A stretch of 64,000 nucleotides of DNA from contig CANMTR010000007.1 of NCBI GenBank assembly GCA_947500825.1, forward strand, positions 1 to 64,000. Direction: 5' to 3'. The position numbers were made by a program, and so were the translations under genes. The notes under the pieces are model-generated. The model saw only the letters and a list, made by a program, of their open reading frames with translations, had not been told where the DNA came from and made no database searches. How positions within the stretch are numbered: the first letter of the stretch is position 1; each line of letters opens with the position of its first letter. The DNA is from an uncultured Paracoccaceae bacterium. Lineage in GTDB: Bacteria; Pseudomonadota; Alphaproteobacteria; Rhodobacterales; Rhodobacteraceae. Below, one piece after another: positions 1 through 64,000 of the stretch.

Positions 1-2
1 CA

Positions 3-31
3 TAAGCACGTGCTTAGGCATATGCCTAAGC
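3..31. repeat. two overlapping perfect palindromes
   Basis: Positions 3-16 form a 14-base perfect palindrome centred on CACGTG, and positions 12-31 form a 20-base perfect palindrome centred on CATATG. They share the bases 12-16, so only one could form as a hairpin at a time. Function is unknown. They could be a dimeric regulator site, an inverted repeat from a mobile element, or part of a structured RNA cut by the window edge. Confidence 0.5.
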
Positions 32-628
32 CTCCATGGTTACGCCTGAGTGTCCGGTCGAAACGGGGGCCAGTTCATTCAGCACGAACGCCTTTTGCGC
101 CTTCGGGGCCCTCGATGCTTCATTGTCTCCAACTCCTCTCCCAGCCAGAAAAGCGTAGCCAAAAACTTCGGTCTCAAACGATCCAGTTTTCCAACGGGCA
201 GAGCATTAGCTTGGCCTAGCCCGACGGACGGGGCAGCCCCCGCTTGAGGCGCCATCTAGGCGCTGGCGCCTGCCTTCGACGCCATTCCGGGTGTACGAGC
301 CCGCGGTCGGGCGCGGCCCGCCGGGCTGCACGCCGGAGGCCATCGGAGCGCCGGTGGTCGGGCGACAATGGCGACGCTTGCGACAGTTGGCGGGGCCGCT
401 TGGCAGGCAGCGCCACCAGCATCGCGCCCCACATCGACCGCTAGGTGCATCGAAAGCTCCGCGTAACTCGGTCGCAATCGCCGGGTCATGGACCGGACGT
501 TTGCCTCGTTCGCCCGGTTCCGTTGCTTTTCCAATTGGCTTACAAGCGCCGCGCGAACATCCACGGGGCCTTTACCACCCTCGCCGCCGCCCTGATCCAC
601 AGCAAGCGGGTCAGGCGACCCGAGTGTC

Positions 629-662
629 CTTTGAAAAGCCTTGCAACCCAGGGCTTTCAAAG
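629..662 (-). repeat. inverted repeat downstream of tRNA-Arg, possible terminator
   Basis: An eight-base perfect arm (CTTTGAAA at 629-636, TTTCAAAG at 655-662) is extended by AGCC/GGGC with one bulge around a ten-base loop. It lies about 17 bases past the 3' end of tRNA-Arg in its direction of transcription, so it may end that transcript. No clear run of T follows on the minus strand, so a classical intrinsic terminator is not proven. Confidence 0.4.
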
Positions 663-678
663 ATCACGCCCCGCTCGC

Positions 679-755
679 TGGCGATCCCTGGAGGACTCGA
701 ACCCCCAACCTGCTGATTAGAAGTCAGCTGCTCTATCCGGTTGAGCTAAGGGACC
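679..755 (-). tRNA. tRNA-Arg (anticodon TCT)
   Basis: Read on the minus strand, the seven-base acceptor arm GGTCCCT pairs with AGGGATC (one G-T). The D-arm, the anticodon loop CTTCTAA giving anticodon TCT, and the T-loop GTTCGAGTC are all in canonical positions. The CCA end is encoded at 681-679, with discriminator base G. It decodes AGA (and AGG by wobble), rare codons in a GC-rich genome. It stands alone. Confidence 0.93.
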
Positions 756-856
756 GCTCGGGCGGGTTTAACTCCGGGAACGGGGTGGCGGCAAGCGGAA
801 CAAGCCCGTAGCCCTTCCGTTGTTCGGGCGGCACGACATACGGAGGAGTTCCGCCC

Positions 857-1405
857 ATGAAACGTACCTTGATGACCACCCTATGCGCCACGGCGCTCGT
901 GGCCGCCCCCGCCTTCGCCCAGGAAGAGAGCGGCGAACAGTCCGGCGACGGTACCGGCTTCACCACCGCGGCGCGCGCGGCGGTTCAGGACCGGGACGGC
1001 AACGAGATCGGCACGGTCACCATCAACGAGACCGACTCCGGCACGCCGCTGGTGATCGTGGCGATCACCGACCTGCCGGAGGGCACCCACGGCATCCACC
1101 TGCACGAGACCGGCGATTGCAGCGCCGACGACTTCACCTCGGCCGGCGGCCATATTCCGGGCGACGCCGATCACGGCGTCTTCGCCTCCGGGGGGCCGCA
1201 TCCAGGCGACCTGCCCAACGCGGTGGTCGGCTCGGGCGGCGACTTGAACCTGGAGATCTTCAACGACCGGCTGGAGATCGAGGACATGATCATGGACGAA
1301 GACGGCGCAGCCTTCATCGTCCATGCGAACGCCGACGACTACATGAGCCAGCCTGCGGGCGACGCGGGCGACCGGATCGCATGCGGTGTGTTCGAAGCGG
1401 GCTGA
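857..1405 (+). CDS. sodC: superoxide dismutase [Cu-Zn], periplasmic
   Basis: Dismutates superoxide in the periplasm. The 182-residue protein begins with a Sec signal peptide ending AFA-Q (about residue 21). The metal ligands of the Cu/Zn SOD fold are visible: His81 and His83 (HLHETGDC), the bridging His99 (AGGH), His106, His115 and the Asp of GDLP, and His156 (FIVHANADD). Cys88 and Cys176 can form the conserved disulfide. The ribosome site CGGAGGAG lies just before the ATG. A strong hairpin terminator follows, so it is probably monocistronic. The ligand set is complete, so an active enzyme is expected. Confidence 0.93.
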   Translation: MKRTLMTTLCATALVAAPAFAQEESGEQSGDGTGFTTAARAAVQDRDGNEIGTVTINETDSGTPLVIVAITDLPEGTHGIHLHETGDCSADDFTSAGGHIPGDADHGVFASGGPHPGDLPNAVVGSGGDLNLEIFNDRLEIEDMIMDEDGAAFIVHANADDYMSQPAGDAGDRIACGVFEAG

Positions 1406-1432
1406 ACGAGCGTCACGCGGGAATTTTCACGG

Positions 1433-1466
1433 GGGGCCGGGTCGGGATGCCGATCCGGCCCCTTTT
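1433..1466 (+). terminator. intrinsic terminator after sodC
   Basis: A GC-rich arm (GGGGCCGG at 1433-1440, CCGGCCCC at 1455-1462) with an inner TCGG/CCGA helix and a GATG loop is followed by TTTT. It lies 28 bases after the sodC stop. Confidence 0.8.
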
Positions 1467-1481
1467 CCATGCGTCATCACT

Positions 1482-1515
1482 GAAAAATACCCGGCCCGCA
1501 TGTCTGCGGGCCGGG
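1482..1515 (-). terminator. intrinsic terminator after the symporter operon
   Basis: A perfect 11-base stem (1490-1500 with 1505-1515) and a four-base loop are followed on the minus strand by TATTTTT. It lies 26 bases past the symporter stop and faces the sodC terminator, insulating the two convergent units. Confidence 0.85.
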
Positions 1516-1541
1516 CCAGTGGCGTAGCGCCGTAGGCCGGA

Positions 1542-3323
1542 TCAGTGCGCGGCGGCGCTGCCCGATCCGCGCGGGATGCGCACGTTCTCGATCATCGCCT
1601 TCACATCCTCGGGCGTATCGGCGGTGCGCCCCGAGACCACAAAGGCCACGATGAAGTTCAGCGCGGCGCCGATGCAGCCGATGGCCGTCGACTGGATGCC
1701 GAACAGCGACCCCTCGATCGTGTCGGGGAAGCTTTCCGTGCCCGGGATGAAGAACCACCCCTTGTGGAGGAAGATGTAGACGACCGTGAAGATCAAGCCC
1801 GTCAACATTCCCGACACGGCGCCGACATTGTTGATCCTCCGCGAGAAGATCCCCATCACCAGGGCCGGGAAGATCGTCGCCGCGGCGATGCCGAAGGCAA
1901 GCGCCACCGTTTGCGCGGCGAATCCCGGCGGGTTCAGACCCAGCCATGTCGCGACCGCGACCGCGACCGCCATGGCCCCCCGCGCCCACCACAGTTCAGC
2001 GGATTCGGAGATGTCGGGCTTGAACGACCGCTTCACGAGGTCATGGCTGACCGCGGAGGAGATCGCCATCAGCAGGCCCGCCGCCGTGGACAGCGCCGCG
2101 GCCATGCCGCCCGCCGCCACCAGGGCGATGACCCAGCCGGGAAGCTGCGCGATCTCGGGGTTGGCCAGGACGAGGATGTCGGGGTTGAACTCCACGAGCT
2201 CGTTGCCCTGAAGCTCGCTCGCGCCCAGCCCCTCCGGTGCACCGCCGGCCTCGTTGTAGTATTGCAGGCGGCCGTCGCCGTTTATGTCCTCGATCCCCAG
2301 CAGGCCGGTGGTCTGCCAGTTCTCGAACCACACCGGCAGCTCCTCGATCTGCGCGGCCTCGGTGTTCTGGGTACCGTTTGGCCAGATCGTGTCCATGATG
2401 TTGAGACGCGCCATGGCGCCCACCGCCGGAGCGGTCAGATACACGATGGCGATGAACACCAGCGCCCAGCCCGCCGAGAGACGCGCGTCGGAGACCTTCG
2501 GCACGGTGAAGAAGCGGATGATCACGTGCGGCAGGCCGGCGGTCCCGATCATCAGGGTCAGGGTGAACAGCGTCATGTTGATGATCGCCGAGGGGTTCGT
2601 ATCCTGCTCCGTGTAGGACGAGAAACCCAGATCGGCGAGCGTCTGGTTCAGCGTCGTCAGCAGGGGCTCGCCCGAGCCCTCGTAGGTCGAGAACAGGCCC
2701 AAGCCGGGGATCGGGTTGCCCGTGAGCTGCAGCGAGATGAAAATCGCCGGCACCGTGTAGGCGAAGACCAGCACCACGTACTGCGCCACCTGGGTATAGG
2801 TGATCCCCTTCATGCCGCCGAGAACGGCGTAGAAAAACACCACCGCCGCGCCGATGAACAGGCCGGTGGAGTTCGACACCTGCAAAAAGCGCGAGAAGGC
2901 GACGCCGACGCCCGTCATCTGGCCGATGACGTAGGTCAGCGAGGCCACGATGAGGCACAGCACGGCCACGAGGCGCGCCATGCGGCTGTAGTACCGGTCG
3001 CCGATGAACTCGGGCACGGTGAAGCTGCCGAACTTGCGCAGGTAGGGCGCGAGCAGCAGGGCGAGCAGCACGTAGCCCCCCGTCCAGCCCATCAGGTAGG
3101 CGGAGGCTGCATAGCCCGAAAAGGCGATGAGGCCGGCCATCGAGATGAACGAGGCCGCGGACATCCAGTCCGCCGCGGTCGCCATCCCGTTGGTCACCGG
3201 GTGGATGCCCCGGCCGGCGGTGTAGAACTCGGAGGTCGAGCCCGCCCGCGCCCACACGGCGATGCCGATGTAGACGAGGAACGATCCGCCGATGAACAGA
3301 AGGTTTAGGTAATACTGATCCAT
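1542..3323 (-). CDS. actP: sodium:solute symporter, acetate permease type
   Basis: A 593-residue integral membrane protein of the solute:sodium symporter family, closest in pattern to cation/acetate symporters. It shows more than a dozen hydrophobic segments, the early helix with ADWMSAASFISMAG, the GGMKGITYTQ loop and LPHVIIRFFTVP, which are hallmarks of the ActP/YjcG branch. It probably imports acetate or another short monocarboxylate with Na+. An extra loop of about 70 residues with a DINGDG calcium-like motif lies around residues 310-380. The start codon follows GAGGAGGAAT, which overlaps the end of the DUF4212 gene, so the two are co-translated. The exact substrate is inferred. Confidence 0.85.
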   Translation of the reverse strand: MDQYYLNLLFIGGSFLVYIGIAVWARAGSTSEFYTAGRGIHPVTNGMATAADWMSAASFISMAGLIAFSGYAASAYLMGWTGGYVLLALLLAPYLRKFGSFTVPEFIGDRYYSRMARLVAVLCLIVASLTYVIGQMTGVGVAFSRFLQVSNSTGLFIGAAVVFFYAVLGGMKGITYTQVAQYVVLVFAYTVPAIFISLQLTGNPIPGLGLFSTYEGSGEPLLTTLNQTLADLGFSSYTEQDTNPSAIINMTLFTLTLMIGTAGLPHVIIRFFTVPKVSDARLSAGWALVFIAIVYLTAPAVGAMARLNIMDTIWPNGTQNTEAAQIEELPVWFENWQTTGLLGIEDINGDGRLQYYNEAGGAPEGLGASELQGNELVEFNPDILVLANPEIAQLPGWVIALVAAGGMAAALSTAAGLLMAISSAVSHDLVKRSFKPDISESAELWWARGAMAVAVAVATWLGLNPPGFAAQTVALAFGIAAATIFPALVMGIFSRRINNVGAVSGMLTGLIFTVVYIFLHKGWFFIPGTESFPDTIEGSLFGIQSTAIGCIGAALNFIVAFVVSGRTADTPEDVKAMIENVRIPRGSGSAAAH

Positions 3324-3326
3324 CTC

Positions 3327-3602
3327 TTATTCCTCCTCGACACCGTAATCACGGTCGAGCTTGTTCATGCGCCAGGCGTAGAAGAAGATCAGGACCAGAA
3401 AGACCAGGATAGAGCCCTGCTGGGCGAACCAGAATCCCAGGTCGGTCCCGCCGACGGAAATGCCCGACAGCAGCGGTCGCAAGAGAATCGCGAAGCCGAA
3501 GCTGACCAGCGCCCAGACGACCAGGCATCCCAGGATGGTCCGGACATTGGCCTTCCAATAGCCGGACGCGTCGCTCGGACGCCGTCCCGTTCCATCACTC
3601 AT
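3327..3602 (-). CDS. DUF4212 small subunit of sodium/substrate symporter
   Basis: A 91-residue protein with two hydrophobic helices (about residues 22-45 and 58-78) and a charged tail ending RDYGVEEE. Proteins of this family (DUF4212, putative symporter small subunit) are nearly always encoded directly before an acetate-type symporter, as here with a three-base gap. The role, assembly or stabilisation of the large subunit, is inferred from this linkage. The upstream region holds two inverted repeats that could bind a regulator. Confidence 0.85.
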   Translation of the reverse strand: MSDGTGRRPSDASGYWKANVRTILGCLVVWALVSFGFAILLRPLLSGISVGGTDLGFWFAQQGSILVFLVLIFFYAWRMNKLDRDYGVEEE

Positions 3603-3663
3603 GTTGTCCTCCCCGTTTCATTTTTTATCCTCCCTTAACGGTGCGCACGATCCTGTGCGCGGT

Positions 3664-3679
3664 GGGGACACTTGTCCTC
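3664..3679. promoter_or_regulatory. inverted repeat, candidate operator
   Basis: GGGGACA and TGTCCTC form a dyad with a two-base spacer, about 60 bases upstream of the symporter small-subunit start. This geometry suits a dimeric DNA-binding protein. No regulator gene is adjacent, so the partner is unknown. Confidence 0.35.
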
Positions 3680-3707
3680 ACTCCCTAGGGCCGCTGTCCA
3701 GTGGTGA

Positions 3708-3722
3708 GGTAATAAAATTACC
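3708..3722. promoter_or_regulatory. AT-rich inverted repeat, candidate operator
   Basis: GGTAAT-AAA-ATTACC is a perfect six-base dyad with a three-base centre. It stands out in a GC-rich genome and lies between two divergent genes. It may overlap promoter elements of either. Function is inferred only from position and symmetry. Confidence 0.35.
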
Positions 3723-3921
3723 TGCTATAGGACGAAGGTCGCACTTAGATTGCTAGATGGCGTTTCACGTCCTGAACGATGAAGCGTCCGGCTGTGTGCG
3801 GCGGCGCCGGATCCGCGCGATGGACAGGCGCGGGTCTTTGGGCTATCGGGCAGGGTCTCCACATTCTTTTCGACGGATCGCGATGCGCGGGCGTCACAGG
3901 CCTTCCGCAGATCGGTTTCCC

Positions 3922-5928
3922 ATGATCAAGACCCTGTCCGATGCGCTTTCCGAGCGCGGCTACGACACGCTGACCCCCGTGCAGGAGGCCGTCACAGACC
4001 CCGCGCTGGAGCGGCGCGACCTGCTGGTCTCCGCTCAGACCGGATCGGGCAAGACCGTCGGCTTCGGCCTGGCGATCGGCCCGACCCTGCTGGGCGAAGA
4101 GACGACGTTCGGCCCGGCGGCCGCGCCGCTGGCGCTGGTCGTCGCGCCGACCCGCGAGCTCGCCTTCCAGGTGACGCGTGAACTCGGTTGGCTCTATGCC
4201 GGGGCGGACGCGCGGATCGTGCCCTGCGTGGGCGGCATGGACATGCGCGACGAGCGACGGGCGCTAGAGCGTGGCGCCCATGTCGTCGTCGGTACGCCGG
4301 GGCGGCTGCGCGACCACATCCAGCGCGGCTCGCTCGACATGGGTTCCCTGCGCGCGGTGGTGCTCGACGAGGCCGACGAAATGCTCGACCTGGGCTTCCG
4401 CGAGGACCTGGAGTTCATGCTGGGGGCTGCGCCGGCCGAGCGGCGTACCCTGATGTTCTCGGCGACCGTGCCGCCGATGATCGCCACGCTGGCGCGCAAC
4501 TACCAGACGGACGCCGCCCGGGTGGAAACGACCTCTGGGCGCGACCAGCACGCCGACATCGCCTACCAGGCGGTCAGGGTCGCGGCGGCGGATGCGGAGA
4601 ACGCCATCGTCAACTTGCTGCGCTTCCACGAGGCGCAGAACGCCATCGTCTTCGCCAATACCCGCGCCACCGTGAACCGGCTGACCGCGCGCTTCGCCAA
4701 TCGCGGCTTCGCGGTAGTATGCCTGTCGGGCGAGTTGAGCCAGTCGGAGCGAAGCCACGCGCTCCAGGCCATGCGCGACGGACGGGCGCGGGTCTGCGTC
4801 GCCACGGACGTGGCCGCGCGCGGCATCGACCTGCCCAATCTGGAACTGGTGATCCACGCCGAGTTGCCCTCCAACGTCGAGGGGCTGCTGCACCGCTCGG
4901 GGCGCACGGGCCGCGCCGGCCGCAAGGGGATCTCGGCTCTGATCGTGCCGCCCCGTGCGACGGGACGCGCGGAGGGGCTCCTGAAGCGCGCCCGCGTGAC
5001 AGCCGACTGGATCGCGGCGCCGGGCGCCGACGAGATCCTGCGCCGCGACGAGGACCGGCTCATGGAGGGCGCGATCTGGACCGACGAGGTAACGGAGACG
5101 GAGGCCGCCTTCGTCGAGCGGCTGGTGGCTGCGAAGGACCCCCGCGATGTCGCCGCCGCGTGCCTGCGTCTCTACCGCGCCCAACATTCCGCGCCCGAGG
5201 AGCTGGGCGCGCCAGAGGCCCGTCCGGCTCCGAAGGAGCGCGCCCCCTTCGGGGAGGGGGCTTGGGTGTCGCTTTCGGTGGGCCGCGATGCGCGGGCCGA
5301 GCCCCGCTGGCTCCTGCCGCTCCTGTGTCGGGCAGGTGGGCTCGACCGCGACGCGATCGGCGCGATCCGCGTGCAGGCCTCGGAGACGCTGGTCGAGATC
5401 TCGGCACCCCGCCTGCCCGCCTTCCTGGCCGGGCTGGGGCCGGACGGCGCGCTGGAGAAGGGCGTGACGGCCCGCCCCGTCGAGTCGCCCGACGTCCCTG
5501 CCCCCGAAAAGCGCCCCTCGAAGGCCGAGGCGCGGCCCGCGCCACACCCCGAGCGGGACGCGCCCGCCCGCCCCTTGCCTTCCGAGAAGCCATCGGCGCC
5601 GGTAGCTCCGGCCCCGGGGGCCAAGGTGCCGAAACCGGCCGCCAAGGGAACTGGAACGAAGACGCCCGCGCCGGCAAGGGCGAAGGGCAAGGCCGCCGCG
5701 CCCGGAACGGCGCCGAAGGGCAAGGGGCCGAAGGCGCCCCGTCCGGCGGGCGGCCCCGCGCACAAGGGGGCCGCATCCAAGGCGGGCGGCAAGCCCGCGA
5801 AGGCGCCGCGCGCCTCCGCGTCGGACACGTCCAAGCGTTTCACGCCGCCGGGACGTTCCGCGCCCGCCCGCAGCTCGGCGCGGCCGGGCCAGGGGGGCAC
5901 GCGGCCGCCGAAGCGCCGCACGCCCTGA
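3922..5928 (+). CDS. DEAD/DEAH-box RNA helicase with DbpA-like domain
   Basis: ATP-dependent RNA helicase, probably for ribosome assembly or RNA turnover. In the 668-residue product the Q motif (LTPVQ, about 17), Walker A AQTGSGKT (about 37), PTRELA, TPGR, DEAD box VLDEADEM (about 150), SAT (about 179), ARGIDLP and HRSGRTGRAGR (about 322) are all intact. A DbpA-type RNA-binding domain spans roughly 448-510. The last 150 residues are a low-complexity tail rich in Ala, Pro and Lys. The start is the ATG just before the Q-motif region. An in-frame ATG at 3757 exists but gives an unnatural leader. It ends eight bases from the convergent DUF1080 gene. Confidence 0.88.
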   Translation: MIKTLSDALSERGYDTLTPVQEAVTDPALERRDLLVSAQTGSGKTVGFGLAIGPTLLGEETTFGPAAAPLALVVAPTRELAFQVTRELGWLYAGADARIVPCVGGMDMRDERRALERGAHVVVGTPGRLRDHIQRGSLDMGSLRAVVLDEADEMLDLGFREDLEFMLGAAPAERRTLMFSATVPPMIATLARNYQTDAARVETTSGRDQHADIAYQAVRVAAADAENAIVNLLRFHEAQNAIVFANTRATVNRLTARFANRGFAVVCLSGELSQSERSHALQAMRDGRARVCVATDVAARGIDLPNLELVIHAELPSNVEGLLHRSGRTGRAGRKGISALIVPPRATGRAEGLLKRARVTADWIAAPGADEILRRDEDRLMEGAIWTDEVTETEAAFVERLVAAKDPRDVAAACLRLYRAQHSAPEELGAPEARPAPKERAPFGEGAWVSLSVGRDARAEPRWLLPLLCRAGGLDRDAIGAIRVQASETLVEISAPRLPAFLAGLGPDGALEKGVTARPVESPDVPAPEKRPSKAEARPAPHPERDAPARPLPSEKPSAPVAPAPGAKVPKPAAKGTGTKTPAPARAKGKAAAPGTAPKGKGPKAPRPAGGPAHKGAASKAGGKPAKAPRASASDTSKRFTPPGRSAPARSSARPGQGGTRPPKRRTP

Positions 5929-5935
5929 TCGCCGG

Positions 5936-6682
5936 TCAGTTCAGCGGCCGAACCCAGATGTTGCGGTAGGCCACGTCGGCATCGTGGTCCTGCAGCGAGA
6001 TGGGCGCGCATCCATGGGCCTCGTCGTAGGCCGGCGCGCCGATCCAGACGGTCTTGCCCTGGATCTCCACGTCGTTCTGCACGACCACGCCGTTGTGGAG
6101 CACCGTGACGCGGGCGGGCTCGGTGAGCATGCCCGCGTCGGAGAAATCCGGCGCGGTGTAGACGATGTCGTAGCTTTGCCATTCTCCCGGCGCGCCGGAA
6201 GCGTTCACCATCGGCGCGTGCTGCTTGTAGATCGACGCGGCCTGACCGTTGACGTAGGTAGGATTGTCGTAGCTATCGAGGACCTGCACCTCGTAGCGAT
6301 CCTGCAGGAAAATGCCGGAATTTCCCCGGTCCTGCCCGTCGTAGCCTTCCGTTTCCTCGGGCGAGCGCCATTCGACATGGAGCTGCACGTCGCAGAAATC
6401 CTCCGTCGTGCGGATGCCGCCCTCGCCGCGGGCGATGCGCATCGCGCCGTCCTCGACCGTCCAGGGGGCCTCTCCGCCCTCCATGCCCTCCCAGGCATCG
6501 AGGTTCTCGCCCCCGAACAGGACCGTGGCGTCCGACGGCGGCGCGTCCTCGGACGTCTCGACCGTCTCGGGGACGGGTTCGTGAATTTCGGTCACGGTGG
6601 ATTTCTGTTCGTCCGTCATCTCCTGCGCGGCGGCGGGCAGCGCGAAGACGAGGGCGACGAGCGCCGGCGTGGTACGTGTCAT
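5936..6682 (-). CDS. DUF1080 (3-keto-disaccharide hydrolase) domain protein, exported
   Basis: A 248-residue protein with a signal peptide ending ALPAAA-Q and a concanavalin-like DUF1080 domain from about residue 50. Family marks are LFGGENLDAWEG near the domain start, the GNSGIFLQDRYEVQVLDSY strand pair, the IYKQHAP segment and the C-terminal IWVRPL. Characterised members act on 3-keto-glycosides as hydrolases, lyases or hydratases. As the last gene of a minus-strand sugar operon behind a flavin dehydrogenase pair, it probably cleaves or hydrates the keto-sugar in the periplasm. The residues between signal and domain are acidic and low-complexity. The specific reaction is inferred. Confidence 0.8.
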   Translation of the reverse strand: MTRTTPALVALVFALPAAAQEMTDEQKSTVTEIHEPVPETVETSEDAPPSDATVLFGGENLDAWEGMEGGEAPWTVEDGAMRIARGEGGIRTTEDFCDVQLHVEWRSPEETEGYDGQDRGNSGIFLQDRYEVQVLDSYDNPTYVNGQAASIYKQHAPMVNASGAPGEWQSYDIVYTAPDFSDAGMLTEPARVTVLHNGVVVQNDVEIQGKTVWIGAPAYDEAHGCAPISLQDHDADVAYRNIWVRPLN

Positions 6683-6704
6683 GGTGTCTCTCCTCGCTGT
6701 CGTC

Positions 6705-7346
6705 TCAGGTGGCCCAGGCCGGCGCGCCGTCGTAATCGACGTCGCCGTCGTAGCGACCCGGGACCTGCTCGTAGCGCAGGACCTCCGTGCCGCCGGTCCG
6801 GGAGGTGAAGAAGCCGAACAGGGTCAGTTGCTGGATCGGAGTGAACCAGTGCATACTGGGCTCCGCGGCCTCCTCGGGCTGCTCGTCTGCGGCGGTGTCA
6901 GCCGAGGACTGCACGTCGGTCGACTGGTCGCGCCGCTGCTCCATGCGGGCCTTGCGCTCCTCGTTGAAGCTGCGGGCCTCGTTGGCCGCGGCCTGCAGCA
7001 TCTCCTGTCGGTCGTCCGGCGTCATCTCCTCGAAGGAGGCACCGTAGTCCTCCCGCGCCCGCGCCGAGATCCGCTCCATGCTGTCGCGGAATTGAGCCTG
7101 CTCGCGCTCGGGGTAGCAGTCGCTCACGAACACGGTCATGAAGGCACCGACGCCGGCATCCTTCGCGCCCGGGGTGTCGGTCGCCGGGATGATCGTCTCG
7201 GCGACCTCATCCAGGAACGCCGCATCGGCGTCGGAAAAGATGTTCTCGCCCGCGGAGGTCTGCTGGTAGGCGAGAGCGCGCTCGCCCCCCAGCATGGCCG
7301 CCCCCGTCGCGGCGGCGATCATTGTCAGAAGGTCTCGACGGTTCAT
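6705..7346 (-). CDS. gluconate 2-dehydrogenase subunit 3 family protein, Tat signal
   Basis: A 213-residue small subunit of a flavin sugar dehydrogenase. It begins MNRRDLLTMIAAATG, a twin-arginine leader, followed by the family core with DETIIPATDTPGAKDAGV and FVSDCYPE. An acidic Gln/Asp-rich stretch lies around residues 145-170, then the C-terminal MHWFTPIQQLTLFGFF and TGGTEVLRY. The ATG overlaps the stop of the flavin subunit by one base (TGATG), so the pair is translationally coupled. In related gluconate, fructose and glucoside dehydrogenases this subunit carries the folded flavoprotein through the Tat pore. No cytochrome c subunit follows. Confidence 0.85.
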   Translation of the reverse strand: MNRRDLLTMIAAATGAAMLGGERALAYQQTSAGENIFSDADAAFLDEVAETIIPATDTPGAKDAGVGAFMTVFVSDCYPEREQAQFRDSMERISARAREDYGASFEEMTPDDRQEMLQAAANEARSFNEERKARMEQRRDQSTDVQSSADTAADEQPEEAAEPSMHWFTPIQQLTLFGFFTSRTGGTEVLRYEQVPGRYDGDVDYDGAPAWAT

Positions 7347-9034
7347 CACAGGTCTCCGTTCTTGAGGCTCTTGACGGCGTGATCGACCGCGCGAGCGGTC
7401 AGCGCCATGTAGGTCAGCGACGGGTTCACGCAGCTCGCCGAGGTCATGCAGGAGCCGTCGGTGACATAGACGTTGGGCGCGTCCCAAACCTGGTTATGGC
7501 CGTTGAGGACGGAGCTCGCGGGGTCGCGACCCATGCGGGCGGTGCCCATCTCGTGGATGCCCATGCCCGGGGCATAGTCGCTCTGGGTGGGCTTCACGTC
7601 CACGACGCCCGAGGCCTCGAGGATATCGACGGCGTCCTGCTTCATGTCCTCGCGCATCCGCCTCTCGTTCTCGCGCAGGTCGACACTGATCGACAGGACG
7701 GGAAGGCCCCACTTGTCCGTCGTGGAGCGGTCGAGGGCGATGGTGTTGTCGTGATAGGGCAGCATCTCGCCGAACCCCGTCATGCCGATGGTCCAGTCGC
7801 CCGGATGCGACAGCGCCTCCTTCATCTCGGCGCCGATATTGAGTTCGGCCACTTCGCGCCGCCAGCCCTGCCGGCTGGCGGAGCCCTGGTAGCCGAAGCC
7901 GCGGGTATAGGGGCGATCTTCCCCGTCGAGGTTGCGGAAGCGGGGAATGTAGAAGCCCGCGGGCCGCCGCCCGTAATAGTACTTGTCGTCGAAGCCCTCG
8001 ATCCGGCCCTCGGCCCCCACGCGGAAATGGTGGTCCATGACGTTGTGGCCGAGCTCGCCCGAGGAGGAGCCCAGTCCACCGTCCCAGACGTCGGTCGCCG
8101 AGTTCATCAGCAGCCAGGTCGAATTGAACGTGGACGCGTTGAGGAAGATAACGTCGGCGGTGTATTCGTAGGTCTGGTTCGTCTCGGCATCGACGATCTC
8201 GACGCCGGTGGCGCGCCCGGCCTCCTTGTCGTAGAGGACCTCCTTGACGATCGAGAACGGCCGCAAGGTGAGGTTGCCCGTCGCCATCGCCGCCGGCAGG
8301 GTTGCGGACTGGGTGCTGAAATAGGCACCGTAGGGACATCCGAGCCAGCACTTGTTGCGATACTGGCAGGCGACGCGGTTCTGCTCGGGCTTGGCCTCGG
8401 TGATGTTGGCCACCCGTGCGTTGATCAGGTGACGCCTGCCGCCAAAAGACTTCTGCAGGCGCGCGGCCACGTCCTTCTCGACGACGTTGAGCGGGATCGG
8501 AGGCAGGAACTCCCCGTCCGGCAGGACGTCGAGCCCGTCGCGCGAGCCCGATATACCCGCAAAGCGTTCCACGTGATCGTACCACGGCGCGACGTCGGCG
8601 TAGCGGATCGGCCAGTCCACGGCGACCCCCTCGCGTTCGTTGGCGCCGAAATCGGTGTCGGAATGGCGGTAGCTGTGGCGCCCCCACAGGAGCGAGCGGC
8701 CGCCGACGTGATAGCCACGGAACCAGTCGAAGCGCTTCTCCTCGATATAGGGGTTGTCCTGCTCGTCGGCCCACATGCCGTAGGTCTGCTCGTTGAGCGG
8801 ATAGTCCCGCTTGAGGACGGGATAGTCGCGCCTCATCTCGACGGTGGCGGTGCCGCGGTGGGGGTAGTCCCACGCCTCCTTCTCGGCGTTCACGTAATCG
8901 GTCTGGTGCTCGATGTTGCGACCGCGCTCGAGCATGAGGACCTTCAGGCCCTTCTCCGTCAGCTCCTTAGCGGCCCAGCCGCCGCTGATGCCCGATCCGA
9001 CGACGATCGCGTCGTAGTGCATGTTGTCCGCCAT
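7346..9034 (-). CDS. GMC-family FAD oxidoreductase (sugar dehydrogenase large subunit)
   Basis: A 562-residue flavoprotein of the glucose-methanol-choline superfamily. It has the N-terminal dinucleotide fold VVGSGISGGWAAKEL with ERG at the strand end, the GRSLLWGRHSYR region, catalytic His494 in HEMGTARMG and Asn537 in CVNPSL. A C-x5-C-x3-C set (CQYRNKCWLGC, about residue 225) resembles the [3Fe-4S] site of fructose and FAD-glucose dehydrogenases. It lacks its own signal peptide and probably travels with the Tat-tagged small subunit. Together they likely oxidise a sugar hydroxyl in the periplasm, by analogy with glucoside 3-dehydrogenases. The substrate is unknown. The ribosome site AGGAGGAG is strong. 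Confidence 0.87.
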   Translation of the reverse strand: MADNMHYDAIVVGSGISGGWAAKELTEKGLKVLMLERGRNIEHQTDYVNAEKEAWDYPHRGTATVEMRRDYPVLKRDYPLNEQTYGMWADEQDNPYIEEKRFDWFRGYHVGGRSLLWGRHSYRHSDTDFGANEREGVAVDWPIRYADVAPWYDHVERFAGISGSRDGLDVLPDGEFLPPIPLNVVEKDVAARLQKSFGGRRHLINARVANITEAKPEQNRVACQYRNKCWLGCPYGAYFSTQSATLPAAMATGNLTLRPFSIVKEVLYDKEAGRATGVEIVDAETNQTYEYTADVIFLNASTFNSTWLLMNSATDVWDGGLGSSSGELGHNVMDHHFRVGAEGRIEGFDDKYYYGRRPAGFYIPRFRNLDGEDRPYTRGFGYQGSASRQGWRREVAELNIGAEMKEALSHPGDWTIGMTGFGEMLPYHDNTIALDRSTTDKWGLPVLSISVDLRENERRMREDMKQDAVDILEASGVVDVKPTQSDYAPGMGIHEMGTARMGRDPASSVLNGHNQVWDAPNVYVTDGSCMTSASCVNPSLTYMALTARAVDHAVKSLKNGDL

Positions 9035-9058
9035 GTGGGTTCTCCTCCTCTGGCTGTC

Positions 9059-9946
<888 letters not shown>

Positions 9947-10054
9947 TCTTTTCCTCCCTCGCGATCTCGGTGCGGGCGGGCCGTCCCCCGGCCCTGCCCC
10001 TTCGTCTTTCTCGGGCCTATGCGCCGCGCCTCCTCCGCACGGCGCCGGCCCCGG

Positions 10055-10897
10055 TCAGCCGTCCGTGCCGGACAGGGGTCCGCGCAGGAATTCCGCGCCC
10101 TCGGCCACGACGGCGGCCGGGTCGGCGGGCTGGTCGTGCTCCACGATGTACCATTCGACGCCCACCTCGTCGGCGGCCTCCAGGATCGCGTCCCAGTCGA
10201 GCGTCCCGGCGCCCACGGCGGCGAAGCCCATCTGGTCCTCGTTCTCGCCCTCCGGCGCATTGTCCTTGGCGTGGACGGCGAAGACACGGTCGCCGATGGT
10301 GCGAAGGAACTCGGCCGGGTCATGCCCGCCGCGGTCCACCCAGGCCAGGTCGATCTCGGCCAGCACATCGGGACCCGCGGCCTCGAACAGGATCTCGAGC
10401 GCGGTGCGCCCGTCATATTCGACCATCTCGAAGTCGTGGTTGTGATAGGCTAGGCGCAGGTCCTCGGCAGCCAGGTCCTCGGCATAGCCCGACAGCTCCT
10501 CGCCCAGCTCGCGCCAGCCGTCCGCGTCATCGGGGCGCATCTCCTCGGGCAGGTAGGGAACGGTGATCGTGTCGTTGCCCACCGCCTCGGCGAAGGCGAC
10601 GACGCCCTCCATGTCGCTCCTGAGCCGCTCCAGCGGAACGTGTTCCGAGATCACCTCAATGCCGTACTCGTCGAGAAGGGCGCGGGTCTCCTCCGGGTCG
10701 GCCTCGTCCATGCCGAAGGTCTCGACGGCGTCCCCGCCGGCGTCGGAGACGGCCTGCATTTGCGCCTCGAACCCGCCCAAGTCGCGCAGGGAATAGGTCT
10801 GGATAGCGATGGGCGCATCGCTTTCCTGCGCGGTGGCCGGCAGGGCCGCGGCGCCCGCCAGGAGCGCGGCGGCAACGTGTGTCAGTCTCAGGTTCAT
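10055..10897 (-). CDS. sugar phosphate isomerase/epimerase-like TIM barrel, exported
   Basis: A 280-residue AP-endonuclease-2-type barrel with a Sec signal peptide (ALPATA-Q, about residue 24). Family features include IAIQTYSLRD, ISEHVPLE, LAYHNHDFEM, LAEIDLAWVDRGG, FAVHAKDN and a C-terminal WYIVEHDQP, which place the expected His, Glu and Asp ligands at the barrel mouth. The start chosen follows GGGAGG by seven bases. A longer in-frame ATG 18 bases upstream lacks such a site. It is the first gene of the downstream half of the sugar locus, and a near-perfect LacI-type operator sits 25 bases upstream. The product may dehydrate or isomerise 3-keto sugars; this is inferred. Confidence 0.8.
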   Translation of the reverse strand: MNLRLTHVAAALLAGAAALPATAQESDAPIAIQTYSLRDLGGFEAQMQAVSDAGGDAVETFGMDEADPEETRALLDEYGIEVISEHVPLERLRSDMEGVVAFAEAVGNDTITVPYLPEEMRPDDADGWRELGEELSGYAEDLAAEDLRLAYHNHDFEMVEYDGRTALEILFEAAGPDVLAEIDLAWVDRGGHDPAEFLRTIGDRVFAVHAKDNAPEGENEDQMGFAAVGAGTLDWDAILEAADEVGVEWYIVEHDQPADPAAVVAEGAEFLRGPLSGTDG

Positions 10898-10921
10898 GGG
10901 TTTTCCTCCCCTCATGCGTGT

Positions 10922-10935
10922 CGTAAACGATTACA
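10922..10935. promoter_or_regulatory. LacI-family operator, second site
   Basis: On the minus strand this reads TGTAATCGTTTACG, matching the LacI-family pattern TGnAAnCGnTTnCA at all but the last fixed position. It lies between the importer genes and the exported-enzyme genes, just upstream of the first exported TIM barrel, and closely resembles the site at 16701. It probably gives the downstream half of the locus its own repressor-controlled promoter. Confidence 0.65.
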
Positions 10936-11000
10936 TTTCCGCGCGCGAACCGCCCGGGCTTGCGGGCCGCGGCGGCACATGCCCGCCGCGGCCCCGTTCG

Positions 11001-11933
11001 TCAGTAGGGGCTGTCCTCGAAGTAGAAGGACTCGGCATTCTCGGGCGTGACGAGCTCGGAGGCGATGATGAACCGGCCCGAGACCGGCAGACCCGGATTC
11101 ATGACCCCGAGCGCCGTCATCTCGATGGCGGTGGAGATCATCGAGGGCGGATAGGTCACGTCTACGGGGACCATCTCGTCGCCTTCCATGACGCGCTGGA
11201 TCATCTGCTTCATGCCCGCGCCGCCGACGACGAACATTTCCTCGTTGCGGTCGGCCTGCTCGATGGCGGCGAGAGCCCCCACCGCCTGGTCGTCGTCGGT
11301 GGCCCAGACGGCGTCGATCTCGGGGTAGCGCGACAGGTAGTCCTGCATGACGGTGAAGCTGTCGTCGCGGTTGAAGTTACCGTGCTCCATGGCCATCACC
11401 TCGATGCCCGAGCCCTCGATCGCTGCCTCGAACGCCTCGATGCGCTCGTTGTCGATGGTGGAGGGAAGCCCGCGGATCACCACGATCTGGGCGCCGTCGT
11501 CGAGGTTCTCGACGAAGTACTCTCCCGCCGTGCGGCCGAAGCTCTCGTTGTCGCCCGCGACGTAGAGATCCTCGATCCCCTCCTGCGACAGGCCGCGGTC
11601 GACCACCGTCACCCAGGTGCCGCCCTCGGCGATGCGCGCGACCGGGCCGGTCAGGGGCTCGCTCTCGAAGGGCAGGACCACGAGCGCATCGATGTCGCGG
11701 GTGGCCATCATGTCCTCGAGGTCCGAGATCTGGGTGCCCGGATCGGGGGTGGTGGTCAGCACGAAGTCCAGGTCCTCGAACTGCTCCGACAGGCGGTCCA
11801 CCGTCTCCTCGGCGTGGAAGTTCAGCGCCCCCGCCCAGCCGTGGGTCGCGGCGGGGATCGAGATACCGATGGTCTGGGCCGTTGCCGGCAGCGCCAGCCC
11901 CGCCAGCGCGGTCGTCAGTACAAGGTGTTTCAT
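11001..11933 (-). CDS. sugar ABC transporter substrate-binding protein
   Basis: A 310-residue periplasmic binding protein of the ribose/galactose type. A signal peptide (LALPATA-Q) leads into IGISIPAATHGWAGAL, followed by DIDALVVLPFES, VTVVDRG, IVVIRGLPSTIDNERIEAF and VWATDDDQAVGALAAIEQ, the usual two-lobe ligand-binding pattern. It captures the sugar for the adjacent permease and ATPase. It is the last gene of the minus-strand importer group, and GGGAGGAGC precedes its start. Family members bind monosaccharides or sugar alcohols. The ligand here cannot be read from the sequence. Confidence 0.9.
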   Translation of the reverse strand: MKHLVLTTALAGLALPATAQTIGISIPAATHGWAGALNFHAEETVDRLSEQFEDLDFVLTTTPDPGTQISDLEDMMATRDIDALVVLPFESEPLTGPVARIAEGGTWVTVVDRGLSQEGIEDLYVAGDNESFGRTAGEYFVENLDDGAQIVVIRGLPSTIDNERIEAFEAAIEGSGIEVMAMEHGNFNRDDSFTVMQDYLSRYPEIDAVWATDDDQAVGALAAIEQADRNEEMFVVGGAGMKQMIQRVMEGDEMVPVDVTYPPSMISTAIEMTALGVMNPGLPVSGRFIIASELVTPENAESFYFEDSPY

Positions 11934-11958
11934 GTCGCTCCTCCCTTTATGCTTTCGG

Positions 11959-12957
11959 TCAACCTGCGGTACCCTTGCGTTGCAGGACAACCGCCAGAAT
12001 GATGATGACGCCCTGGATAGCGCCGTTGAGATACGGGCTGACCATGTCGGTCAGGTTCAGGATATTGCCGATCAGGCTCAGGATCAGCACGCCCACGACC
12101 GTCCCCCAGACCCGACCGAAGCCGCCCTTGAGGACCGTTCCGCCGATGATCACCGCGGCGATCGCCTCCAGCTCCCACAGCAGGCCCGTGGCGGCCGAGG
12201 CCGATCCCAGTCGCGGCACGTACATCACCACGGCCACCCCGACGAGCAGGCCCAGGAGCACGTAGGTCAAAGTCTTGACCCGGTTCACCGCCACGGTGGA
12301 ATAGCGCGCCACCGTCTCGTTCGACCCGATGGCGGCGCAATGACGCCCGAAGGCGGTGTGGCGCATGACAACCTCGCCCGCGATCGCCACGAGCGCGAAC
12401 ACGATGATTGGCCAGGACACGCCCGCCACACCACCGTAATAGACGGGGCGATAGATCTCCCGCAGGGCGAAATCGAGGCTGAGCGTGCCGCCGTCGGCCA
12501 GCCATGTCACCAGGCTGCGGTAGATCCCCATCGTGCCCAGCGTGACGATGAAGGCCTCGATCCCGGCCCGCGTCACGAGGAGGCCGTTGATCGCCCCCGC
12601 GATCAACCCGGCCGCCAGCGCGATCAGCACGCCCACGCCGATCACGGCGATGCCCGCGCCCATGCTCGGCAGGATCGTGTTCATCGCCAGGATCGTCAGC
12701 CCCGCGATAAAGGCCGCCATGGAGCCCACCGACAGGTCGAGGCCTCCGGCGGCGATGACGAAGGTCATGCCCACGGCGATGATGCCGATGAAGGCCGACC
12801 GCGCCAGCACGTTGGTGAGGTTGGCCACGCTCAGGAAGTTCGGGTTGAGCGCGATGCCGATCAGCACGAGCGCGACGAGCGCCAGGATCGGCCCCAGCAC
12901 GTGCAGGTCGGGCATCCAGGCGCGCGAGCGCGCAGGTGTGGTCGTCGTGGTGCTCAT
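11959..12957 (-). CDS. sugar ABC transporter permease (RbsC type)
   Basis: A 332-residue inner-membrane permease with eight to ten hydrophobic helices and the branched-chain/ribose permease signatures IIAVGMTFVIAAGGLDLSVGS near residue 65 and GLLWELEAIAAVIIGGTVLKG near 260. It forms the channel of the ribose-type importer. Its start overlaps the stop of the ATPase gene (ATGA), and the binding protein follows 25 bases later, so the three are one transcript. Confidence 0.93.
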   Translation of the reverse strand: MSTTTTTPARSRAWMPDLHVLGPILALVALVLIGIALNPNFLSVANLTNVLARSAFIGIIAVGMTFVIAAGGLDLSVGSMAAFIAGLTILAMNTILPSMGAGIAVIGVGVLIALAAGLIAGAINGLLVTRAGIEAFIVTLGTMGIYRSLVTWLADGGTLSLDFALREIYRPVYYGGVAGVSWPIIVFALVAIAGEVVMRHTAFGRHCAAIGSNETVARYSTVAVNRVKTLTYVLLGLLVGVAVVMYVPRLGSASAATGLLWELEAIAAVIIGGTVLKGGFGRVWGTVVGVLILSLIGNILNLTDMVSPYLNGAIQGVIIILAVVLQRKGTAG

Positions 12958-14450
12958 GCAGCCTTCTCCCTGTCGCCGCCCAGCCCCGTGGCAAGGCGGA
13001 TGATGCGATCCTCGGTCACGTCCTGACCGGCGAGCTCGCCCGCGATGCGGCCCGCGTGCATGACGTAGACGCGGCTGGCGAGGCCGATCAGCTCGGGCAT
13101 CTCGGACGAGATAACGATGACCGAGCGCCCCTCCCCGGCCAGCCGATGGATCAGGTCGTAGATCTGGCTCTTGGTGCCGATGTCGATGCCGCGCGTGGGC
13201 TCGTCGATCACCACCACGTCGGGATCCGCGAGCATGGTCTTCGCCAGCAGCAACTTCTGCTGGTTGCCGCCCGACAGGTTGCCCACCTTCATGTCGCGCC
13301 GCGGTGCGCGGATGTCGTAGTCGCGGATTGCCTCCGTCAGCGCGGCCTCCTCGGCCTTGCGGTCGATCAGGGGACGCGCGAAGCGGTGCAGGACCGACAG
13401 GGTCAGGTTCTCGCGCAGCGACTTCTCCATCAGGAGGCCCGCGCCCTTGCGGTCCTCCGTGAGGTAGACGAGGCCGCGACGGCGCGCCTCGGCCGCGTCC
13501 GCGGGCAGCGCCTCACCGTTCAGACGCACCTCGCCGGTGCGCGGCCGCAGGCCCACGATCCCTTCCACCAGCTCGGTGCGGCCGGCTCCCACCAGGCCGC
13601 CGATCCCCAGGATCTCGCCCCGGCGCAGGGTGAGCGAGGCGTCCTCGACCCGCCCCGGAACGGTTATGCCACGGGCCTCCAGGACGATCTCGTCGCCGCC
13701 CGCCCGCTTGGACGGAAAAAGGTCGGACATCTCGCGGCCGACCATCGCCGTGGCCATCGTGTCCTCGGTGAACTCGCCCGCCTCGCCGTGGGAGACCACG
13801 GCGCCGTCGCGCAGGACGGTGACACGGTCGGCGATACCCTTCACCTCGTCGAGCTTGTGGGAGGTGAACAGGATCGCCGCACCCTCGTCGCGGAGCCTGC
13901 GGATCTGCTTGAACAGGACCTCCGCCTCGGCCCCGGTCAGGACCGCCGTGGGCTCGTCCATGATCAGAACGCGCACGTCGCGCGACAGGGCCTTGGCGAT
14001 CTCCACCATCTGCTTCTGGGGCACGGAGATGCGCGACACCCGCGCCGTCGGCGCGACACCGGCCTCCAGCGTGTCCATCAGCTCGGATGTCCGCGCCTGC
14101 ATGGCGCGGTGGTCCAGCAGCCAGCCGCGGCGCAGCTCGCGCCCGAGGAAGACGTTCTGCTCCACGCTCAGATACTCGGCCAGGTTGAACTCCTGGTGGA
14201 TCATCACGACGCCCGCGGTCTCCGCCGCGTCGGACGAGGCAAAGCGCACCGCCTTGCCGTCCAACCGCACCTCACCGCCCGTCGCCGGGATGTAGCCGCC
14301 GAGGATCTTCATCATCGTCGACTTGCCGGCACCGTTCTCGCCGATCAGGGCGTGGACCTCGCCCGGGTGGAGGGCGAAATCCACGCCATGGAGCACCTCG
14401 ATCGGCCCGAAGGCCTTGGAGACGCCGTGGAGGGCCAGGGCAGCCGTCAC
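12954..14450 (-). CDS. sugar ABC transporter ATP-binding protein (RbsA type)
   Basis: A 498-residue ATPase with two fused nucleotide-binding domains, as in RbsA/MglA. The first has Walker A GENGAGKST, signature VPQKQMVEIAKAL and Walker B VLIMDEPTAVL. The second has the degenerate P-loop GLVGAGRTEL, signature LSGGNQQK and VVVIDEPTRGID, the usual asymmetry of this family. The start is a GTG that overlaps the stop of the preceding oxidoreductase gene (GTGA). Open frame continues far upstream, but that translation is antisense noise over the neighbour. It powers uptake of the locus substrate. Confidence 0.92.
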   Translation of the reverse strand: MTAALALHGVSKAFGPIEVLHGVDFALHPGEVHALIGENGAGKSTMMKILGGYIPATGGEVRLDGKAVRFASSDAAETAGVVMIHQEFNLAEYLSVEQNVFLGRELRRGWLLDHRAMQARTSELMDTLEAGVAPTARVSRISVPQKQMVEIAKALSRDVRVLIMDEPTAVLTGAEAEVLFKQIRRLRDEGAAILFTSHKLDEVKGIADRVTVLRDGAVVSHGEAGEFTEDTMATAMVGREMSDLFPSKRAGGDEIVLEARGITVPGRVEDASLTLRRGEILGIGGLVGAGRTELVEGIVGLRPRTGEVRLNGEALPADAAEARRRGLVYLTEDRKGAGLLMEKSLRENLTLSVLHRFARPLIDRKAEEAALTEAIRDYDIRAPRRDMKVGNLSGGNQQKLLLAKTMLADPDVVVIDEPTRGIDIGTKSQIYDLIHRLAGEGRSVIVISSEMPELIGLASRVYVMHAGRIAGELAGQDVTEDRIIRLATGLGGDREKAA

Positions 14451-15598
14451 GCCTCGACCTCCACCCAGGCGGCATCCTCCTTCGACGAGGCCACGCAGGC
14501 GGCGACGAAGGCGACGCCTTCCACCCCGTCCTCGATGGTTGGAAGGTCCACGCCCTCCGGCGCATCCTCTCCCGCCTGGCGGGCGCGGATCAGACGCGCG
14601 GCATCGGCGTAGATGTTGGCGAACCCCTCGAGATATCCCTCCGGGTGGCCGGGCGGTATGCGGGTGCCCGCCCCGCTGGTGCCGGGGCCCCCGCGCGTCA
14701 GGCGGCGCGGCGCCTCGCCATGGGGGGTGTACCACAGCACGTTGGGATCTTCCTGGAGCCACGAGATCCCGCCCCGCTCGCCGAAGACGCGCAGGCGCAG
14801 CCCGTTCTCGTGGCCGGGCGCGACCTGGCTGCACCAAAGCATGCCCTTCGCCCCGTCCTCGAAGCGCAGCATCACGTGGGCGTTGTCGTCGAGCACCCGC
14901 CCCGGAACGAAGGCCGATAGGTCTGCGGCGAGCCACTGCGTGCGCAGCCCGGTGACGAAGCGCGCCAGGTGGTAGGCGTGCGTCCCGATATCGCCCGTGG
15001 CCCCGCCGAGGCCCGCGCGCTCGGGGTCGGCGCGCCATTCGGCCTGCTTGACGCCCTGGTCCTCGACCTTGTCGGTCATCCAGTCCTGGGGGTATTCCAC
15101 CTGCACCACGCGGATCGCGCCGAGGTCGCCCCGCGCGACCATGGCCTTCGCCTCGCGCACGAGCGGGTAGCCCGAGTAGTTGTGCGTCAGCACGAAGGCC
15201 GCGTCGGAGGACCGCGCCACCTCGCGCAACTCCTTCGCCTCCGACAGGGAGGCGGCGAGCGGCTTGTCGCAGATCACGTGGATGCCGCGCTTGAGGAAGG
15301 CCTTGGCCACCGGAACGTGCAGGTGGTTGGGGGTGCAGATCGCCACCGCCTCGATCCCGTCGTCGCGCTCCGCCTCGGCCTCGGCCATGCGCGCCCAGTC
15401 GGCATAGGTCCGCTCCTCGGGGATGCCGAGTCCGGCCGCGCTTTCCTCGGCCCGCTCCGGACTGGAGGCGAGTGCACCCGCGACCAGGGTGAACTGGCCG
15501 TCGATCCGGCTCGCGATGCGGTGCACGTCGCCGATGAAGGCGCCGATGCCGCCACCGACCTGGCCCAGGCGGATGGGTGCGTGCCTCTCCATGCTCAT
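14447..15598 (-). CDS. Gfo/Idh/MocA family oxidoreductase
   Basis: A 383-residue NAD(P)-dependent dehydrogenase. The Rossmann motif GQVGGGIGAFIGDVHRIA starts near residue 12, then AICTPNHLH, the EKP-type catalytic lysine segment appearing as CDKPLA, and the C-terminal barrel with GDIGTHAYHLARF, where Asp and His are the expected catalytic residues. Members oxidise a sugar ring hydroxyl, often at C3, or reduce the keto form. The ATG overlaps the stop of the upstream isomerase (ATGA). In this importer operon it likely handles the imported sugar or keto-sugar in the cytoplasm. A second in-frame ATG six bases downstream is also possible. Confidence 0.88.
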   Translation of the reverse strand: MSMERHAPIRLGQVGGGIGAFIGDVHRIASRIDGQFTLVAGALASSPERAEESAAGLGIPEERTYADWARMAEAEAERDDGIEAVAICTPNHLHVPVAKAFLKRGIHVICDKPLAASLSEAKELREVARSSDAAFVLTHNYSGYPLVREAKAMVARGDLGAIRVVQVEYPQDWMTDKVEDQGVKQAEWRADPERAGLGGATGDIGTHAYHLARFVTGLRTQWLAADLSAFVPGRVLDDNAHVMLRFEDGAKGMLWCSQVAPGHENGLRLRVFGERGGISWLQEDPNVLWYTPHGEAPRRLTRGGPGTSGAGTRIPPGHPEGYLEGFANIYADAARLIRARQAGEDAPEGVDLPTIEDGVEGVAFVAACVASSKEDAAWVEVEA

Positions 15599-16653
15599 CG
15601 GTCCAGCCCCAGCAGTTTCGCGTTGATCTTGTCGTCCGGGCCCCCGCCCGCGAAATCGTCGAAGGCACGGTCCGTCACGCGGATGATGTGATCACGGGTG
15701 AAAGCCGCTCCCTCGCGTGCGCCGTCCTCGGGGTGCTTGAGGGCGCATTCCCACTCCACCACGGCCCAGCCGCCGAAGCCCGCGGCCGTGAGCTTGGAGA
15801 ACACGGCGCCGAAATCCACCTGCCCGTCTCCGGGCGAGCGGAACCGGCCCGCCCGGTCCACCCAGGGCTGGAAACCGCCATAGACGCCCTGCCGGCCATT
15901 GGGGCGGAACTCGGCGTCCTTGACGTGGAACATGCCGATCCGCTCGGCATAGATGTCAATGAAGGCGAGGTAATCGAGCTGCTGGAGGACGAAGTGCGAC
16001 GGATCGTAGAGGATCCGGCACCGCGGATGGTTTTCCACCCGCTCGAGCAGCATCTCGAAGGTGACGCCGTCGTGCAGATCCTCGCCGGGGTGCAACTCGA
16101 AGCAGATATCGACGCCGCGCGCATCGGCGTGGTCGAGGATCGGCCGCCAGCGCCGTGCCAGCTCGTCGAAGGCCGCCTCGATCATGCCATCGGGCCGCTG
16201 GGGCCAGGGATAGACGAAGGGCCAGGCCAGGGCGCCGGAAAACGCCGCGACCTGCTTCAGGCCCATGTTCGCCGAGGCGTCGATGGTCTTCTTCATCTCC
16301 CCCACGGCCCAGTCCGTCCGGGCCTTCGGATTTCCCCGGACGGCCTCGGGGGCGACACCGTCGAAGGCGGCGTCGTAAGCCGGGTGGACGGCGACGAGCT
16401 GCCCCAGCATGTGGCCCGCAAGCTCGGTGATCTCCACCCCGGCCTCGGCCGCACGTCCCTTCACCTCGTCGCAGTAGTCGACCGAGTCCGCCGCCCGGTC
16501 CAGGTCGAAGAGCGGTGGGCCGAATGTCGGCACCTGTATGCCCGCGTACCCGACCTCGGACGCCCAGCGCGCCAGCCCGTCGAACGTGTCGAACGGCGCC
16601 GTGTCGCCCACGAATTGCGCCAGGAACAGGCCCGGGCCCTTGATGGTCTGCAT
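15595..16653 (-). CDS. sugar phosphate isomerase/epimerase family protein, cytosolic
   Basis: A 352-residue AP-endonuclease-2-type TIM barrel without signal peptide. Visible family residues include TELAGHMLGQL, the FELHPGEDLHDG strand end, ILYDPSHFVLQQLDY, FHVKDAEF and VVEWECALKHPEDG, which supply the Glu, His and Asp cluster of the metal site. It is the first gene of the importer operon, so it is directly controlled by the divergent LacI promoter region. It probably isomerises or epimerises the imported (keto) sugar. Similar barrels appear in myo-inositol, levoglucosan and 3-keto-glycoside pathways, which cannot be separated here. Confidence 0.87.
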   Translation of the reverse strand: MQTIKGPGLFLAQFVGDTAPFDTFDGLARWASEVGYAGIQVPTFGPPLFDLDRAADSVDYCDEVKGRAAEAGVEITELAGHMLGQLVAVHPAYDAAFDGVAPEAVRGNPKARTDWAVGEMKKTIDASANMGLKQVAAFSGALAWPFVYPWPQRPDGMIEAAFDELARRWRPILDHADARGVDICFELHPGEDLHDGVTFEMLLERVENHPRCRILYDPSHFVLQQLDYLAFIDIYAERIGMFHVKDAEFRPNGRQGVYGGFQPWVDRAGRFRSPGDGQVDFGAVFSKLTAAGFGGWAVVEWECALKHPEDGAREGAAFTRDHIIRVTDRAFDDFAGGGPDDKINAKLLGLDR

Positions 16654-16700
16654 GTCTCCTCCCGTCCGCTTTCAGGCTCGACCCCTCCCTGGGTCGACCA

Positions 16701-16714
16701 TGTAATCGGTTGCA
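16701..16714. promoter_or_regulatory. LacI-family operator, first site
   Basis: TGTAATCGGTTGCA fits the family pattern TGnAAnCGnTTnCA at every fixed position, with the typical central CG. It lies between the isomerase start (47 bases away) and the lacI-type gene start (83 bases away), so one bound repressor could control both directions. Confidence 0.75.
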
Positions 16715-16797
16715 GACATCGTAAGCGCAGGGTCTAATGCTTTACAAGAAAAAATCACCGGGCTCGCGAGAACCCGTTCGCAAGGGAGGGTCGGACG

Positions 16798-17802
16798 ATG
16801 GCCAAGGACGAGGCGCATCGCTCCACCACGATCGCCGACGTGGCCAGGATCGCGGGCGTTTCCACGGCGACCGTCAGCCGGACCCTCTCCAATCCCGGCA
16901 TGGTGTCGGAGGGGACGCGCGCCGCCGTCCTGTCGGCGGTCGAGAAGACGGGGTATTCCGCCAACGTTCTCGCGCGCAATCTGCGTCGGCGCCGCACCGG
17001 CGGGGTGCTGGCGCTGGCGCCGAACATCGCCAACCCGTTCTTTTCCGAGATCCTGGCGGGCATGTCAGACGTGCTCGACGCGGCGGGGCTCAATCTCCTC
17101 GTCGCCGATACCCATATCGGCGAGCGCGGTCGCCAGCGGCTCGTGGAATATGCCGACCGCTCCCGCGCCGACGGACTTCTGGTGCTCGACGGCGAGCTCG
17201 ACAAGACACTGGCGGAGCGGCCCCAGTGCCCGCCGGTGGTACAGGTCTGCGAAGTGGTCGTCGGGCTCGACGCCCCGCGGGTGGTGGCCGACAATGCCGG
17301 CGGTGCGGCGGACGCCGTGGCGCACCTCGTCGGGCGCGGCCATGCCCGGATCGGCCGGGTGACGGGGCCCGCCGCAAACAGCCTGACACGGGGGCGCGAC
17401 TCGGGCTTTCGCACCGCCATGAGCGCATCGGGGCTCGAGATCCGCCCCGAGTGGTGCATCGAGGGCGACTTCTCCTTCGGCGCCGGCCATGCCGCCGCCC
17501 GGCACGTCCTCTCCCTGCCGGACCGCCCCAGCGCGATGTTCTGCGACAACGACGAGATGGCCTGCGGTCTGATCAGCGCGTTCCAGCGCGCGGGCCTCGA
17601 CGTTCCGACAGACATGGCCGTGGTGGGCTTCGACGACATCGAACTCTCGCGCCACCTCACCCCTGCCCTGACCACGATCCGCCAGCCCCGTCGCCAGATC
17701 GGTCGCGACGCGGCAAGCATGCTCCTCGACCGCCTCGACGGCCGCCGCGACGCGATGGAGGAGACAGTCCCGGTGGAGCTCGTGGTACGTGACAGCGCGT
17801 AG
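16798..17802 (+). CDS. LacI-family transcriptional regulator
   Basis: A 334-residue repressor. The N-terminal helix-turn-helix reads TIADVARIAGVSTATVSRTLSNP, with the recognition helix followed by the hinge LARNLRRRRTGG. The periplasmic-binding-protein-like effector domain has ANPFFSEILAGM, ARPC-type pocket strands, MFCDNDEMACGLISAF and VVGFDDIELSRHLTPALTTIRQP. It is divergent from the sugar operon and has GGGAGG before its ATG. The operator at 16701 sits in its own promoter region, so autoregulation is likely. The inducer is expected to be the locus sugar or an intermediate. Confidence 0.92.
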   Translation: MAKDEAHRSTTIADVARIAGVSTATVSRTLSNPGMVSEGTRAAVLSAVEKTGYSANVLARNLRRRRTGGVLALAPNIANPFFSEILAGMSDVLDAAGLNLLVADTHIGERGRQRLVEYADRSRADGLLVLDGELDKTLAERPQCPPVVQVCEVVVGLDAPRVVADNAGGAADAVAHLVGRGHARIGRVTGPAANSLTRGRDSGFRTAMSASGLEIRPEWCIEGDFSFGAGHAAARHVLSLPDRPSAMFCDNDEMACGLISAFQRAGLDVPTDMAVVGFDDIELSRHLTPALTTIRQPRRQIGRDAASMLLDRLDGRRDAMEETVPVELVVRDSA

Positions 17803-17833
17803 GCTGACATGTTCGGGTGACGGAGGGGAATCT

Positions 17834-17907
17834 TGGAGGCGAGTACCGGAATCGAACCGGTGTACACGGATTTGCAATCCGCTGCGTAACCACTCCGCCA
17901 ACTCGCC
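17834..17907 (-). tRNA. tRNA-Cys (anticodon GCA)
   Basis: On the minus strand GGCGAGT pairs perfectly with ACTCGCC, the anticodon arm carries GCA, and the T-loop GTTCGATTC is canonical. Discriminator T and an encoded CCA complete a 74-base gene. It lies between the convergent lacI-type gene and the downstream side of trpE. Confidence 0.94.
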
Positions 17908-17964
17908 GAAGCACCGCGAGGGTTAGGGGCGCGCGGCTAAAGGGTCAAGCCGATTGTGGGTGGA

Positions 17965-19479
17965 TCAACCGTTTCCCCGGGGTCGGGCGAAGCGGGCCGC
18001 CTCCTCAGCGGCACGGCGCAGGGCGCGGGCCTTGTTGACCGTCTCCTGGTACTCAGATTCCGGGTCACTGTCGAAGACGACGCCGCCACCCGACTGGATA
18101 TGGAGCCGCCCGTCCTGAACCACCGCCGTGCGCAGGGCGATGCACATGTCCATGTCGCCCCCGGCGCTGAAATAGCCCAGCCCGCCCCCATAGACGCCGC
18201 GCTTCTCGGGCTCCAGCTCGTCGATGATCTCCATCGCGCGGACCTTCGGCGCGCCCGACACGGTTCCTGCAGGAAGGCCCGCCAGAAGCGCAGAGAGCGC
18301 GTCCTCGCCCTCGCGCAGTTCACCCACCACGTTCGAGACGATGTGCATGACGTGGGAATAGCGTTCGATCACGAACTCCTCGGTCGGGCGCACGGTGCCC
18401 ACGCGTGCCACGCGCCCCACGTCGTTACGGCCCAGATCGAGCAGCATAAGGTGCTCCGCGCGCTCCTTGGCGTCGCTCAGAAGCTCGGCCTCGTTGGCGC
18501 GGTCCTCCTCGGGCGTCGCACCTCGGGGGCGTGTGCCGGCAATGGGGCGGATGGTGATCTCGCCGCCCATCACGCGCACCAGGATCTCGGGGCTCGCCCC
18601 CACCACCTGAAAGCCGCCAAAGTTGAAGTAGAACATGAAGGGCGACGGGTTCGTCCTTCGCAACGAACGATAAAATGCGAACGGCGGCAGGGGGAAATCC
18701 TGGCTCCAGCGTTGCGACGGCACCACCTGGAAAATGTCGCCGGCGGCGATATACTCCTTCGCGCGCTCCACCGCGCGCAAGTAGTCGTCATGGGCGAAGT
18801 TGGAGACCGGCTCGGGGAGCGGCCCAGCCTCGCCCAAGTCGCGTGCCTCCGTCGGCGTGGCCCGGTCCAGGTCGCGCAGGGCGTCCATCACCCGTTCCGC
18901 CGCCTGGGCGTAGGCCGCGCGCGCCGTCAGGCCCTGTCCGGCCCAAGCCGGCGCGACCACCGTCACCTCCCCCTTCACCCCGTCGAGGACGGCCACAACC
19001 GAGGGACGCAGCATCAGCGCATCGGGCAAGCCCAGGGGATCGGGATTGACGTTAGGTAACTGCTCCACGAGGCGGATCATGTCGTAGCCCAGATAACCGA
19101 AGAGCCCCGCGGCCGACGCCGGCAGGTCGTCGGGCAGGTCGATCCGGCTCTCGGCCAGGATCTCGCGCAAGGTTTCCAGGGGGTGGCCCGACATCTCCTC
19201 GAAGGCGGTGTCGTCGAAGCGGGCCTGCCGGTTCACGCGCGAGGTCTCGCCGCGACATTCCCACACGAGATCGGGCTTCATCCCCACGATGGAATAACGC
19301 CCGCGCACCTCGCCGCCCGTGACCGATTCCAGCACGAACGTGTCGCGCCCGGCGCGGCCGAGCTTGAGCATCAGCGACACGGGCGTATCCAGGTCCGCCG
19401 CGATGCGGGCATGGACGACCTGGTTATGCCCCGCGTCGAACCCCTTCGCGAAGGTCGGGAAATCCGGGACGAGCTGCAT
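17965..19479 (-). CDS. trpE: anthranilate synthase component I
   Basis: A 504-residue chorismate-utilising enzyme that makes anthranilate for tryptophan with a glutamine amidotransferase partner. The chorismate-binding domain is complete: PSPFMFYFNF, PEILVR, IRPIAGTRPRG, LLSDAKERAEHLMLLDLGRNDVGR, SHVMHIVSNV, AGTVSGAPKVRAMEIIDELEP, YGGGLGYF and the C-terminal QSGGGVVFDSDPE. The N-terminal LESVTGGEVRGRYSIVG matches the Trp feedback region. The ATG overlaps the stop of the PpiD-like gene (TGATG). trpG, trpD and trpC do not follow in this window. Confidence 0.95.
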   Translation of the reverse strand: MQLVPDFPTFAKGFDAGHNQVVHARIAADLDTPVSLMLKLGRAGRDTFVLESVTGGEVRGRYSIVGMKPDLVWECRGETSRVNRQARFDDTAFEEMSGHPLETLREILAESRIDLPDDLPASAAGLFGYLGYDMIRLVEQLPNVNPDPLGLPDALMLRPSVVAVLDGVKGEVTVVAPAWAGQGLTARAAYAQAAERVMDALRDLDRATPTEARDLGEAGPLPEPVSNFAHDDYLRAVERAKEYIAAGDIFQVVPSQRWSQDFPLPPFAFYRSLRRTNPSPFMFYFNFGGFQVVGASPEILVRVMGGEITIRPIAGTRPRGATPEEDRANEAELLSDAKERAEHLMLLDLGRNDVGRVARVGTVRPTEEFVIERYSHVMHIVSNVVGELREGEDALSALLAGLPAGTVSGAPKVRAMEIIDELEPEKRGVYGGGLGYFSAGGDMDMCIALRTAVVQDGRLHIQSGGGVVFDSDPESEYQETVNKARALRRAAEEAARFARPRGNG

Positions 19480-21341
19480 CAGTTGAACTGCGACAGCACG
19501 GCGTTCACCGCCGACTGGTCGAGCGAGATGCCCTTCTGCGCCTCGATGGCTCGGGTGAAGGACTGGGTGATATCCTGGGCGATGCCCTGCCCCGCGGCCT
19601 GGCGCACGCCCTGCTTGACGGCTTGCGCCTCCTCGGTGGCCCCGCCGGGGACGGTCACCGCGTCCACCACGACGACCGCGGCACCGTCGGCGGTGGGCAC
19701 GACCTCGCCCGCGCCTTCCTCGGCCGCGAAGGCCGTGGTCACCAGATCGCCGGGGAGACCCTCCAGCGCCTCGTCGCGGAGCACGTCGCGCTCCTCGCGC
19801 AGGGTGCCGCCCACCTCCCCGGGTGCGGCGCCGTCGCGCAGACGCGCCAGCGCCTCCTCGGCGCGCGCGACCAGGCGCTCCTGCACGGCCTGCGCCGTCC
19901 AGCCCTGCACCACCTCGGCGCGCACCGCGTCCAGCGGTTGAAGCTCGGGTTCCAGCACGTCGTCGACGCGCAGCGCGAAGAGGCCGCCGTCGGACAGTTC
20001 CGCCACCTCGGGGAAATCCCCCGGCTGGGCCTGGAGGGCGGCGGCACGGAACGCCTCGTAGGCATCGATGTCGGCGCCCGCGGCGCTGGCCTCGCCGGGG
20101 CTCCACACGGTCTCGCCCAGTGACATGCCCGTTTCCTCGGCGATCTCCTCGAGCGTGGCGCCGCCCGCGAGCAGGTCGGCCACCGGCTCGCGCATGTCGC
20201 CGAGTTCCCGGCGCGCAGCGCTGGTGGCGTATTCGTCGCGCAACTCTTCACGCGCCTCCTCGAACGGCGTGGTCTGCGCCGACAGGATCGCGTTCACGCG
20301 GTAGAGGGCAGGGCCGAGGGACGTCTCCACCGGTCCGGCGATCCCAGGCTCGTCGAGCGCGAAGACGGCCTCCCCGGCGGCAGCCAGATCCGCGCGCGAG
20401 CGGGTGCCCAGGTCCACGTCGGCGGCCTCGAGCCCGCGATCGGCCACGAGGGTGTCGAACTCGGTCTCGCCGTCTTCGAGCGCGGTCAGCGCCGCCTCCG
20501 CCGCCGCCGTGTCGGGGAAGACAAGCCGTTCGACGAGGCGCCGTTCGGGCTGGTCGTACTGGTCGGACCGCTCCTCGTAGAGACGGCGGAGTGCCTCTTC
20601 GTCCACCTCGACCGCGTCGGTCAGCATCTCGGGCGTGGCCCAGGCATAGGTGATGCGCTTGCGCCGCGGCAGGGTGAAGGCGTCCTCGTTGGCCTCGTAA
20701 TAGGCCGTAAGCTCCTCCTGGCCGGGCTCGGGCACCTCCTCGTCCAGGGCGTCGGGGCCGAAGGTGACCACGGTCAGGTCGCGCATCTGCCGGGCATAGT
20801 CGTAAAGCGTGTCGACGAAGGTGCCCGGCGGCTGAACGCCCGCCACCAGCGCGCCCTGCAGGATCGAGCGCGAGGTCTCCTCGCGCAGCTGCTCCTCGAA
20901 CTCGGCCGGCGACAGGCCCACGCGATCCAGCGCGAAGGAGTAGGCCTCGCGGTCGAAGGACCCGTCCATCCCCTCGAAGGCGGGGATCTGCCGGATCTGC
21001 TCTGCGACCTCGGCGTCGCCCACCGACAGGCCCAGATCGCTGGCCTCGTCCTCCAGCGCCGCGAGCGATACGAGCCGCTGCAGCACCACACGGTCGATGC
21101 CGCGCTCGCGCACCTGGGCGATGGGGAGCCGCTCGCCCGTCTCCGCCTCGATGGCCGAGATCTCCTGTTCCAGGGCGCGGGCATAGCGGTCGAGGCCGAT
21201 CTCGGTATCGCCGACCCGACCCACGACCTGGGTCGAGCCGCCGAAGTTGGTTGCCCCGAACCCGGCGAGGCCGACGATCAGGAGCAGCAGGACCACATAG
21301 ACGACGGCCTTGCTGATCGGGTTCTTGGCGCCCTTCGCCAT
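19479..21341 (-). CDS. SurA/PpiD-type peptidylprolyl isomerase, membrane-anchored
   Basis: A 620-residue periplasmic folding factor. One N-terminal transmembrane anchor (about residues 12-31, AVVYVVLLLLIVGLAGFG) is followed by a SurA_N-like chaperone region and a parvulin-like domain. The PpiD pattern ends in a long acidic C-terminal region with repeated parvulin-like strands. It probably helps outer-membrane proteins fold at the periplasmic side of the inner membrane. It precedes trpE with one-base overlap, an arrangement without obvious functional logic. Catalytic parvulin residues are not clearly conserved, so it may act mainly as a chaperone. Confidence 0.85.
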   Translation of the reverse strand: MAKGAKNPISKAVVYVVLLLLIVGLAGFGATNFGGSTQVVGRVGDTEIGLDRYARALEQEISAIEAETGERLPIAQVRERGIDRVVLQRLVSLAALEDEASDLGLSVGDAEVAEQIRQIPAFEGMDGSFDREAYSFALDRVGLSPAEFEEQLREETSRSILQGALVAGVQPPGTFVDTLYDYARQMRDLTVVTFGPDALDEEVPEPGQEELTAYYEANEDAFTLPRRKRITYAWATPEMLTDAVEVDEEALRRLYEERSDQYDQPERRLVERLVFPDTAAAEAALTALEDGETEFDTLVADRGLEAADVDLGTRSRADLAAAGEAVFALDEPGIAGPVETSLGPALYRVNAILSAQTTPFEEAREELRDEYATSAARRELGDMREPVADLLAGGATLEEIAEETGMSLGETVWSPGEASAAGADIDAYEAFRAAALQAQPGDFPEVAELSDGGLFALRVDDVLEPELQPLDAVRAEVVQGWTAQAVQERLVARAEEALARLRDGAAPGEVGGTLREERDVLRDEALEGLPGDLVTTAFAAEEGAGEVVPTADGAAVVVVDAVTVPGGATEEAQAVKQGVRQAAGQGIAQDITQSFTRAIEAQKGISLDQSAVNAVLSQFN

Positions 21342-21399
21342 GGCGGGATCCTCCGGCGGGAAAACGTCCCGGCGGGTGTAGGCGAAGGGGCGGGTCGCC

Positions 21400-21954
21400 T
21401 CAAGGGATGATGCGCGTGTACTTCGTCCCCGCCAAGGACGCGCCTGCCAGGAGGCCCGCCTGCCCGAACACGACCCCGATCACCGGCGAAAGCTGCGTGA
21501 CAGTGGAGGCCGAGAGGTTCGCGCCGCGATCGTTCAACGCGTATTCGATGTCGGCGCCGGCCGTCCAGCCCGGCGAGGTGCGGAAGTCGTAGAGCGCGTC
21601 GTTGGTCATGAAGTAGAGCACGTGGGCATATTGCTGCGCGCCCAGCTGGAAGCCCAGGCTCGCCTGCGCGGCCGAATAGTAATCGATCGTCGCCCCGTCC
21701 ACGAGGAGCGCGCCGCGCCCGAACGCGCCGCCCGCGCCCAGCGCCGCCTTGGTCATCAGCGGCATGACGAGGGTGCCGGCCGCCTTGTCGTCGAGTTGCG
21801 CGGTCGAAGGGTAGGCCGAGTGGAGGTAGGACTGGGTGGAGGCCACGCGGGCGTCGATCGTGGCCGCGCCGTTCGACCCGATGCCGTTGGCGCAGCCCGC
21901 CAGGGCCGTCCCGCCCGCACCGAGGAGGAGGCCGCGCCTCGTGAGCTTCGTCAT
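21400..21954 (-). CDS. SYLF/Ysc84-domain lipoprotein
   Basis: A 184-residue protein starting MTKLTRRGLLLGAGGTALAGC, which combines a twin-arginine motif with a lipobox (LAGC), so it is probably a Tat-exported lipoprotein. The remainder matches the SYLF (Ysc84) lipid-binding domain: KAAGTLVMPLMTKAALGAGGAFGRGALLV, IDYYSAAQASLGFQLG and the glycine-rich C-terminal GVVFGQAGLLAGASLAG. Members bind lipids, with roles mostly unassigned in bacteria. AAGGA lies seven bases before the ATG; the longer in-frame start at 22044 lacks a signal. Confidence 0.8.
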   Translation of the reverse strand: MTKLTRRGLLLGAGGTALAGCANGIGSNGAATIDARVASTQSYLHSAYPSTAQLDDKAAGTLVMPLMTKAALGAGGAFGRGALLVDGATIDYYSAAQASLGFQLGAQQYAHVLYFMTNDALYDFRTSPGWTAGADIEYALNDRGANLSASTVTQLSPVIGVVFGQAGLLAGASLAGTKYTRIIP

Positions 21955-22062
21955 GGAAATATCCTTTGCACTGCCGATTGCCGTCGAACGGCCTGTCCCG
22001 ACCGTTTCGGCGTTAACCTTATCCCGGCCGCGCGGGGCTGTCATCCTCGGGCTGGCGCCCGC

Positions 22063-22941
22063 TTAGTCCCCGGACAGCTTCCGCAGCCGCGCCAGCAGGG
22101 CGGAGGTGTCCCAGCGGCCGCCCCCCATGGCCTGCACATCCTTGTAGTATTGGTCCACCAGCGCCGTGACGGGCAGGGGCGCGCCGATCTCGTCACCCGT
22201 CCTGAGGCAGATGCCAAGGTCCTTGCGCATCCAGTCGACCGCGAAGCCATGGTCGAACGCGCCGTCGAGCATGGTCTCGAAGCGGTTGTCCATCTGCCAC
22301 GACCCGGCCGCGCCCTGGCTGATCACCTCCACCACCGCCCGGCCGTCAAGGCCCGACTTCTCGGCGAAGTTGAGGGCCTCCGACAGGCCCTGGACGAGCC
22401 CGGCGATGGCGATCTGGTTGCACATCTTGGTGGTCTGGCCCGCGCCCGTGTCGCCGATGCGGCGGCAGATCTTGGCGTAGCACTCCATCACCCCGAGCGC
22501 CGTATCGAAGGCCTCCTGGGGGCCACCGCACATGATCGACAGGGCGCCTTTCTCCGCTCCGGCCTGGCCGCCCGATATGGGCGCGTCCACGTAGGACACA
22601 CCCTGCCCCTCGGCGGCCTCGGCCATCTCGCGCGTCACCGCCGCCGAGACGGTCGTGTGGTCGACGAAGATCGCGCCCTTTGCCATCCCGGCGAAGGCGC
22701 CGTCCCCGCCCAGACAGACCTCGCGCAGGTCGTCGTCGTTGCCCACGCAGGCGAAGACGATGGCCGCTCCCGCCGCGGCCTCGGCCGGCGTCGGCGCGAA
22801 GGCGCCGCCATGCTCGTCCGTCCAGGCCCACGCCTTCGACCCGGTGCGGTTGTAGACGGTCACCTCGTGCCCCGCCGCCTTCAGGTGGCCCGCCATGGGA
22901 TACCCCATCACGCCCAACCCCAGGAACGTCACCTGCGCCAT
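22063..22941 (-). CDS. NAD(P)-dependent reductase, 3-hydroxyisobutyrate dehydrogenase family
   Basis: A 292-residue beta-hydroxyacid dehydrogenase. Motifs are the nucleotide fold FLGLGVMGYPMAGHL, YNRT, the substrate-binding VDAPISGGQAGAEKGALSIMCGG, and the catalytic-lysine segment GAGQTTKMCNQ (Lys about residue 172). It reduces a short semialdehyde such as tartronate semialdehyde or oxidises 3-hydroxyisobutyrate; which one cannot be told. It is divergent from the penicillin acylase gene and not near a glyoxylate or valine operon. Confidence 0.88.
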   Translation of the reverse strand: MAQVTFLGLGVMGYPMAGHLKAAGHEVTVYNRTGSKAWAWTDEHGGAFAPTPAEAAAGAAIVFACVGNDDDLREVCLGGDGAFAGMAKGAIFVDHTTVSAAVTREMAEAAEGQGVSYVDAPISGGQAGAEKGALSIMCGGPQEAFDTALGVMECYAKICRRIGDTGAGQTTKMCNQIAIAGLVQGLSEALNFAEKSGLDGRAVVEVISQGAAGSWQMDNRFETMLDGAFDHGFAVDWMRKDLGICLRTGDEIGAPLPVTALVDQYYKDVQAMGGGRWDTSALLARLRKLSGD

Positions 22942-23019
22942 GCCTTCACCTCTGCTGTCCGAACGTCTAGGGCTGGTCCTAATCCCGCCGCCGCGCCGGT
23001 CAACCGCCCAGAGGGTCCC

Positions 23020-25506
23020 ATGGCCACCACGTTCCGCTGGCTCCTGCGCCTCTTCCTCGCCCTCGCGGCCCTGGCCGCCCTCGTGCTCCTGGCGGCCTAC
23101 TGGTTCCTGACGCGCAGCCTGCCGGACCCGGACGCCCGCGTGGAGGTCCCCGGTATCTCCGCCCCCGTGGAGATCGTGCGCGACACCTCGAACATCCCCC
23201 ACATCTTCGGCGAGACGGACGCCGACGTGTTCCACGCCCTGGGCTTCGCCCACGCCCAGGACAGGCTGTGGCAGATGACCCTTCTGCGCCGCACCGTGCA
23301 GGGGCGCCTGAGCGAGATCTTCGGGGCCCGCACCGTGGGCACCGACGAACTCATGCGCCGGCTCGACCTCGCCGGCCTCGCAGCGAGATCCGTCGAGGAT
23401 CAGGACGCGCCGACGATGACGGCCCTGCGCGCCTATGCGGCCGGGGTCAACGCCCGCATCGCCCAGGTGAACCGCGAGGGGCTGGGCCGCGGCGCGCCCG
23501 AGTTCTGGCTGTTCCCGCCCGAGATCGCGCCGTGGCGGCCCGAAGACAGCATCGCGCTGATCAAGCTCATGGCGCTCCAGCTCGCCTCCCACGCCTCCGA
23601 GGAGGTGCTCCGCGCCCGGACCTCCCTCGCGCTCGAGGACGACGACCTCCTGGCCGACATCCTCCCCGATGCCCCCGGGGACGGGATCGCCGCCCTGCCC
23701 GACTACGCCGCCCTCGTCCCCGGCGCCGAGGGCGCGCCGCGGTTGGCCGCCGCGCCGGGCGACATGCTCTCGCCCGTCTCGCCGCGGGGCCTCGGCGGGG
23801 CCTCGAACGCCTGGGCCGCGGCGCCCTCGCGCTCGGCGGCGGGGGGCACGCTCCTGGCCAACGACCCCCATCTCGACCTGACAGCGCCCTCGATCTGGTA
23901 TTTGGCGCGGCTCGAGCTGTCCTCGGGCGGGGTGATCGGCGCCACCCTCCCCGGGATGCCGGTGGTCCTTCTGGGCCGCTCGGCGGAGCTAGGCTGGGGT
24001 CTGACCTCCTCTTACGCCGACGACATGGACGTCCACATCGAGCGGCTGGACGAGGACGACCCCGAAAGCGTGCTGACCCCCGCGGGCCCGCGCCCCCTCG
24101 TCTCGCGCACCTCCGTCGTCGAGGTGAAGGACGCGCAGGACGTCACCCTGACCCTGCGCTGGTCCGAGAACGGCCCCGTCCTGCCGGGGCGGCACTGGAA
24201 CCTCGGCACCATCACGCCACCCGGCCACGTGGCCTCCCTGTCCTGGACGGCCCTGTCGCCCAACGACACGTCGCTGACCGCCGCGCTGCGGCTGATGCGC
24301 GCCAAGAGCGTCGAGGAGGGGATCGCCGCCGCCGAGGGCTTCCTCGCCCCGTCCCAGAACCTGATGCTGGCCGACGGCACCTCCATCGCCATGAAGACCA
24401 TCGGCGCCCTGCCCCGGCGCGACCCGGCCCACCAGTCCAGGGGGCGTCTGCCCACCCCCGGCTGGCTGGCGCGCAACCGCTGGGACGGGCGGCTGCCCTA
24501 CGAGGACAACCCCGAATTCGTCGATCCCGAGGGGGGCATCCTGGGCAATACCAACAACAAGATCCTCGACCGGCCCTTCCCCGACCACGTCTCCTACCAC
24601 TGGGGCGACACCCAGCGCATCCGGCGCTGGCGCCGGTTGATGCAGGGCCGCGAGGTCCATACCCGCGAAAGCTTCATGGAGGCGCAGCTCGACACCGTCA
24701 GCATCACCGCGCGGTCGCTCCTGCCGCTGGTGGGCGCCGATCTGTGGTTCACCGGCGAGGCCGCGCCCGAGGGGACCCCCGAGCGCCTGCGCCAGCGTGC
24801 CCTCGGCCTTCTGGCGAGCTGGAACGGCGAGATGAGCGAGCACCTTCCGGAGCCGCTGATCTACGCCACCTGGATGCGCAAGCTTCAGACCCGGCTGATC
24901 CGCGACGAGTTGGGACCCCTGGCCGACGAGTTTCGCCACCTGCAGCCGGTCTTCGTCGAGCGGGTGTTCCGCGATGTCGACGGCGCGTCGAAGTGGTGCG
25001 ACGTGACGCGCTCCGCCCGGACGGAGACCTGCGCCGAGATCGCCCGCCTCGCCCTGGACGACGCCCTGGTGGACATCACCGAGCGCTACGGCGACACGCT
25101 CGAATCACTGCGCTGGGGCGACGCCCACGAGGCCCTGCACGACCATCCCGTGCTGGGCGAGGCTCCGGGCCTGGGCTGGCTCGTCAACATCCGGCAATCG
25201 GTGAGCGGCGGCGACAACACCCTCCTGCGCGGCGTGACGCGCGGCACCGGGCCGGACCCGTTCGTCAACGTCGCAGGCGCGGGCTACCGCGGCATCTACG
25301 ATTTCGCGGACCCGGATTCGTCGGTCTTCGTCATCGCCACCGGCCAGTCGGGCCATCCGCTCAGCCGCCATTACGACGATCTCGGCGAACTGTGGCGGCG
25401 GGGAGAATACGTGCCCATGACGCTCGACCCCGAGCTCGCCCGCGCCGGCGCCCTGGGGGTGACGACCCTCCTGCCGGCCGGGGGCGGAACCGACGCTGCC
25501 GAGTGA
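23020..25506 (+). CDS. penicillin acylase family protein (Ntn hydrolase)
   Basis: An 828-residue self-processing amidase. An N-terminal hydrophobic segment (about 8-30) suggests export or anchoring. The alpha chain carries DTSNIPHIFGETDADVF and GFAHAQDRLWQM. The predicted autoprocessing nucleophile is the Ser of LGGASNAW (about residue 267), followed by LLANDPHL. The beta chain shows GTNNKILDR-like NTNNK and the His-rich end ATGQSGHPLSRHYDD. Homologues cleave penicillins or acyl-homoserine lactones; a role in signal quenching is possible but not shown. An intrinsic terminator follows. The chosen start lies just before the hydrophobic segment. Confidence 0.88.
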   Translation: MATTFRWLLRLFLALAALAALVLLAAYWFLTRSLPDPDARVEVPGISAPVEIVRDTSNIPHIFGETDADVFHALGFAHAQDRLWQMTLLRRTVQGRLSEIFGARTVGTDELMRRLDLAGLAARSVEDQDAPTMTALRAYAAGVNARIAQVNREGLGRGAPEFWLFPPEIAPWRPEDSIALIKLMALQLASHASEEVLRARTSLALEDDDLLADILPDAPGDGIAALPDYAALVPGAEGAPRLAAAPGDMLSPVSPRGLGGASNAWAAAPSRSAAGGTLLANDPHLDLTAPSIWYLARLELSSGGVIGATLPGMPVVLLGRSAELGWGLTSSYADDMDVHIERLDEDDPESVLTPAGPRPLVSRTSVVEVKDAQDVTLTLRWSENGPVLPGRHWNLGTITPPGHVASLSWTALSPNDTSLTAALRLMRAKSVEEGIAAAEGFLAPSQNLMLADGTSIAMKTIGALPRRDPAHQSRGRLPTPGWLARNRWDGRLPYEDNPEFVDPEGGILGNTNNKILDRPFPDHVSYHWGDTQRIRRWRRLMQGREVHTRESFMEAQLDTVSITARSLLPLVGADLWFTGEAAPEGTPERLRQRALGLLASWNGEMSEHLPEPLIYATWMRKLQTRLIRDELGPLADEFRHLQPVFVERVFRDVDGASKWCDVTRSARTETCAEIARLALDDALVDITERYGDTLESLRWGDAHEALHDHPVLGEAPGLGWLVNIRQSVSGGDNTLLRGVTRGTGPDPFVNVAGAGYRGIYDFADPDSSVFVIATGQSGHPLSRHYDDLGELWRRGEYVPMTLDPELARAGALGVTTLLPAGGGTDAAE

Positions 25507-25590
25507 CGCCCGCTTGACCCCGTCGGCCGTCCGCCGTAGCTTTACCGCAATCACAAAGACCGGCCAGTCCCTCAGGGAGAGGACACCAGA

Positions 25591-25617
25591 AAGGGACCCC
25601 GCAAGGGGTCCTTTTCT
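25591..25617 (+). terminator. intrinsic terminator after penicillin acylase
   Basis: A GGACCCC/GGGGTCC stem (25594-25600 with 25605-25611) with a GCAA loop is followed by CTTTTCTC. It lies about 85 bases after the stop. Confidence 0.85.
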
Positions 25618-25709
25618 CGTTCGAGGGGAGTCAAATCGCGCCTGACAGGCTCGGCGCGACCTGCTAAGGCGCGAACGGAACCGAAAGAAATTGCAGGTGA
25701 ACCGCGCCG

Positions 25710-26438
25710 ATGTCCGATCTTCTGAAAACCCTCTCGGCTGCCGCCCTCGTCGCGTTCTCCGCGCCCGCCTGGGCGCAGGACGACGCCGCGCCCGCCGACC
25801 AGTCGCAACAGCCCGCCGGTGAAGACCCCGCCGACGGGGCCTCGGGCGGCGATGCCGCGAGCGATCAGCCCGGCGACGACGGCGAGTCGGATCGCCCCGA
25901 CGTGATCGAGCCCTCGGGTGCCGACAACCTCAACATGGGCCAGGACGCGGGCCAACCGGGTGGCGAGCCCGCCGAGGGTCCCGGCAGTTCCTATGTCGAG
26001 GGAGAGTTCGAGGATTGGCAGCAGCGCTGCGTGCGCGCCGAAGAAGGCCCCGATCCCTGCCAGCTCTACCAGCTCCTGCGCGACGAGGAGGGCAACGCCG
26101 TCGCCGAGATGAGCGTCTTTCCCCTTCCGCCGGGCCGCGAGGCGGCCGCCGGGGCCACCGTCATCACCCCGCTGGAGACGCTCCTGACGCGCAACATCCG
26201 CCTGTCGGTGGACGGCGGCCAGGCCAAGCAGTACCCGTTCGATTTCTGCGCCCAGCAGGGCTGCTTCGCCCGGATCGGCTTCACCGGCTCCGAGATCGCC
26301 CAGTTCCGCCGCGGCGCCTCGGCGCAGCTCACGATCGTGCCGGCCGCCGCGCCGGACCAGCAGATCGACCTTACGGTCTCGCTCTCGGGCTTCACCGCCG
26401 GCTACGATGCCGTCACCGAGGCCAACGCCGAGGAATGA
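25710..26438 (+). CDS. invasion-associated locus B (IalB) family protein
   Basis: A 242-residue exported protein. A signal peptide ending PAWA-Q is followed by a long disordered linker (about 24-90) of Asp, Gly, Pro, Gln and Ala. The IalB domain starts at EGEFEDWQQRCVRAEEGPDPCQL and continues with ITPLETLLTRNIRLSVDGG, YPFDFCAQQGCFARIGF. Four cysteines can form two disulfides. Bartonella IalB affects erythrocyte entry, but the family is widespread in free-living Rhodobacterales with no known role. The acidic linker is longer than in many relatives. Confidence 0.88.
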   Translation: MSDLLKTLSAAALVAFSAPAWAQDDAAPADQSQQPAGEDPADGASGGDAASDQPGDDGESDRPDVIEPSGADNLNMGQDAGQPGGEPAEGPGSSYVEGEFEDWQQRCVRAEEGPDPCQLYQLLRDEEGNAVAEMSVFPLPPGREAAAGATVITPLETLLTRNIRLSVDGGQAKQYPFDFCAQQGCFARIGFTGSEIAQFRRGASAQLTIVPAAAPDQQIDLTVSLSGFTAGYDAVTEANAEE

Positions 26439-26595
26439 TGCCTGCCGGGGTGGAGCCTCGCTCCGCCCCGACGCTTCCATCCGCGGCGGTTGCGCTCTCC
26501 GAGAAACAGCCCCCAAGCCCCCTTCGCCAGTCGGAGCCGCTGCGCCTAGCGGTGCGCCGGTGCCGCGCCTCCGGCCGACGGGACGGCATCGCGGA

Positions 26596-27807
26596 TCACG
26601 GCGCCGCTCTCAGGGCCAGCACCGCGTTCAGCCCCCCGAAGGCGAAGGCGTTGGACAGGGCCACCTCCACCTTCGCCTCCCGAGCGGCGTTGGGCACCAC
26701 GTCGAGCGCGCATTCCGGGTCCGCCTCCTCGTAGCCGATGGTGGGCGCCACCACGCCGTCGCGCACGGCCATGATGCAGGCCAGAAGCTCCACCGCCCCG
26801 GTGCCCCCGATCAGGTGCCCGTGCATCGACTTGGTCGACGAGATCATCAGGTCATTGGCATGGCGTCCGAAGACGTCGGCCACCGCCGCGCACTCGGTCT
26901 TGTCGTTGGCCGCGGTGCCGGTGCCGTGAGCATTTATGTAGCCCACGCTCTCCGGGTCGATCCGGCCATCGGCCATGGCGCCCGAGATCGCCCGCGCCGC
27001 CCCCTTCTTCGAGGGCATCACGATGTCGGCCGCATCCGAGGTCATGGCGAAGCCCGTGACCTCTGCCAGGATCTCCGCGCCCCGGGCCCGCGCGTGCTCG
27101 TATTCCTCGAACACGAACATCCCCGCGCCTTCCCCCTGCACCATGCCGTTGCGGGTGGCAGAGAACGGCCGGCAGGCGTCGCGCGACATCACGCGCAGCC
27201 CCTCCCACGCCTTGACGCCCCCGAAGCACAGCATCGCCTCCGATCCGCCCGTCACCATCGCGTCCGCGAGGCCCGACCGGATCATGGCGAAGGCCTGCCC
27301 CATGGCGTGGTTCGACGAGGCGCAGGCCGTGGCCACGGTGAAGGACGGCCCCTGCAGGTTGTACTGAATCGAGACATGGCTGGCCGCCGCGTTGTTCATC
27401 AGCTTGGGCACGACGAAGGGGTGCACCCGGTTCTTCCCCTCCTCGTACACCGCCCGGTAATTCTCGTCCTGGGTGTTCAGCCCGCCCCCGGAGGTGCCCA
27501 TGATCACGCCCGCGCGGGTCGCCAACTCGCCCTCGAACGCGATGCCCGACTGGGCCACCGCCTCGGCCGCCGAGAGCAGCGCGAACTGGGTGAACCGGTC
27601 GTAAAGGGCGATCTGCTGGCGGTTGAAATGCGCGGTCTCGTCGTAGTCGCGGAGCTGGGCGCCGATCTGCACGGCCAGCCGGTCCGCGTCGCGGATCTCC
27701 AGCGGGCCGATGCCGCAGCGCCCCTCGCGCATGGCCTCGAGCGTGGCAGGCACCGAAGCGCCCAGCGCGTTGACCGTGCCCGCGCCGGTGACGACGACCC
27801 GCCTCAC
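26596..27807 (-). CDS. beta-ketoacyl-ACP synthase (FabF-like)
   Basis: A 403-residue condensing enzyme. The nucleophile Cys (about 162) sits in TACASSNHAMG, and the two catalytic histidines in INAHGTGTAANDKTE (about 293) and STKSMHGHLIGGTGA (about 329). The glycine-rich GGLNAVLALR end is present. Its start overlaps the stop of the upstream ACP gene (ATGA), and lpxD is just upstream, so it probably elongates acyl chains on that dedicated ACP for lipid A rather than serving bulk fatty-acid synthesis. This link is inferred from the operon. Confidence 0.9.
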   Translation of the reverse strand: MRRVVVTGAGTVNALGASVPATLEAMREGRCGIGPLEIRDADRLAVQIGAQLRDYDETAHFNRQQIALYDRFTQFALLSAAEAVAQSGIAFEGELATRAGVIMGTSGGGLNTQDENYRAVYEEGKNRVHPFVVPKLMNNAAASHVSIQYNLQGPSFTVATACASSNHAMGQAFAMIRSGLADAMVTGGSEAMLCFGGVKAWEGLRVMSRDACRPFSATRNGMVQGEGAGMFVFEEYEHARARGAEILAEVTGFAMTSDAADIVMPSKKGAARAISGAMADGRIDPESVGYINAHGTGTAANDKTECAAVADVFGRHANDLMISSTKSMHGHLIGGTGAVELLACIMAVRDGVVAPTIGYEEADPECALDVVPNAAREAKVEVALSNAFAFGGLNAVLALRAAP

Positions 27808-28070
27808 GCCCCGCGCGCCGCGACGAGCCCCTCGACCGCACCGACCACGGAGGCCACCGACGAGATGTCGAAGTCGCTCTTCTCCGGTTCGTTGGCGTTG
27901 AAGGGCACCTGGATGTCGAACTCTTCCTCGATGGCGAAGATCGACTCCACCAGGCCCAGGGAATCGATTCCCAGATCCTCGAGCGATTGCGTCATCTCGA
28001 TGTCGGACGGGTCGAGCATCGCCTGTTCCGCGATGATCCGGATCACCCTGTCCCTGACGTCGTCTGCCAT
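27804..28070 (-). CDS. acyl carrier protein, specialised
   Basis: An 88-residue ACP. The phosphopantetheine Ser is in DLGIDSLGLVE (about residue 36-37), and the helix II region FAIEEEFDIQVPF is typical. It is longer than housekeeping AcpP and has a divergent C-terminal third, in the manner of rhizobial AcpXL. Position between lpxD and a ketoacyl synthase suggests it carries the hydroxyacyl chains used in lipid A. That assignment is inference; the ACP identity is clear. Confidence 0.88.
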   Translation of the reverse strand: MADDVRDRVIRIIAEQAMLDPSDIEMTQSLEDLGIDSLGLVESIFAIEEEFDIQVPFNANEPEKSDFDISSVASVVGAVEGLVAARGA

Positions 28071-28102
28071 CGTGCCACCCTAGACCGCTCGCGGGCGGAG
28101 TT

Positions 28103-29194
28103 TTACTGGCCCTCGGCGTCTTTTGAAACCTGTTTCTGGCGCGTGCCCAGGTCTCGCAGCACGCGCGGCAGCCTGCGCAGGGCCTTGTACATGTCCACGT
28201 GCTGATCCATCCGGACCGCCGGATAGCCCATCATCACCCGGCCCGCGGGCACGGTGGAGACCACCTTCGTGCCGCCGCCCAGGATCACGTCCGATCCCAC
28301 CGTCAGGTTGTCGGCGATCCCCGACTGGCCGCCGCAGACCACCCGGTCGCCCACGACTGTCGAACCCGCAATCCCGGTCTGCCCCGCCAACAGGCAATCC
28401 GCGCCCAGCACCACGTTGTGGGCAAGGTGGCACAGGTTGTCGATCTTGCAGCCCCGGCCGATCCTGGTGGCACGGATCGTGCCGCGGTCTATGCAGGCAT
28501 TGGCGCCGAGTTCCACGTCGTCGCCGATCTCCACGCCCCCGAGCGAATGGATCCGCGTCCAGCCCTGGGCCGTGATCTCGCCCTGGTCTCCCAGGTTTTC
28601 GCGCGCGCGCTCCACGCCCGATTTCTCCGGCGTGACGAACGAGAGCCCGTCCGAGCCCACGACCGCGCCGGGCTGGGCCACGAAACGGTGGCCGATCCGC
28701 ACCCGCGCCCCGATCCGCACGCCGGCGGACAGAAGCGCGTCGTCCCCGATCACCGCGTCCTCTGCCACGCTGGCATGGGCCGCGATCCGGGCCCGCGCGC
28801 CGATCCGCGCGCCGCGACCGATGACCACGAAGGGCCCGATCGCCGCATCCGCGCCGATCTCGGCACTGTCATCGACCACGGCCATGGGGTGGCGGCCGGG
28901 GGCGATCTCGGGGCCGGGGTCGAGGCGGCGGGTCAGGTGCGCCATGGCCAGGCGCGGCCTGTCCACGAACAGCGCCGCCTCCAGCCCCAGGGCCCGCCAG
29001 TCGGCCCCGGGCCACAGGATCGCGGCCCGCGCGCGCCCTTGCGACAGACGCTCGGCATAGGCGGGCTGCATCGCCAGCGCCAGGTCCGCCGGCCCAGCCT
29101 CGCCCGGCTCGGCCGCGCCGCTGACGGGGATCGTCCCATCCCCTTCCAGCCGCGCGTCAAGCGCGGCGGCGATCTCGCTCAGGCGTTCCGCCAT
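28103..29194 (-). CDS. lpxD: UDP-3-O-(3-hydroxyacyl)glucosamine N-acyltransferase
   Basis: Third enzyme of lipid A synthesis, adding the N-linked hydroxyacyl chain. The 363-residue protein has an N-terminal uridine-binding domain (about 1-100) and a left-handed beta-helix of hexapeptide repeats (IGADAAIGPFVVIGRGARIGARARI and onward), the catalytic-His segment LCHLAHNVVLGADCLLAGQTGIAGST, and a C-terminal helical extension with YPAVRMDQHVDMYKALRRLP. It lies 30 kb from lpxA, lpxI and lpxB and heads a lpxD-ACP-ketoacyl synthase group. Confidence 0.93.
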   Translation of the reverse strand: MAERLSEIAAALDARLEGDGTIPVSGAAEPGEAGPADLALAMQPAYAERLSQGRARAAILWPGADWRALGLEAALFVDRPRLAMAHLTRRLDPGPEIAPGRHPMAVVDDSAEIGADAAIGPFVVIGRGARIGARARIAAHASVAEDAVIGDDALLSAGVRIGARVRIGHRFVAQPGAVVGSDGLSFVTPEKSGVERARENLGDQGEITAQGWTRIHSLGGVEIGDDVELGANACIDRGTIRATRIGRGCKIDNLCHLAHNVVLGADCLLAGQTGIAGSTVVGDRVVCGGQSGIADNLTVGSDVILGGGTKVVSTVPAGRVMMGYPAVRMDQHVDMYKALRRLPRVLRDLGTRQKQVSKDAEGQ

Positions 29195-29235
29195 GTCCTC
29201 TCCGGGCTCCGGGCGTGGTATTCGCGAGGCGGACC

Positions 29236-30855
29236 CTACTCCGCCACGTCCGAGAGCGCCAGTTGCCGGTCGAGCCCCGGAAGGCGCACGCCCTCGGTCA
29301 TCAACGCATCGAGAATGCGCGCATCGCGGTCATAGATGTCGTCGCGGTATTCCATGCCGCCCCCGGGCTTGGCCATCGCCGTGCGATAGACGAGGTGCAC
29401 CGGCAACGGCCGGGCCAGATCAACGCGCCTGTTGTCGCCGGAGCGCAGATGGCGGTCGAACGTGCCTTCCGGGTCCGCTTTCCCGTCCAGCTCCAGAAGC
29501 GCCGCGGCGAACTCGTAAGGGTCGTCGAGCCGGATGCACCCGTGGCTGAACGCCCGCACGTCCTGGGTGAACAGGTGCTGCGCGGGCGTGTCGTGCAGGT
29601 AGATGTTGTGCCGGTTGGGGAACATGAACTTCACCCGGCCAAGGGCGTTCTGCGGCCCCGGCTCCTGGCGCATGTTGAACGGAAAGCTTTCGGCGGTGTA
29701 GCGCGCGAAGCTGCGGTTGCGGCTCATCACGCGACCGTTCCGGTCGAGGATCTGCAGTTGCCCGTGGGCCTGCGGGTTGCGCCGCAGGTCGGGCAGATAC
29801 TCCTCCACCACGATGGAGCGCGGCACGTACCAGTAGGGATTGATCACCATGTGATCCATCGTGTCCGAGAACTCCGGCGTCTGGTGCTCGCGCGTGCCGA
29901 TCACCGACTTGGTCTCGAATCGCGTCTCACCGTCCACCACGATCCGGGCGCGGAAATCCGTGAGGTTCACCCAGACGTGGCGCGCGCCGCGATCCGTGTT
30001 GGTCCATCGCTCGCGCTCCAGCGCCACGAGCACCTGTCCCAACCGGCGCTCCGGGCTGGCATTGACCTCGCGCAGGGTGCGCGGACCGGCGACGCCGTCC
30101 GCGGCAAGCCCGTGATCGGCCTGAAAGGCGCGCACCGCCTGCTCCATCCCCAGGTCGTATCCGGGAATCGCCGTCGCCCCGAGATAGCCCATGGCGATCA
30201 GCCGGTCGCGCAGCGCCACGACGTCGGGCCCCTCGTCGCCCCTCTCCAGCCGCTCGGCCCGGACGGGTGCGCCCCAGCCACGGCCCTCGATCGCCTCCTC
30301 CAGCTCCAGCTTGGCGCGCAGGAGGCGGGTGTATTCGGGGCTTTCCGGGGCCAGCTCGTCCATGAAGGCCTGCGGACGAGCGGTCGTCAGACCGCGCAGC
30401 AGATCGCCCCGGTCGGGAACGGGCGCCTCCCGCCGGATCTCGCGCACCACGTCCCCCGGCTCCAGCACGCCCGAGCGCATGTCTCTGGCGAATCGCAGGA
30501 AGATGCCCGTCACCTCCATCTCGGCACGGGCGCGTTCGGGCGCGGTCCGGGCATCGGACAGGATGCGCTCGAGGCGGGCGACCGGATAGCGGTCGGCGGG
30601 AAGGCCGTGCGTCTCGGCCCGTTCCAGCGCCCGCAGGAGCGCGGCGCGCCGGGCGGCGTCGTCCGCCTCCGCCCCGACCCAGAGCGGGTCGTACCCGGCC
30701 TCGCGGTAGAATTGCGCCAGTTCCGCATCGCCGGCCGCCGCGGCGGCGAGGTCCAGCGTGAACGGCGTGACGTCGGCCCTTGCCTGCCCGCCCAGGATCG
30801 CGGCGGCGGCGAGCGCGGCTGCGGCCGGCAGGGTTCTGAGCATGGCTGCAAACAT
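29236..30855 (-). CDS. L,D-transpeptidase (YcbB/LdtD type)
   Basis: A 539-residue periplasmic enzyme that makes 3-3 peptidoglycan crosslinks or related bonds. After a signal peptide (about 1-29, ending GGQARA-D) come a scaffold domain, a peptidoglycan-binding repeat (ERGDEGPDVVALRDRLIAMGYL, about 235-290), and the YkuD catalytic domain with VINPYWYVPRSI, YLHDTP and the active-site FSHGCIRLDDP. The order matches YcbB. The start chosen gives a proper signal peptide and follows AGGAAAG; open frame upstream is not signal-like. The gene is divergent from the DUF882 gene, which is also peptidoglycan related. Confidence 0.9.
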   Translation of the reverse strand: MFAAMLRTLPAAAALAAAAILGGQARADVTPFTLDLAAAAAGDAELAQFYREAGYDPLWVGAEADDAARRAALLRALERAETHGLPADRYPVARLERILSDARTAPERARAEMEVTGIFLRFARDMRSGVLEPGDVVREIRREAPVPDRGDLLRGLTTARPQAFMDELAPESPEYTRLLRAKLELEEAIEGRGWGAPVRAERLERGDEGPDVVALRDRLIAMGYLGATAIPGYDLGMEQAVRAFQADHGLAADGVAGPRTLREVNASPERRLGQVLVALERERWTNTDRGARHVWVNLTDFRARIVVDGETRFETKSVIGTREHQTPEFSDTMDHMVINPYWYVPRSIVVEEYLPDLRRNPQAHGQLQILDRNGRVMSRNRSFARYTAESFPFNMRQEPGPQNALGRVKFMFPNRHNIYLHDTPAQHLFTQDVRAFSHGCIRLDDPYEFAAALLELDGKADPEGTFDRHLRSGDNRRVDLARPLPVHLVYRTAMAKPGGGMEYRDDIYDRDARILDALMTEGVRLPGLDRQLALSDVAE

Positions 30856-31194
30856 GGCGTCTTTCCTCGTCGTCGTTCCGGCCCAATGCCGGATGCGGGT
30901 ATTGCGTTTCACACGCGACCTCCCCGACGCCGCGTCCCCGAATGGGGCATCTTTTTGGCCACGGTCCGTCCGGCGCTGCGCGGGAAGCCGCCGGTCACAC
31001 TGTCCTCGCGAAGTCTTGCGGAAATATTGAGCAAGAATCTGCCGGTTCCATGGAACTTTCTCGCGGGGTCCCGCTGCACCCTTCCTTTGAGCCCCCTCCC
31101 ATGGCATAGCTTGGTCACGCCCTCGAGGGCGATCACAATCGCGATCAACGCGAGACGAAAACGAGCAGTTCGACTAGCACGGGACGTACAGGAC
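30856..31194. other. divergent intergenic region, L,D-transpeptidase / DUF882
   Basis: About 340 bases without a supported gene. It holds a perfect 12-base palindrome GTTCCATGGAAC at 31045-31056 and two direct copies of GCGATCA 12 bases apart (31129-31135, 31141-31147). Both lie between divergent peptidoglycan genes and could be regulator sites. No promoter can be assigned with confidence. Confidence 0.4.
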
Positions 31195-31761
31195 ATGACC
31201 GAAACGACGAGCGGGCTCACCCGCCGCACCCTTTTGGGTGCCTTCGCGGCGACAGGGCTGGTGGCGGCCCCCGGCCACGCCAAGGCCTTCGGCTTCCTCA
31301 GGGGCGCCGGGGACATTCGCCGGATCAAGATGTATAACGGGCGCACCGGCGAGAGCATCAACACGATCTACTGGGTCGATGGCAATTACATCGGGGACGC
31401 CCTGAACGAGATCAACCACTTCATGCGCGACTGGCGCAACAACCAGATCAAGCCCATCGACGCCCGCACGATCGACATCATGGCGGCGTCCCACAACCTC
31501 CTCGACACGACCGAACCCTACATGCTGATCTCGGGCTACCGCAGCCCCGAGACCAACGCGATGCTGCGCCGACGCTCCTCGGGCGTGGCCAAGAACTCGC
31601 GTCACCTGCGCGGGCAGGCCGCCGACCTGCGCCTGCAGTCGCGCTCGGTAGCGCAGATGTTCCGCGCCGCCTCGGCGTGCAACGCGGGCGGCGTCGGGCG
31701 CTACACCTCGTCGAACTTCGTCCACATGGATTGCGGCCCGGTCCGCAGCTGGGGTCGCTGA
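31195..31761 (+). CDS. DUF882 (YcbK-like) peptidase M15 family protein
   Basis: A 188-residue Tat-exported protein (LTRRTLLGAFAATGLV, cleavage near KA-FG). The YcbK/DUF882 domain resembles zinc D,D-/L,D-carboxypeptidases of family M15: LISGYRSPETNAML, SRHLRGQAADLRL and a terminal FVHMDCGP supply the His-x6-Asp and final His ligands. It probably trims peptidoglycan cross-bridges. In many proteobacteria this family sits beside YcbB-type L,D-transpeptidases, as here in divergent orientation. Confidence 0.88.
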   Translation: MTETTSGLTRRTLLGAFAATGLVAAPGHAKAFGFLRGAGDIRRIKMYNGRTGESINTIYWVDGNYIGDALNEINHFMRDWRNNQIKPIDARTIDIMAASHNLLDTTEPYMLISGYRSPETNAMLRRRSSGVAKNSRHLRGQAADLRLQSRSVAQMFRAASACNAGGVGRYTSSNFVHMDCGPVRSWGR

Positions 31762-31930
31762 AGCTTCGCGTTCCAGGGATCGCCATGCACCGACCGTCGC
31801 GTCCTCCGGGGCCGGCGGTCGTTTCGCGTTCGGGGCGCCGGGGAGCGGCGGTTGACGGGGTCGGACAATTGTCTTTCAACCGGTCGCGACGGACCGGCCA
31901 CGGGGGCCGTCCGAACTCTGGAGGACACAC

Positions 31931-32929
31931 ATGGCAGTCAAGGTCGCCATCAACGGCTTCGGACGGATCGGCCGCAACGTTCTGCGCGCAATCGTCGAAT
32001 CGGGGCGCACCGACATCGAGGTCGTCGCCGTCAACGATCTCGGCCCGGTCGAGACCAACGCCCATCTTCTGCGCTACGACAGCGTCCATGGCCGCTTCCC
32101 CTCCGAGGTGACGGCGGGCGAGGACTGGATCGATGCCGGGACGGGCCGCATCCGCGTGACCTCAATCAAGGACCCCAAGGAGCTGCCCTGGTCCGACGTG
32201 GATGTCGCTCTCGAATGCACCGGCATCTTCACCTCGCGCGACAAGGCCGCGATGCATCTGGAGAACGGCTCCAAGCGCGTCCTCGTTTCCGCGCCGTGCT
32301 CCGAGGCGCACAAGACCATCGTCTACGGCGTCAACCACGACAGCCTGACCGCCGACGACAAGGTCATCTCCAACGCGTCGTGCACCACCAACTGCCTCTC
32401 CCCCGTCGCCAAGGTGCTCGACGAGACCATCGGGATCGAGCGCGGCTTCATGACCACGATCCACTCCTATACCGGCGACCAGCCGACGCTCGACACCATG
32501 CACAAGGACCTCTACCGCGCCCGCGCGGCCGGCCTGAACATGATCCCCACCTCCACGGGCGCGGCCAAGGCCGTGGGCCTCGTCCTGCCGGGCCTTCAGG
32601 GCAAGCTCGACGGCGTGGCGATCCGGGTGCCCACGCCCAACGTCTCGGTGGTGGACCTCACCTTCACCGCCAAGCGCGAGACCTCGGCGGACGAGATCAA
32701 CGACGCCATCCGCAAGGCCGCCGATGGCGAGTTGAAGGGGGTGCTGGGCTATACCGACGACAAGCTCGTCTCCACCGACTTCAACCACGATTCCCGCTCG
32801 TCGATCTTCCACACCGACCAGACCAAGGTGCTGGAAGGCACGATGTGCCGCATCCTGTCGTGGTACGACAACGAATGGGGCTTCTCCAGCCGCATGGCCG
32901 ACACTGCCGTCGCCATGGGCAAGCTCTGA
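31931..32929 (+). CDS. gap: glyceraldehyde-3-phosphate dehydrogenase, type I
   Basis: A 332-residue glycolytic/gluconeogenic enzyme. NAD-binding INGFGRIGRNVLRAI, the active-site Cys in ISNASCTTNCLSPVAK (Cys about 152), His in MTTIHSYTGDQ, and the C-terminal SWYDNEWGFSSRM are all intact. A CTGGAGG ribosome site lies seven bases before ATG. Gene neighbours (DUF882 upstream, small proteins downstream) are unrelated, and a hairpin follows the stop. Confidence 0.97.
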   Translation: MAVKVAINGFGRIGRNVLRAIVESGRTDIEVVAVNDLGPVETNAHLLRYDSVHGRFPSEVTAGEDWIDAGTGRIRVTSIKDPKELPWSDVDVALECTGIFTSRDKAAMHLENGSKRVLVSAPCSEAHKTIVYGVNHDSLTADDKVISNASCTTNCLSPVAKVLDETIGIERGFMTTIHSYTGDQPTLDTMHKDLYRARAAGLNMIPTSTGAAKAVGLVLPGLQGKLDGVAIRVPTPNVSVVDLTFTAKRETSADEINDAIRKAADGELKGVLGYTDDKLVSTDFNHDSRSSIFHTDQTKVLEGTMCRILSWYDNEWGFSSRMADTAVAMGKL

Positions 32930-32940
32930 TCGACCCCGCC

Positions 32941-32964
32941 GCGCCCGCCCTTACCGGCGGGCGC
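32941..32964 (+). terminator. hairpin after gap, probable terminator
   Basis: A perfect nine-base stem (GCGCCCGCC with GGCGGGCGC) and a six-base loop lie 12 bases past the gap stop. No run of T follows, so termination may need Rho. Confidence 0.45.
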
Positions 32965-33117
32965 GCACCCCTTCGCCGCCCCCGTTCCGCGCGCACGGTC
33001 CGGCGCCGCACCAAGCCTTGCGCTGGACGCAAGTCGGGCATCGCGGAAAATCTGTTCTCTGCACTGCGGCAAACGGTCAGATAGCCGTCCGAACGCAGAC
33101 GAACAGGAGCCCCCGCC

Positions 33118-33270
33118 ATGCGCCGTTTCACCCAGCTTTTCCGCGACCACGCCGCCTATATCCGCACCCGCGACGAAATCGCCCGGATGCCCGATTGCGT
33201 CGCCCGCGACCTCGGCATCGACCGCAGCCGCGCCGCCCAATACGCCAGCCGCGCCGTCTACGGCGCCTGA
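33118..33270 (+). CDS. small DUF1127-like protein, copy 1
   Basis: A 50-residue basic protein, MRRFTQLFRDHAAYIRTR then EIARMPDCVARDLGIDRSRAAQY. The second half resembles the DUF1127/YjiS motif, in which a short helix precedes D-[IL]-G-[IL]-x-R. CAGGAG stands eight bases before the ATG. A paralogue follows 28 bases later. Related small proteins affect RNA or phosphate and carbon metabolism in some alphaproteobacteria, but no function can be assigned here. Confidence 0.65.
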   Translation: MRRFTQLFRDHAAYIRTRDEIARMPDCVARDLGIDRSRAAQYASRAVYGA

Positions 33271-33297
33271 TCCGCGACGACAGCATCGGAGAACGCA

Positions 33298-33450
33298 ATG
33301 GGATATTTCCTGCAAGCCATGCGCGACCGCGCCCGCTACACCGAACTGCGCCGCGACATCGCGCGCCTGACGGAGGCCGAGGCCGCGCGCCTGGGGCTGG
33401 ACCGCGACCGCGCCGACAGGATCGCCGCGCGGCACGTCTTCGGACGCTGA
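33298..33450 (+). CDS. small DUF1127-like protein, copy 2
   Basis: A 50-residue protein of exactly the same length as its upstream neighbour. It reads MGYFLQAMRDRARYTELRRD, then IARLTEAEAARLGLDRDRADR and a shared end (RAVYGA versus RHVFGR). The pair aligns along its full length, marking a tandem duplication with considerable divergence. A weak GGAG precedes the ATG. Function unknown. Confidence 0.62.
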   Translation: MGYFLQAMRDRARYTELRRDIARLTEAEAARLGLDRDRADRIAARHVFGR

Positions 33451-33463
33451 GGCGCGGCGCCCC

Positions 33464-33880
33464 TCACCCCGCCGGGCGGTAGGCGCTCGCCATCACGTAG
33501 TCCTTGCGCGGCCCCCTGACGCGCCATTCCGAGCGCCATTCCGGCCAGGCCCCGAAATCGTAGGACACGTCATAGATGTCGGGGGCGCAATCGTGGCGCG
33601 CGCCCGGCGCGGCCACCCCCGTCTCGAAGCAATGGAAGGGACGCCCGTCGCGGAACACGACGCAGATCCGCGTCCCCTCCTGGCGCCAGACATGGGATTG
33701 CTCGGCGGCCATCGCCGCCCCGCCCATGCGCAACTCGCCCCTCTCGCGATAGAGCAGGACCGGCCCCTGCGCCTCGAACGACGCGGTGCCCGCGAAGGTG
33801 CCGTCGCGCCCCGCGCGGGTATCGCGGATCGTCCGCTCCAGCAGCCAGCGGCCGGCGAAATCCTGCAGCCCTATCCCCAT
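33464..33880 (-). CDS. DUF6314 family protein
   Basis: A 138-residue cytosolic protein. LQDFAGRWLLERTIRD at the start, GTASFEAQGPVLLYRERGEL, RICVVFRDGRPFHCF, HDCAPDIYDVSYDF and WRVRGPRKDYVMAS at the end fit the lipocalin-like DUF6314 family, whose biochemical role is unknown. It is convergent with the small DUF1127-like genes and divergent from purB. Confidence 0.65.
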   Translation of the reverse strand: MGIGLQDFAGRWLLERTIRDTRAGRDGTFAGTASFEAQGPVLLYRERGELRMGGAAMAAEQSHVWRQEGTRICVVFRDGRPFHCFETGVAAPGARHDCAPDIYDVSYDFGAWPEWRSEWRVRGPRKDYVMASAYRPAG

Positions 33881-33953
33881 CGTCCCTCCTTGCCGCGCCC
33901 CGACCGGTGGTCTAGGACCGGCGCCGTCGTGGATAACAGCAAGGTGAGCGCCG

Positions 33954-35261
33954 ATGATCCCCCGCTATTCCCGCCCCGATATGGTTGCGGTCTGGGCGCC
34001 ACAATCGAAGTTCCGCATCTGGTTCGAGATCGAGGCCCATGCCGGCGACGCCATGGCCGACCTGGGCACCATCCCGCGCGAGAACGCCGACGCCGTCTGG
34101 GCCGCGAAGGACACCGAATTCGACGTCGCCCGCATCGACGAGATCGAGGCCGAGACCAAGCACGACGTCATCGCCTTCCTCACCCACCTCTCCGAGATCG
34201 TGGGCGCCGACAATGCCCGCTTCGTGCACCAGGGCCTCACCTCGTCGGACGTGCTCGACACCTGCTTCAACGTCCAGCTCACCCGCGCCGCCGACATCCT
34301 GATCGCCGATGTCGATGCGCTCCTGGCCGCGTTGAAGCGGCGCGCCTTCGAGCACAAGGACACGATCCGCATCGGCCGCTCCCACGGCATCCACGCCGAG
34401 CCCACCACCATGGGCCTGACCTTCGCGCGCTTCTACGCCGAGATGGACCGCAATCTCAGCCGCCTGCGCGACGCGCGGGCCGAGATCGCCACGGGCGCCC
34501 TCTCGGGCGCGGTCGGCACCTTCGCCAACGTCGATCCGCGGGTCGAGGAGCATGTCTGCGACCGGATGGGCCTCGTGCCCGAGCCGATCTCCACCCAGGT
34601 GATCCCGCGCGACCGCCATGCCGCGTTCTTCGCGACCCTGGGCGTGGTCGCGAGCTCGATCGAGAACATCGCGACCGAGATCCGCCACGGCCAGCGCACC
34701 GAGGTCCGCGAGCTGGAGGAGTTCTTCTCCAAGGGGCAGAAGGGCTCCTCGGCCATGCCCCACAAGCGCAACCCCGTCCTGTCGGAGAACCTCACCGGCC
34801 TCGCGCGTCTCGTGCGGATGGCCGTGGTCCCGGCGATGGAGAACGTGGCGCTCTGGCACGAGCGCGACATCTCCCACTCCAGCGTGGAGCGCAACATCGG
34901 GCCCGACGCCACCGTCACGCTCGACTTTGCCCTCGCCCGCCTCACCGGGCTGGTGGAGAACCTCGTCGTCTATCCCGACCGGATGGAGGAGAACCTCCAC
35001 CGCTACCGCGGCCTCGTCATGTCCCAGCGGGTCCTCCTGGCCCTGACCCAGGCGGGCGCCAGCCGCGAGGACGCCTACGCCATGGTGCAGCGCAACGCGA
35101 TGAAGGTCTGGACCGACGACAGCGACTTCCGCACCGAGCTGGAGGGCGACCCCGACGTGACCGCGATCCTGTCGAAGGACGAGATCGCCGAGAAGTTCGA
35201 CCTCGGCTACCACACCGCCCAGGTCGACGCGATCTTCGCCCGCGTCTTCGGCGAGAGCTGA
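33954..35261 (+). CDS. purB: adenylosuccinate lyase
   Basis: A 435-residue enzyme acting twice in purine synthesis (SAICAR and adenylosuccinate cleavage). The fumarase/aspartase signature GSSAMPHKRNPVLSENL is intact, as are HQGLTSSDVLDT, RSHGIHAEPTTMGL and the C-terminal WHERDISHSSVERNIGPD. Length and motifs are normal. A hairpin at about 35269-35302 (GGGGCGCGC with GCGCGCCCC) may end the transcript. Confidence 0.97.
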   Translation: MIPRYSRPDMVAVWAPQSKFRIWFEIEAHAGDAMADLGTIPRENADAVWAAKDTEFDVARIDEIEAETKHDVIAFLTHLSEIVGADNARFVHQGLTSSDVLDTCFNVQLTRAADILIADVDALLAALKRRAFEHKDTIRIGRSHGIHAEPTTMGLTFARFYAEMDRNLSRLRDARAEIATGALSGAVGTFANVDPRVEEHVCDRMGLVPEPISTQVIPRDRHAAFFATLGVVASSIENIATEIRHGQRTEVRELEEFFSKGQKGSSAMPHKRNPVLSENLTGLARLVRMAVVPAMENVALWHERDISHSSVERNIGPDATVTLDFALARLTGLVENLVVYPDRMEENLHRYRGLVMSQRVLLALTQAGASREDAYAMVQRNAMKVWTDDSDFRTELEGDPDVTAILSKDEIAEKFDLGYHTAQVDAIFARVFGES

Positions 35262-35368
35262 CGCACCCGGGGCGCGCATGTGCGACAAACCGCGCGCGCC
35301 CCGTCGTTCGTCTCCCCGGGCCCCGGATCCGTGCTACCCTTGCGTCACCCTGACCAAGGAGTTCCGAG

Positions 35369-35515
35369 ATGAAGACCTGCCTGACAGCCCTCGTCCTCTC
35401 CCTCGCCCCGGCGATGGCCATGGCCGCCTGCGGTTACGACCGCACCGCCATGTCCTGCGCCGACGGCGCCACATACGACGCCGACCAGCAACGCTGCGTG
35501 CCCACCACCGGCTGA
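35369..35515 (+). CDS. small secreted cysteine-containing protein
   Basis: A 48-residue precursor: signal peptide MKTCLTALVLSLAPAMAMA, then a 29-residue mature part with three cysteines (CGYDRTAMSC, ADGATYDADQQRC). The C-x-DG-x-x-YD-x-x-x-x-x-C spacing recalls a miniature chitin-binding (peritrophin-like) motif. AAGGAGTTCCGAG provides a good ribosome site. Similar tiny secreted proteins occur next to purB in relatives, from memory of the group. Function unknown. Confidence 0.7.
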   Translation: MKTCLTALVLSLAPAMAMAACGYDRTAMSCADGATYDADQQRCVPTTG

Positions 35516-35613
35516 GGCAAGTCGCGCGCGACGTCGCGTGGGCCGCCGCCCGTAAGCCCGCGTTAACGACGCGCCCGCTATACCCTCCCGGACAAATCCG
35601 AAACGGGGGCGAC

Positions 35614-36672
35614 ATGGCGACGGAACTGGTGACTCGGGGCGGTGCCGACACGGAGACCCGGCCGCTGCCCCGCCCTGCCGCCCGCCCGGCCCTGTCCCGC
35701 CGGCAGAAGGCGGCGATCGTCGTGCGGCTCCTGCTGGCCGAGGGCGCGACCCTCCCCCTGGGCAACCTGCCCGAGACCCTCCAGGCGGAGCTGACCACGC
35801 AGATCGCCGGCATGTCCTTCATCGACCGGACCACCTTGCGCGAGGTCGTGGAGGAGTTCGCCTCCGAGCTCGATGCCATCGGGCTCAGTTTCCCCGGCGG
35901 GCTCGAAGGCGCCCTCAGGGTGCTCGAGGGGGCGATTAACCCCGATCTTGCCGCGCGCCTGCGCGCCCAGTCCGGCCAGCTCTGGGACGACGACCCGTGG
36001 GACGCGATCGCCGCGATCCAGGCCTCCCGCCTCACGGCGATCCTCAAGCGCGAGAGCTCCGAGGTCGGCGCCGTGGTCCTGTCCAAGCTTCCCATCGCCC
36101 GCGCGGCCGAGATCCTGGGCTCCCTGCCGGGCCCCGACGCCCGTCGCCTGACCCTCGCGGTCAGCGAGACCTCCGACATCGCGCCCCCGATCGTGGCCCG
36201 CATCGGGCTGGCCCTGGCCGCCGAGTTGCGGGCCGAGCCGCCCCGCGCCTTCGCGACCGCCGCGGTGGAGCGGCTGGGCGCGATCCTCGACGTCTCCGCC
36301 GGGCCCACCCGCGAGGACGTTCTGACCGGCCTGGCCGAGGAGGACGAGGACCTCGCCGAGCGGGTGCGCCGCGCGATCTTCACCTTTGCCGACATTCCCT
36401 CCCGGCTGGAGCGCCGCGACGTGCCCGCCCTTGCGCGCGCGCTCGACCAGGCAGAGCTGATCCGCGCCGTGGCCGGCGCCCGCGAGCCGGGGCCGAAGGC
36501 CACCGCCGAGTTCCTGCTCGAGAGCCTGCCCGTGCGGATGGCCGACACGATCCGCGAGGGAGCGGCCGAGACCGGCGAGATCGCCGCGGCCGAGGCCGAG
36601 GCGGCCCAGATCGCCGTCGTCCGGACCCTGAGGGAGATGCTCGACAGGGGCGAGCTGCGGCTCGCGGGGTGA
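35614..36672 (+). CDS. fliG: flagellar motor switch protein FliG (divergent)
   Basis: A 352-residue FliG-like protein. The N-terminal LSRRQKAAIVVRLLL, the middle-domain pattern LSKLPIARAAEILGSLP, and the C-terminal FTFADIPSRLERRDVPALARALDQAEL with FLLESLPVRMADTIRE follow FliG. The usual EHPQ motif of the middle domain is replaced by ESSE, and the C-terminal motor charges differ from the textbook set. It is separated from any other flagellar gene in this window. Either it is an orphan or second FliG, or the flagellar genes are scattered. Confidence 0.82.
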   Translation: MATELVTRGGADTETRPLPRPAARPALSRRQKAAIVVRLLLAEGATLPLGNLPETLQAELTTQIAGMSFIDRTTLREVVEEFASELDAIGLSFPGGLEGALRVLEGAINPDLAARLRAQSGQLWDDDPWDAIAAIQASRLTAILKRESSEVGAVVLSKLPIARAAEILGSLPGPDARRLTLAVSETSDIAPPIVARIGLALAAELRAEPPRAFATAAVERLGAILDVSAGPTREDVLTGLAEEDEDLAERVRRAIFTFADIPSRLERRDVPALARALDQAELIRAVAGAREPGPKATAEFLLESLPVRMADTIREGAAETGEIAAAEAEAAQIAVVRTLREMLDRGELRLAG

Positions 36673-36730
36673 ACTTGTGATCGTCTCCCTCCGGCGATAG
36701 ACAATCCCGGCACGTAAGGGGGACGCGCCG

Positions 36731-37636
36731 GTGGCCGCCAAAGACAGATCCGACCTCGCAGATGCCATCCAGGACGTGGCGATGCGCGGGCTGCTGTCGC
36801 TGGTCAAGGCGCTCCCCTACCGCCGCCGGGTGCCGCTGATGGGCTGGCTGGCCAGCCATCTCGTCGCCCCCGTGGCCGGCTGGCGCACCCGCATTCGCGA
36901 AAACCTCGCCCATGCCCGCCCCGACCTCCCCGCAGAGGAGGTGGAGCGGCTGGTCCGCGCGGTTCCCGACAACGTGGGCCGCACCCTGGTCGAGATCTAC
37001 TCGGGCGCCGAGTTCAAGTCCCACGTCGCCGGCACGCCGCTCTCCGGCCCCGGCGCCGAGGCCCTTGCCGAGGCGCGCGACGCCGGGCGCCCCGTGGTCC
37101 TCGTCACCGCGCATCTGGGCAACTTCGATGCCCTGCGCGCCACGCTCTTCGCCGAAGGCTACGAGCTGGCCGCGCTCTACCGGCCCATGAACAACGCCCG
37201 CTTCAACGCCCACTACGTCCGCGCCCTGTCCGAAATCGGAACGCCCCTCTATCCCCGCTCCCGCGAGGGGATCGTGAAATACGTCCGCCACCTGGCCGGG
37301 GGCGGGATCATCGGCATCCTGACGGACGTCTATTCCAGCCGCGGCGCGGGCATCACCTTCTTCGGCCGCTCCGCGCCCACCTCCACCGCCGCCTGCGCCT
37401 GGGCGCTCAAGCACGGCGCGGTTGTGATCCCCTGCTACGGGCTTCGGCGCGAGAACGGGCTCGACTTCGAGGTGATGCTCGACGCCCCCGTCCCCCATGG
37501 CGACGCGGTCGCGATGACCCAGGAGATCACCGACCGGCTGGAGCGGGTCGTGCGCGACCACATGGGCCAGTGGTTCTGGATTCACCGCCGCTGGAAGCCC
37601 GAGCGCCAGAAGCGCCGCCGCCGCCGCTCCGCCTGA
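36731..37636 (+). CDS. lipid A/lysophospholipid acyltransferase (LpxL/HtrB-like)
   Basis: A 301-residue inner-membrane acyltransferase. The catalytic H-x4-D motif is HLGNFD (about residue 131-136). Other marks are LYRPMNNARFN, ILTDVYSSRGAGITFFG and the C-terminal WFWIHRRWKPERQKRR. It likely adds a secondary acyl chain to lipid A or makes a related lipid. Translation starts at GTG (36731); no ATG is better placed. It is 58 bases downstream of fliG, so co-transcription is possible. Confidence 0.87.
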   Translation: MAAKDRSDLADAIQDVAMRGLLSLVKALPYRRRVPLMGWLASHLVAPVAGWRTRIRENLAHARPDLPAEEVERLVRAVPDNVGRTLVEIYSGAEFKSHVAGTPLSGPGAEALAEARDAGRPVVLVTAHLGNFDALRATLFAEGYELAALYRPMNNARFNAHYVRALSEIGTPLYPRSREGIVKYVRHLAGGGIIGILTDVYSSRGAGITFFGRSAPTSTAACAWALKHGAVVIPCYGLRRENGLDFEVMLDAPVPHGDAVAMTQEITDRLERVVRDHMGQWFWIHRRWKPERQKRRRRRSA

Positions 37637-37643
37637 CGAAGCG

Positions 37644-38345
37644 TCAGTCGATCCGCGCCGCGCCCACGACCGGGCCGGGCCCGTCCTGCTGCACCACGAT
37701 GGCCCCCGGCCCCTCGACGGCGATCTCGCGCGACCAGGTGCCGGTCCCGTCCCAGCGGTCGAGCAAGGTCCAGGCGCGCACCACGTTGACGTAGTCCATC
37801 ACCGCGCCCGCGTTCTCGCCGCCCTCGATCTCCACCCGCTCGTGGGGGCTGAACGTGACCAGCTGCACCAGCAGGTCACCCCCCGCCCCGCCGGGCGCGG
37901 TCGCGGTGACCGCCACCGCGTCGCCGTCGCGCATCACCTCCACGTCCACGGGATGGGCGGTGTCGCGATGGGCCTGGATCAGGTCGGCGACTTCCATCAC
38001 CCGGCTCCCGATCACCCGGTCGGCACCGCCGACTACCATCTGGGGGGTATAGATCATGCGCTCGCCGGCGGCCTTGGCATAGGCCTTCTGGCGGTGGGTG
38101 AAGGCCGGGTCCGCGAACCCGTCCGGCCACCCGATATAATCCCAGTAATCGACGTGCAGCGCCAGCGCGAGCACGTCCTCCTTCCGCGCCAGTTCCACCA
38201 TCAGCGCGTCGGCGGGCGGACACGACGCGCAGCCCTGGGAGGTGAACAGTTCCACCACGACCGGCTGCTCCTCGTCCGCCGCCGCACCCGTCGCGGGCAG
38301 CGCGAACGCTGCGGCGGCGACGGTAGCACGGACGAGATTTCGCAT
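37644..38345 (-). CDS. DUF1223 thioredoxin-like exported protein
   Basis: A 233-residue protein with a signal peptide (ATGAAA-D). The conserved opening VVVELFTSQGCASCPPADALM carries a CxxC (CASC) as in thioredoxin folds. LALHVDYWDYIGWPD, HRQKAYAKAAG, IYTPQMVVGGADRVIGS are DUF1223 marks. Periplasmic; redox role inferred from the CxxC only. It is convergent with the acyltransferase, seven bases apart. Confidence 0.87.
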   Translation of the reverse strand: MRNLVRATVAAAAFALPATGAAADEEQPVVVELFTSQGCASCPPADALMVELARKEDVLALALHVDYWDYIGWPDGFADPAFTHRQKAYAKAAGERMIYTPQMVVGGADRVIGSRVMEVADLIQAHRDTAHPVDVEVMRDGDAVAVTATAPGGAGGDLLVQLVTFSPHERVEIEGGENAGAVMDYVNVVRAWTLLDRWDGTGTWSREIAVEGPGAIVVQQDGPGPVVGAARID

Positions 38346-38448
38346 GGAGGGCTCCGGAAGCATCTGCTGCCGGAGAGGTCTAGACCGGCCCACCCACCCG
38401 TGCCAATCAACGTTTTGAGAGAGAAGGCGCGCTTTGCGCCCGCTCTGC

Positions 38449-38465
38449 TGCATACTGTTGCATAC
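38449..38465. promoter_or_regulatory. tandem TGCATAC repeat upstream of acnA
   Basis: Two direct copies of TGCATAC lie exactly ten bases apart (38449-38455 and 38459-38465), one helical turn, about 90 bases before the acnA start. This spacing suits two regulator monomers on one face of DNA, or promoter elements. The regulator is unknown. A GGCGC/GCGCC hairpin lies just upstream (38426-38440). Confidence 0.35.
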
Positions 38466-38552
38466 CGATTGGAAACGATCTATCGGCCCGCTACGTTGTG
38501 CACGGACGCAAGAGCCATTTCCCGCAAGATCCGCCAGGACAAGGAGACAGCC

Positions 38553-41357
<2,805 letters not shown>

Positions 41358-41370
41358 GCCGCGCAGCCCC

Positions 41371-41400
41371 AAGGCCCGCCCCCGACCGGGGCGGGCCTAT
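41371..41400. terminator. terminator shared by acnA and MOSC gene
   Basis: A perfect ten-base stem GGCCCGCCCC (41373-41382) with GGGGCGGGCC (41388-41397) and a five-base loop lies between the convergent genes. It is followed by TATTCC on the plus strand and TT on the minus strand, so it may serve both. Confidence 0.65.
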
Positions 41401-41882
41401 TCCGTCCCGGGCGCGACCGTGTCGCCCAGGGACACCTCCCCCTCCTCCAGGACCGAGGCGTACCAGCCGCCGTGCCCCCGCACGGCCGAGTAGCCCCCCT
41501 CCCCGAACGTCTCCTCCATCCGCGAGCAGGGCGGGCACGGCCCCTCCACCCGAAAAAGCGCCGTCCCCACGCGCAGATCCGCACCCCGTAGGGCCGCCAG
41601 GTTCAGCCCCGCCACCACGATGTTGCGCCGCAGGTCCTCCGCCCGCACCGCCTCCACACCGAGAAGCGCCGCGATCACGCCCAAGTGCTCGGCCTGGATC
41701 AGCGTCACCGCCCGCTTGCCCGGCCGCCCGTGATCGCCCTCGAGGCCTGCCGTGCCGATCCGCGCGGCCGTCACCGGCACCACCCCCGCGCGCCGCGCGG
41801 GACGCAGGCCCATCCACGCGACGCGGCCCCCTTGCGCGTGGCGCGCCATCATCGCGCGCATTCCGCCCGTTCCCGTGACCAT
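41397..41882 (-). CDS. MOSC domain protein
   Basis: A 161-residue protein of the MOSC family (molybdenum cofactor sulfurase C-terminal domain). Family marks are GLEGDHGRPGKRAVTLIQAEHL, RRNIVVAGLNL and the conserved cysteine region GPCPPCSRMEE. MOSC proteins such as YiiM/YcbX act with the molybdenum cofactor in detoxifying N-hydroxylated compounds. It has no signal peptide. Its stop codon lies inside the acnA terminator. Confidence 0.83.
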   Translation of the reverse strand: MVTGTGGMRAMMARHAQGGRVAWMGLRPARRAGVVPVTAARIGTAGLEGDHGRPGKRAVTLIQAEHLGVIAALLGVEAVRAEDLRRNIVVAGLNLAALRGADLRVGTALFRVEGPCPPCSRMEETFGEGGYSAVRGHGGWYASVLEEGEVSLGDTVAPGTE

Positions 41883-41953
41883 GGCATCCCCCTGACACTG
41901 CCGGCTCCCGCCCTATCTCGCGCTCCCACACCCATCCGCCAAGGGGAGACGAC

Positions 41954-42901
41954 ATGATCGACCGCCGCCAACTCCTGGCCACCGGCGCCGCGCTGCCGCT
42001 GGTCCCCGCCGCCGCCCGCGCCCAGTCGGACGCGCCCGCCACCGCCGCCACCCTGGCAGACGCCCAGCGATTCACCGTCGGCGAGGCGACCGTGACCGCG
42101 CTGTCCGACGGCGCGCTCAGGATCGGGCCGGAGGCGCTCCAGGGGATCGACGCCGAAGGCTACGCCACCCTGATGGAGGAGCAGTTCCGCAACCCCGACA
42201 CGTTCCGCGCCGCCGTCAACGGCTGGCTCGTGGACGAGGGCGGCGGCGAGCTGTCGCTGATCGACGCGGGCGCGGGCGCCACTATGGGCGACAGCCTCGG
42301 GCGCCTCATGGAGAACCTGCGCGCCACCGGCACCGATCCGGGGCAAATCACCCGCCTCGTGGCGACCCACCTCCACCCCGATCACGTGGGCGGCGCGGTG
42401 ATCGACGGCGCGGCCGCCTTCCCCAACGCCGAGCTGGTCGTGTCGGAGACCGAGCGCGCCTTCTGGACCGACGACGCCAACATGGCCGAGGGCAGCGAGG
42501 ACTTCTTCCGCATCGCCCGCCAGGTCCTCGACCTCTACGGCGACCGGCTCTCCCCGATCTCGGACGAGGCCGAGGTCACGTCGGGCCTGACGGCCGTGCC
42601 GCTGCCCGGCCACACCCCAGGCCATACCGGCGTCCGCCTCGCCTCGGGCGACACCAGCGTCCTGATCTGGGCCGACATCGTCCATGTCCTGCCGGTGCAG
42701 TTCGCCCGGCCGCAGGTCACCGTGGGCTTCGACGTGAACCCCGAGCAGGCGGCGCAGACCCGCGAGCGCATCCTCGACCAGGTCGTCACCGAGCGCACCA
42801 TGATCGCGGGCTCCCATATCGACTTCCCCGGCCTGGGCCACGTCAAGCGCGACGGGTCGGGCTACCGCCTGGTCGACGCGCCCTACCCCTATTCCTCCTG
42901 A
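41954..42901 (+). CDS. MBL-fold metallo-hydrolase, Tat-exported
   Basis: A 315-residue metallo-beta-lactamase-fold protein. The leader MIDRRQLLATGAALPLV is a Tat signal. The zinc motif is THLHPDHVGG, with further ligands in PLPGHTPGHTGV, WADIVHV and the terminal AGSHIDFPG. A related, signal-free copy follows 11 bases downstream. Substrate unknown; relatives include alkylsulfatase-like, lactonase and quorum-quenching enzymes. Confidence 0.87.
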   Translation: MIDRRQLLATGAALPLVPAAARAQSDAPATAATLADAQRFTVGEATVTALSDGALRIGPEALQGIDAEGYATLMEEQFRNPDTFRAAVNGWLVDEGGGELSLIDAGAGATMGDSLGRLMENLRATGTDPGQITRLVATHLHPDHVGGAVIDGAAAFPNAELVVSETERAFWTDDANMAEGSEDFFRIARQVLDLYGDRLSPISDEAEVTSGLTAVPLPGHTPGHTGVRLASGDTSVLIWADIVHVLPVQFARPQVTVGFDVNPEQAAQTRERILDQVVTERTMIAGSHIDFPGLGHVKRDGSGYRLVDAPYPYSS

Positions 42902-42912
42902 AGGATCGCACC

Positions 42913-43737
42913 ATGACCCGACTTCCCGACGCCCAGCGCCTGTCCGTGGGCTCCATCCGCGTGACAGCCCTCTCGGACGGCCCCCTTCCCCTCGGGCTCG
43001 ACCAGCTCAAGGGCATCGACGAGGCCGACTACGCCCGCATCCTGCGCGAGCGCCACGCCGACCCGGCCACCTGGCGCTCCGGCCTCAACGCCTTCGTCGT
43101 CGAGACGGGCGAGCGCACCGTGCTCGTCGACGCGGGCGTCGCGGGCAACATGGGCGAGCACACGGGCCGCGTGATGGGCAACTTCCAGGCCGCGGGTTTC
43201 GCGCCCAGCGACGTGGACACCGTGTTCGTCACCCACATGCACGGCGACCACGTGGCGGGCCTCCTGTCGGACGGCGCGGCCGCCTTCCCCGACGCAGCGC
43301 TGCGCGTCCACGCCGCCGACCGCGCCCATTTCGAGGGGTCCGACGACCTGGCCACCTCGGTCCTCTCGGCCTACGGCGACCGGGTCGAGACGTTCGAGGG
43401 CGAGGCCGACATCGCGCCGGGCCTGCGCGCCCTGCCCCTGCCAGGGCACACGCCGGGCCATTGCGGGCTCCAAATATCCGACGGCGACGCAGGCCTGCTG
43501 ATCTGGACCGACATCGTCCATGTCGCCCCGATCCAGCTCGCCCGCCCCGAGGTCGGCACCGGCTTTGACGTGGACGTGGACCAGGCGCGCGAAACGCGGA
43601 CGCGCATGCTCGACCGGGTGTCCGCCGACGGCACGATGATCGCGGGCAGCCATATCGGCTTTCCGGGCATCGGCTGGATCGACCGGGCGCGCGAGGGCTT
43701 CGCCTTCGTGCCCGCGCGCTACACCCACGATACCTGA
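42913..43737 (+). CDS. MBL-fold metallo-hydrolase, cytosolic paralogue
   Basis: A 274-residue protein colinear with the upstream exported copy (QRLSVGSIRVTALSDG versus QRFTVGEATVTALSDG), with zinc motif THMHGDHVAG and matching PLPGHTPGH and AGSHIGFPG. It lacks the Tat leader. The pair arose by tandem duplication and now acts in different compartments. Co-transcribed with it (11-base gap). Function unknown. Confidence 0.87.
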   Translation: MTRLPDAQRLSVGSIRVTALSDGPLPLGLDQLKGIDEADYARILRERHADPATWRSGLNAFVVETGERTVLVDAGVAGNMGEHTGRVMGNFQAAGFAPSDVDTVFVTHMHGDHVAGLLSDGAAAFPDAALRVHAADRAHFEGSDDLATSVLSAYGDRVETFEGEADIAPGLRALPLPGHTPGHCGLQISDGDAGLLIWTDIVHVAPIQLARPEVGTGFDVDVDQARETRTRMLDRVSADGTMIAGSHIGFPGIGWIDRAREGFAFVPARYTHDT

Positions 43738-43744
43738 GCGGGGG

Positions 43745-44071
43745 ATGCTGCGCGTCCTCCTCGCCGGGGCGTTCCTCGCCCCGGCCCTGCCCGCGGCAGC
43801 CCAGGACGCCCCCGCGCGCCCCTGGTGCGGCGCGGGCCCCATGAACGCCGCCGAACGCACGATCTGCGCCACGCCCGAGCTGTCGCGGCTCGACGCGCGG
43901 CTGGCCGAGGCCTACGGCCGCCTGCGCTCGGCCGATGACCGCCAGGACATATGGCTGCGGCAGGTCCGCGACGCCTGCGGGCGCGACGTGACCTGCCTGC
44001 GCGCGGCCTACGTGGACCGGATCCGCTTCGTGACCCTGCGCCGTGATGCGGGGGGCGACGATGGCGCGTGA
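43745..44071 (+). CDS. LprI/DUF1311-like small exported protein
   Basis: A 108-residue protein with a signal peptide (ALPAAA-Q). The mature part has WCGAGPMNAAERTICATPELSRLDARLAEAYGRL, the pattern of the lysozyme-inhibitor LprI N-terminal / DUF1311 family, and four cysteines. Members inhibit lysozyme in mycobacteria, and many others are unassigned. It follows the MBL gene by seven bases and overlaps the next gene, so it is part of the same transcript. Confidence 0.72.
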   Translation: MLRVLLAGAFLAPALPAAAQDAPARPWCGAGPMNAAERTICATPELSRLDARLAEAYGRLRSADDRQDIWLRQVRDACGRDVTCLRAAYVDRIRFVTLRRDAGGDDGA

Positions 44072-45098
44072 GCCGCTGAACCTCTCCGGCTGGACGGTGG
44101 CGCCGGGCACCGCCCGAACGATCGAGCTGCCGATCTCCGTCCAGACCGACCACACGCCCGCCACCATGTCCGTGCGCGCGGTCCATGGCCGCCGCCCCGG
44201 GCCGACGCTCTTCGTCTCCGCCGCGATCCACGGCGACGAGATCATCGGGGTGGAGATCTGCCGCCGCCTCCTGCAGGCGCCGCAGCTCGCCTCCCTGCGC
44301 GGCACGCTCCTCGTCGTGCCCATCGTCAACACCTTCGGCTTCCTCAACCAGTCGCGCTACATGCCCGACCGGCGCGATCTCAACCGCTGCTTCCCCGGCT
44401 CCGAGCGCGGCTCGCTGGCCTCGCGGCTGGCCAACATCTTCATGACCCAGATCGCGGCCCGCTCAGACCTCGGCATCGACCTGCATTCCGCCGCGATCCA
44501 CCGCACCAACCTGCCCCAGATCCGCGTCTCCGCCTCCAGCCGCGAGACGCTGGACCTCGCCCGCGCCTTCGGCGCCCCCCTGGTGATCCGCGCCAAGCTG
44601 CGCGAGGGCTCCATGCGCGAGGCGGCGCGCAAGGCGGGCTGCGACGTGCTGCTCTACGAGGCCGGCGAGGCGCTCCGCTTCGACGAGATGTCGGCCCGGA
44701 TCGGTGCCTCGGGCATCCTGCGCGTCATGCGCGCCATGGACATGATCCCCGCCCGCGGCCTGCCCCGCCGTGCCGCCCAGCCCGTGGTGGTCACCGGCTC
44801 CGTCTGGCTGCGCGCGCCCGCCTCGGGGCTGCTGCGCCTCTTCCGGGAGGTGGGCGAGCACGTGGAGGACGGCCAGCTCCTGGCCATCGTCTCCAGCCCC
44901 TTCGGAACCCACGAGGCCGAGATCCGCGCCCCCGCCGCGGGCGTCCTCATGGGCCGCGCGACCATGCCCGTGGTCAACGAGGGCGACGCCGTCTACCACC
45001 TCGCTGACGTGCCCGTGGACGACACCGAGGACCGCCTGTCCCAGCTCACCGCCGAGCTGGACGCCGACCCGATGTTCGACGAGGACGAGATCCTCTGA
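44061..45098 (+). CDS. succinylglutamate desuccinylase/aspartoacylase family protein
   Basis: A 345-residue zinc hydrolase of the M14-like AstE/AspA family. Zinc motif AAIHGDEIIGVEI (about residues 55-65) and third ligand in GIDLHSAAIHRTNLPQIR, with RRDLNRCFPG between. The C-terminal third is a barrel-sandwich hybrid domain (WLRAPASGLLRLFREVGEHVEDGQLLA). It would cleave an N-acyl amino acid or similar amide. The ATG at 44061 is preceded by GGGGGG and overlaps the LprI-like gene by 11 bases. In-frame GTG/ATG codons at 44043 and 44046 are less well placed. Confidence 0.87.
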   Translation: MAREPLNLSGWTVAPGTARTIELPISVQTDHTPATMSVRAVHGRRPGPTLFVSAAIHGDEIIGVEICRRLLQAPQLASLRGTLLVVPIVNTFGFLNQSRYMPDRRDLNRCFPGSERGSLASRLANIFMTQIAARSDLGIDLHSAAIHRTNLPQIRVSASSRETLDLARAFGAPLVIRAKLREGSMREAARKAGCDVLLYEAGEALRFDEMSARIGASGILRVMRAMDMIPARGLPRRAAQPVVVTGSVWLRAPASGLLRLFREVGEHVEDGQLLAIVSSPFGTHEAEIRAPAAGVLMGRATMPVVNEGDAVYHLADVPVDDTEDRLSQLTAELDADPMFDEDEIL

Positions 45099-45178
45099 CG
45101 CCCTCGCACCTTCCAGCGCCTGCGCGAATCCCGTAAGGGAGGGCCGAACCAGACACCCGAAGCTCGAGGACCCGCCAG

Positions 45179-46830
<1,652 letters not shown>

Positions 46831-46834
<4 letters not shown>

Positions 46835-46865
46835 AAAAAGGGGTCGGCGCGCTGCGCGCCGACCC
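46831..46865 (-). terminator. intrinsic terminator for the VPLPA-CTERM gene
   Basis: A ten-base stem (46841-46850 with 46856-46865) is followed on the minus strand by a run of seven T, so it works best for leftward transcription of the VPLPA-CTERM gene. On the plus strand it directly follows the ettA stop and may also stop that transcript. Confidence 0.75.
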
Positions 46866-47061
46866 ATCCCGTCCCGACTCGGGGGTCATACGAGGGCCGC
46901 ATACCACATGCTGAGGCTGTCTATCTGAGATAGATATTCCTTTTTTTCCAGTAGCTTCTACCGTGTTTCGAAAACGGGTACGGATCGTTGACGGCCCACC
47001 GCCTTCCTGCCGCGAAGGAGCGTCCGCGAGCCCTCCTTCGCAATTCTCCGCGGATCGCGCG

Positions 47062-47667
47062 TCAGGCCGTCCGCTTGCGCCGCGCGACCATGCCCGCAAC
47101 GCCGATCCCCACCAGCAGCAGCGGAGCCGTCGCGGGCAGCGGCACGGGTGCCGGGACCACCTCGAACGCCGTCCCGTCGTTCGGGCCGTCGGGTGTATAG
47201 GTCGCCGTCCAGACACCTTCGCTGTCGATGTAGAACTGGCCGGCGTTGATGTCCTCTGTCGCCCCGAACTCGAACAGGTCGAGGATGATGTCGTCGCCTA
47301 GGAAGGACGCGGAGACCGAGACGTCGGTGGCGCTCACGTCGATGTCGTAGCGGCCGATGAAGAAGGTGTTGAAATCCTCCTCCGGCCGCGACAGCAGGGT
47401 GGCCCCTTGAGGGTTCACCGACGGCTCCACAGGAAACTCGAAGTCCTCGCGGTCGAACGATGCCGAATAGATGAAGTCGGGTTCCGTCAGTCCGTCCACG
47501 TCGAACCGGAAGCTTCCCGAATAGGGCCTGGTCTCCGAGAAAACCGGATCGCCGGTCGTCCTGTCCTCGATCGTGGCGGAGGTTCCCGCGAAATCGACCA
47601 CGAGCGTCCCGGCCGTCGCCCCGCCTGCCATGCAGGTGGCAAGCGCCGCTGCGGTGAATACCTTCAT
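47062..47667 (-). CDS. VPLPA-CTERM sorting-domain protein
   Basis: A 201-residue exported protein. The signal peptide ends GGATA-GT. The middle is beta-rich with no recognised domain. The C-terminus has VPLPATAPLLLVGIGVAGMVARRKR: VPLPA motif, hydrophobic helix and basic tail, the sorting signal read by exosortases of Rhodobacterales. The protein is probably cut at the membrane and passed to the exopolysaccharide layer. The exosortase gene is not in this window. Start chosen at MKVFTAAALA; nine extra upstream residues are possible. Confidence 0.85.
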   Translation of the reverse strand: MKVFTAAALATCMAGGATAGTLVVDFAGTSATIEDRTTGDPVFSETRPYSGSFRFDVDGLTEPDFIYSASFDREDFEFPVEPSVNPQGATLLSRPEEDFNTFFIGRYDIDVSATDVSVSASFLGDDIILDLFEFGATEDINAGQFYIDSEGVWTATYTPDGPNDGTAFEVVPAPVPLPATAPLLLVGIGVAGMVARRKRTA

Positions 47668-47831
47668 GGAAAATGACCCTCTTCGCGTTAACACGCCGCT
47701 AACTCGTCAAGGTCTCCGCAAATGTCCAGTATCAAAGGGATTTTTCACCCTAAGCGCGAGCCGGTGCCGACTTATACGCCTGCGTTCGCCCCAATCGGCC
47801 GCCTCATCCGTATGCCGCCCCCCTAAACGCG

Positions 47832-47859
47832 AAAGGGCCGCCTCACTGGGCGGCCCTTG
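47832..47859 (-). terminator. terminator after small basic protein gene
   Basis: A perfect ten-base stem AAGGGCCGCC (47833-47842) with GGCGGCCCTT (47849-47858) is followed by TTTCG on the minus strand, 19 bases past the stop of the small basic protein gene. Confidence 0.7.
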
Positions 47860-47877
47860 TCGGGAGAACTCCGGAAG

Positions 47878-48057
47878 TCAGAGCTTCTTCTTCGCCACGT
47901 TGGCCGCCTTCTTGGCAAGATCGCCCTTGGGGCTGCCGTGGCTACCACCCGTCTTTCCAAGGCCGGAGGTTCCCTTCGGCCCCGCGGTGGGGCCGCGGGT
48001 CTTGGACTTGTTGCCGAAGGCCGAGGCGGCACGCCGGACTATGCTACCGAGATTCAT
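47878..48057 (-). CDS. small basic Lys/Gly-rich protein
   Basis: A 59-residue protein: MNLGSIVRRAASAFGNKSK, then a Gly/Pro/Thr/Ser stretch with lysines, ending KKAANVAKKKL. The N-terminal LGxIVRRAxxxFG can form an amphipathic helix. AGGGAGA precedes the ATG, and a terminator follows, supporting a real gene. The N-terminus resembles that of the 49-residue protein at 49093. Function unknown; the basic character suggests nucleic-acid or membrane binding. Confidence 0.65.
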   Translation of the reverse strand: MNLGSIVRRAASAFGNKSKTRGPTAGPKGTSGLGKTGGSHGSPKGDLAKKAANVAKKKL

Positions 48058-48199
48058 GGTGCGTCTCCCTGTCTGGGCGGCTCGATTGCCGCACATTCAG
48101 GTATTAACGCCGCGTGTGGCACCCTCGTTCCTGCGATCCGGGCACATGGCATACCGTGCGCCTCCAGGCTTCGAATGCCCCGCCCTCCGTCATCGCGAC

Positions 48200-48224
48200 A
48201 AAAAAAGGGCGCCCGCAGGCGCCC
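48200..48224 (-). terminator. intrinsic terminator after cold-shock gene
   Basis: GGGCGCC (48207-48213) and GGCGCCC (48218-48224) with a CGCA loop are followed on the minus strand by seven T. It lies 33 bases after the cold-shock stop. Confidence 0.88.
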
Positions 48225-48257
48225 TCCCCAAAATCCTGTCCGAAAGCTCGGCGGTCT

Positions 48258-48464
48258 TCAGACCAGCTCGAGGTTCCCGGCGGATTCACGGCCGTCGCGG
48301 CCGGACTGCAGCTCGTACTGGACCTTCTGGTTGTCGGCGAGGCCCGTCAGGCCGGCGCGCTCGACAGCCGAGATGTGGACGAACACGTCCTTGCCGCCCG
48401 AGTCGGGCTGGATGAAGCCGAAGCCTTTGGTGGGGTTGAACCATTTCACGGTGCCGGTGGCCAT
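48258..48464 (-). CDS. cold-shock domain protein (CspA family)
   Basis: A 68-residue single OB-fold RNA chaperone. RNP1 is KGFGFIQ and RNP2 is DVFVHIS, after the canonical start GTVKWFNPTKG. Upstream in-frame ATG codons exist, but the start at MATGTVKWF follows AGGAGATCTCACG and matches the family. The roughly 130-base leader may carry a temperature-sensitive 5' structure as in other csp genes. It has its own terminator and is likely monocistronic. Confidence 0.94.
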   Translation of the reverse strand: MATGTVKWFNPTKGFGFIQPDSGGKDVFVHISAVERAGLTGLADNQKVQYELQSGRDGRESAGNLELV

Positions 48465-48594
48465 CGTGAGATCTCCTGTAGTCATGTCCTGTTCGCGGAA
48501 GTGCAACAGCGTGGCGAAACGTGCCCGGATCGAAAGTGCTGCAGGTCCGAAAGGAAAGTACAGAGTATCGACGGTGTAGCTTGCGAGACTTTAT

Positions 48595-48978
48595 TTACCC
48601 CCATTCACCATCCCTGTCCACCCTCAGCGTTCGGGCCTCCTCGTCCTCCTCGCGCTGCGCGCGTTGCCAGGCGGCGAAATCCCGCTCGAACATGTTGGCC
48701 TTGGCGATCCGCATCTGCGCGTAGGTCGCGAGCACGCGGTTGATCCTCCCCTGGTAGCCCCGGCCCATCGCCCGGTAGAAGGCCGCGACGCTCTCGTCCA
48801 GGCGCAGGGTAATCTGCACCTTGCGTTCCCGTACGTCGACGTCCTCCTCCAGGGTGCGCCAGGCATCCGGGCACAGGTCGCGGATCAGGTCTTCCACCAC
48901 GCTCTCGTCCTCCAGGGCACGGAGGTTGCGCAGCATGCGGTCGCGGGCGATGCGCCCCTTCTGGGTCGGTCTGGTCAT
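48595..48978 (-). CDS. BrnA-like antitoxin family protein, orphan
   Basis: A 127-residue protein. The segment QITLRLDESVAAFYRAMGRGYQGRINRVL (about 56-84, given here only by its limits: starts QITLRLD, ends RINRVL) matches the BrnA antitoxin DNA-binding pattern, a ribbon-helix-helix in which the strand precedes GxGYQxRIN. An N-terminal helical region (1-50) and an acidic C-terminal tail flank it. No BrnT-type toxin is adjacent. It may be an antitoxin that lost its toxin or a stand-alone regulator. Confidence 0.65.
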   Translation of the reverse strand: MTRPTQKGRIARDRMLRNLRALEDESVVEDLIRDLCPDAWRTLEEDVDVRERKVQITLRLDESVAAFYRAMGRGYQGRINRVLATYAQMRIAKANMFERDFAAWQRAQREEDEEARTLRVDRDGEWG

Positions 48979-49092
48979 GCCCGCATCCTGGGGGCGGACA
49001 CGTTAGGGGGGCGCGAACCCTGCGTTCGCACCCCCCCTAGTATCATTTCGTTTCCGCTGCTCCGGAACTCCTGCGGGAGTCCGACGGGACTC

Positions 49093-49242
49093 CTACAGGT
49101 GCTTCCTGGCCGTCCTCGCCACGCCGCGGGCCAGTTGGCTCTCGGCGGAGCCTCCCCTGCGGGTGGTGGGCCTGCGGCTCATCCGGCGGCCCCGCGACCG
49201 GCCGAAAATCCCCATCGCACTGCGGATCAGTCGTCCAAGCAT
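49093..49242 (-). CDS. small Arg-rich protein
   Basis: A 49-residue very basic protein: MLGRLIRSAMGIFGRSRGRR then a Ser/Arg/Thr-rich part ending ARGVARTARKHL. GGAGA lies five bases before the ATG. The N-terminal LGxLIRxAxxxFG mirrors the protein at 47878. A cluster of interleaved inverted repeats at 49063-49095 covers its stop and may end the transcript. Function unknown. It could alternatively be read from 49275, adding 11 residues. Confidence 0.5.
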   Translation of the reverse strand: MLGRLIRSAMGIFGRSRGRRMSRRPTTRRGGSAESQLARGVARTARKHL

Positions 49243-49413
49243 GTCACTCTCCACTGCTACTACCCTCGGGTTCACTCACTCGAACCCGCTGACGGTCCCA
49301 TAACGTGGCCCCTCCCGGCGCGTTCCCGGGCCAGGCGCGATTTCGCAATGTCGCGAACATGCCACTTGGCGAAAAGCACGAATCGTGTCTTGCTCACGTC
49401 GGGAGGCTCCGAA

Positions 49414-49569
49414 ATGCCGCTGCTCATGACCTTGTCCCTGCTGGTCTTCGCCCCGGCGCTGGCCCTCGTCGCGGCCTGGTTGGGCGACCCGGTGATCCTG
49501 TCGCTCCTCTGCGTCGCCACCATCCCCGCCTGCCTCGTCGTCGCCGCAAGGCTCTGGCGCCGCTCCTAG
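49414..49569 (+). CDS. small two-helix membrane protein
   Basis: A 51-residue protein that is almost entirely hydrophobic: a helix around residues 2-21 (LLMTLSLLVFAPALALVAAW), a DPV turn, and a second helix around 25-45, ending in basic RLWRRS. GGGAGG lies six to seven bases before ATG. Its TAG stop interlocks with the TAG of the convergent parA-like gene. Function unknown. Confidence 0.6.
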   Translation: MPLLMTLSLLVFAPALALVAAWLGDPVILSLLCVATIPACLVVAARLWRRS

Positions 49570-50186
49570 AGCGCGGCCATCACCTCGTCGCGGAGGGCCT
49601 CGATCTCGCGCGTCCAGGCGCCGCGGCCCTTCTCCAACACGCCCTTGCCCTGCCCCAGCGCCTCGGCATAGACGACGCGATCGCCCAGCACCGCCTCAGC
49701 GCAGCGCACGTCCCTCTCCGCGAGGAGCGCCCGCACGTCGTCGGAAACCCGCGTGCCCGCCTTGTACCGGTTGAGCACGATCATCGTCGGCACCCCCACC
49801 CGGTCGGTCAGGTCCAGGATCGAGTCGAGCGCCCAGACATCCACCGCGCTCGTGGCCACGGGCACCAGCACCATGTCGCTCTCCCGCAGGGCCGGGCGAA
49901 GGTCGGAATCCACCTTGGGGGGCGTGTCCACCAAAACGACGTCATGGGCCCGCGAGAGCTTCTTCATCTCGTAGCCCACGCCCCAGGCGGAGGCGGTGGA
50001 GAAATCCATTCCCTCGTCGCCTCCCTCAAGCCGGGTCATGAACCACCGCCCCAGGGAACCCTGCGGATCGGTATCGAGCAGCGAGACGGAACGTCCGCTC
50101 CGCACCAGGGCCACGGCCATGTTGGCCGCGAGGGTCGTCTTTCCCGACCCGCCCTTCTGCTGCGCCACCGTGATCACCTGTCCCAT
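49566..50186 (-). CDS. ParA/MinD-like ATPase, orphan
   Basis: A 206-residue partitioning-type ATPase. The deviant Walker A is KGGSGKTTLAAN, switch I DTDPQGSLGRW, and Walker B VVLVDTPPKVD. It has no N-terminal DNA-binding extension, as in small chromosomal ParA proteins that position cargo other than DNA. No parB partner lies nearby. The ATG at 50186 follows GGGGAGGGG. It may work with the adjacent envelope genes, but this is only by position. Confidence 0.85.
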   Translation of the reverse strand: MGQVITVAQQKGGSGKTTLAANMAVALVRSGRSVSLLDTDPQGSLGRWFMTRLEGGDEGMDFSTASAWGVGYEMKKLSRAHDVVLVDTPPKVDSDLRPALRESDMVLVPVATSAVDVWALDSILDLTDRVGVPTMIVLNRYKAGTRVSDDVRALLAERDVRCAEAVLGDRVVYAEALGQGKGVLEKGRGAWTREIEALRDEVMAAL

Positions 50187-50240
50187 CGGCGCCCCTCCCC
50201 GTTTCGCCCCGACGGTAGACCGGGCGGAAGGGGGCTGCAA

Positions 50241-50837
50241 TCAGAGGCTGGCAAGTCCCGTGATCACCGCCGCGGAGATGGCCCCGGCCCCCGTCATGGC
50301 CAGCCCGCCCGCCAGGACGAACAGCCCCTCGCCGGTCAGCAGTCCGCTGCAAAGGAGCACGACCGACAGCCCCAGCACCGAGGAGGAGAAGGGCACGATC
50401 TCGAGGAGCGGCATCGTCGCCCCCGCCAGCAGGCAGGCGGCGATCACGAACCGCTGGGCGCGGCGCCCGACCAGGAGCGGGAACCGCCCCTGCGCGTTGC
50501 GGTCGATCCAGTCGGCGAGGCCCTGAAGCCGCCCGGCGCCGTGGCGCAGGCGCGCGCCCTCGATCTCGCGGCGCCGGATTTTGCCCGGCAACCACAACCG
50601 GGAACGCCCCGCTAGCATCTGCACGGCCACCAGCGCGATGGTCAGGCCGCACAGGCTCGAGAAGAGCGGAATGCCCGACAGGGGCGACACGACCAGCAGC
50701 GCCGGGATCAGCATCACCGGCAGGAACGCGGTCGGCCCGAAAGCGTCCAGAACGTCGGCCACGGTCAGCCGCTCGCGATCCGCGACGCGCTCCAATCGGT
50801 CGACGATATCCCTGACGGCGTGGTGGTTCCCTGACAT
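50241..50837 (-). CDS. ExoD-family exopolysaccharide synthesis protein
   Basis: About 198 residues with four or five membrane helices. VADVLDAFGPTAFLPVMLIPALLVVSPLSGIP starts the ExoD domain, and the central FPLLVGRRAQRFVIAACLLAGATMPLLEIVPFSSSVLGLSVVLL is characteristic (listed by its ends FPLLVGRR and LSVVLL). ExoD was first linked to exopolysaccharide production and alkali tolerance in rhizobia. An upstream GTG at 50858 is an alternative start. It lies 54 bases ahead of the parA-like gene on the same strand. Confidence 0.82.
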   Translation of the reverse strand: MSGNHHAVRDIVDRLERVADRERLTVADVLDAFGPTAFLPVMLIPALLVVSPLSGIPLFSSLCGLTIALVAVQMLAGRSRLWLPGKIRRREIEGARLRHGAGRLQGLADWIDRNAQGRFPLLVGRRAQRFVIAACLLAGATMPLLEIVPFSSSVLGLSVVLLCSGLLTGEGLFVLAGGLAMTGAGAISAAVITGLASL

Positions 50838-50930
50838 GGACAGCAGATGGTGGGGCACCCTCCCCGCGCCAAGCCCTTGCCCCCGGACGCCCCCCGATTC
50901 AATGTGGTCAAAACACGCGGAGGCAGAGCG

Positions 50931-52058
50931 ATGGGAATGACCCGGCGACAGGTCGGACTGGGACTGGGCGCCCTCGGGCTATCGGCATGTGCCGGCCCGC
51001 CGAGCCTTGCCCCCGCCCCGGCGGAAGAGGTGATGCGCGCAGTCCCCGATCCCGGATGGCGCGAGTGGGTGGCGGCGTTCCGCCCCCGGGCGCTGTCCCG
51101 CGGCGTCTCCGGCGCGACGTGGGACCGGGCCTTCGCCCGAGCGGGCTTCCTGCCCGGCGTGATCGAGCGCGACCGCAACCAGACCGAGTTCACCCGCACG
51201 CTGGAGGACTATCTCCAGATCGCGGCGAACGAGGAGAAGGTGGCGCGCGGGCGCGCCGCCTTCGCCCGGCAGGCCGCCACGTTGCAGGCGATCGAGGCGC
51301 GCTATGGCGTCGACGCCGAGGTGGTGGCCGCCATCTGGGGCGTGGAGAGCGATTTCGGCCGCAGGCGCGGGGCGATCCCGGTCGTCTCGGCGCTTTCGAC
51401 CCTGGGCTACGACGGCCGGCGCGGCGCGTTCTTCGAGGACCAGCTCGTCGCCGCGCTCCTGATCGTGCAGCGTGGCGACACGACGCCCGAGCGGATGGTG
51501 GGAAGTTGGGCGGGCGCCATGGGCCATACCCAGTTCATCCCCACCTCCTACCAGGCCTACGCGGTGGATTTCACCGGCGACGGGCGCCGCGACATCTGGG
51601 CCGAGGACCCCGCCGACGCGCTGGCCTCCGCCGCCAACTACCTGGCGCGCTCGGGCTGGCAGCGGGGGCAGCCCTCGTCGAGCGAGGCGGTCGCGGGTAC
51701 CTCCGGCGGGCGCCTGATCACGCCCCAGCCGGGGGGGCCGGGCTTCCGCGTCTATCCGAATTTCGACGTGATCAAGCGCTATAACAATTCCACGAACTAC
51801 GCGCTCGGCGTCGGCTACCTCGCCCGGCGGCTCGCGGGCGGCGGGCCGATCCGGGGCACCTTCCCCCCCGACAGTTACGGCTTGACCAAGGACCAGAGGG
51901 TCGCCCTGCAGCGCGGGCTCAACCGGCGCGGCTTCTACGCGGGCACGCCAGACGGCGTGATCGGGTCGGGTACGCGCGAGGCGATCGAGGCGTTTCAGGA
52001 CGCCCGCGGCCTGGCCCGGACGGGCGAGCCCTCGCCCGCCCTCCTGTCGATGCTCTGA
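50931..52058 (+). CDS. lytic murein transglycosylase B with peptidoglycan-binding domain
   Basis: A 375-residue enzyme that cleaves peptidoglycan glycan strands. MTRRQVGLGLGALGLSAC combines Tat motif and lipobox (LSAC), so it is likely an anchored lipoprotein. The MltB catalytic Glu is in IWGVESDFGRRRG; AGAMGHTQFIPTSYQAYAVDFTGDG and ALASAANYLARSGW are family marks. A C-terminal PG_binding_1 repeat (LTKDQRVALQRGLNRRGFYAG to AIEAFQDARGL) ends the protein. CGGAGG precedes ATG. Confidence 0.92.
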   Translation: MGMTRRQVGLGLGALGLSACAGPPSLAPAPAEEVMRAVPDPGWREWVAAFRPRALSRGVSGATWDRAFARAGFLPGVIERDRNQTEFTRTLEDYLQIAANEEKVARGRAAFARQAATLQAIEARYGVDAEVVAAIWGVESDFGRRRGAIPVVSALSTLGYDGRRGAFFEDQLVAALLIVQRGDTTPERMVGSWAGAMGHTQFIPTSYQAYAVDFTGDGRRDIWAEDPADALASAANYLARSGWQRGQPSSSEAVAGTSGGRLITPQPGGPGFRVYPNFDVIKRYNNSTNYALGVGYLARRLAGGGPIRGTFPPDSYGLTKDQRVALQRGLNRRGFYAGTPDGVIGSGTREAIEAFQDARGLARTGEPSPALLSML

Positions 52059-52110
52059 GCGGGGCTGCATCCGCCTGTCCCGACCTACGCCCGTCTTGCC
52101 GAGCGGACCG

Positions 52111-52146
52111 AAAAAGCCGCCGCGCATCCGGAAGGATGGCGGCGGC
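52111..52146 (-). terminator. intrinsic terminator for small membrane protein gene
   Basis: A 13-base stem with one bulge (52116-52129 with 52134-52146) and a GGAA-type loop is followed on the minus strand by five T. Its orientation fits leftward transcription of the small gene at 52255, about 110 bases away. It may also stop mltB transcripts. Confidence 0.7.
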
Positions 52147-52254
52147 AGGGGCGGGGTCGGCCCGGCCGGGACACAGGCAACGTCCGAAGAGGCAGGCGGC
52201 GCCGGTGGGACGGCGACCGCGATGGCCAAGGCGCGAGAACCCGCAGGCAGAAAC

Positions 52255-52371
52255 TCACAGCTGGGTCAGGTGCAGCCCCCCGATCAGAAGGACCGTCAAC
52301 GCCACGCAGCCCAGGTAATCGGACAGCCGCGTCTCGGACCGGCGGAGGGATTGGCGGAACTGGCGGATCAT
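52255..52371 (-). CDS. 38-residue single-pass membrane protein
   Basis: MIRQFRQSLRRSETRLSDY is followed by one hydrophobic helix (about 19-36, YLGCVALTVLLIGGLHL) and ends LTQL. A near-ideal GGAGGT sits five bases before the ATG, and a minus-strand terminator lies downstream, the main evidence for a gene. A longer reading from 52449 (64 residues) is possible but has no such site. Function unknown. Confidence 0.58.
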   Translation of the reverse strand: MIRQFRQSLRRSETRLSDYLGCVALTVLLIGGLHLTQL

Positions 52372-52461
52372 GGGGACCTCCGAAACATCTGTTGCCACTT
52401 TGTTCTCACGACGATCCGATTCGATCAAGAACTTTTTAGGAACATTCATCGAAATCCCCGG

Positions 52462-57465
<5,004 letters not shown>

Positions 57466-57512
57466 CGTTCTCTCCGTCAGCGTCCTCGGGGACGAGAGAT
57501 GGCATAACAAAG

Positions 57513-57528
57513 GTTAATCCATCGTTAC
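57513..57528 (-). promoter_or_regulatory. candidate CtrA box upstream of ctrA
   Basis: On the minus strand the sequence is GTAA-CGATGGA-TTAAC, differing at one position from the CtrA consensus TTAA-N7-TTAAC. It lies about 50 bases before the ctrA start, which suggests autoregulation. Confidence 0.5.
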
Positions 57529-57566
57529 TCCACCTGACGATGCAGACATTTCCACCTTCATACAAG

Positions 57567-57845
57567 TTAAAGTTGTCTATACCGTTGCAGGAATGTCGCC
57601 TTCAGGCCCGCCTCACCGTGCAGGCGCACGGCGTTGGCCCAGGCGTCGAGTTCGTCGTCCGTCAGGGCGTACATTTCGCACGCCTCCTCCCGCGTGATCA
57701 GGCCCGCGACCACGGCCTTGACTACAGCGGCCTTGCGGCTGGCGACCCAGCGCCTCGTATCCCTGGCGGGCAGGTCCGCCCGGGTCATGGTCGTGCCGTC
57801 GGGCAGCGTCACGGCGCGGGGGCCGCTTGTCTTCTTCACATACAT
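57567..57845 (-). CDS. sciP: CtrA inhibitor SciP (DUF1153)
   Basis: A 92-residue helix-turn-helix protein, the same length as Caulobacter SciP. It reads MYVKKTSGPRAVTLPDGTTM, then RADLPARDTRRWVASRKAAVVKAVVAGLITREEACEMYALTDDEL-type helices (ends DDELDAW). SciP binds CtrA and blocks recruitment of RNA polymerase at CtrA promoters. It lies directly upstream of ctrA on the same strand with a 101-base gap holding the CtrA box, a linked arrangement known in Rhodobacterales. Confidence 0.92.
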   Translation of the reverse strand: MYVKKTSGPRAVTLPDGTTMTRADLPARDTRRWVASRKAAVVKAVVAGLITREEACEMYALTDDELDAWANAVRLHGEAGLKATFLQRYRQL

Positions 57846-57974
57846 CAGCGCGTTCCAAGCCGTCTTTAGCCCATAAGGCGCGGAGCGGCTTAAGGAGGGG
57901 TGAAACGCGACCTTGCAAATCCATCGGATTTTCCTATATTTTCTGCGCTTTCGTTCAGATCGACGAGGATCCCC

Positions 57975-59114
57975 ATGGCGCTCGACGCCCATCCCGTGAA
58001 TTCGCTCGGCTTCGCCAAGCCGCCCGCCGACACGCGCGTGATCGTCGCCATGTCGGGGGGCGTGGATTCCTCCGTCGTCGCGGCCGAGCTCGCCGCGCAG
58101 GGCTACGACGTGGTGGGCATCACCCTGCAACTCTACGACCACGGTGCGGCGCTCGCGAAGAAGGGCGCCTGTTGCGCGGGCCGCGACATCCACGACGCGC
58201 GCCGCGTGGCCGAGGAAATGGGTTTTCCCCACTACGTGCTGGACTATGAGGATACGTTCCGCGCCTCGGTGATCGACGAGTTCGCCGACAGCTACCTCGC
58301 CGGCGCCACGCCCGTGCCCTGCATCCGCTGCAACGAGCGCGTCAAGTTCCGCGACCTGCTGGAGACGGCGAAGGACCTCGACGCCGATTGCATGGCCACC
58401 GGTCACTACATCCGCCGCGAACCGGGCGCGCGGGGCGCCGAGCTGCACCGCGCCGCGGACCCGGACCGGGATCAGAGCTACTTCCTGTTCTCCACCACGG
58501 CCGACCAGCTCGACTACCTGCGCTTCCCGCTGGGCGGGCTGGCCACCAAGGCCGAGACGCGCGCGCTGGCGCAGCGCCACGGCCTCGGCGTCGCCGACAA
58601 GCCCGACAGCCAGGACATCTGCTTCGTCCCGAACGGTGACTACGCCGCCGTGATCGAGAAGCTGCGCCCGGGCGCGGCCGATCCGGGCGAGATCGTCCAT
58701 GTGGACGGACGTGTCCTCGGCGAACACGGGGGCGTCATCCACTACACCGTGGGCCAGCGCCGCGGGCTGGGGATCGGCGGCCTCTCGGAGCCGCTCTACG
58801 TCGTCAAGCTCGACGTGGAGGGACGCCGGGTGATCGTCGGACCCAAGGACATGCTCTCGACCCGCACGGTGCCGGTGAAGGAGGTCAACTGGCTGGGCGA
58901 CGCGCCCTTCACCTCCCGCGCCGAATGGCACCTGGGCGTCAAGGTCCGCTCCACCCGCCCGCCGCGCGAGGCAATCATCCGCCCCCTCTCGGACACGGAG
59001 GCCGAGGTGGAGCTCGTGGTGCCCGAGGAGGGCGTCGCCCCCGGGCAGGCCTGCGTGTTCTACGCGCCCGAGGGCAGCCGCGTCTTCGGCGGCGGCTGGA
59101 TCCACAAGGGCTAG
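57975..59114 (+). CDS. mnmA: tRNA-specific 2-thiouridylase MnmA
   Basis: A 379-residue enzyme that thiolates U34 of Lys, Glu and Gln tRNAs. PP-loop [15 protein letters not shown], catalytic Cys in [24 protein letters not shown], second Cys in [18 protein letters not shown] and C-terminal AVFYAPEG-like [15 protein letters not shown] are intact. The ATG follows GACGAGGA. Its stop TAG shares CTAG with the stop of the convergent lpxB. Confidence 0.96.
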
Positions 59115-60250
59115 GCGCCCAGCCCCTCCAGCACCGCGCGCGCGGCCCTCTCGCCCGGCGGCGGGCCGTCGCGACCCAGCGCGACCATGGTCCGCTCCAG
59201 GGCTTCGGCCTGCGCGCCGGGCGCCTCCAGAACGCCATCCATCGCGGCGGCGATCGGTTCGGGGCGGCAGGCGGGGCCGAGGAATTCAGGCACGACCTTG
59301 CGTCCCTCGATCAGGTTCACGAGCGTCACCGTGTCCACGCGCACCACCGCCCGCGCGATCGCCCAGGTCAGCCGGTTCACGTCGTAGGCCACGACCATCG
59401 GGGTGCCCGCCGCGGCCAGCTCGAGCGACACCGTGCCGGACGCGGCCAGCGCGGCGGCGGCGCCACCGAAGGCCGCCGCCTTGCGCATCGCGCCCGCGCC
59501 TTCGAGCAGGGACGTGGCGGGCCAGTCCGCGGTCAGTCCGCGCAGCTCTTCCTCCAGCCCCGCGGCGGCGGGGCAGACGACGCGCAGATCGGGCCGCCGA
59601 CGCAAGAGATCGCGCAGCGCCACGCCGAAGACGGGCGCGAGACGTGAGATCTCCGACCGGCGCGAGCCCGGCAGCGCCACGACGAACGGTGCCTCCCCCA
59701 ACCCGAGTTCCGTGCGCAGGTCCGCGATCTCCGCCGCGCCCGCCCGCGGGGTCGAGACGACCGGGTGGCCCACGAAGTCGCAGCGCATTCCCGCCGCTTC
59801 CATGTAGGGGGGCTCGAACGGCAGAAGCGCCAGAACCTGGTCCACGTGGCGCGCCATCTTGGCCGCGCGCCCGGGCCGCCAGGCCCAAACCGAGGGCGCC
59901 ACATAATGGACGATGCGGATACCGGGCGCGGCGGCGCGCACCCGCGCGTCCACCCGAAGGCAGAAATCCGGGCTGTCGATGCCGATCAGCACGTCCGGGA
60001 CGGTCTCCAGAACCGCCTCGACCACCTGAAGCAGGCGCCGCCGCAGATGGGCATAGCGTGGCAAGATCTCGGCCAGCCCCATCACGCTCAGCTCCGAGGA
60101 CGGGAACAGGCTCTCAAGCCCCTCGGCGGCCATGGCCCGGCCGCCCACGCCCACGAAACGCACCTCCGGGTGCAACGCCTTCAACCCCGCCATCAGCCGG
60201 GCGCCCAAGGCATCGCCGGACGCCTCGCCGGCGACGAGGAAGACCTTCAC
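59111..60250 (-). CDS. lpxB: lipid-A-disaccharide synthase
   Basis: A 379-residue glycosyltransferase (GT19) joining UDP-diacylglucosamine and lipid X. N-terminal [78 protein letters not shown] and [19 protein letters not shown] are all conserved. It begins with GTG overlapping the lpxI stop, and is the last gene of the lipid A run. Confidence 0.95.
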
Positions 60251-61041
60251 ACGACGCCCCAGACGAAGAGGCCGGCCGCGTCCGCGGCGGCGATCGTGTC
60301 CTCCCGGTCCAGGATCAGGACGCCCCCGGCCTCGACGGCGATTCCCGCCAGGCCCGCGGCCGTGGCAAGGCGCACCGTCTCGGGCCCGATCGCGGGCAGG
60401 TCGACGCGCCGGTCCTGCCCGGACTTGGGGCGTTTCATCACGAGGCCTCCGCCAGGCACCGGTGGCCCGTCCTCGCGCAGGGCGGCCACGCTTTCGAGCA
60501 TCCAGTCGGTGCCGGGCAGCGCCTCGACCGCCAGGACATGACCGCCCGCCACCACGCAGCCCTGCCCCAGATCCGCCGCGCCGGTGATGGAAAGGAGGGC
60601 GGTCGCCCGGCGCGCGTCACGCTCCGCCGCCCCGTCCGGGCCGACGGCACCCAACGCCCCCTCCCCGGCCAGGAGCTCGGGCACGAGTTCCGCCGCGCCG
60701 ACGACCTCCATCCCGGCCTCCTCGAACAGCTCGACCACGACCCCGAGGGCCGCGTCGTCCCCCCCGGCCATGGCGGCCTGGATGCGCGGCACCAGCGGCA
60801 GGGTCGCGGGATGCAGGCGGGCGGGGTCTACGGATGGGCGCCGGATCGCCCCGGCGAAGCAGACCCGGCCGATGCCGCGGGCGGGCAGGTCGGCCAGAAC
60901 ACGGCCCAGCTCCTCGATCCCGAAGGACGGCACGTCGTCGGGCCCGAAGCCCGCCACGCCCAGGGCCTCCGCGTCGGGCCGCGCGGCGCGCAGCACCCGG
61001 GGAAGCTCTCCCGCGCCCAGGATCAGGGCCAGATCGCTCAC
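60247..61041 (-). CDS. lpxI: UDP-2,3-diacylglucosamine pyrophosphatase LpxI
   Basis: A 264-residue enzyme that replaces LpxH in many alphaproteobacteria, making lipid X. The N-terminal ALILGAGELPRVL, FAGAIRRPSVDPARL, ADLGQGCVVAGGHVLAVEALPGTDWML and C-terminal VRLATAAGLAGIAVEAGGVLILDRED (listed by ends VRLATAAG and LILDRED) match the family; Asp residues in the C-terminal domain bind metal. It starts at GTG, overlapping the lpxA stop by GTGA. Confidence 0.93.
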   Translation of the reverse strand: MSDLALILGAGELPRVLRAARPDAEALGVAGFGPDDVPSFGIEELGRVLADLPARGIGRVCFAGAIRRPSVDPARLHPATLPLVPRIQAAMAGGDDAALGVVVELFEEAGMEVVGAAELVPELLAGEGALGAVGPDGAAERDARRATALLSITGAADLGQGCVVAGGHVLAVEALPGTDWMLESVAALREDGPPVPGGGLVMKRPKSGQDRRVDLPAIGPETVRLATAAGLAGIAVEAGGVLILDREDTIAAADAAGLFVWGVV

Positions 61042-61835
61042 GGGGTCAGGAACCCGCGTTCGCTGCCCGCGGCGACGAAGCGCACGATTTCCTGCACCAG
61101 GGCGTTGTCGCTCTCTTCTCCCAGACGCGCGGCGCGGTCCTTAAAGGCGCCCTCGCCCGCCGCGAGGGCCTGGAGCGCGTCGCGCAGGGCGGCGATCTCG
61201 TCGCGGGGCACGCCGCGCCGTTTCAACCCGACCAGGTTCAGCCCGTCGAGGACCCCGCTCGGCCCCTGCACCAGGGCATGGGGGATCACGTCCGACGAGA
61301 CCTTGGTCAACCCGCCAATGATCGCGCCCGCCCCGACCCGGACGAACTGGTGCACGCCCGACAGGCCGCCGATGATCGCGCCGTCACCGATCGTGCAGTG
61401 GCCCGCCGCGCCGGAATGGTTCACCATGATTACCCGGTCGCCGATCTGGCAATCGTGGGCCACGTGGGTGCCGGCCATGAACAGGCAATCGTCGCCGACA
61501 CGAGTGACGCCGCCGCCCCCTTCGGTGCCCGGGTTCATCGTGACGTGTTCGCGGATGCGGTTCCGCGCCCCGATCTCCAGCCGCGTCTCCTCGCCCGAGT
61601 ATTTCAGGTCCTGCGGCACCTCGCCCAGGCAGGTGAACGGAAAGACGTGGCTGCCCGGCCCGATCCGCGTGCGCCCGGTGATCACGACGTGGCTCTTGAC
61701 CACCACATCCTCGGCGAGCTCGACCTCCGCCCCCAGGACCGAGAACGGCCCGACCCAGGTATTCGCCCCGACCACCGCGCCGTCCTCGACCAGGGCCTGG
61801 GGGTGGATCTTGGCGCTGGGATGGATGCCGCTCAT
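61038..61835 (-). CDS. lpxA: UDP-N-acetylglucosamine acyltransferase
   Basis: First enzyme of lipid A synthesis, 265 residues. Left-handed beta-helix of hexapeptides from [22 protein letters not shown], the catalytic His in [33 protein letters not shown] and the C-terminal helical bundle ([19 protein letters not shown]) fit LpxA. The start at MSGIHPSAK overlaps the fabZ stop (ATGA). Confidence 0.96.
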
Positions 61836-62284
61836 TTCGGCGCTTCCATCATCGCCGTGAAGTCGGCTTCGCAGGCGAGTTCGCCATCGACCTCGGCCCG
61901 GCCCTGGAAGCGCCACACCTTGCCACCGCCGCGCTTGGTGGTGATCCTGAGCGTCAGCACATCGCCGGGAACGACCTTGCGGCGGAACTTGGCCCCCTCG
62001 ATCCCCATGAAGTAGACGAGGAACCGACGGTCGGCGAGGTCTTGCGCCACGCCCACCATCACGGCGGCCGTCTGCGCCATCGCCTCGATGATGGTGACGC
62101 CGGGCATGATCGGCGCGCCCGGGAAATGGCCCTGGAAATGCGGCTCGTTGAAGGTGACGTTCTTGATCCCGAGGGCCGATTTCGACCCGTCGATCTCCTC
62201 CACCCGGTCGATCAGCAGGAACGGGTAGCGGTGCGGGATGATGCGCTGGATCAGGTCGATATCGGCCCGGGCGAGGTCGGACAT
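61832..62284 (-). CDS. fabZ: 3-hydroxyacyl-ACP dehydratase FabZ
   Basis: A 150-residue hot-dog dehydratase of fatty-acid elongation. [16 protein letters not shown], active-site His in [16 protein letters not shown], catalytic Glu in TIIEAMAQ, and FRRKVVPGD are standard. It competes with LpxA/LpxD for hydroxyacyl-ACP, which explains its place in the lipid A run. GGAGGCTCC precedes ATG. Confidence 0.95.
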
Positions 62285-62344
62285 GGAGCCTCCGTCAGAT
62301 GTCGCGCGAGCCTTACCAAGGCCGGCCCTCCGCGGCAAGAAAGC

Positions 62345-62869
62345 CTATGGGCCCTCCGTTCCGTCGCCAATCGTGGCATCGATCCGCCCGATGGCGCGTC
62401 CGGTGACATCGGCCTCGTCGCCCACCGACAGGACCACCCGCCGATCGAGCAGGATCGAGGCATCCACCGCCTCCAGCAGGTCAGACAGCACCGGCGCCAC
62501 GCGCGTCGCGAAGTCCTGGCGCGCCTCCTCCTGGAAACCCGCGAGGGCGCGGGCCTTCGCGTCCTGCTCGGCACGGATGCCGCTCACCTTGTCGTCGAAC
62601 GCCTGCGCGCGCTCGCGGAACTCCGCGGGCGCGAGCGTGGGGCGCAGGTCGGTCAAAGCGCGTTCCTCGGCCACGAGTTCGGCCTCGATGCGGCGATTCT
62701 CCTTCGCAAGATCCGCCCCGCGCCGGTCTATCTCCGACAGGACGCGCTGGCCGTAGGCGCTCTCCTGGAACATCCGTTCCTGGTCCACCACGGCGATTCC
62801 GCCCTGCTGGGCGGGTGCCGGCCCCGCCAGCACCGCCACGAGGGCGAGGGTGGCGAGGACGCGGATCAA
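62345..62869 (-). CDS. OmpH/Skp family periplasmic chaperone
   Basis: A 174-residue protein with a signal peptide (AGPAPA-Q), then IAVVDQERMFQESAYGQRVL, a charged coiled-coil region (about 45-125) and a C-terminal GRAIGRIDATI strand. It holds unfolded outer-membrane proteins for BamA. The only start consistent with the signal peptide is a rare TTG that overlaps the bamA stop (TTGA), so expression probably depends on translation of bamA. Confidence 0.87.
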   Translation of the reverse strand: MIRVLATLALVAVLAGPAPAQQGGIAVVDQERMFQESAYGQRVLSEIDRRGADLAKENRRIEAELVAEERALTDLRPTLAPAEFRERAQAFDDKVSGIRAEQDAKARALAGFQEEARQDFATRVAPVLSDLLEAVDASILLDRRVVLSVGDEADVTGRAIGRIDATIGDGTEGP

Positions 62870-64000
62870 AATTCGGTGGAGATCGTCACGTTGAAGTTGC
62901 GCGGCTCGTCATACTCCTCGGACTGGAGTTGCTCGGCGAAGTTAAAGCGCAGCGGACCGATCGGCGTGGTCCAGAACAGGGAAACGCCGACGGAAGACCT
63001 CAGCGCGAAGTCGTCGTCGACCTGGTTGCCGTCGAAGCCGTCGGTATCCTCCAGGCTCCAGACCGAGCCCGCGTCCAGGAACACACCGCCGCGGATGCCG
63101 TACTCCTCCGGCAGGCCAATCGGGAAATCCGCCTCGAACCGGGCCACGGCGTAGTAGTTGCCGCCCAGCGCGTCCTCGTTCGGGGCCTCCCTGTCCCGCG
63201 GGCCCACGCCCAGGGGCTCGAAGCCGCGAAGCTGGCGCGAGGAGAGGAAGAAGCGGTCGGTAAGGCGCGTGGTGTAGTCGTTGATCCCGTGGATAGCCCC
63301 GCCCTCGAAGGTCGCGCTCAGGTTGACCTCCTCGTCGGCCACGGCGCGCTCGTAGCGGGCGAGCGCGCGCGTTTCCACGTAGTCCACGTCGCCGCCGACC
63401 CCGGCGAAGTCCTGGCTGAAGCGCAGCAAGATCCCCGAGGTCGGGTCGAGCCCGCCACGCCGCGTGTCGTAGGAATAGGAATAACCGATGGCGGAGGTCA
63501 GCTCCTCGCCGGCCTCTCGGCGCAGGATGGGAGAGCTGCGCGTGGTCACGTCCGAGATCTCGTCCTGCGAGTAGAGGTAGCGCAGTTGCAGGCGCCCGTT
63601 GCGGCTGATCGGGAACGTCAGCGACGGCGAGAACCCGATCGAGCGGGTGTTGTAGGCCGCCTGGTCGTAGTCGGACGTCTCGTAGAAGACCTCGATCTGG
63701 CCCGTCAGGTCGCGGCCGAACAGGGCCGGCTCGGCGAAGGAGATGCTGGCGCTGTCGGCATCGGTGCCGGTCGTGACGTTGAACGACAGGTACTGGCCCC
63801 GGCCGAGGAAGTTGCGCTCGGTCAGTCCCAGGCTCAGCCCGAAGCCGGAGTCGGTCGAGTACGAGCCGCCGAAGCTGAGGCTGCCGGTGGGTTGCTCCAC
63901 CACGTCGACGTCGACGATCACCTGGCCGGAGGTCGTTCCCTCGCGCGCCTCCACCTGGGCATCGGAGAAGTAGCCCAGCGCGCGGATGCGCTCGGCCGCC
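62866..64000 (-). CDS. bamA: outer membrane protein assembly factor BamA (C-terminal part)
   Basis: The last 378 residues, running off the right edge. The fragment starts within the fifth POTRA domain (RIRALGYFSDAQVEAREG), followed by the 16-strand beta-barrel from about GSLSFGGSYSTDSGFGLSLG. The loop-6 motif is LRGFEPLGVGPRD (RGF). The chain ends NVTISTEF, with the terminal Phe of outer-membrane barrels. It inserts beta-barrel proteins into the outer membrane. It heads the ompH-fabZ-lpxA-lpxI-lpxB run. Confidence 0.95.
   Translation of the reverse strand, partial: AAERIRALGYFSDAQVEAREGTTSGQVIVDVDVVEQPTGSLSFGGSYSTDSGFGLSLGLTERNFLGRGQYLSFNVTTGTDADSASISFAEPALFGRDLTGQIEVFYETSDYDQAAYNTRSIGFSPSLTFPISRNGRLQLRYLYSQDEISDVTTRSSPILRREAGEELTSAIGYSYSYDTRRGGLDPTSGILLRFSQDFAGVGGDVDYVETRALARYERAVADEEVNLSATFEGGAIHGINDYTTRLTDRFFLSSRQLRGFEPLGVGPRDREAPNEDALGGNYYAVARFEADFPIGLPEEYGIRGGVFLDAGSVWSLEDTDGFDGNQVDDDFALRSSVGVSLFWTTPIGPLRFNFAEQLQSEEYDEPRNFNVTISTEF

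Follow-up and report, generated by a model that had tools for sequence, protein, structure and literature searches.

Proteins of the DUF1127 family, found mainly in Alpha- and Gammaproteobacteria, are described as small (often <50 residues; CcaF1 has 71) and arginine-rich, with the arginines predicted to lie in two helices (PMC12501420). The same source reports that CcaF1 of Rhodobacter binds RNA, that YjiS is located at the membrane, and that the small DUF1127 proteins (SDPs) of A. tumefaciens bind PhoR (PMC12501420). Because DUF1127 proteins bind RNA or sit at the membrane, charge alone cannot tell which of the two a protein of this type does. Small proteins are often missed by automated annotation (PMC11796252).

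Here we describe P1 and P2, two small basic proteins encoded in the window (the whole stretch of DNA analyzed, 64,000 nucleotides long), which by profile comparison are almost certainly diverged members of one family without a name. With YjiS, CcaF1, and the A. tumefaciens SDPs they share small size and richness in arginine; unlike DUF1127, they have a variable linker that parts two helices, and the DUF1127 profile was matched neither by P1 and P2 (Pfam, E values up to 10) nor by the 16 members of alignment A4 that were scanned (E values up to 1). DUF1127 may serve as the best functional analogue but not as a relative. A literature search found no paper on this small-protein family.

Methods

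Searches with P1 and P2 counted only open reading frames (ORFs) that were read and bore both motifs; rows outside this count, not all of which were read, reach E values of 0.003 (G017) and 0.0076 (another site in G000), and G010 gave one further weak row, interrupted by two stops, which was not included either. Large searches scored 18 candidates per genome. In an earlier search of 394 genomes, 82 had a row at E values up to 0.05, from which G000, G009, G015, G062, G084, and G107 were accepted, while nine further rows were discarded on reading, and the count rests on the rows read. Scans of family libraries omitted G457, G513, G664, G367, and G651, and G124 was included in the PHROGs scan only. 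Anatomy was described on 22 members, i.e., the 24 gene copies without G007, whose protein is the same as that of G013, and G431, which is a single residue away from G015.

Results and discussion

Both ORFs were found on the minus strand as originally predicted, each with the N-terminal pattern LGx[IL][IV]RxAxxxFG, and the ribosome-binding site claimed for P1 is present (Table 1). The "good terminator" claimed for P1 was borne out only in part: a GC-rich hairpin with a 10-bp stem lies behind the gene (71-base stretch, z of −2.0; 8 of 200 shuffles fold as well), but its T tract is interrupted, and the hairpin is absent from the output of a rule-based terminator scan.

Table 1. Features at the P1/P2 locus (positions in the window; ORFs of P1 and P2 include the stop codon)
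Feature	Position	Strand	Basis or remark
ettA, convergent neighbor	45179..46834	+	NCBIfam TIGR03719, E 6.4e-274
VPLPA-CTERM sorting-domain protein, between P1 and ettA	47062..47694	−	NCBIfam TIGR03370, 29.6 bits (cutoff 25.35)
GC-rich hairpin 3' of P1, terminator-like, interrupted T tract	47833..47858	−	
P1, 59-residue family member	47878..48057	−	Ortholog in G005
P1 C-terminal helix, residues 43-58	47884..47931	−	AlphaFold2, block pLDDT 75 then 82; conserved motif
P1 N-terminal helix, residues 3-15	48013..48051	−	AlphaFold2, block pLDDT 76 then 61; conserved hydrophobic spine
P1 ribosome-binding site GGGAG	48065..48069	−	Sequence
Cold-shock gene between P1 and P2, not a family member	48258..48464	−	Pfam CSD, E 7.4e-23
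BrnA-like antitoxin gene between P2 and the cold-shock gene	48595..48978	−	Pfam PF14384, E 2.6e-17
P2, 49-residue family member	49093..49242	−	Homologues in G002, G008, G009, and further genomes
P2 C-terminal helix, residues 33-48	49099..49146	−	AlphaFold2, block pLDDT 74 then 80
P2 N-terminal helix, residues 2-15	49198..49239	−	AlphaFold2, block pLDDT 74 then 57
P2 ribosome-binding site GGAGAG	49247..49252	−	Sequence

In the six-frame translation of the window (127,996 codons), the pattern LG.[IL][IV]R.A...FG has exactly two matches, P1 and P2, a count that alone is no proof of kinship, since the pattern was derived from these two proteins. Direct BLASTP of P1 against P2 gave no alignment, so the question of homology was decided via intermediates. 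P1 has an ortholog in G005, a genome of the same genus (E 5.6e-13, 73% identity), and P2 as query matches G002, G009, and G008; the G009 protein as query led to further members in the genus. Scored against a profile of 11 P2-type sequences (P2 included, P1-type sequences excluded), P1 reached 22.5 bits, the best of 2,000 composition-preserving shuffles reaching 11.6; P2 reached 33.9 bits against a profile of four P1-type sequences (P1, G005, G015, and G062), with 12.5 for the best of 2,000 shuffles. In all 12 such cross-profile tests the real score was unreached by any of 2,000 shuffles, although search and tests overlap to some degree, since some of the training sequences had themselves come from profile hits. 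By these scores P1 and P2 are homologues, not look-alikes.

The contrary reading, that both are spurious basic ORFs in GC-rich DNA and alike by composition, draws on the low-complexity Arg/Lys/Gly/Ser linkers, on the missing BLASTP alignment, and on the many chance matches to basic stretches (E values from 0.003 to 1). It is hardly credible against the shuffles, and the coding evidence speaks in the same direction. All 24 copies have GGAG before the ATG, and differences between close pairs accumulate mainly at third codon positions (positions 1/2/3: G013 versus G007, 0/0/4; G015 versus G431, 1/0/6; P1 versus G005, 9/11/21; L104 versus G002, 9/5/26; G006 versus G011, 12/6/25), with a dN of 0.21 and a dS of 0.64 for P1 versus G005. 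Distant pairs have no clear third-position excess (P2 versus L104, 16/15/18; P2 versus G009, 12/9/14; P1 versus P2, 25/19/25, with dN and dS both 0.74), so the case for selection on P2 itself is less direct than that for its relatives. Furthermore, the single ORF to exceed 9.0 bits among the 5,391 of 60 ettA flanks was the family member of G124, itself a training sequence; the profile thus does not collect basic ORFs at large. The cross-profile tests and the codon-position differences together rule out chance resemblance, and the ribosome-binding sites and the pattern of substitution in close pairs indicate that the copies are genes.

The profile search proposed with the original prediction recovered homologues with both motifs. 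We read 24 gene copies in eight genera (if Palleronia sediminis belongs to the window's genus): 12 copies in 11 of the 14 genomes of the window's genus, 1 in P. sediminis, and 11 in seven other genera (G015, G062, G084, G107, G124, G431, G457, G513, G664, G367, and G651). Profile A2, which contains the genus members found earlier and whose search therefore confirms and counts without discovering, placed the family in 11/14 genus genomes, with two copies in the window's genome only; it found none in G001, G003, and G004, so the gene is not needed everywhere. A scan of named genomes (19 candidate stretches) gave two relatives, in P. sediminis SS33 (L104) and Palleronia abyssalis CECT 8504 (L105), the latter with the same protein as G002, and the window's genus is apparently that of P. 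abyssalis. At E values up to 0.001, profile A4 matched 7 of 394 genomes of the taxonomic family, and profile A5 matched 13 of 390 genomes of the order, 9 of them judged true and 4 not (G409, G459, G505, and G546, whose rows were read but not counted as members). Both genomes of the genus of G015 have the family, as does one of the two in the genus of G107. The 394-genome search missed the true member in G367, giving another site of that genome, and A5 found it later; since searches miss true members, absence from a single genome is weak evidence.

Neither P1 nor P2 had a match in Pfam, NCBIfam, or PHROGs at E values up to 10. Scans of 16 members at E values up to 1 gave two unrelated Pfam families, with one member each (best E 0.038), and one isolated weak NCBIfam match (E 0.11); in PHROGs, 2 of 18 members matched PHROG 7192, of unknown function, weakly and at chance level (best E 0.043). 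No relative of P2 was found in the PDB, where the best match of profile A5 (E 0.47) was judged to be chance. The family thus falls outside the family libraries searched, which upholds the suggestion that it is unnamed; judged by its sequences, it is real and of modest interest. Two sources of the genes were considered and rejected: phage (P2 was unmatched in phage records, and profile A3, of five sequences, had no confirmed relative in viral contigs) and plasmid (the G009 protein was unmatched in plasmids).

Members are 39 to 63 residues long and very basic (net charge, +9 to +18). An N-terminal spine, L/I-x-x-[hydrophobic]-[hydrophobic]-x-x-[hydrophobic], is present in all 22 members, P1 and P2 included (alanine counted as hydrophobic), and a basic C-terminal helix capped by S/N/D-[PASV]-[EKQ] is present in alignments A4 and A5. 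The C-terminal motif reads roughly S-[PA]-[EK]-x-Q-[LIV]-A-x4-R-x-[AV]-[KR]-[KR]-x-L, from which P1 deviates at two positions; because members were found through profile searches, conserved positions are favored. The linker between is variable, basic, and acid-free (8 to 31 residues in the 22 members), and no member has D or E before the C-terminal helix. In 17 sequences, mean pairwise identity was 0.49 over the 17 C-terminal residues versus 0.38 over 12 N-terminal residues, both segments having been picked by the analyst. AlphaFold2 modeled two helices and a low-confidence linker in each of P1 and P2 (mean pLDDT, 63.7 and 66.3, respectively; pTM, about 0.3 for each), i.e., with moderate confidence.

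In 8 of 16 members, including P2 (P = 0.007), the helical moment over residues 1 to 13 was significant against the member's own shuffles (P < 0.05); for P1, 12% of shuffles reach its value (P = 0.12). Over the last 17 residues it was significant in 6 of 16. The amphipathic N-terminal helix of the original prediction is therefore supported by the spine and by half of the moments, more weakly for P1 itself. The disordered basic tail fared less evenly: the variable basic linker agrees with it, but the protein ends in a conserved second helix, which is the better conserved half. What is predicted is a pair of helices joined by a basic linker that varies and lacks acidic residues, rather than an anchor with a disordered tail. 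This two-part signature of an amphipathic N-terminal helix and a capped C-terminal helix persists while the linker varies freely, and provides a usable profile for further members as well as a clear design by which the parts played by the two helices could be told apart.

A membrane-active cationic peptide, either leaderless bacteriocin-like or curvature-binding, would act through such an N-terminal helix. Leaderless bacteriocins and cationic antimicrobial peptides are short, cationic, and helical, and the conserved spine and high moments (0.84 in L104, 0.78 in G002) fit that reading, which we nevertheless consider distinctly unlikely: residues 1 to 13 have a mean hydrophobicity of only −0.18 to 0.30, the 22 members lack tryptophan and cysteine, no exporter or immunity gene was recognized among the annotated neighbors, and the neighborhood is unchanged over several genera. 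Unlike leaderless bacteriocins, moreover, the family has a helix-linker-helix form.

In the window, the interval from the cold-shock gene (csp) to ettA contains P1, and that from parA to csp contains P2. Context A, with ettA and/or a cold-shock gene nearby, accounts for 20 of the 24 copies. In every copy whose stretch includes ettA (17/17: 10 genus copies, G084, G107, G457, G513, G664, G367, and G124), that gene lies on the 3' side and on the opposite strand; the stretches of G002, G009, and L104 do not include it. Of the 13 Palleronia copies, 12 have parA on the 5' side in the same orientation (for L104 it was not found). All 13, L104 included, have a cold-shock gene no more than 1 kb away, on either side and either strand. 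G084, G124, G457, and G513 also have one within that distance; the stretches of G107, G664, and G367 yielded none. The remaining four copies (context B: G015, G431, G062, and G651, in three genera; loci L132, L133, L136, and L198) follow a 4HBT thioesterase gene (9880-10548 in L133) in the same orientation at a distance of 88 to 142 bases, and an enoyl-CoA hydratase gene lies farther on, on the opposite strand; speE faces the small gene in G062 and G651 and was not found for G015 and G431. With two different neighborhoods, the neighbors point to no clear function.

One reading of context A is that the proteins are nucleic-acid- or ribosome-associated, with a role connected to translation and cold shock, and that the ettA/csp neighborhood is functional; the N-terminal helix would pack against a partner that is ribosomal or bound to RNA, while RNA would be bound by the basic linker and C-terminal helix. 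The constant convergence with ettA and the recurrent nearby csp argue for it. We find it doubtful: convergent genes need not share function, csp varies in strand and side and was not found in three of the stretches, and the four copies of context B sit behind the thioesterase gene instead. The ettA-csp linkage is also wider than the small gene. Among 139 genomes, ettA was found in 132, and of the 60 whose 3' flank was taken (two flanks being only 928 and 544 bases), 31 have csp within about 4.5 kb of ettA, but only one (G124) has the family, which weakens a functional reading of the neighborhood.

The BrnA-like gene beside P2 raises the question of whether P2 is the toxin partner of that antitoxin. 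A BrnA gene likewise adjoins the family gene in G009, but BrnA is in the stretch of only 2 of the 11 genus carriers (G000 and G009), and in G004 it occurs without a family gene. In contrast to BrnT/BrnA pairs, which P2 resembles in its neighbor, P2 has no BrnT match (Pfam and NCBIfam, E values up to 10). A BrnT gene was not noticed next to the BrnA-like gene of the window. The pairing is extremely improbable and largely refuted by distribution.

The genus genomes in which the family was not found bear on the locus itself: in G003 and G004 other genes lie between csp and ettA (BrnA occupying the slot in G004), and in G001 both csp and parA are missing among the matches listed for a 9.5-kb stretch, so the slot may not be intact there.

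As a mechanism, we propose that the protein remains in the cell, where its amphipathic cationic N-terminal helix would dock either to one face of a membrane or into a partner's hydrophobic groove, while the acid-free basic linker and capped C-terminal helix would bind a polyanion (RNA, the ribosome, or an acidic stretch of some protein). Such a protein would serve as a small adaptor or regulator through electrostatic binding, as reported for the unrelated arginine-rich DUF1127 proteins. The membrane or nucleic-acid binding put forward in the original prediction is plausible for the family; the polyanion- or membrane-binding adaptor as a whole we place a little short of an even chance. A more specific version, in which a lineage-specific, fast-evolving family combines a helix for docking on a membrane or partner with RNA or ribosome binding, would tune translation with EttA and the cold-shock protein, and in a few genera moved beside the thioesterase gene with its function kept, seems improbable.

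The two copies of the window are best compared with those of its congeners. G005 carries the P1 type only, and its ettA has the highest identity to that of the window (92.7%) among the genus genomes measured (G002 was not measured). Each of the other nine genus carriers has a single copy, located in one slot or the other; that of G008 is intermediate in type, and the rest are P2-like. We infer that the two copies stem from an old duplication with loss, or from two arrivals at one locus, followed by divergence.

In the ettA-parA interval (L106 to L115), the strand of csp and its order with respect to the small basic gene both vary, and parA and ettA, wherever they occur, have a constant orientation relative to the small gene; within the genus, this interval is locally rearranging. 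Near the P1 ortholog, G005 has a counterpart of the VPLPA-CTERM protein (35% identical). The Rfam model of the cspA thermoregulator RNA matches weakly over the cold-shock gene (48199-48631, minus strand; 28.9 bits versus a gathering threshold of 78; E 1.4e-4), and the csp leader looks alike by eye in several relatives.
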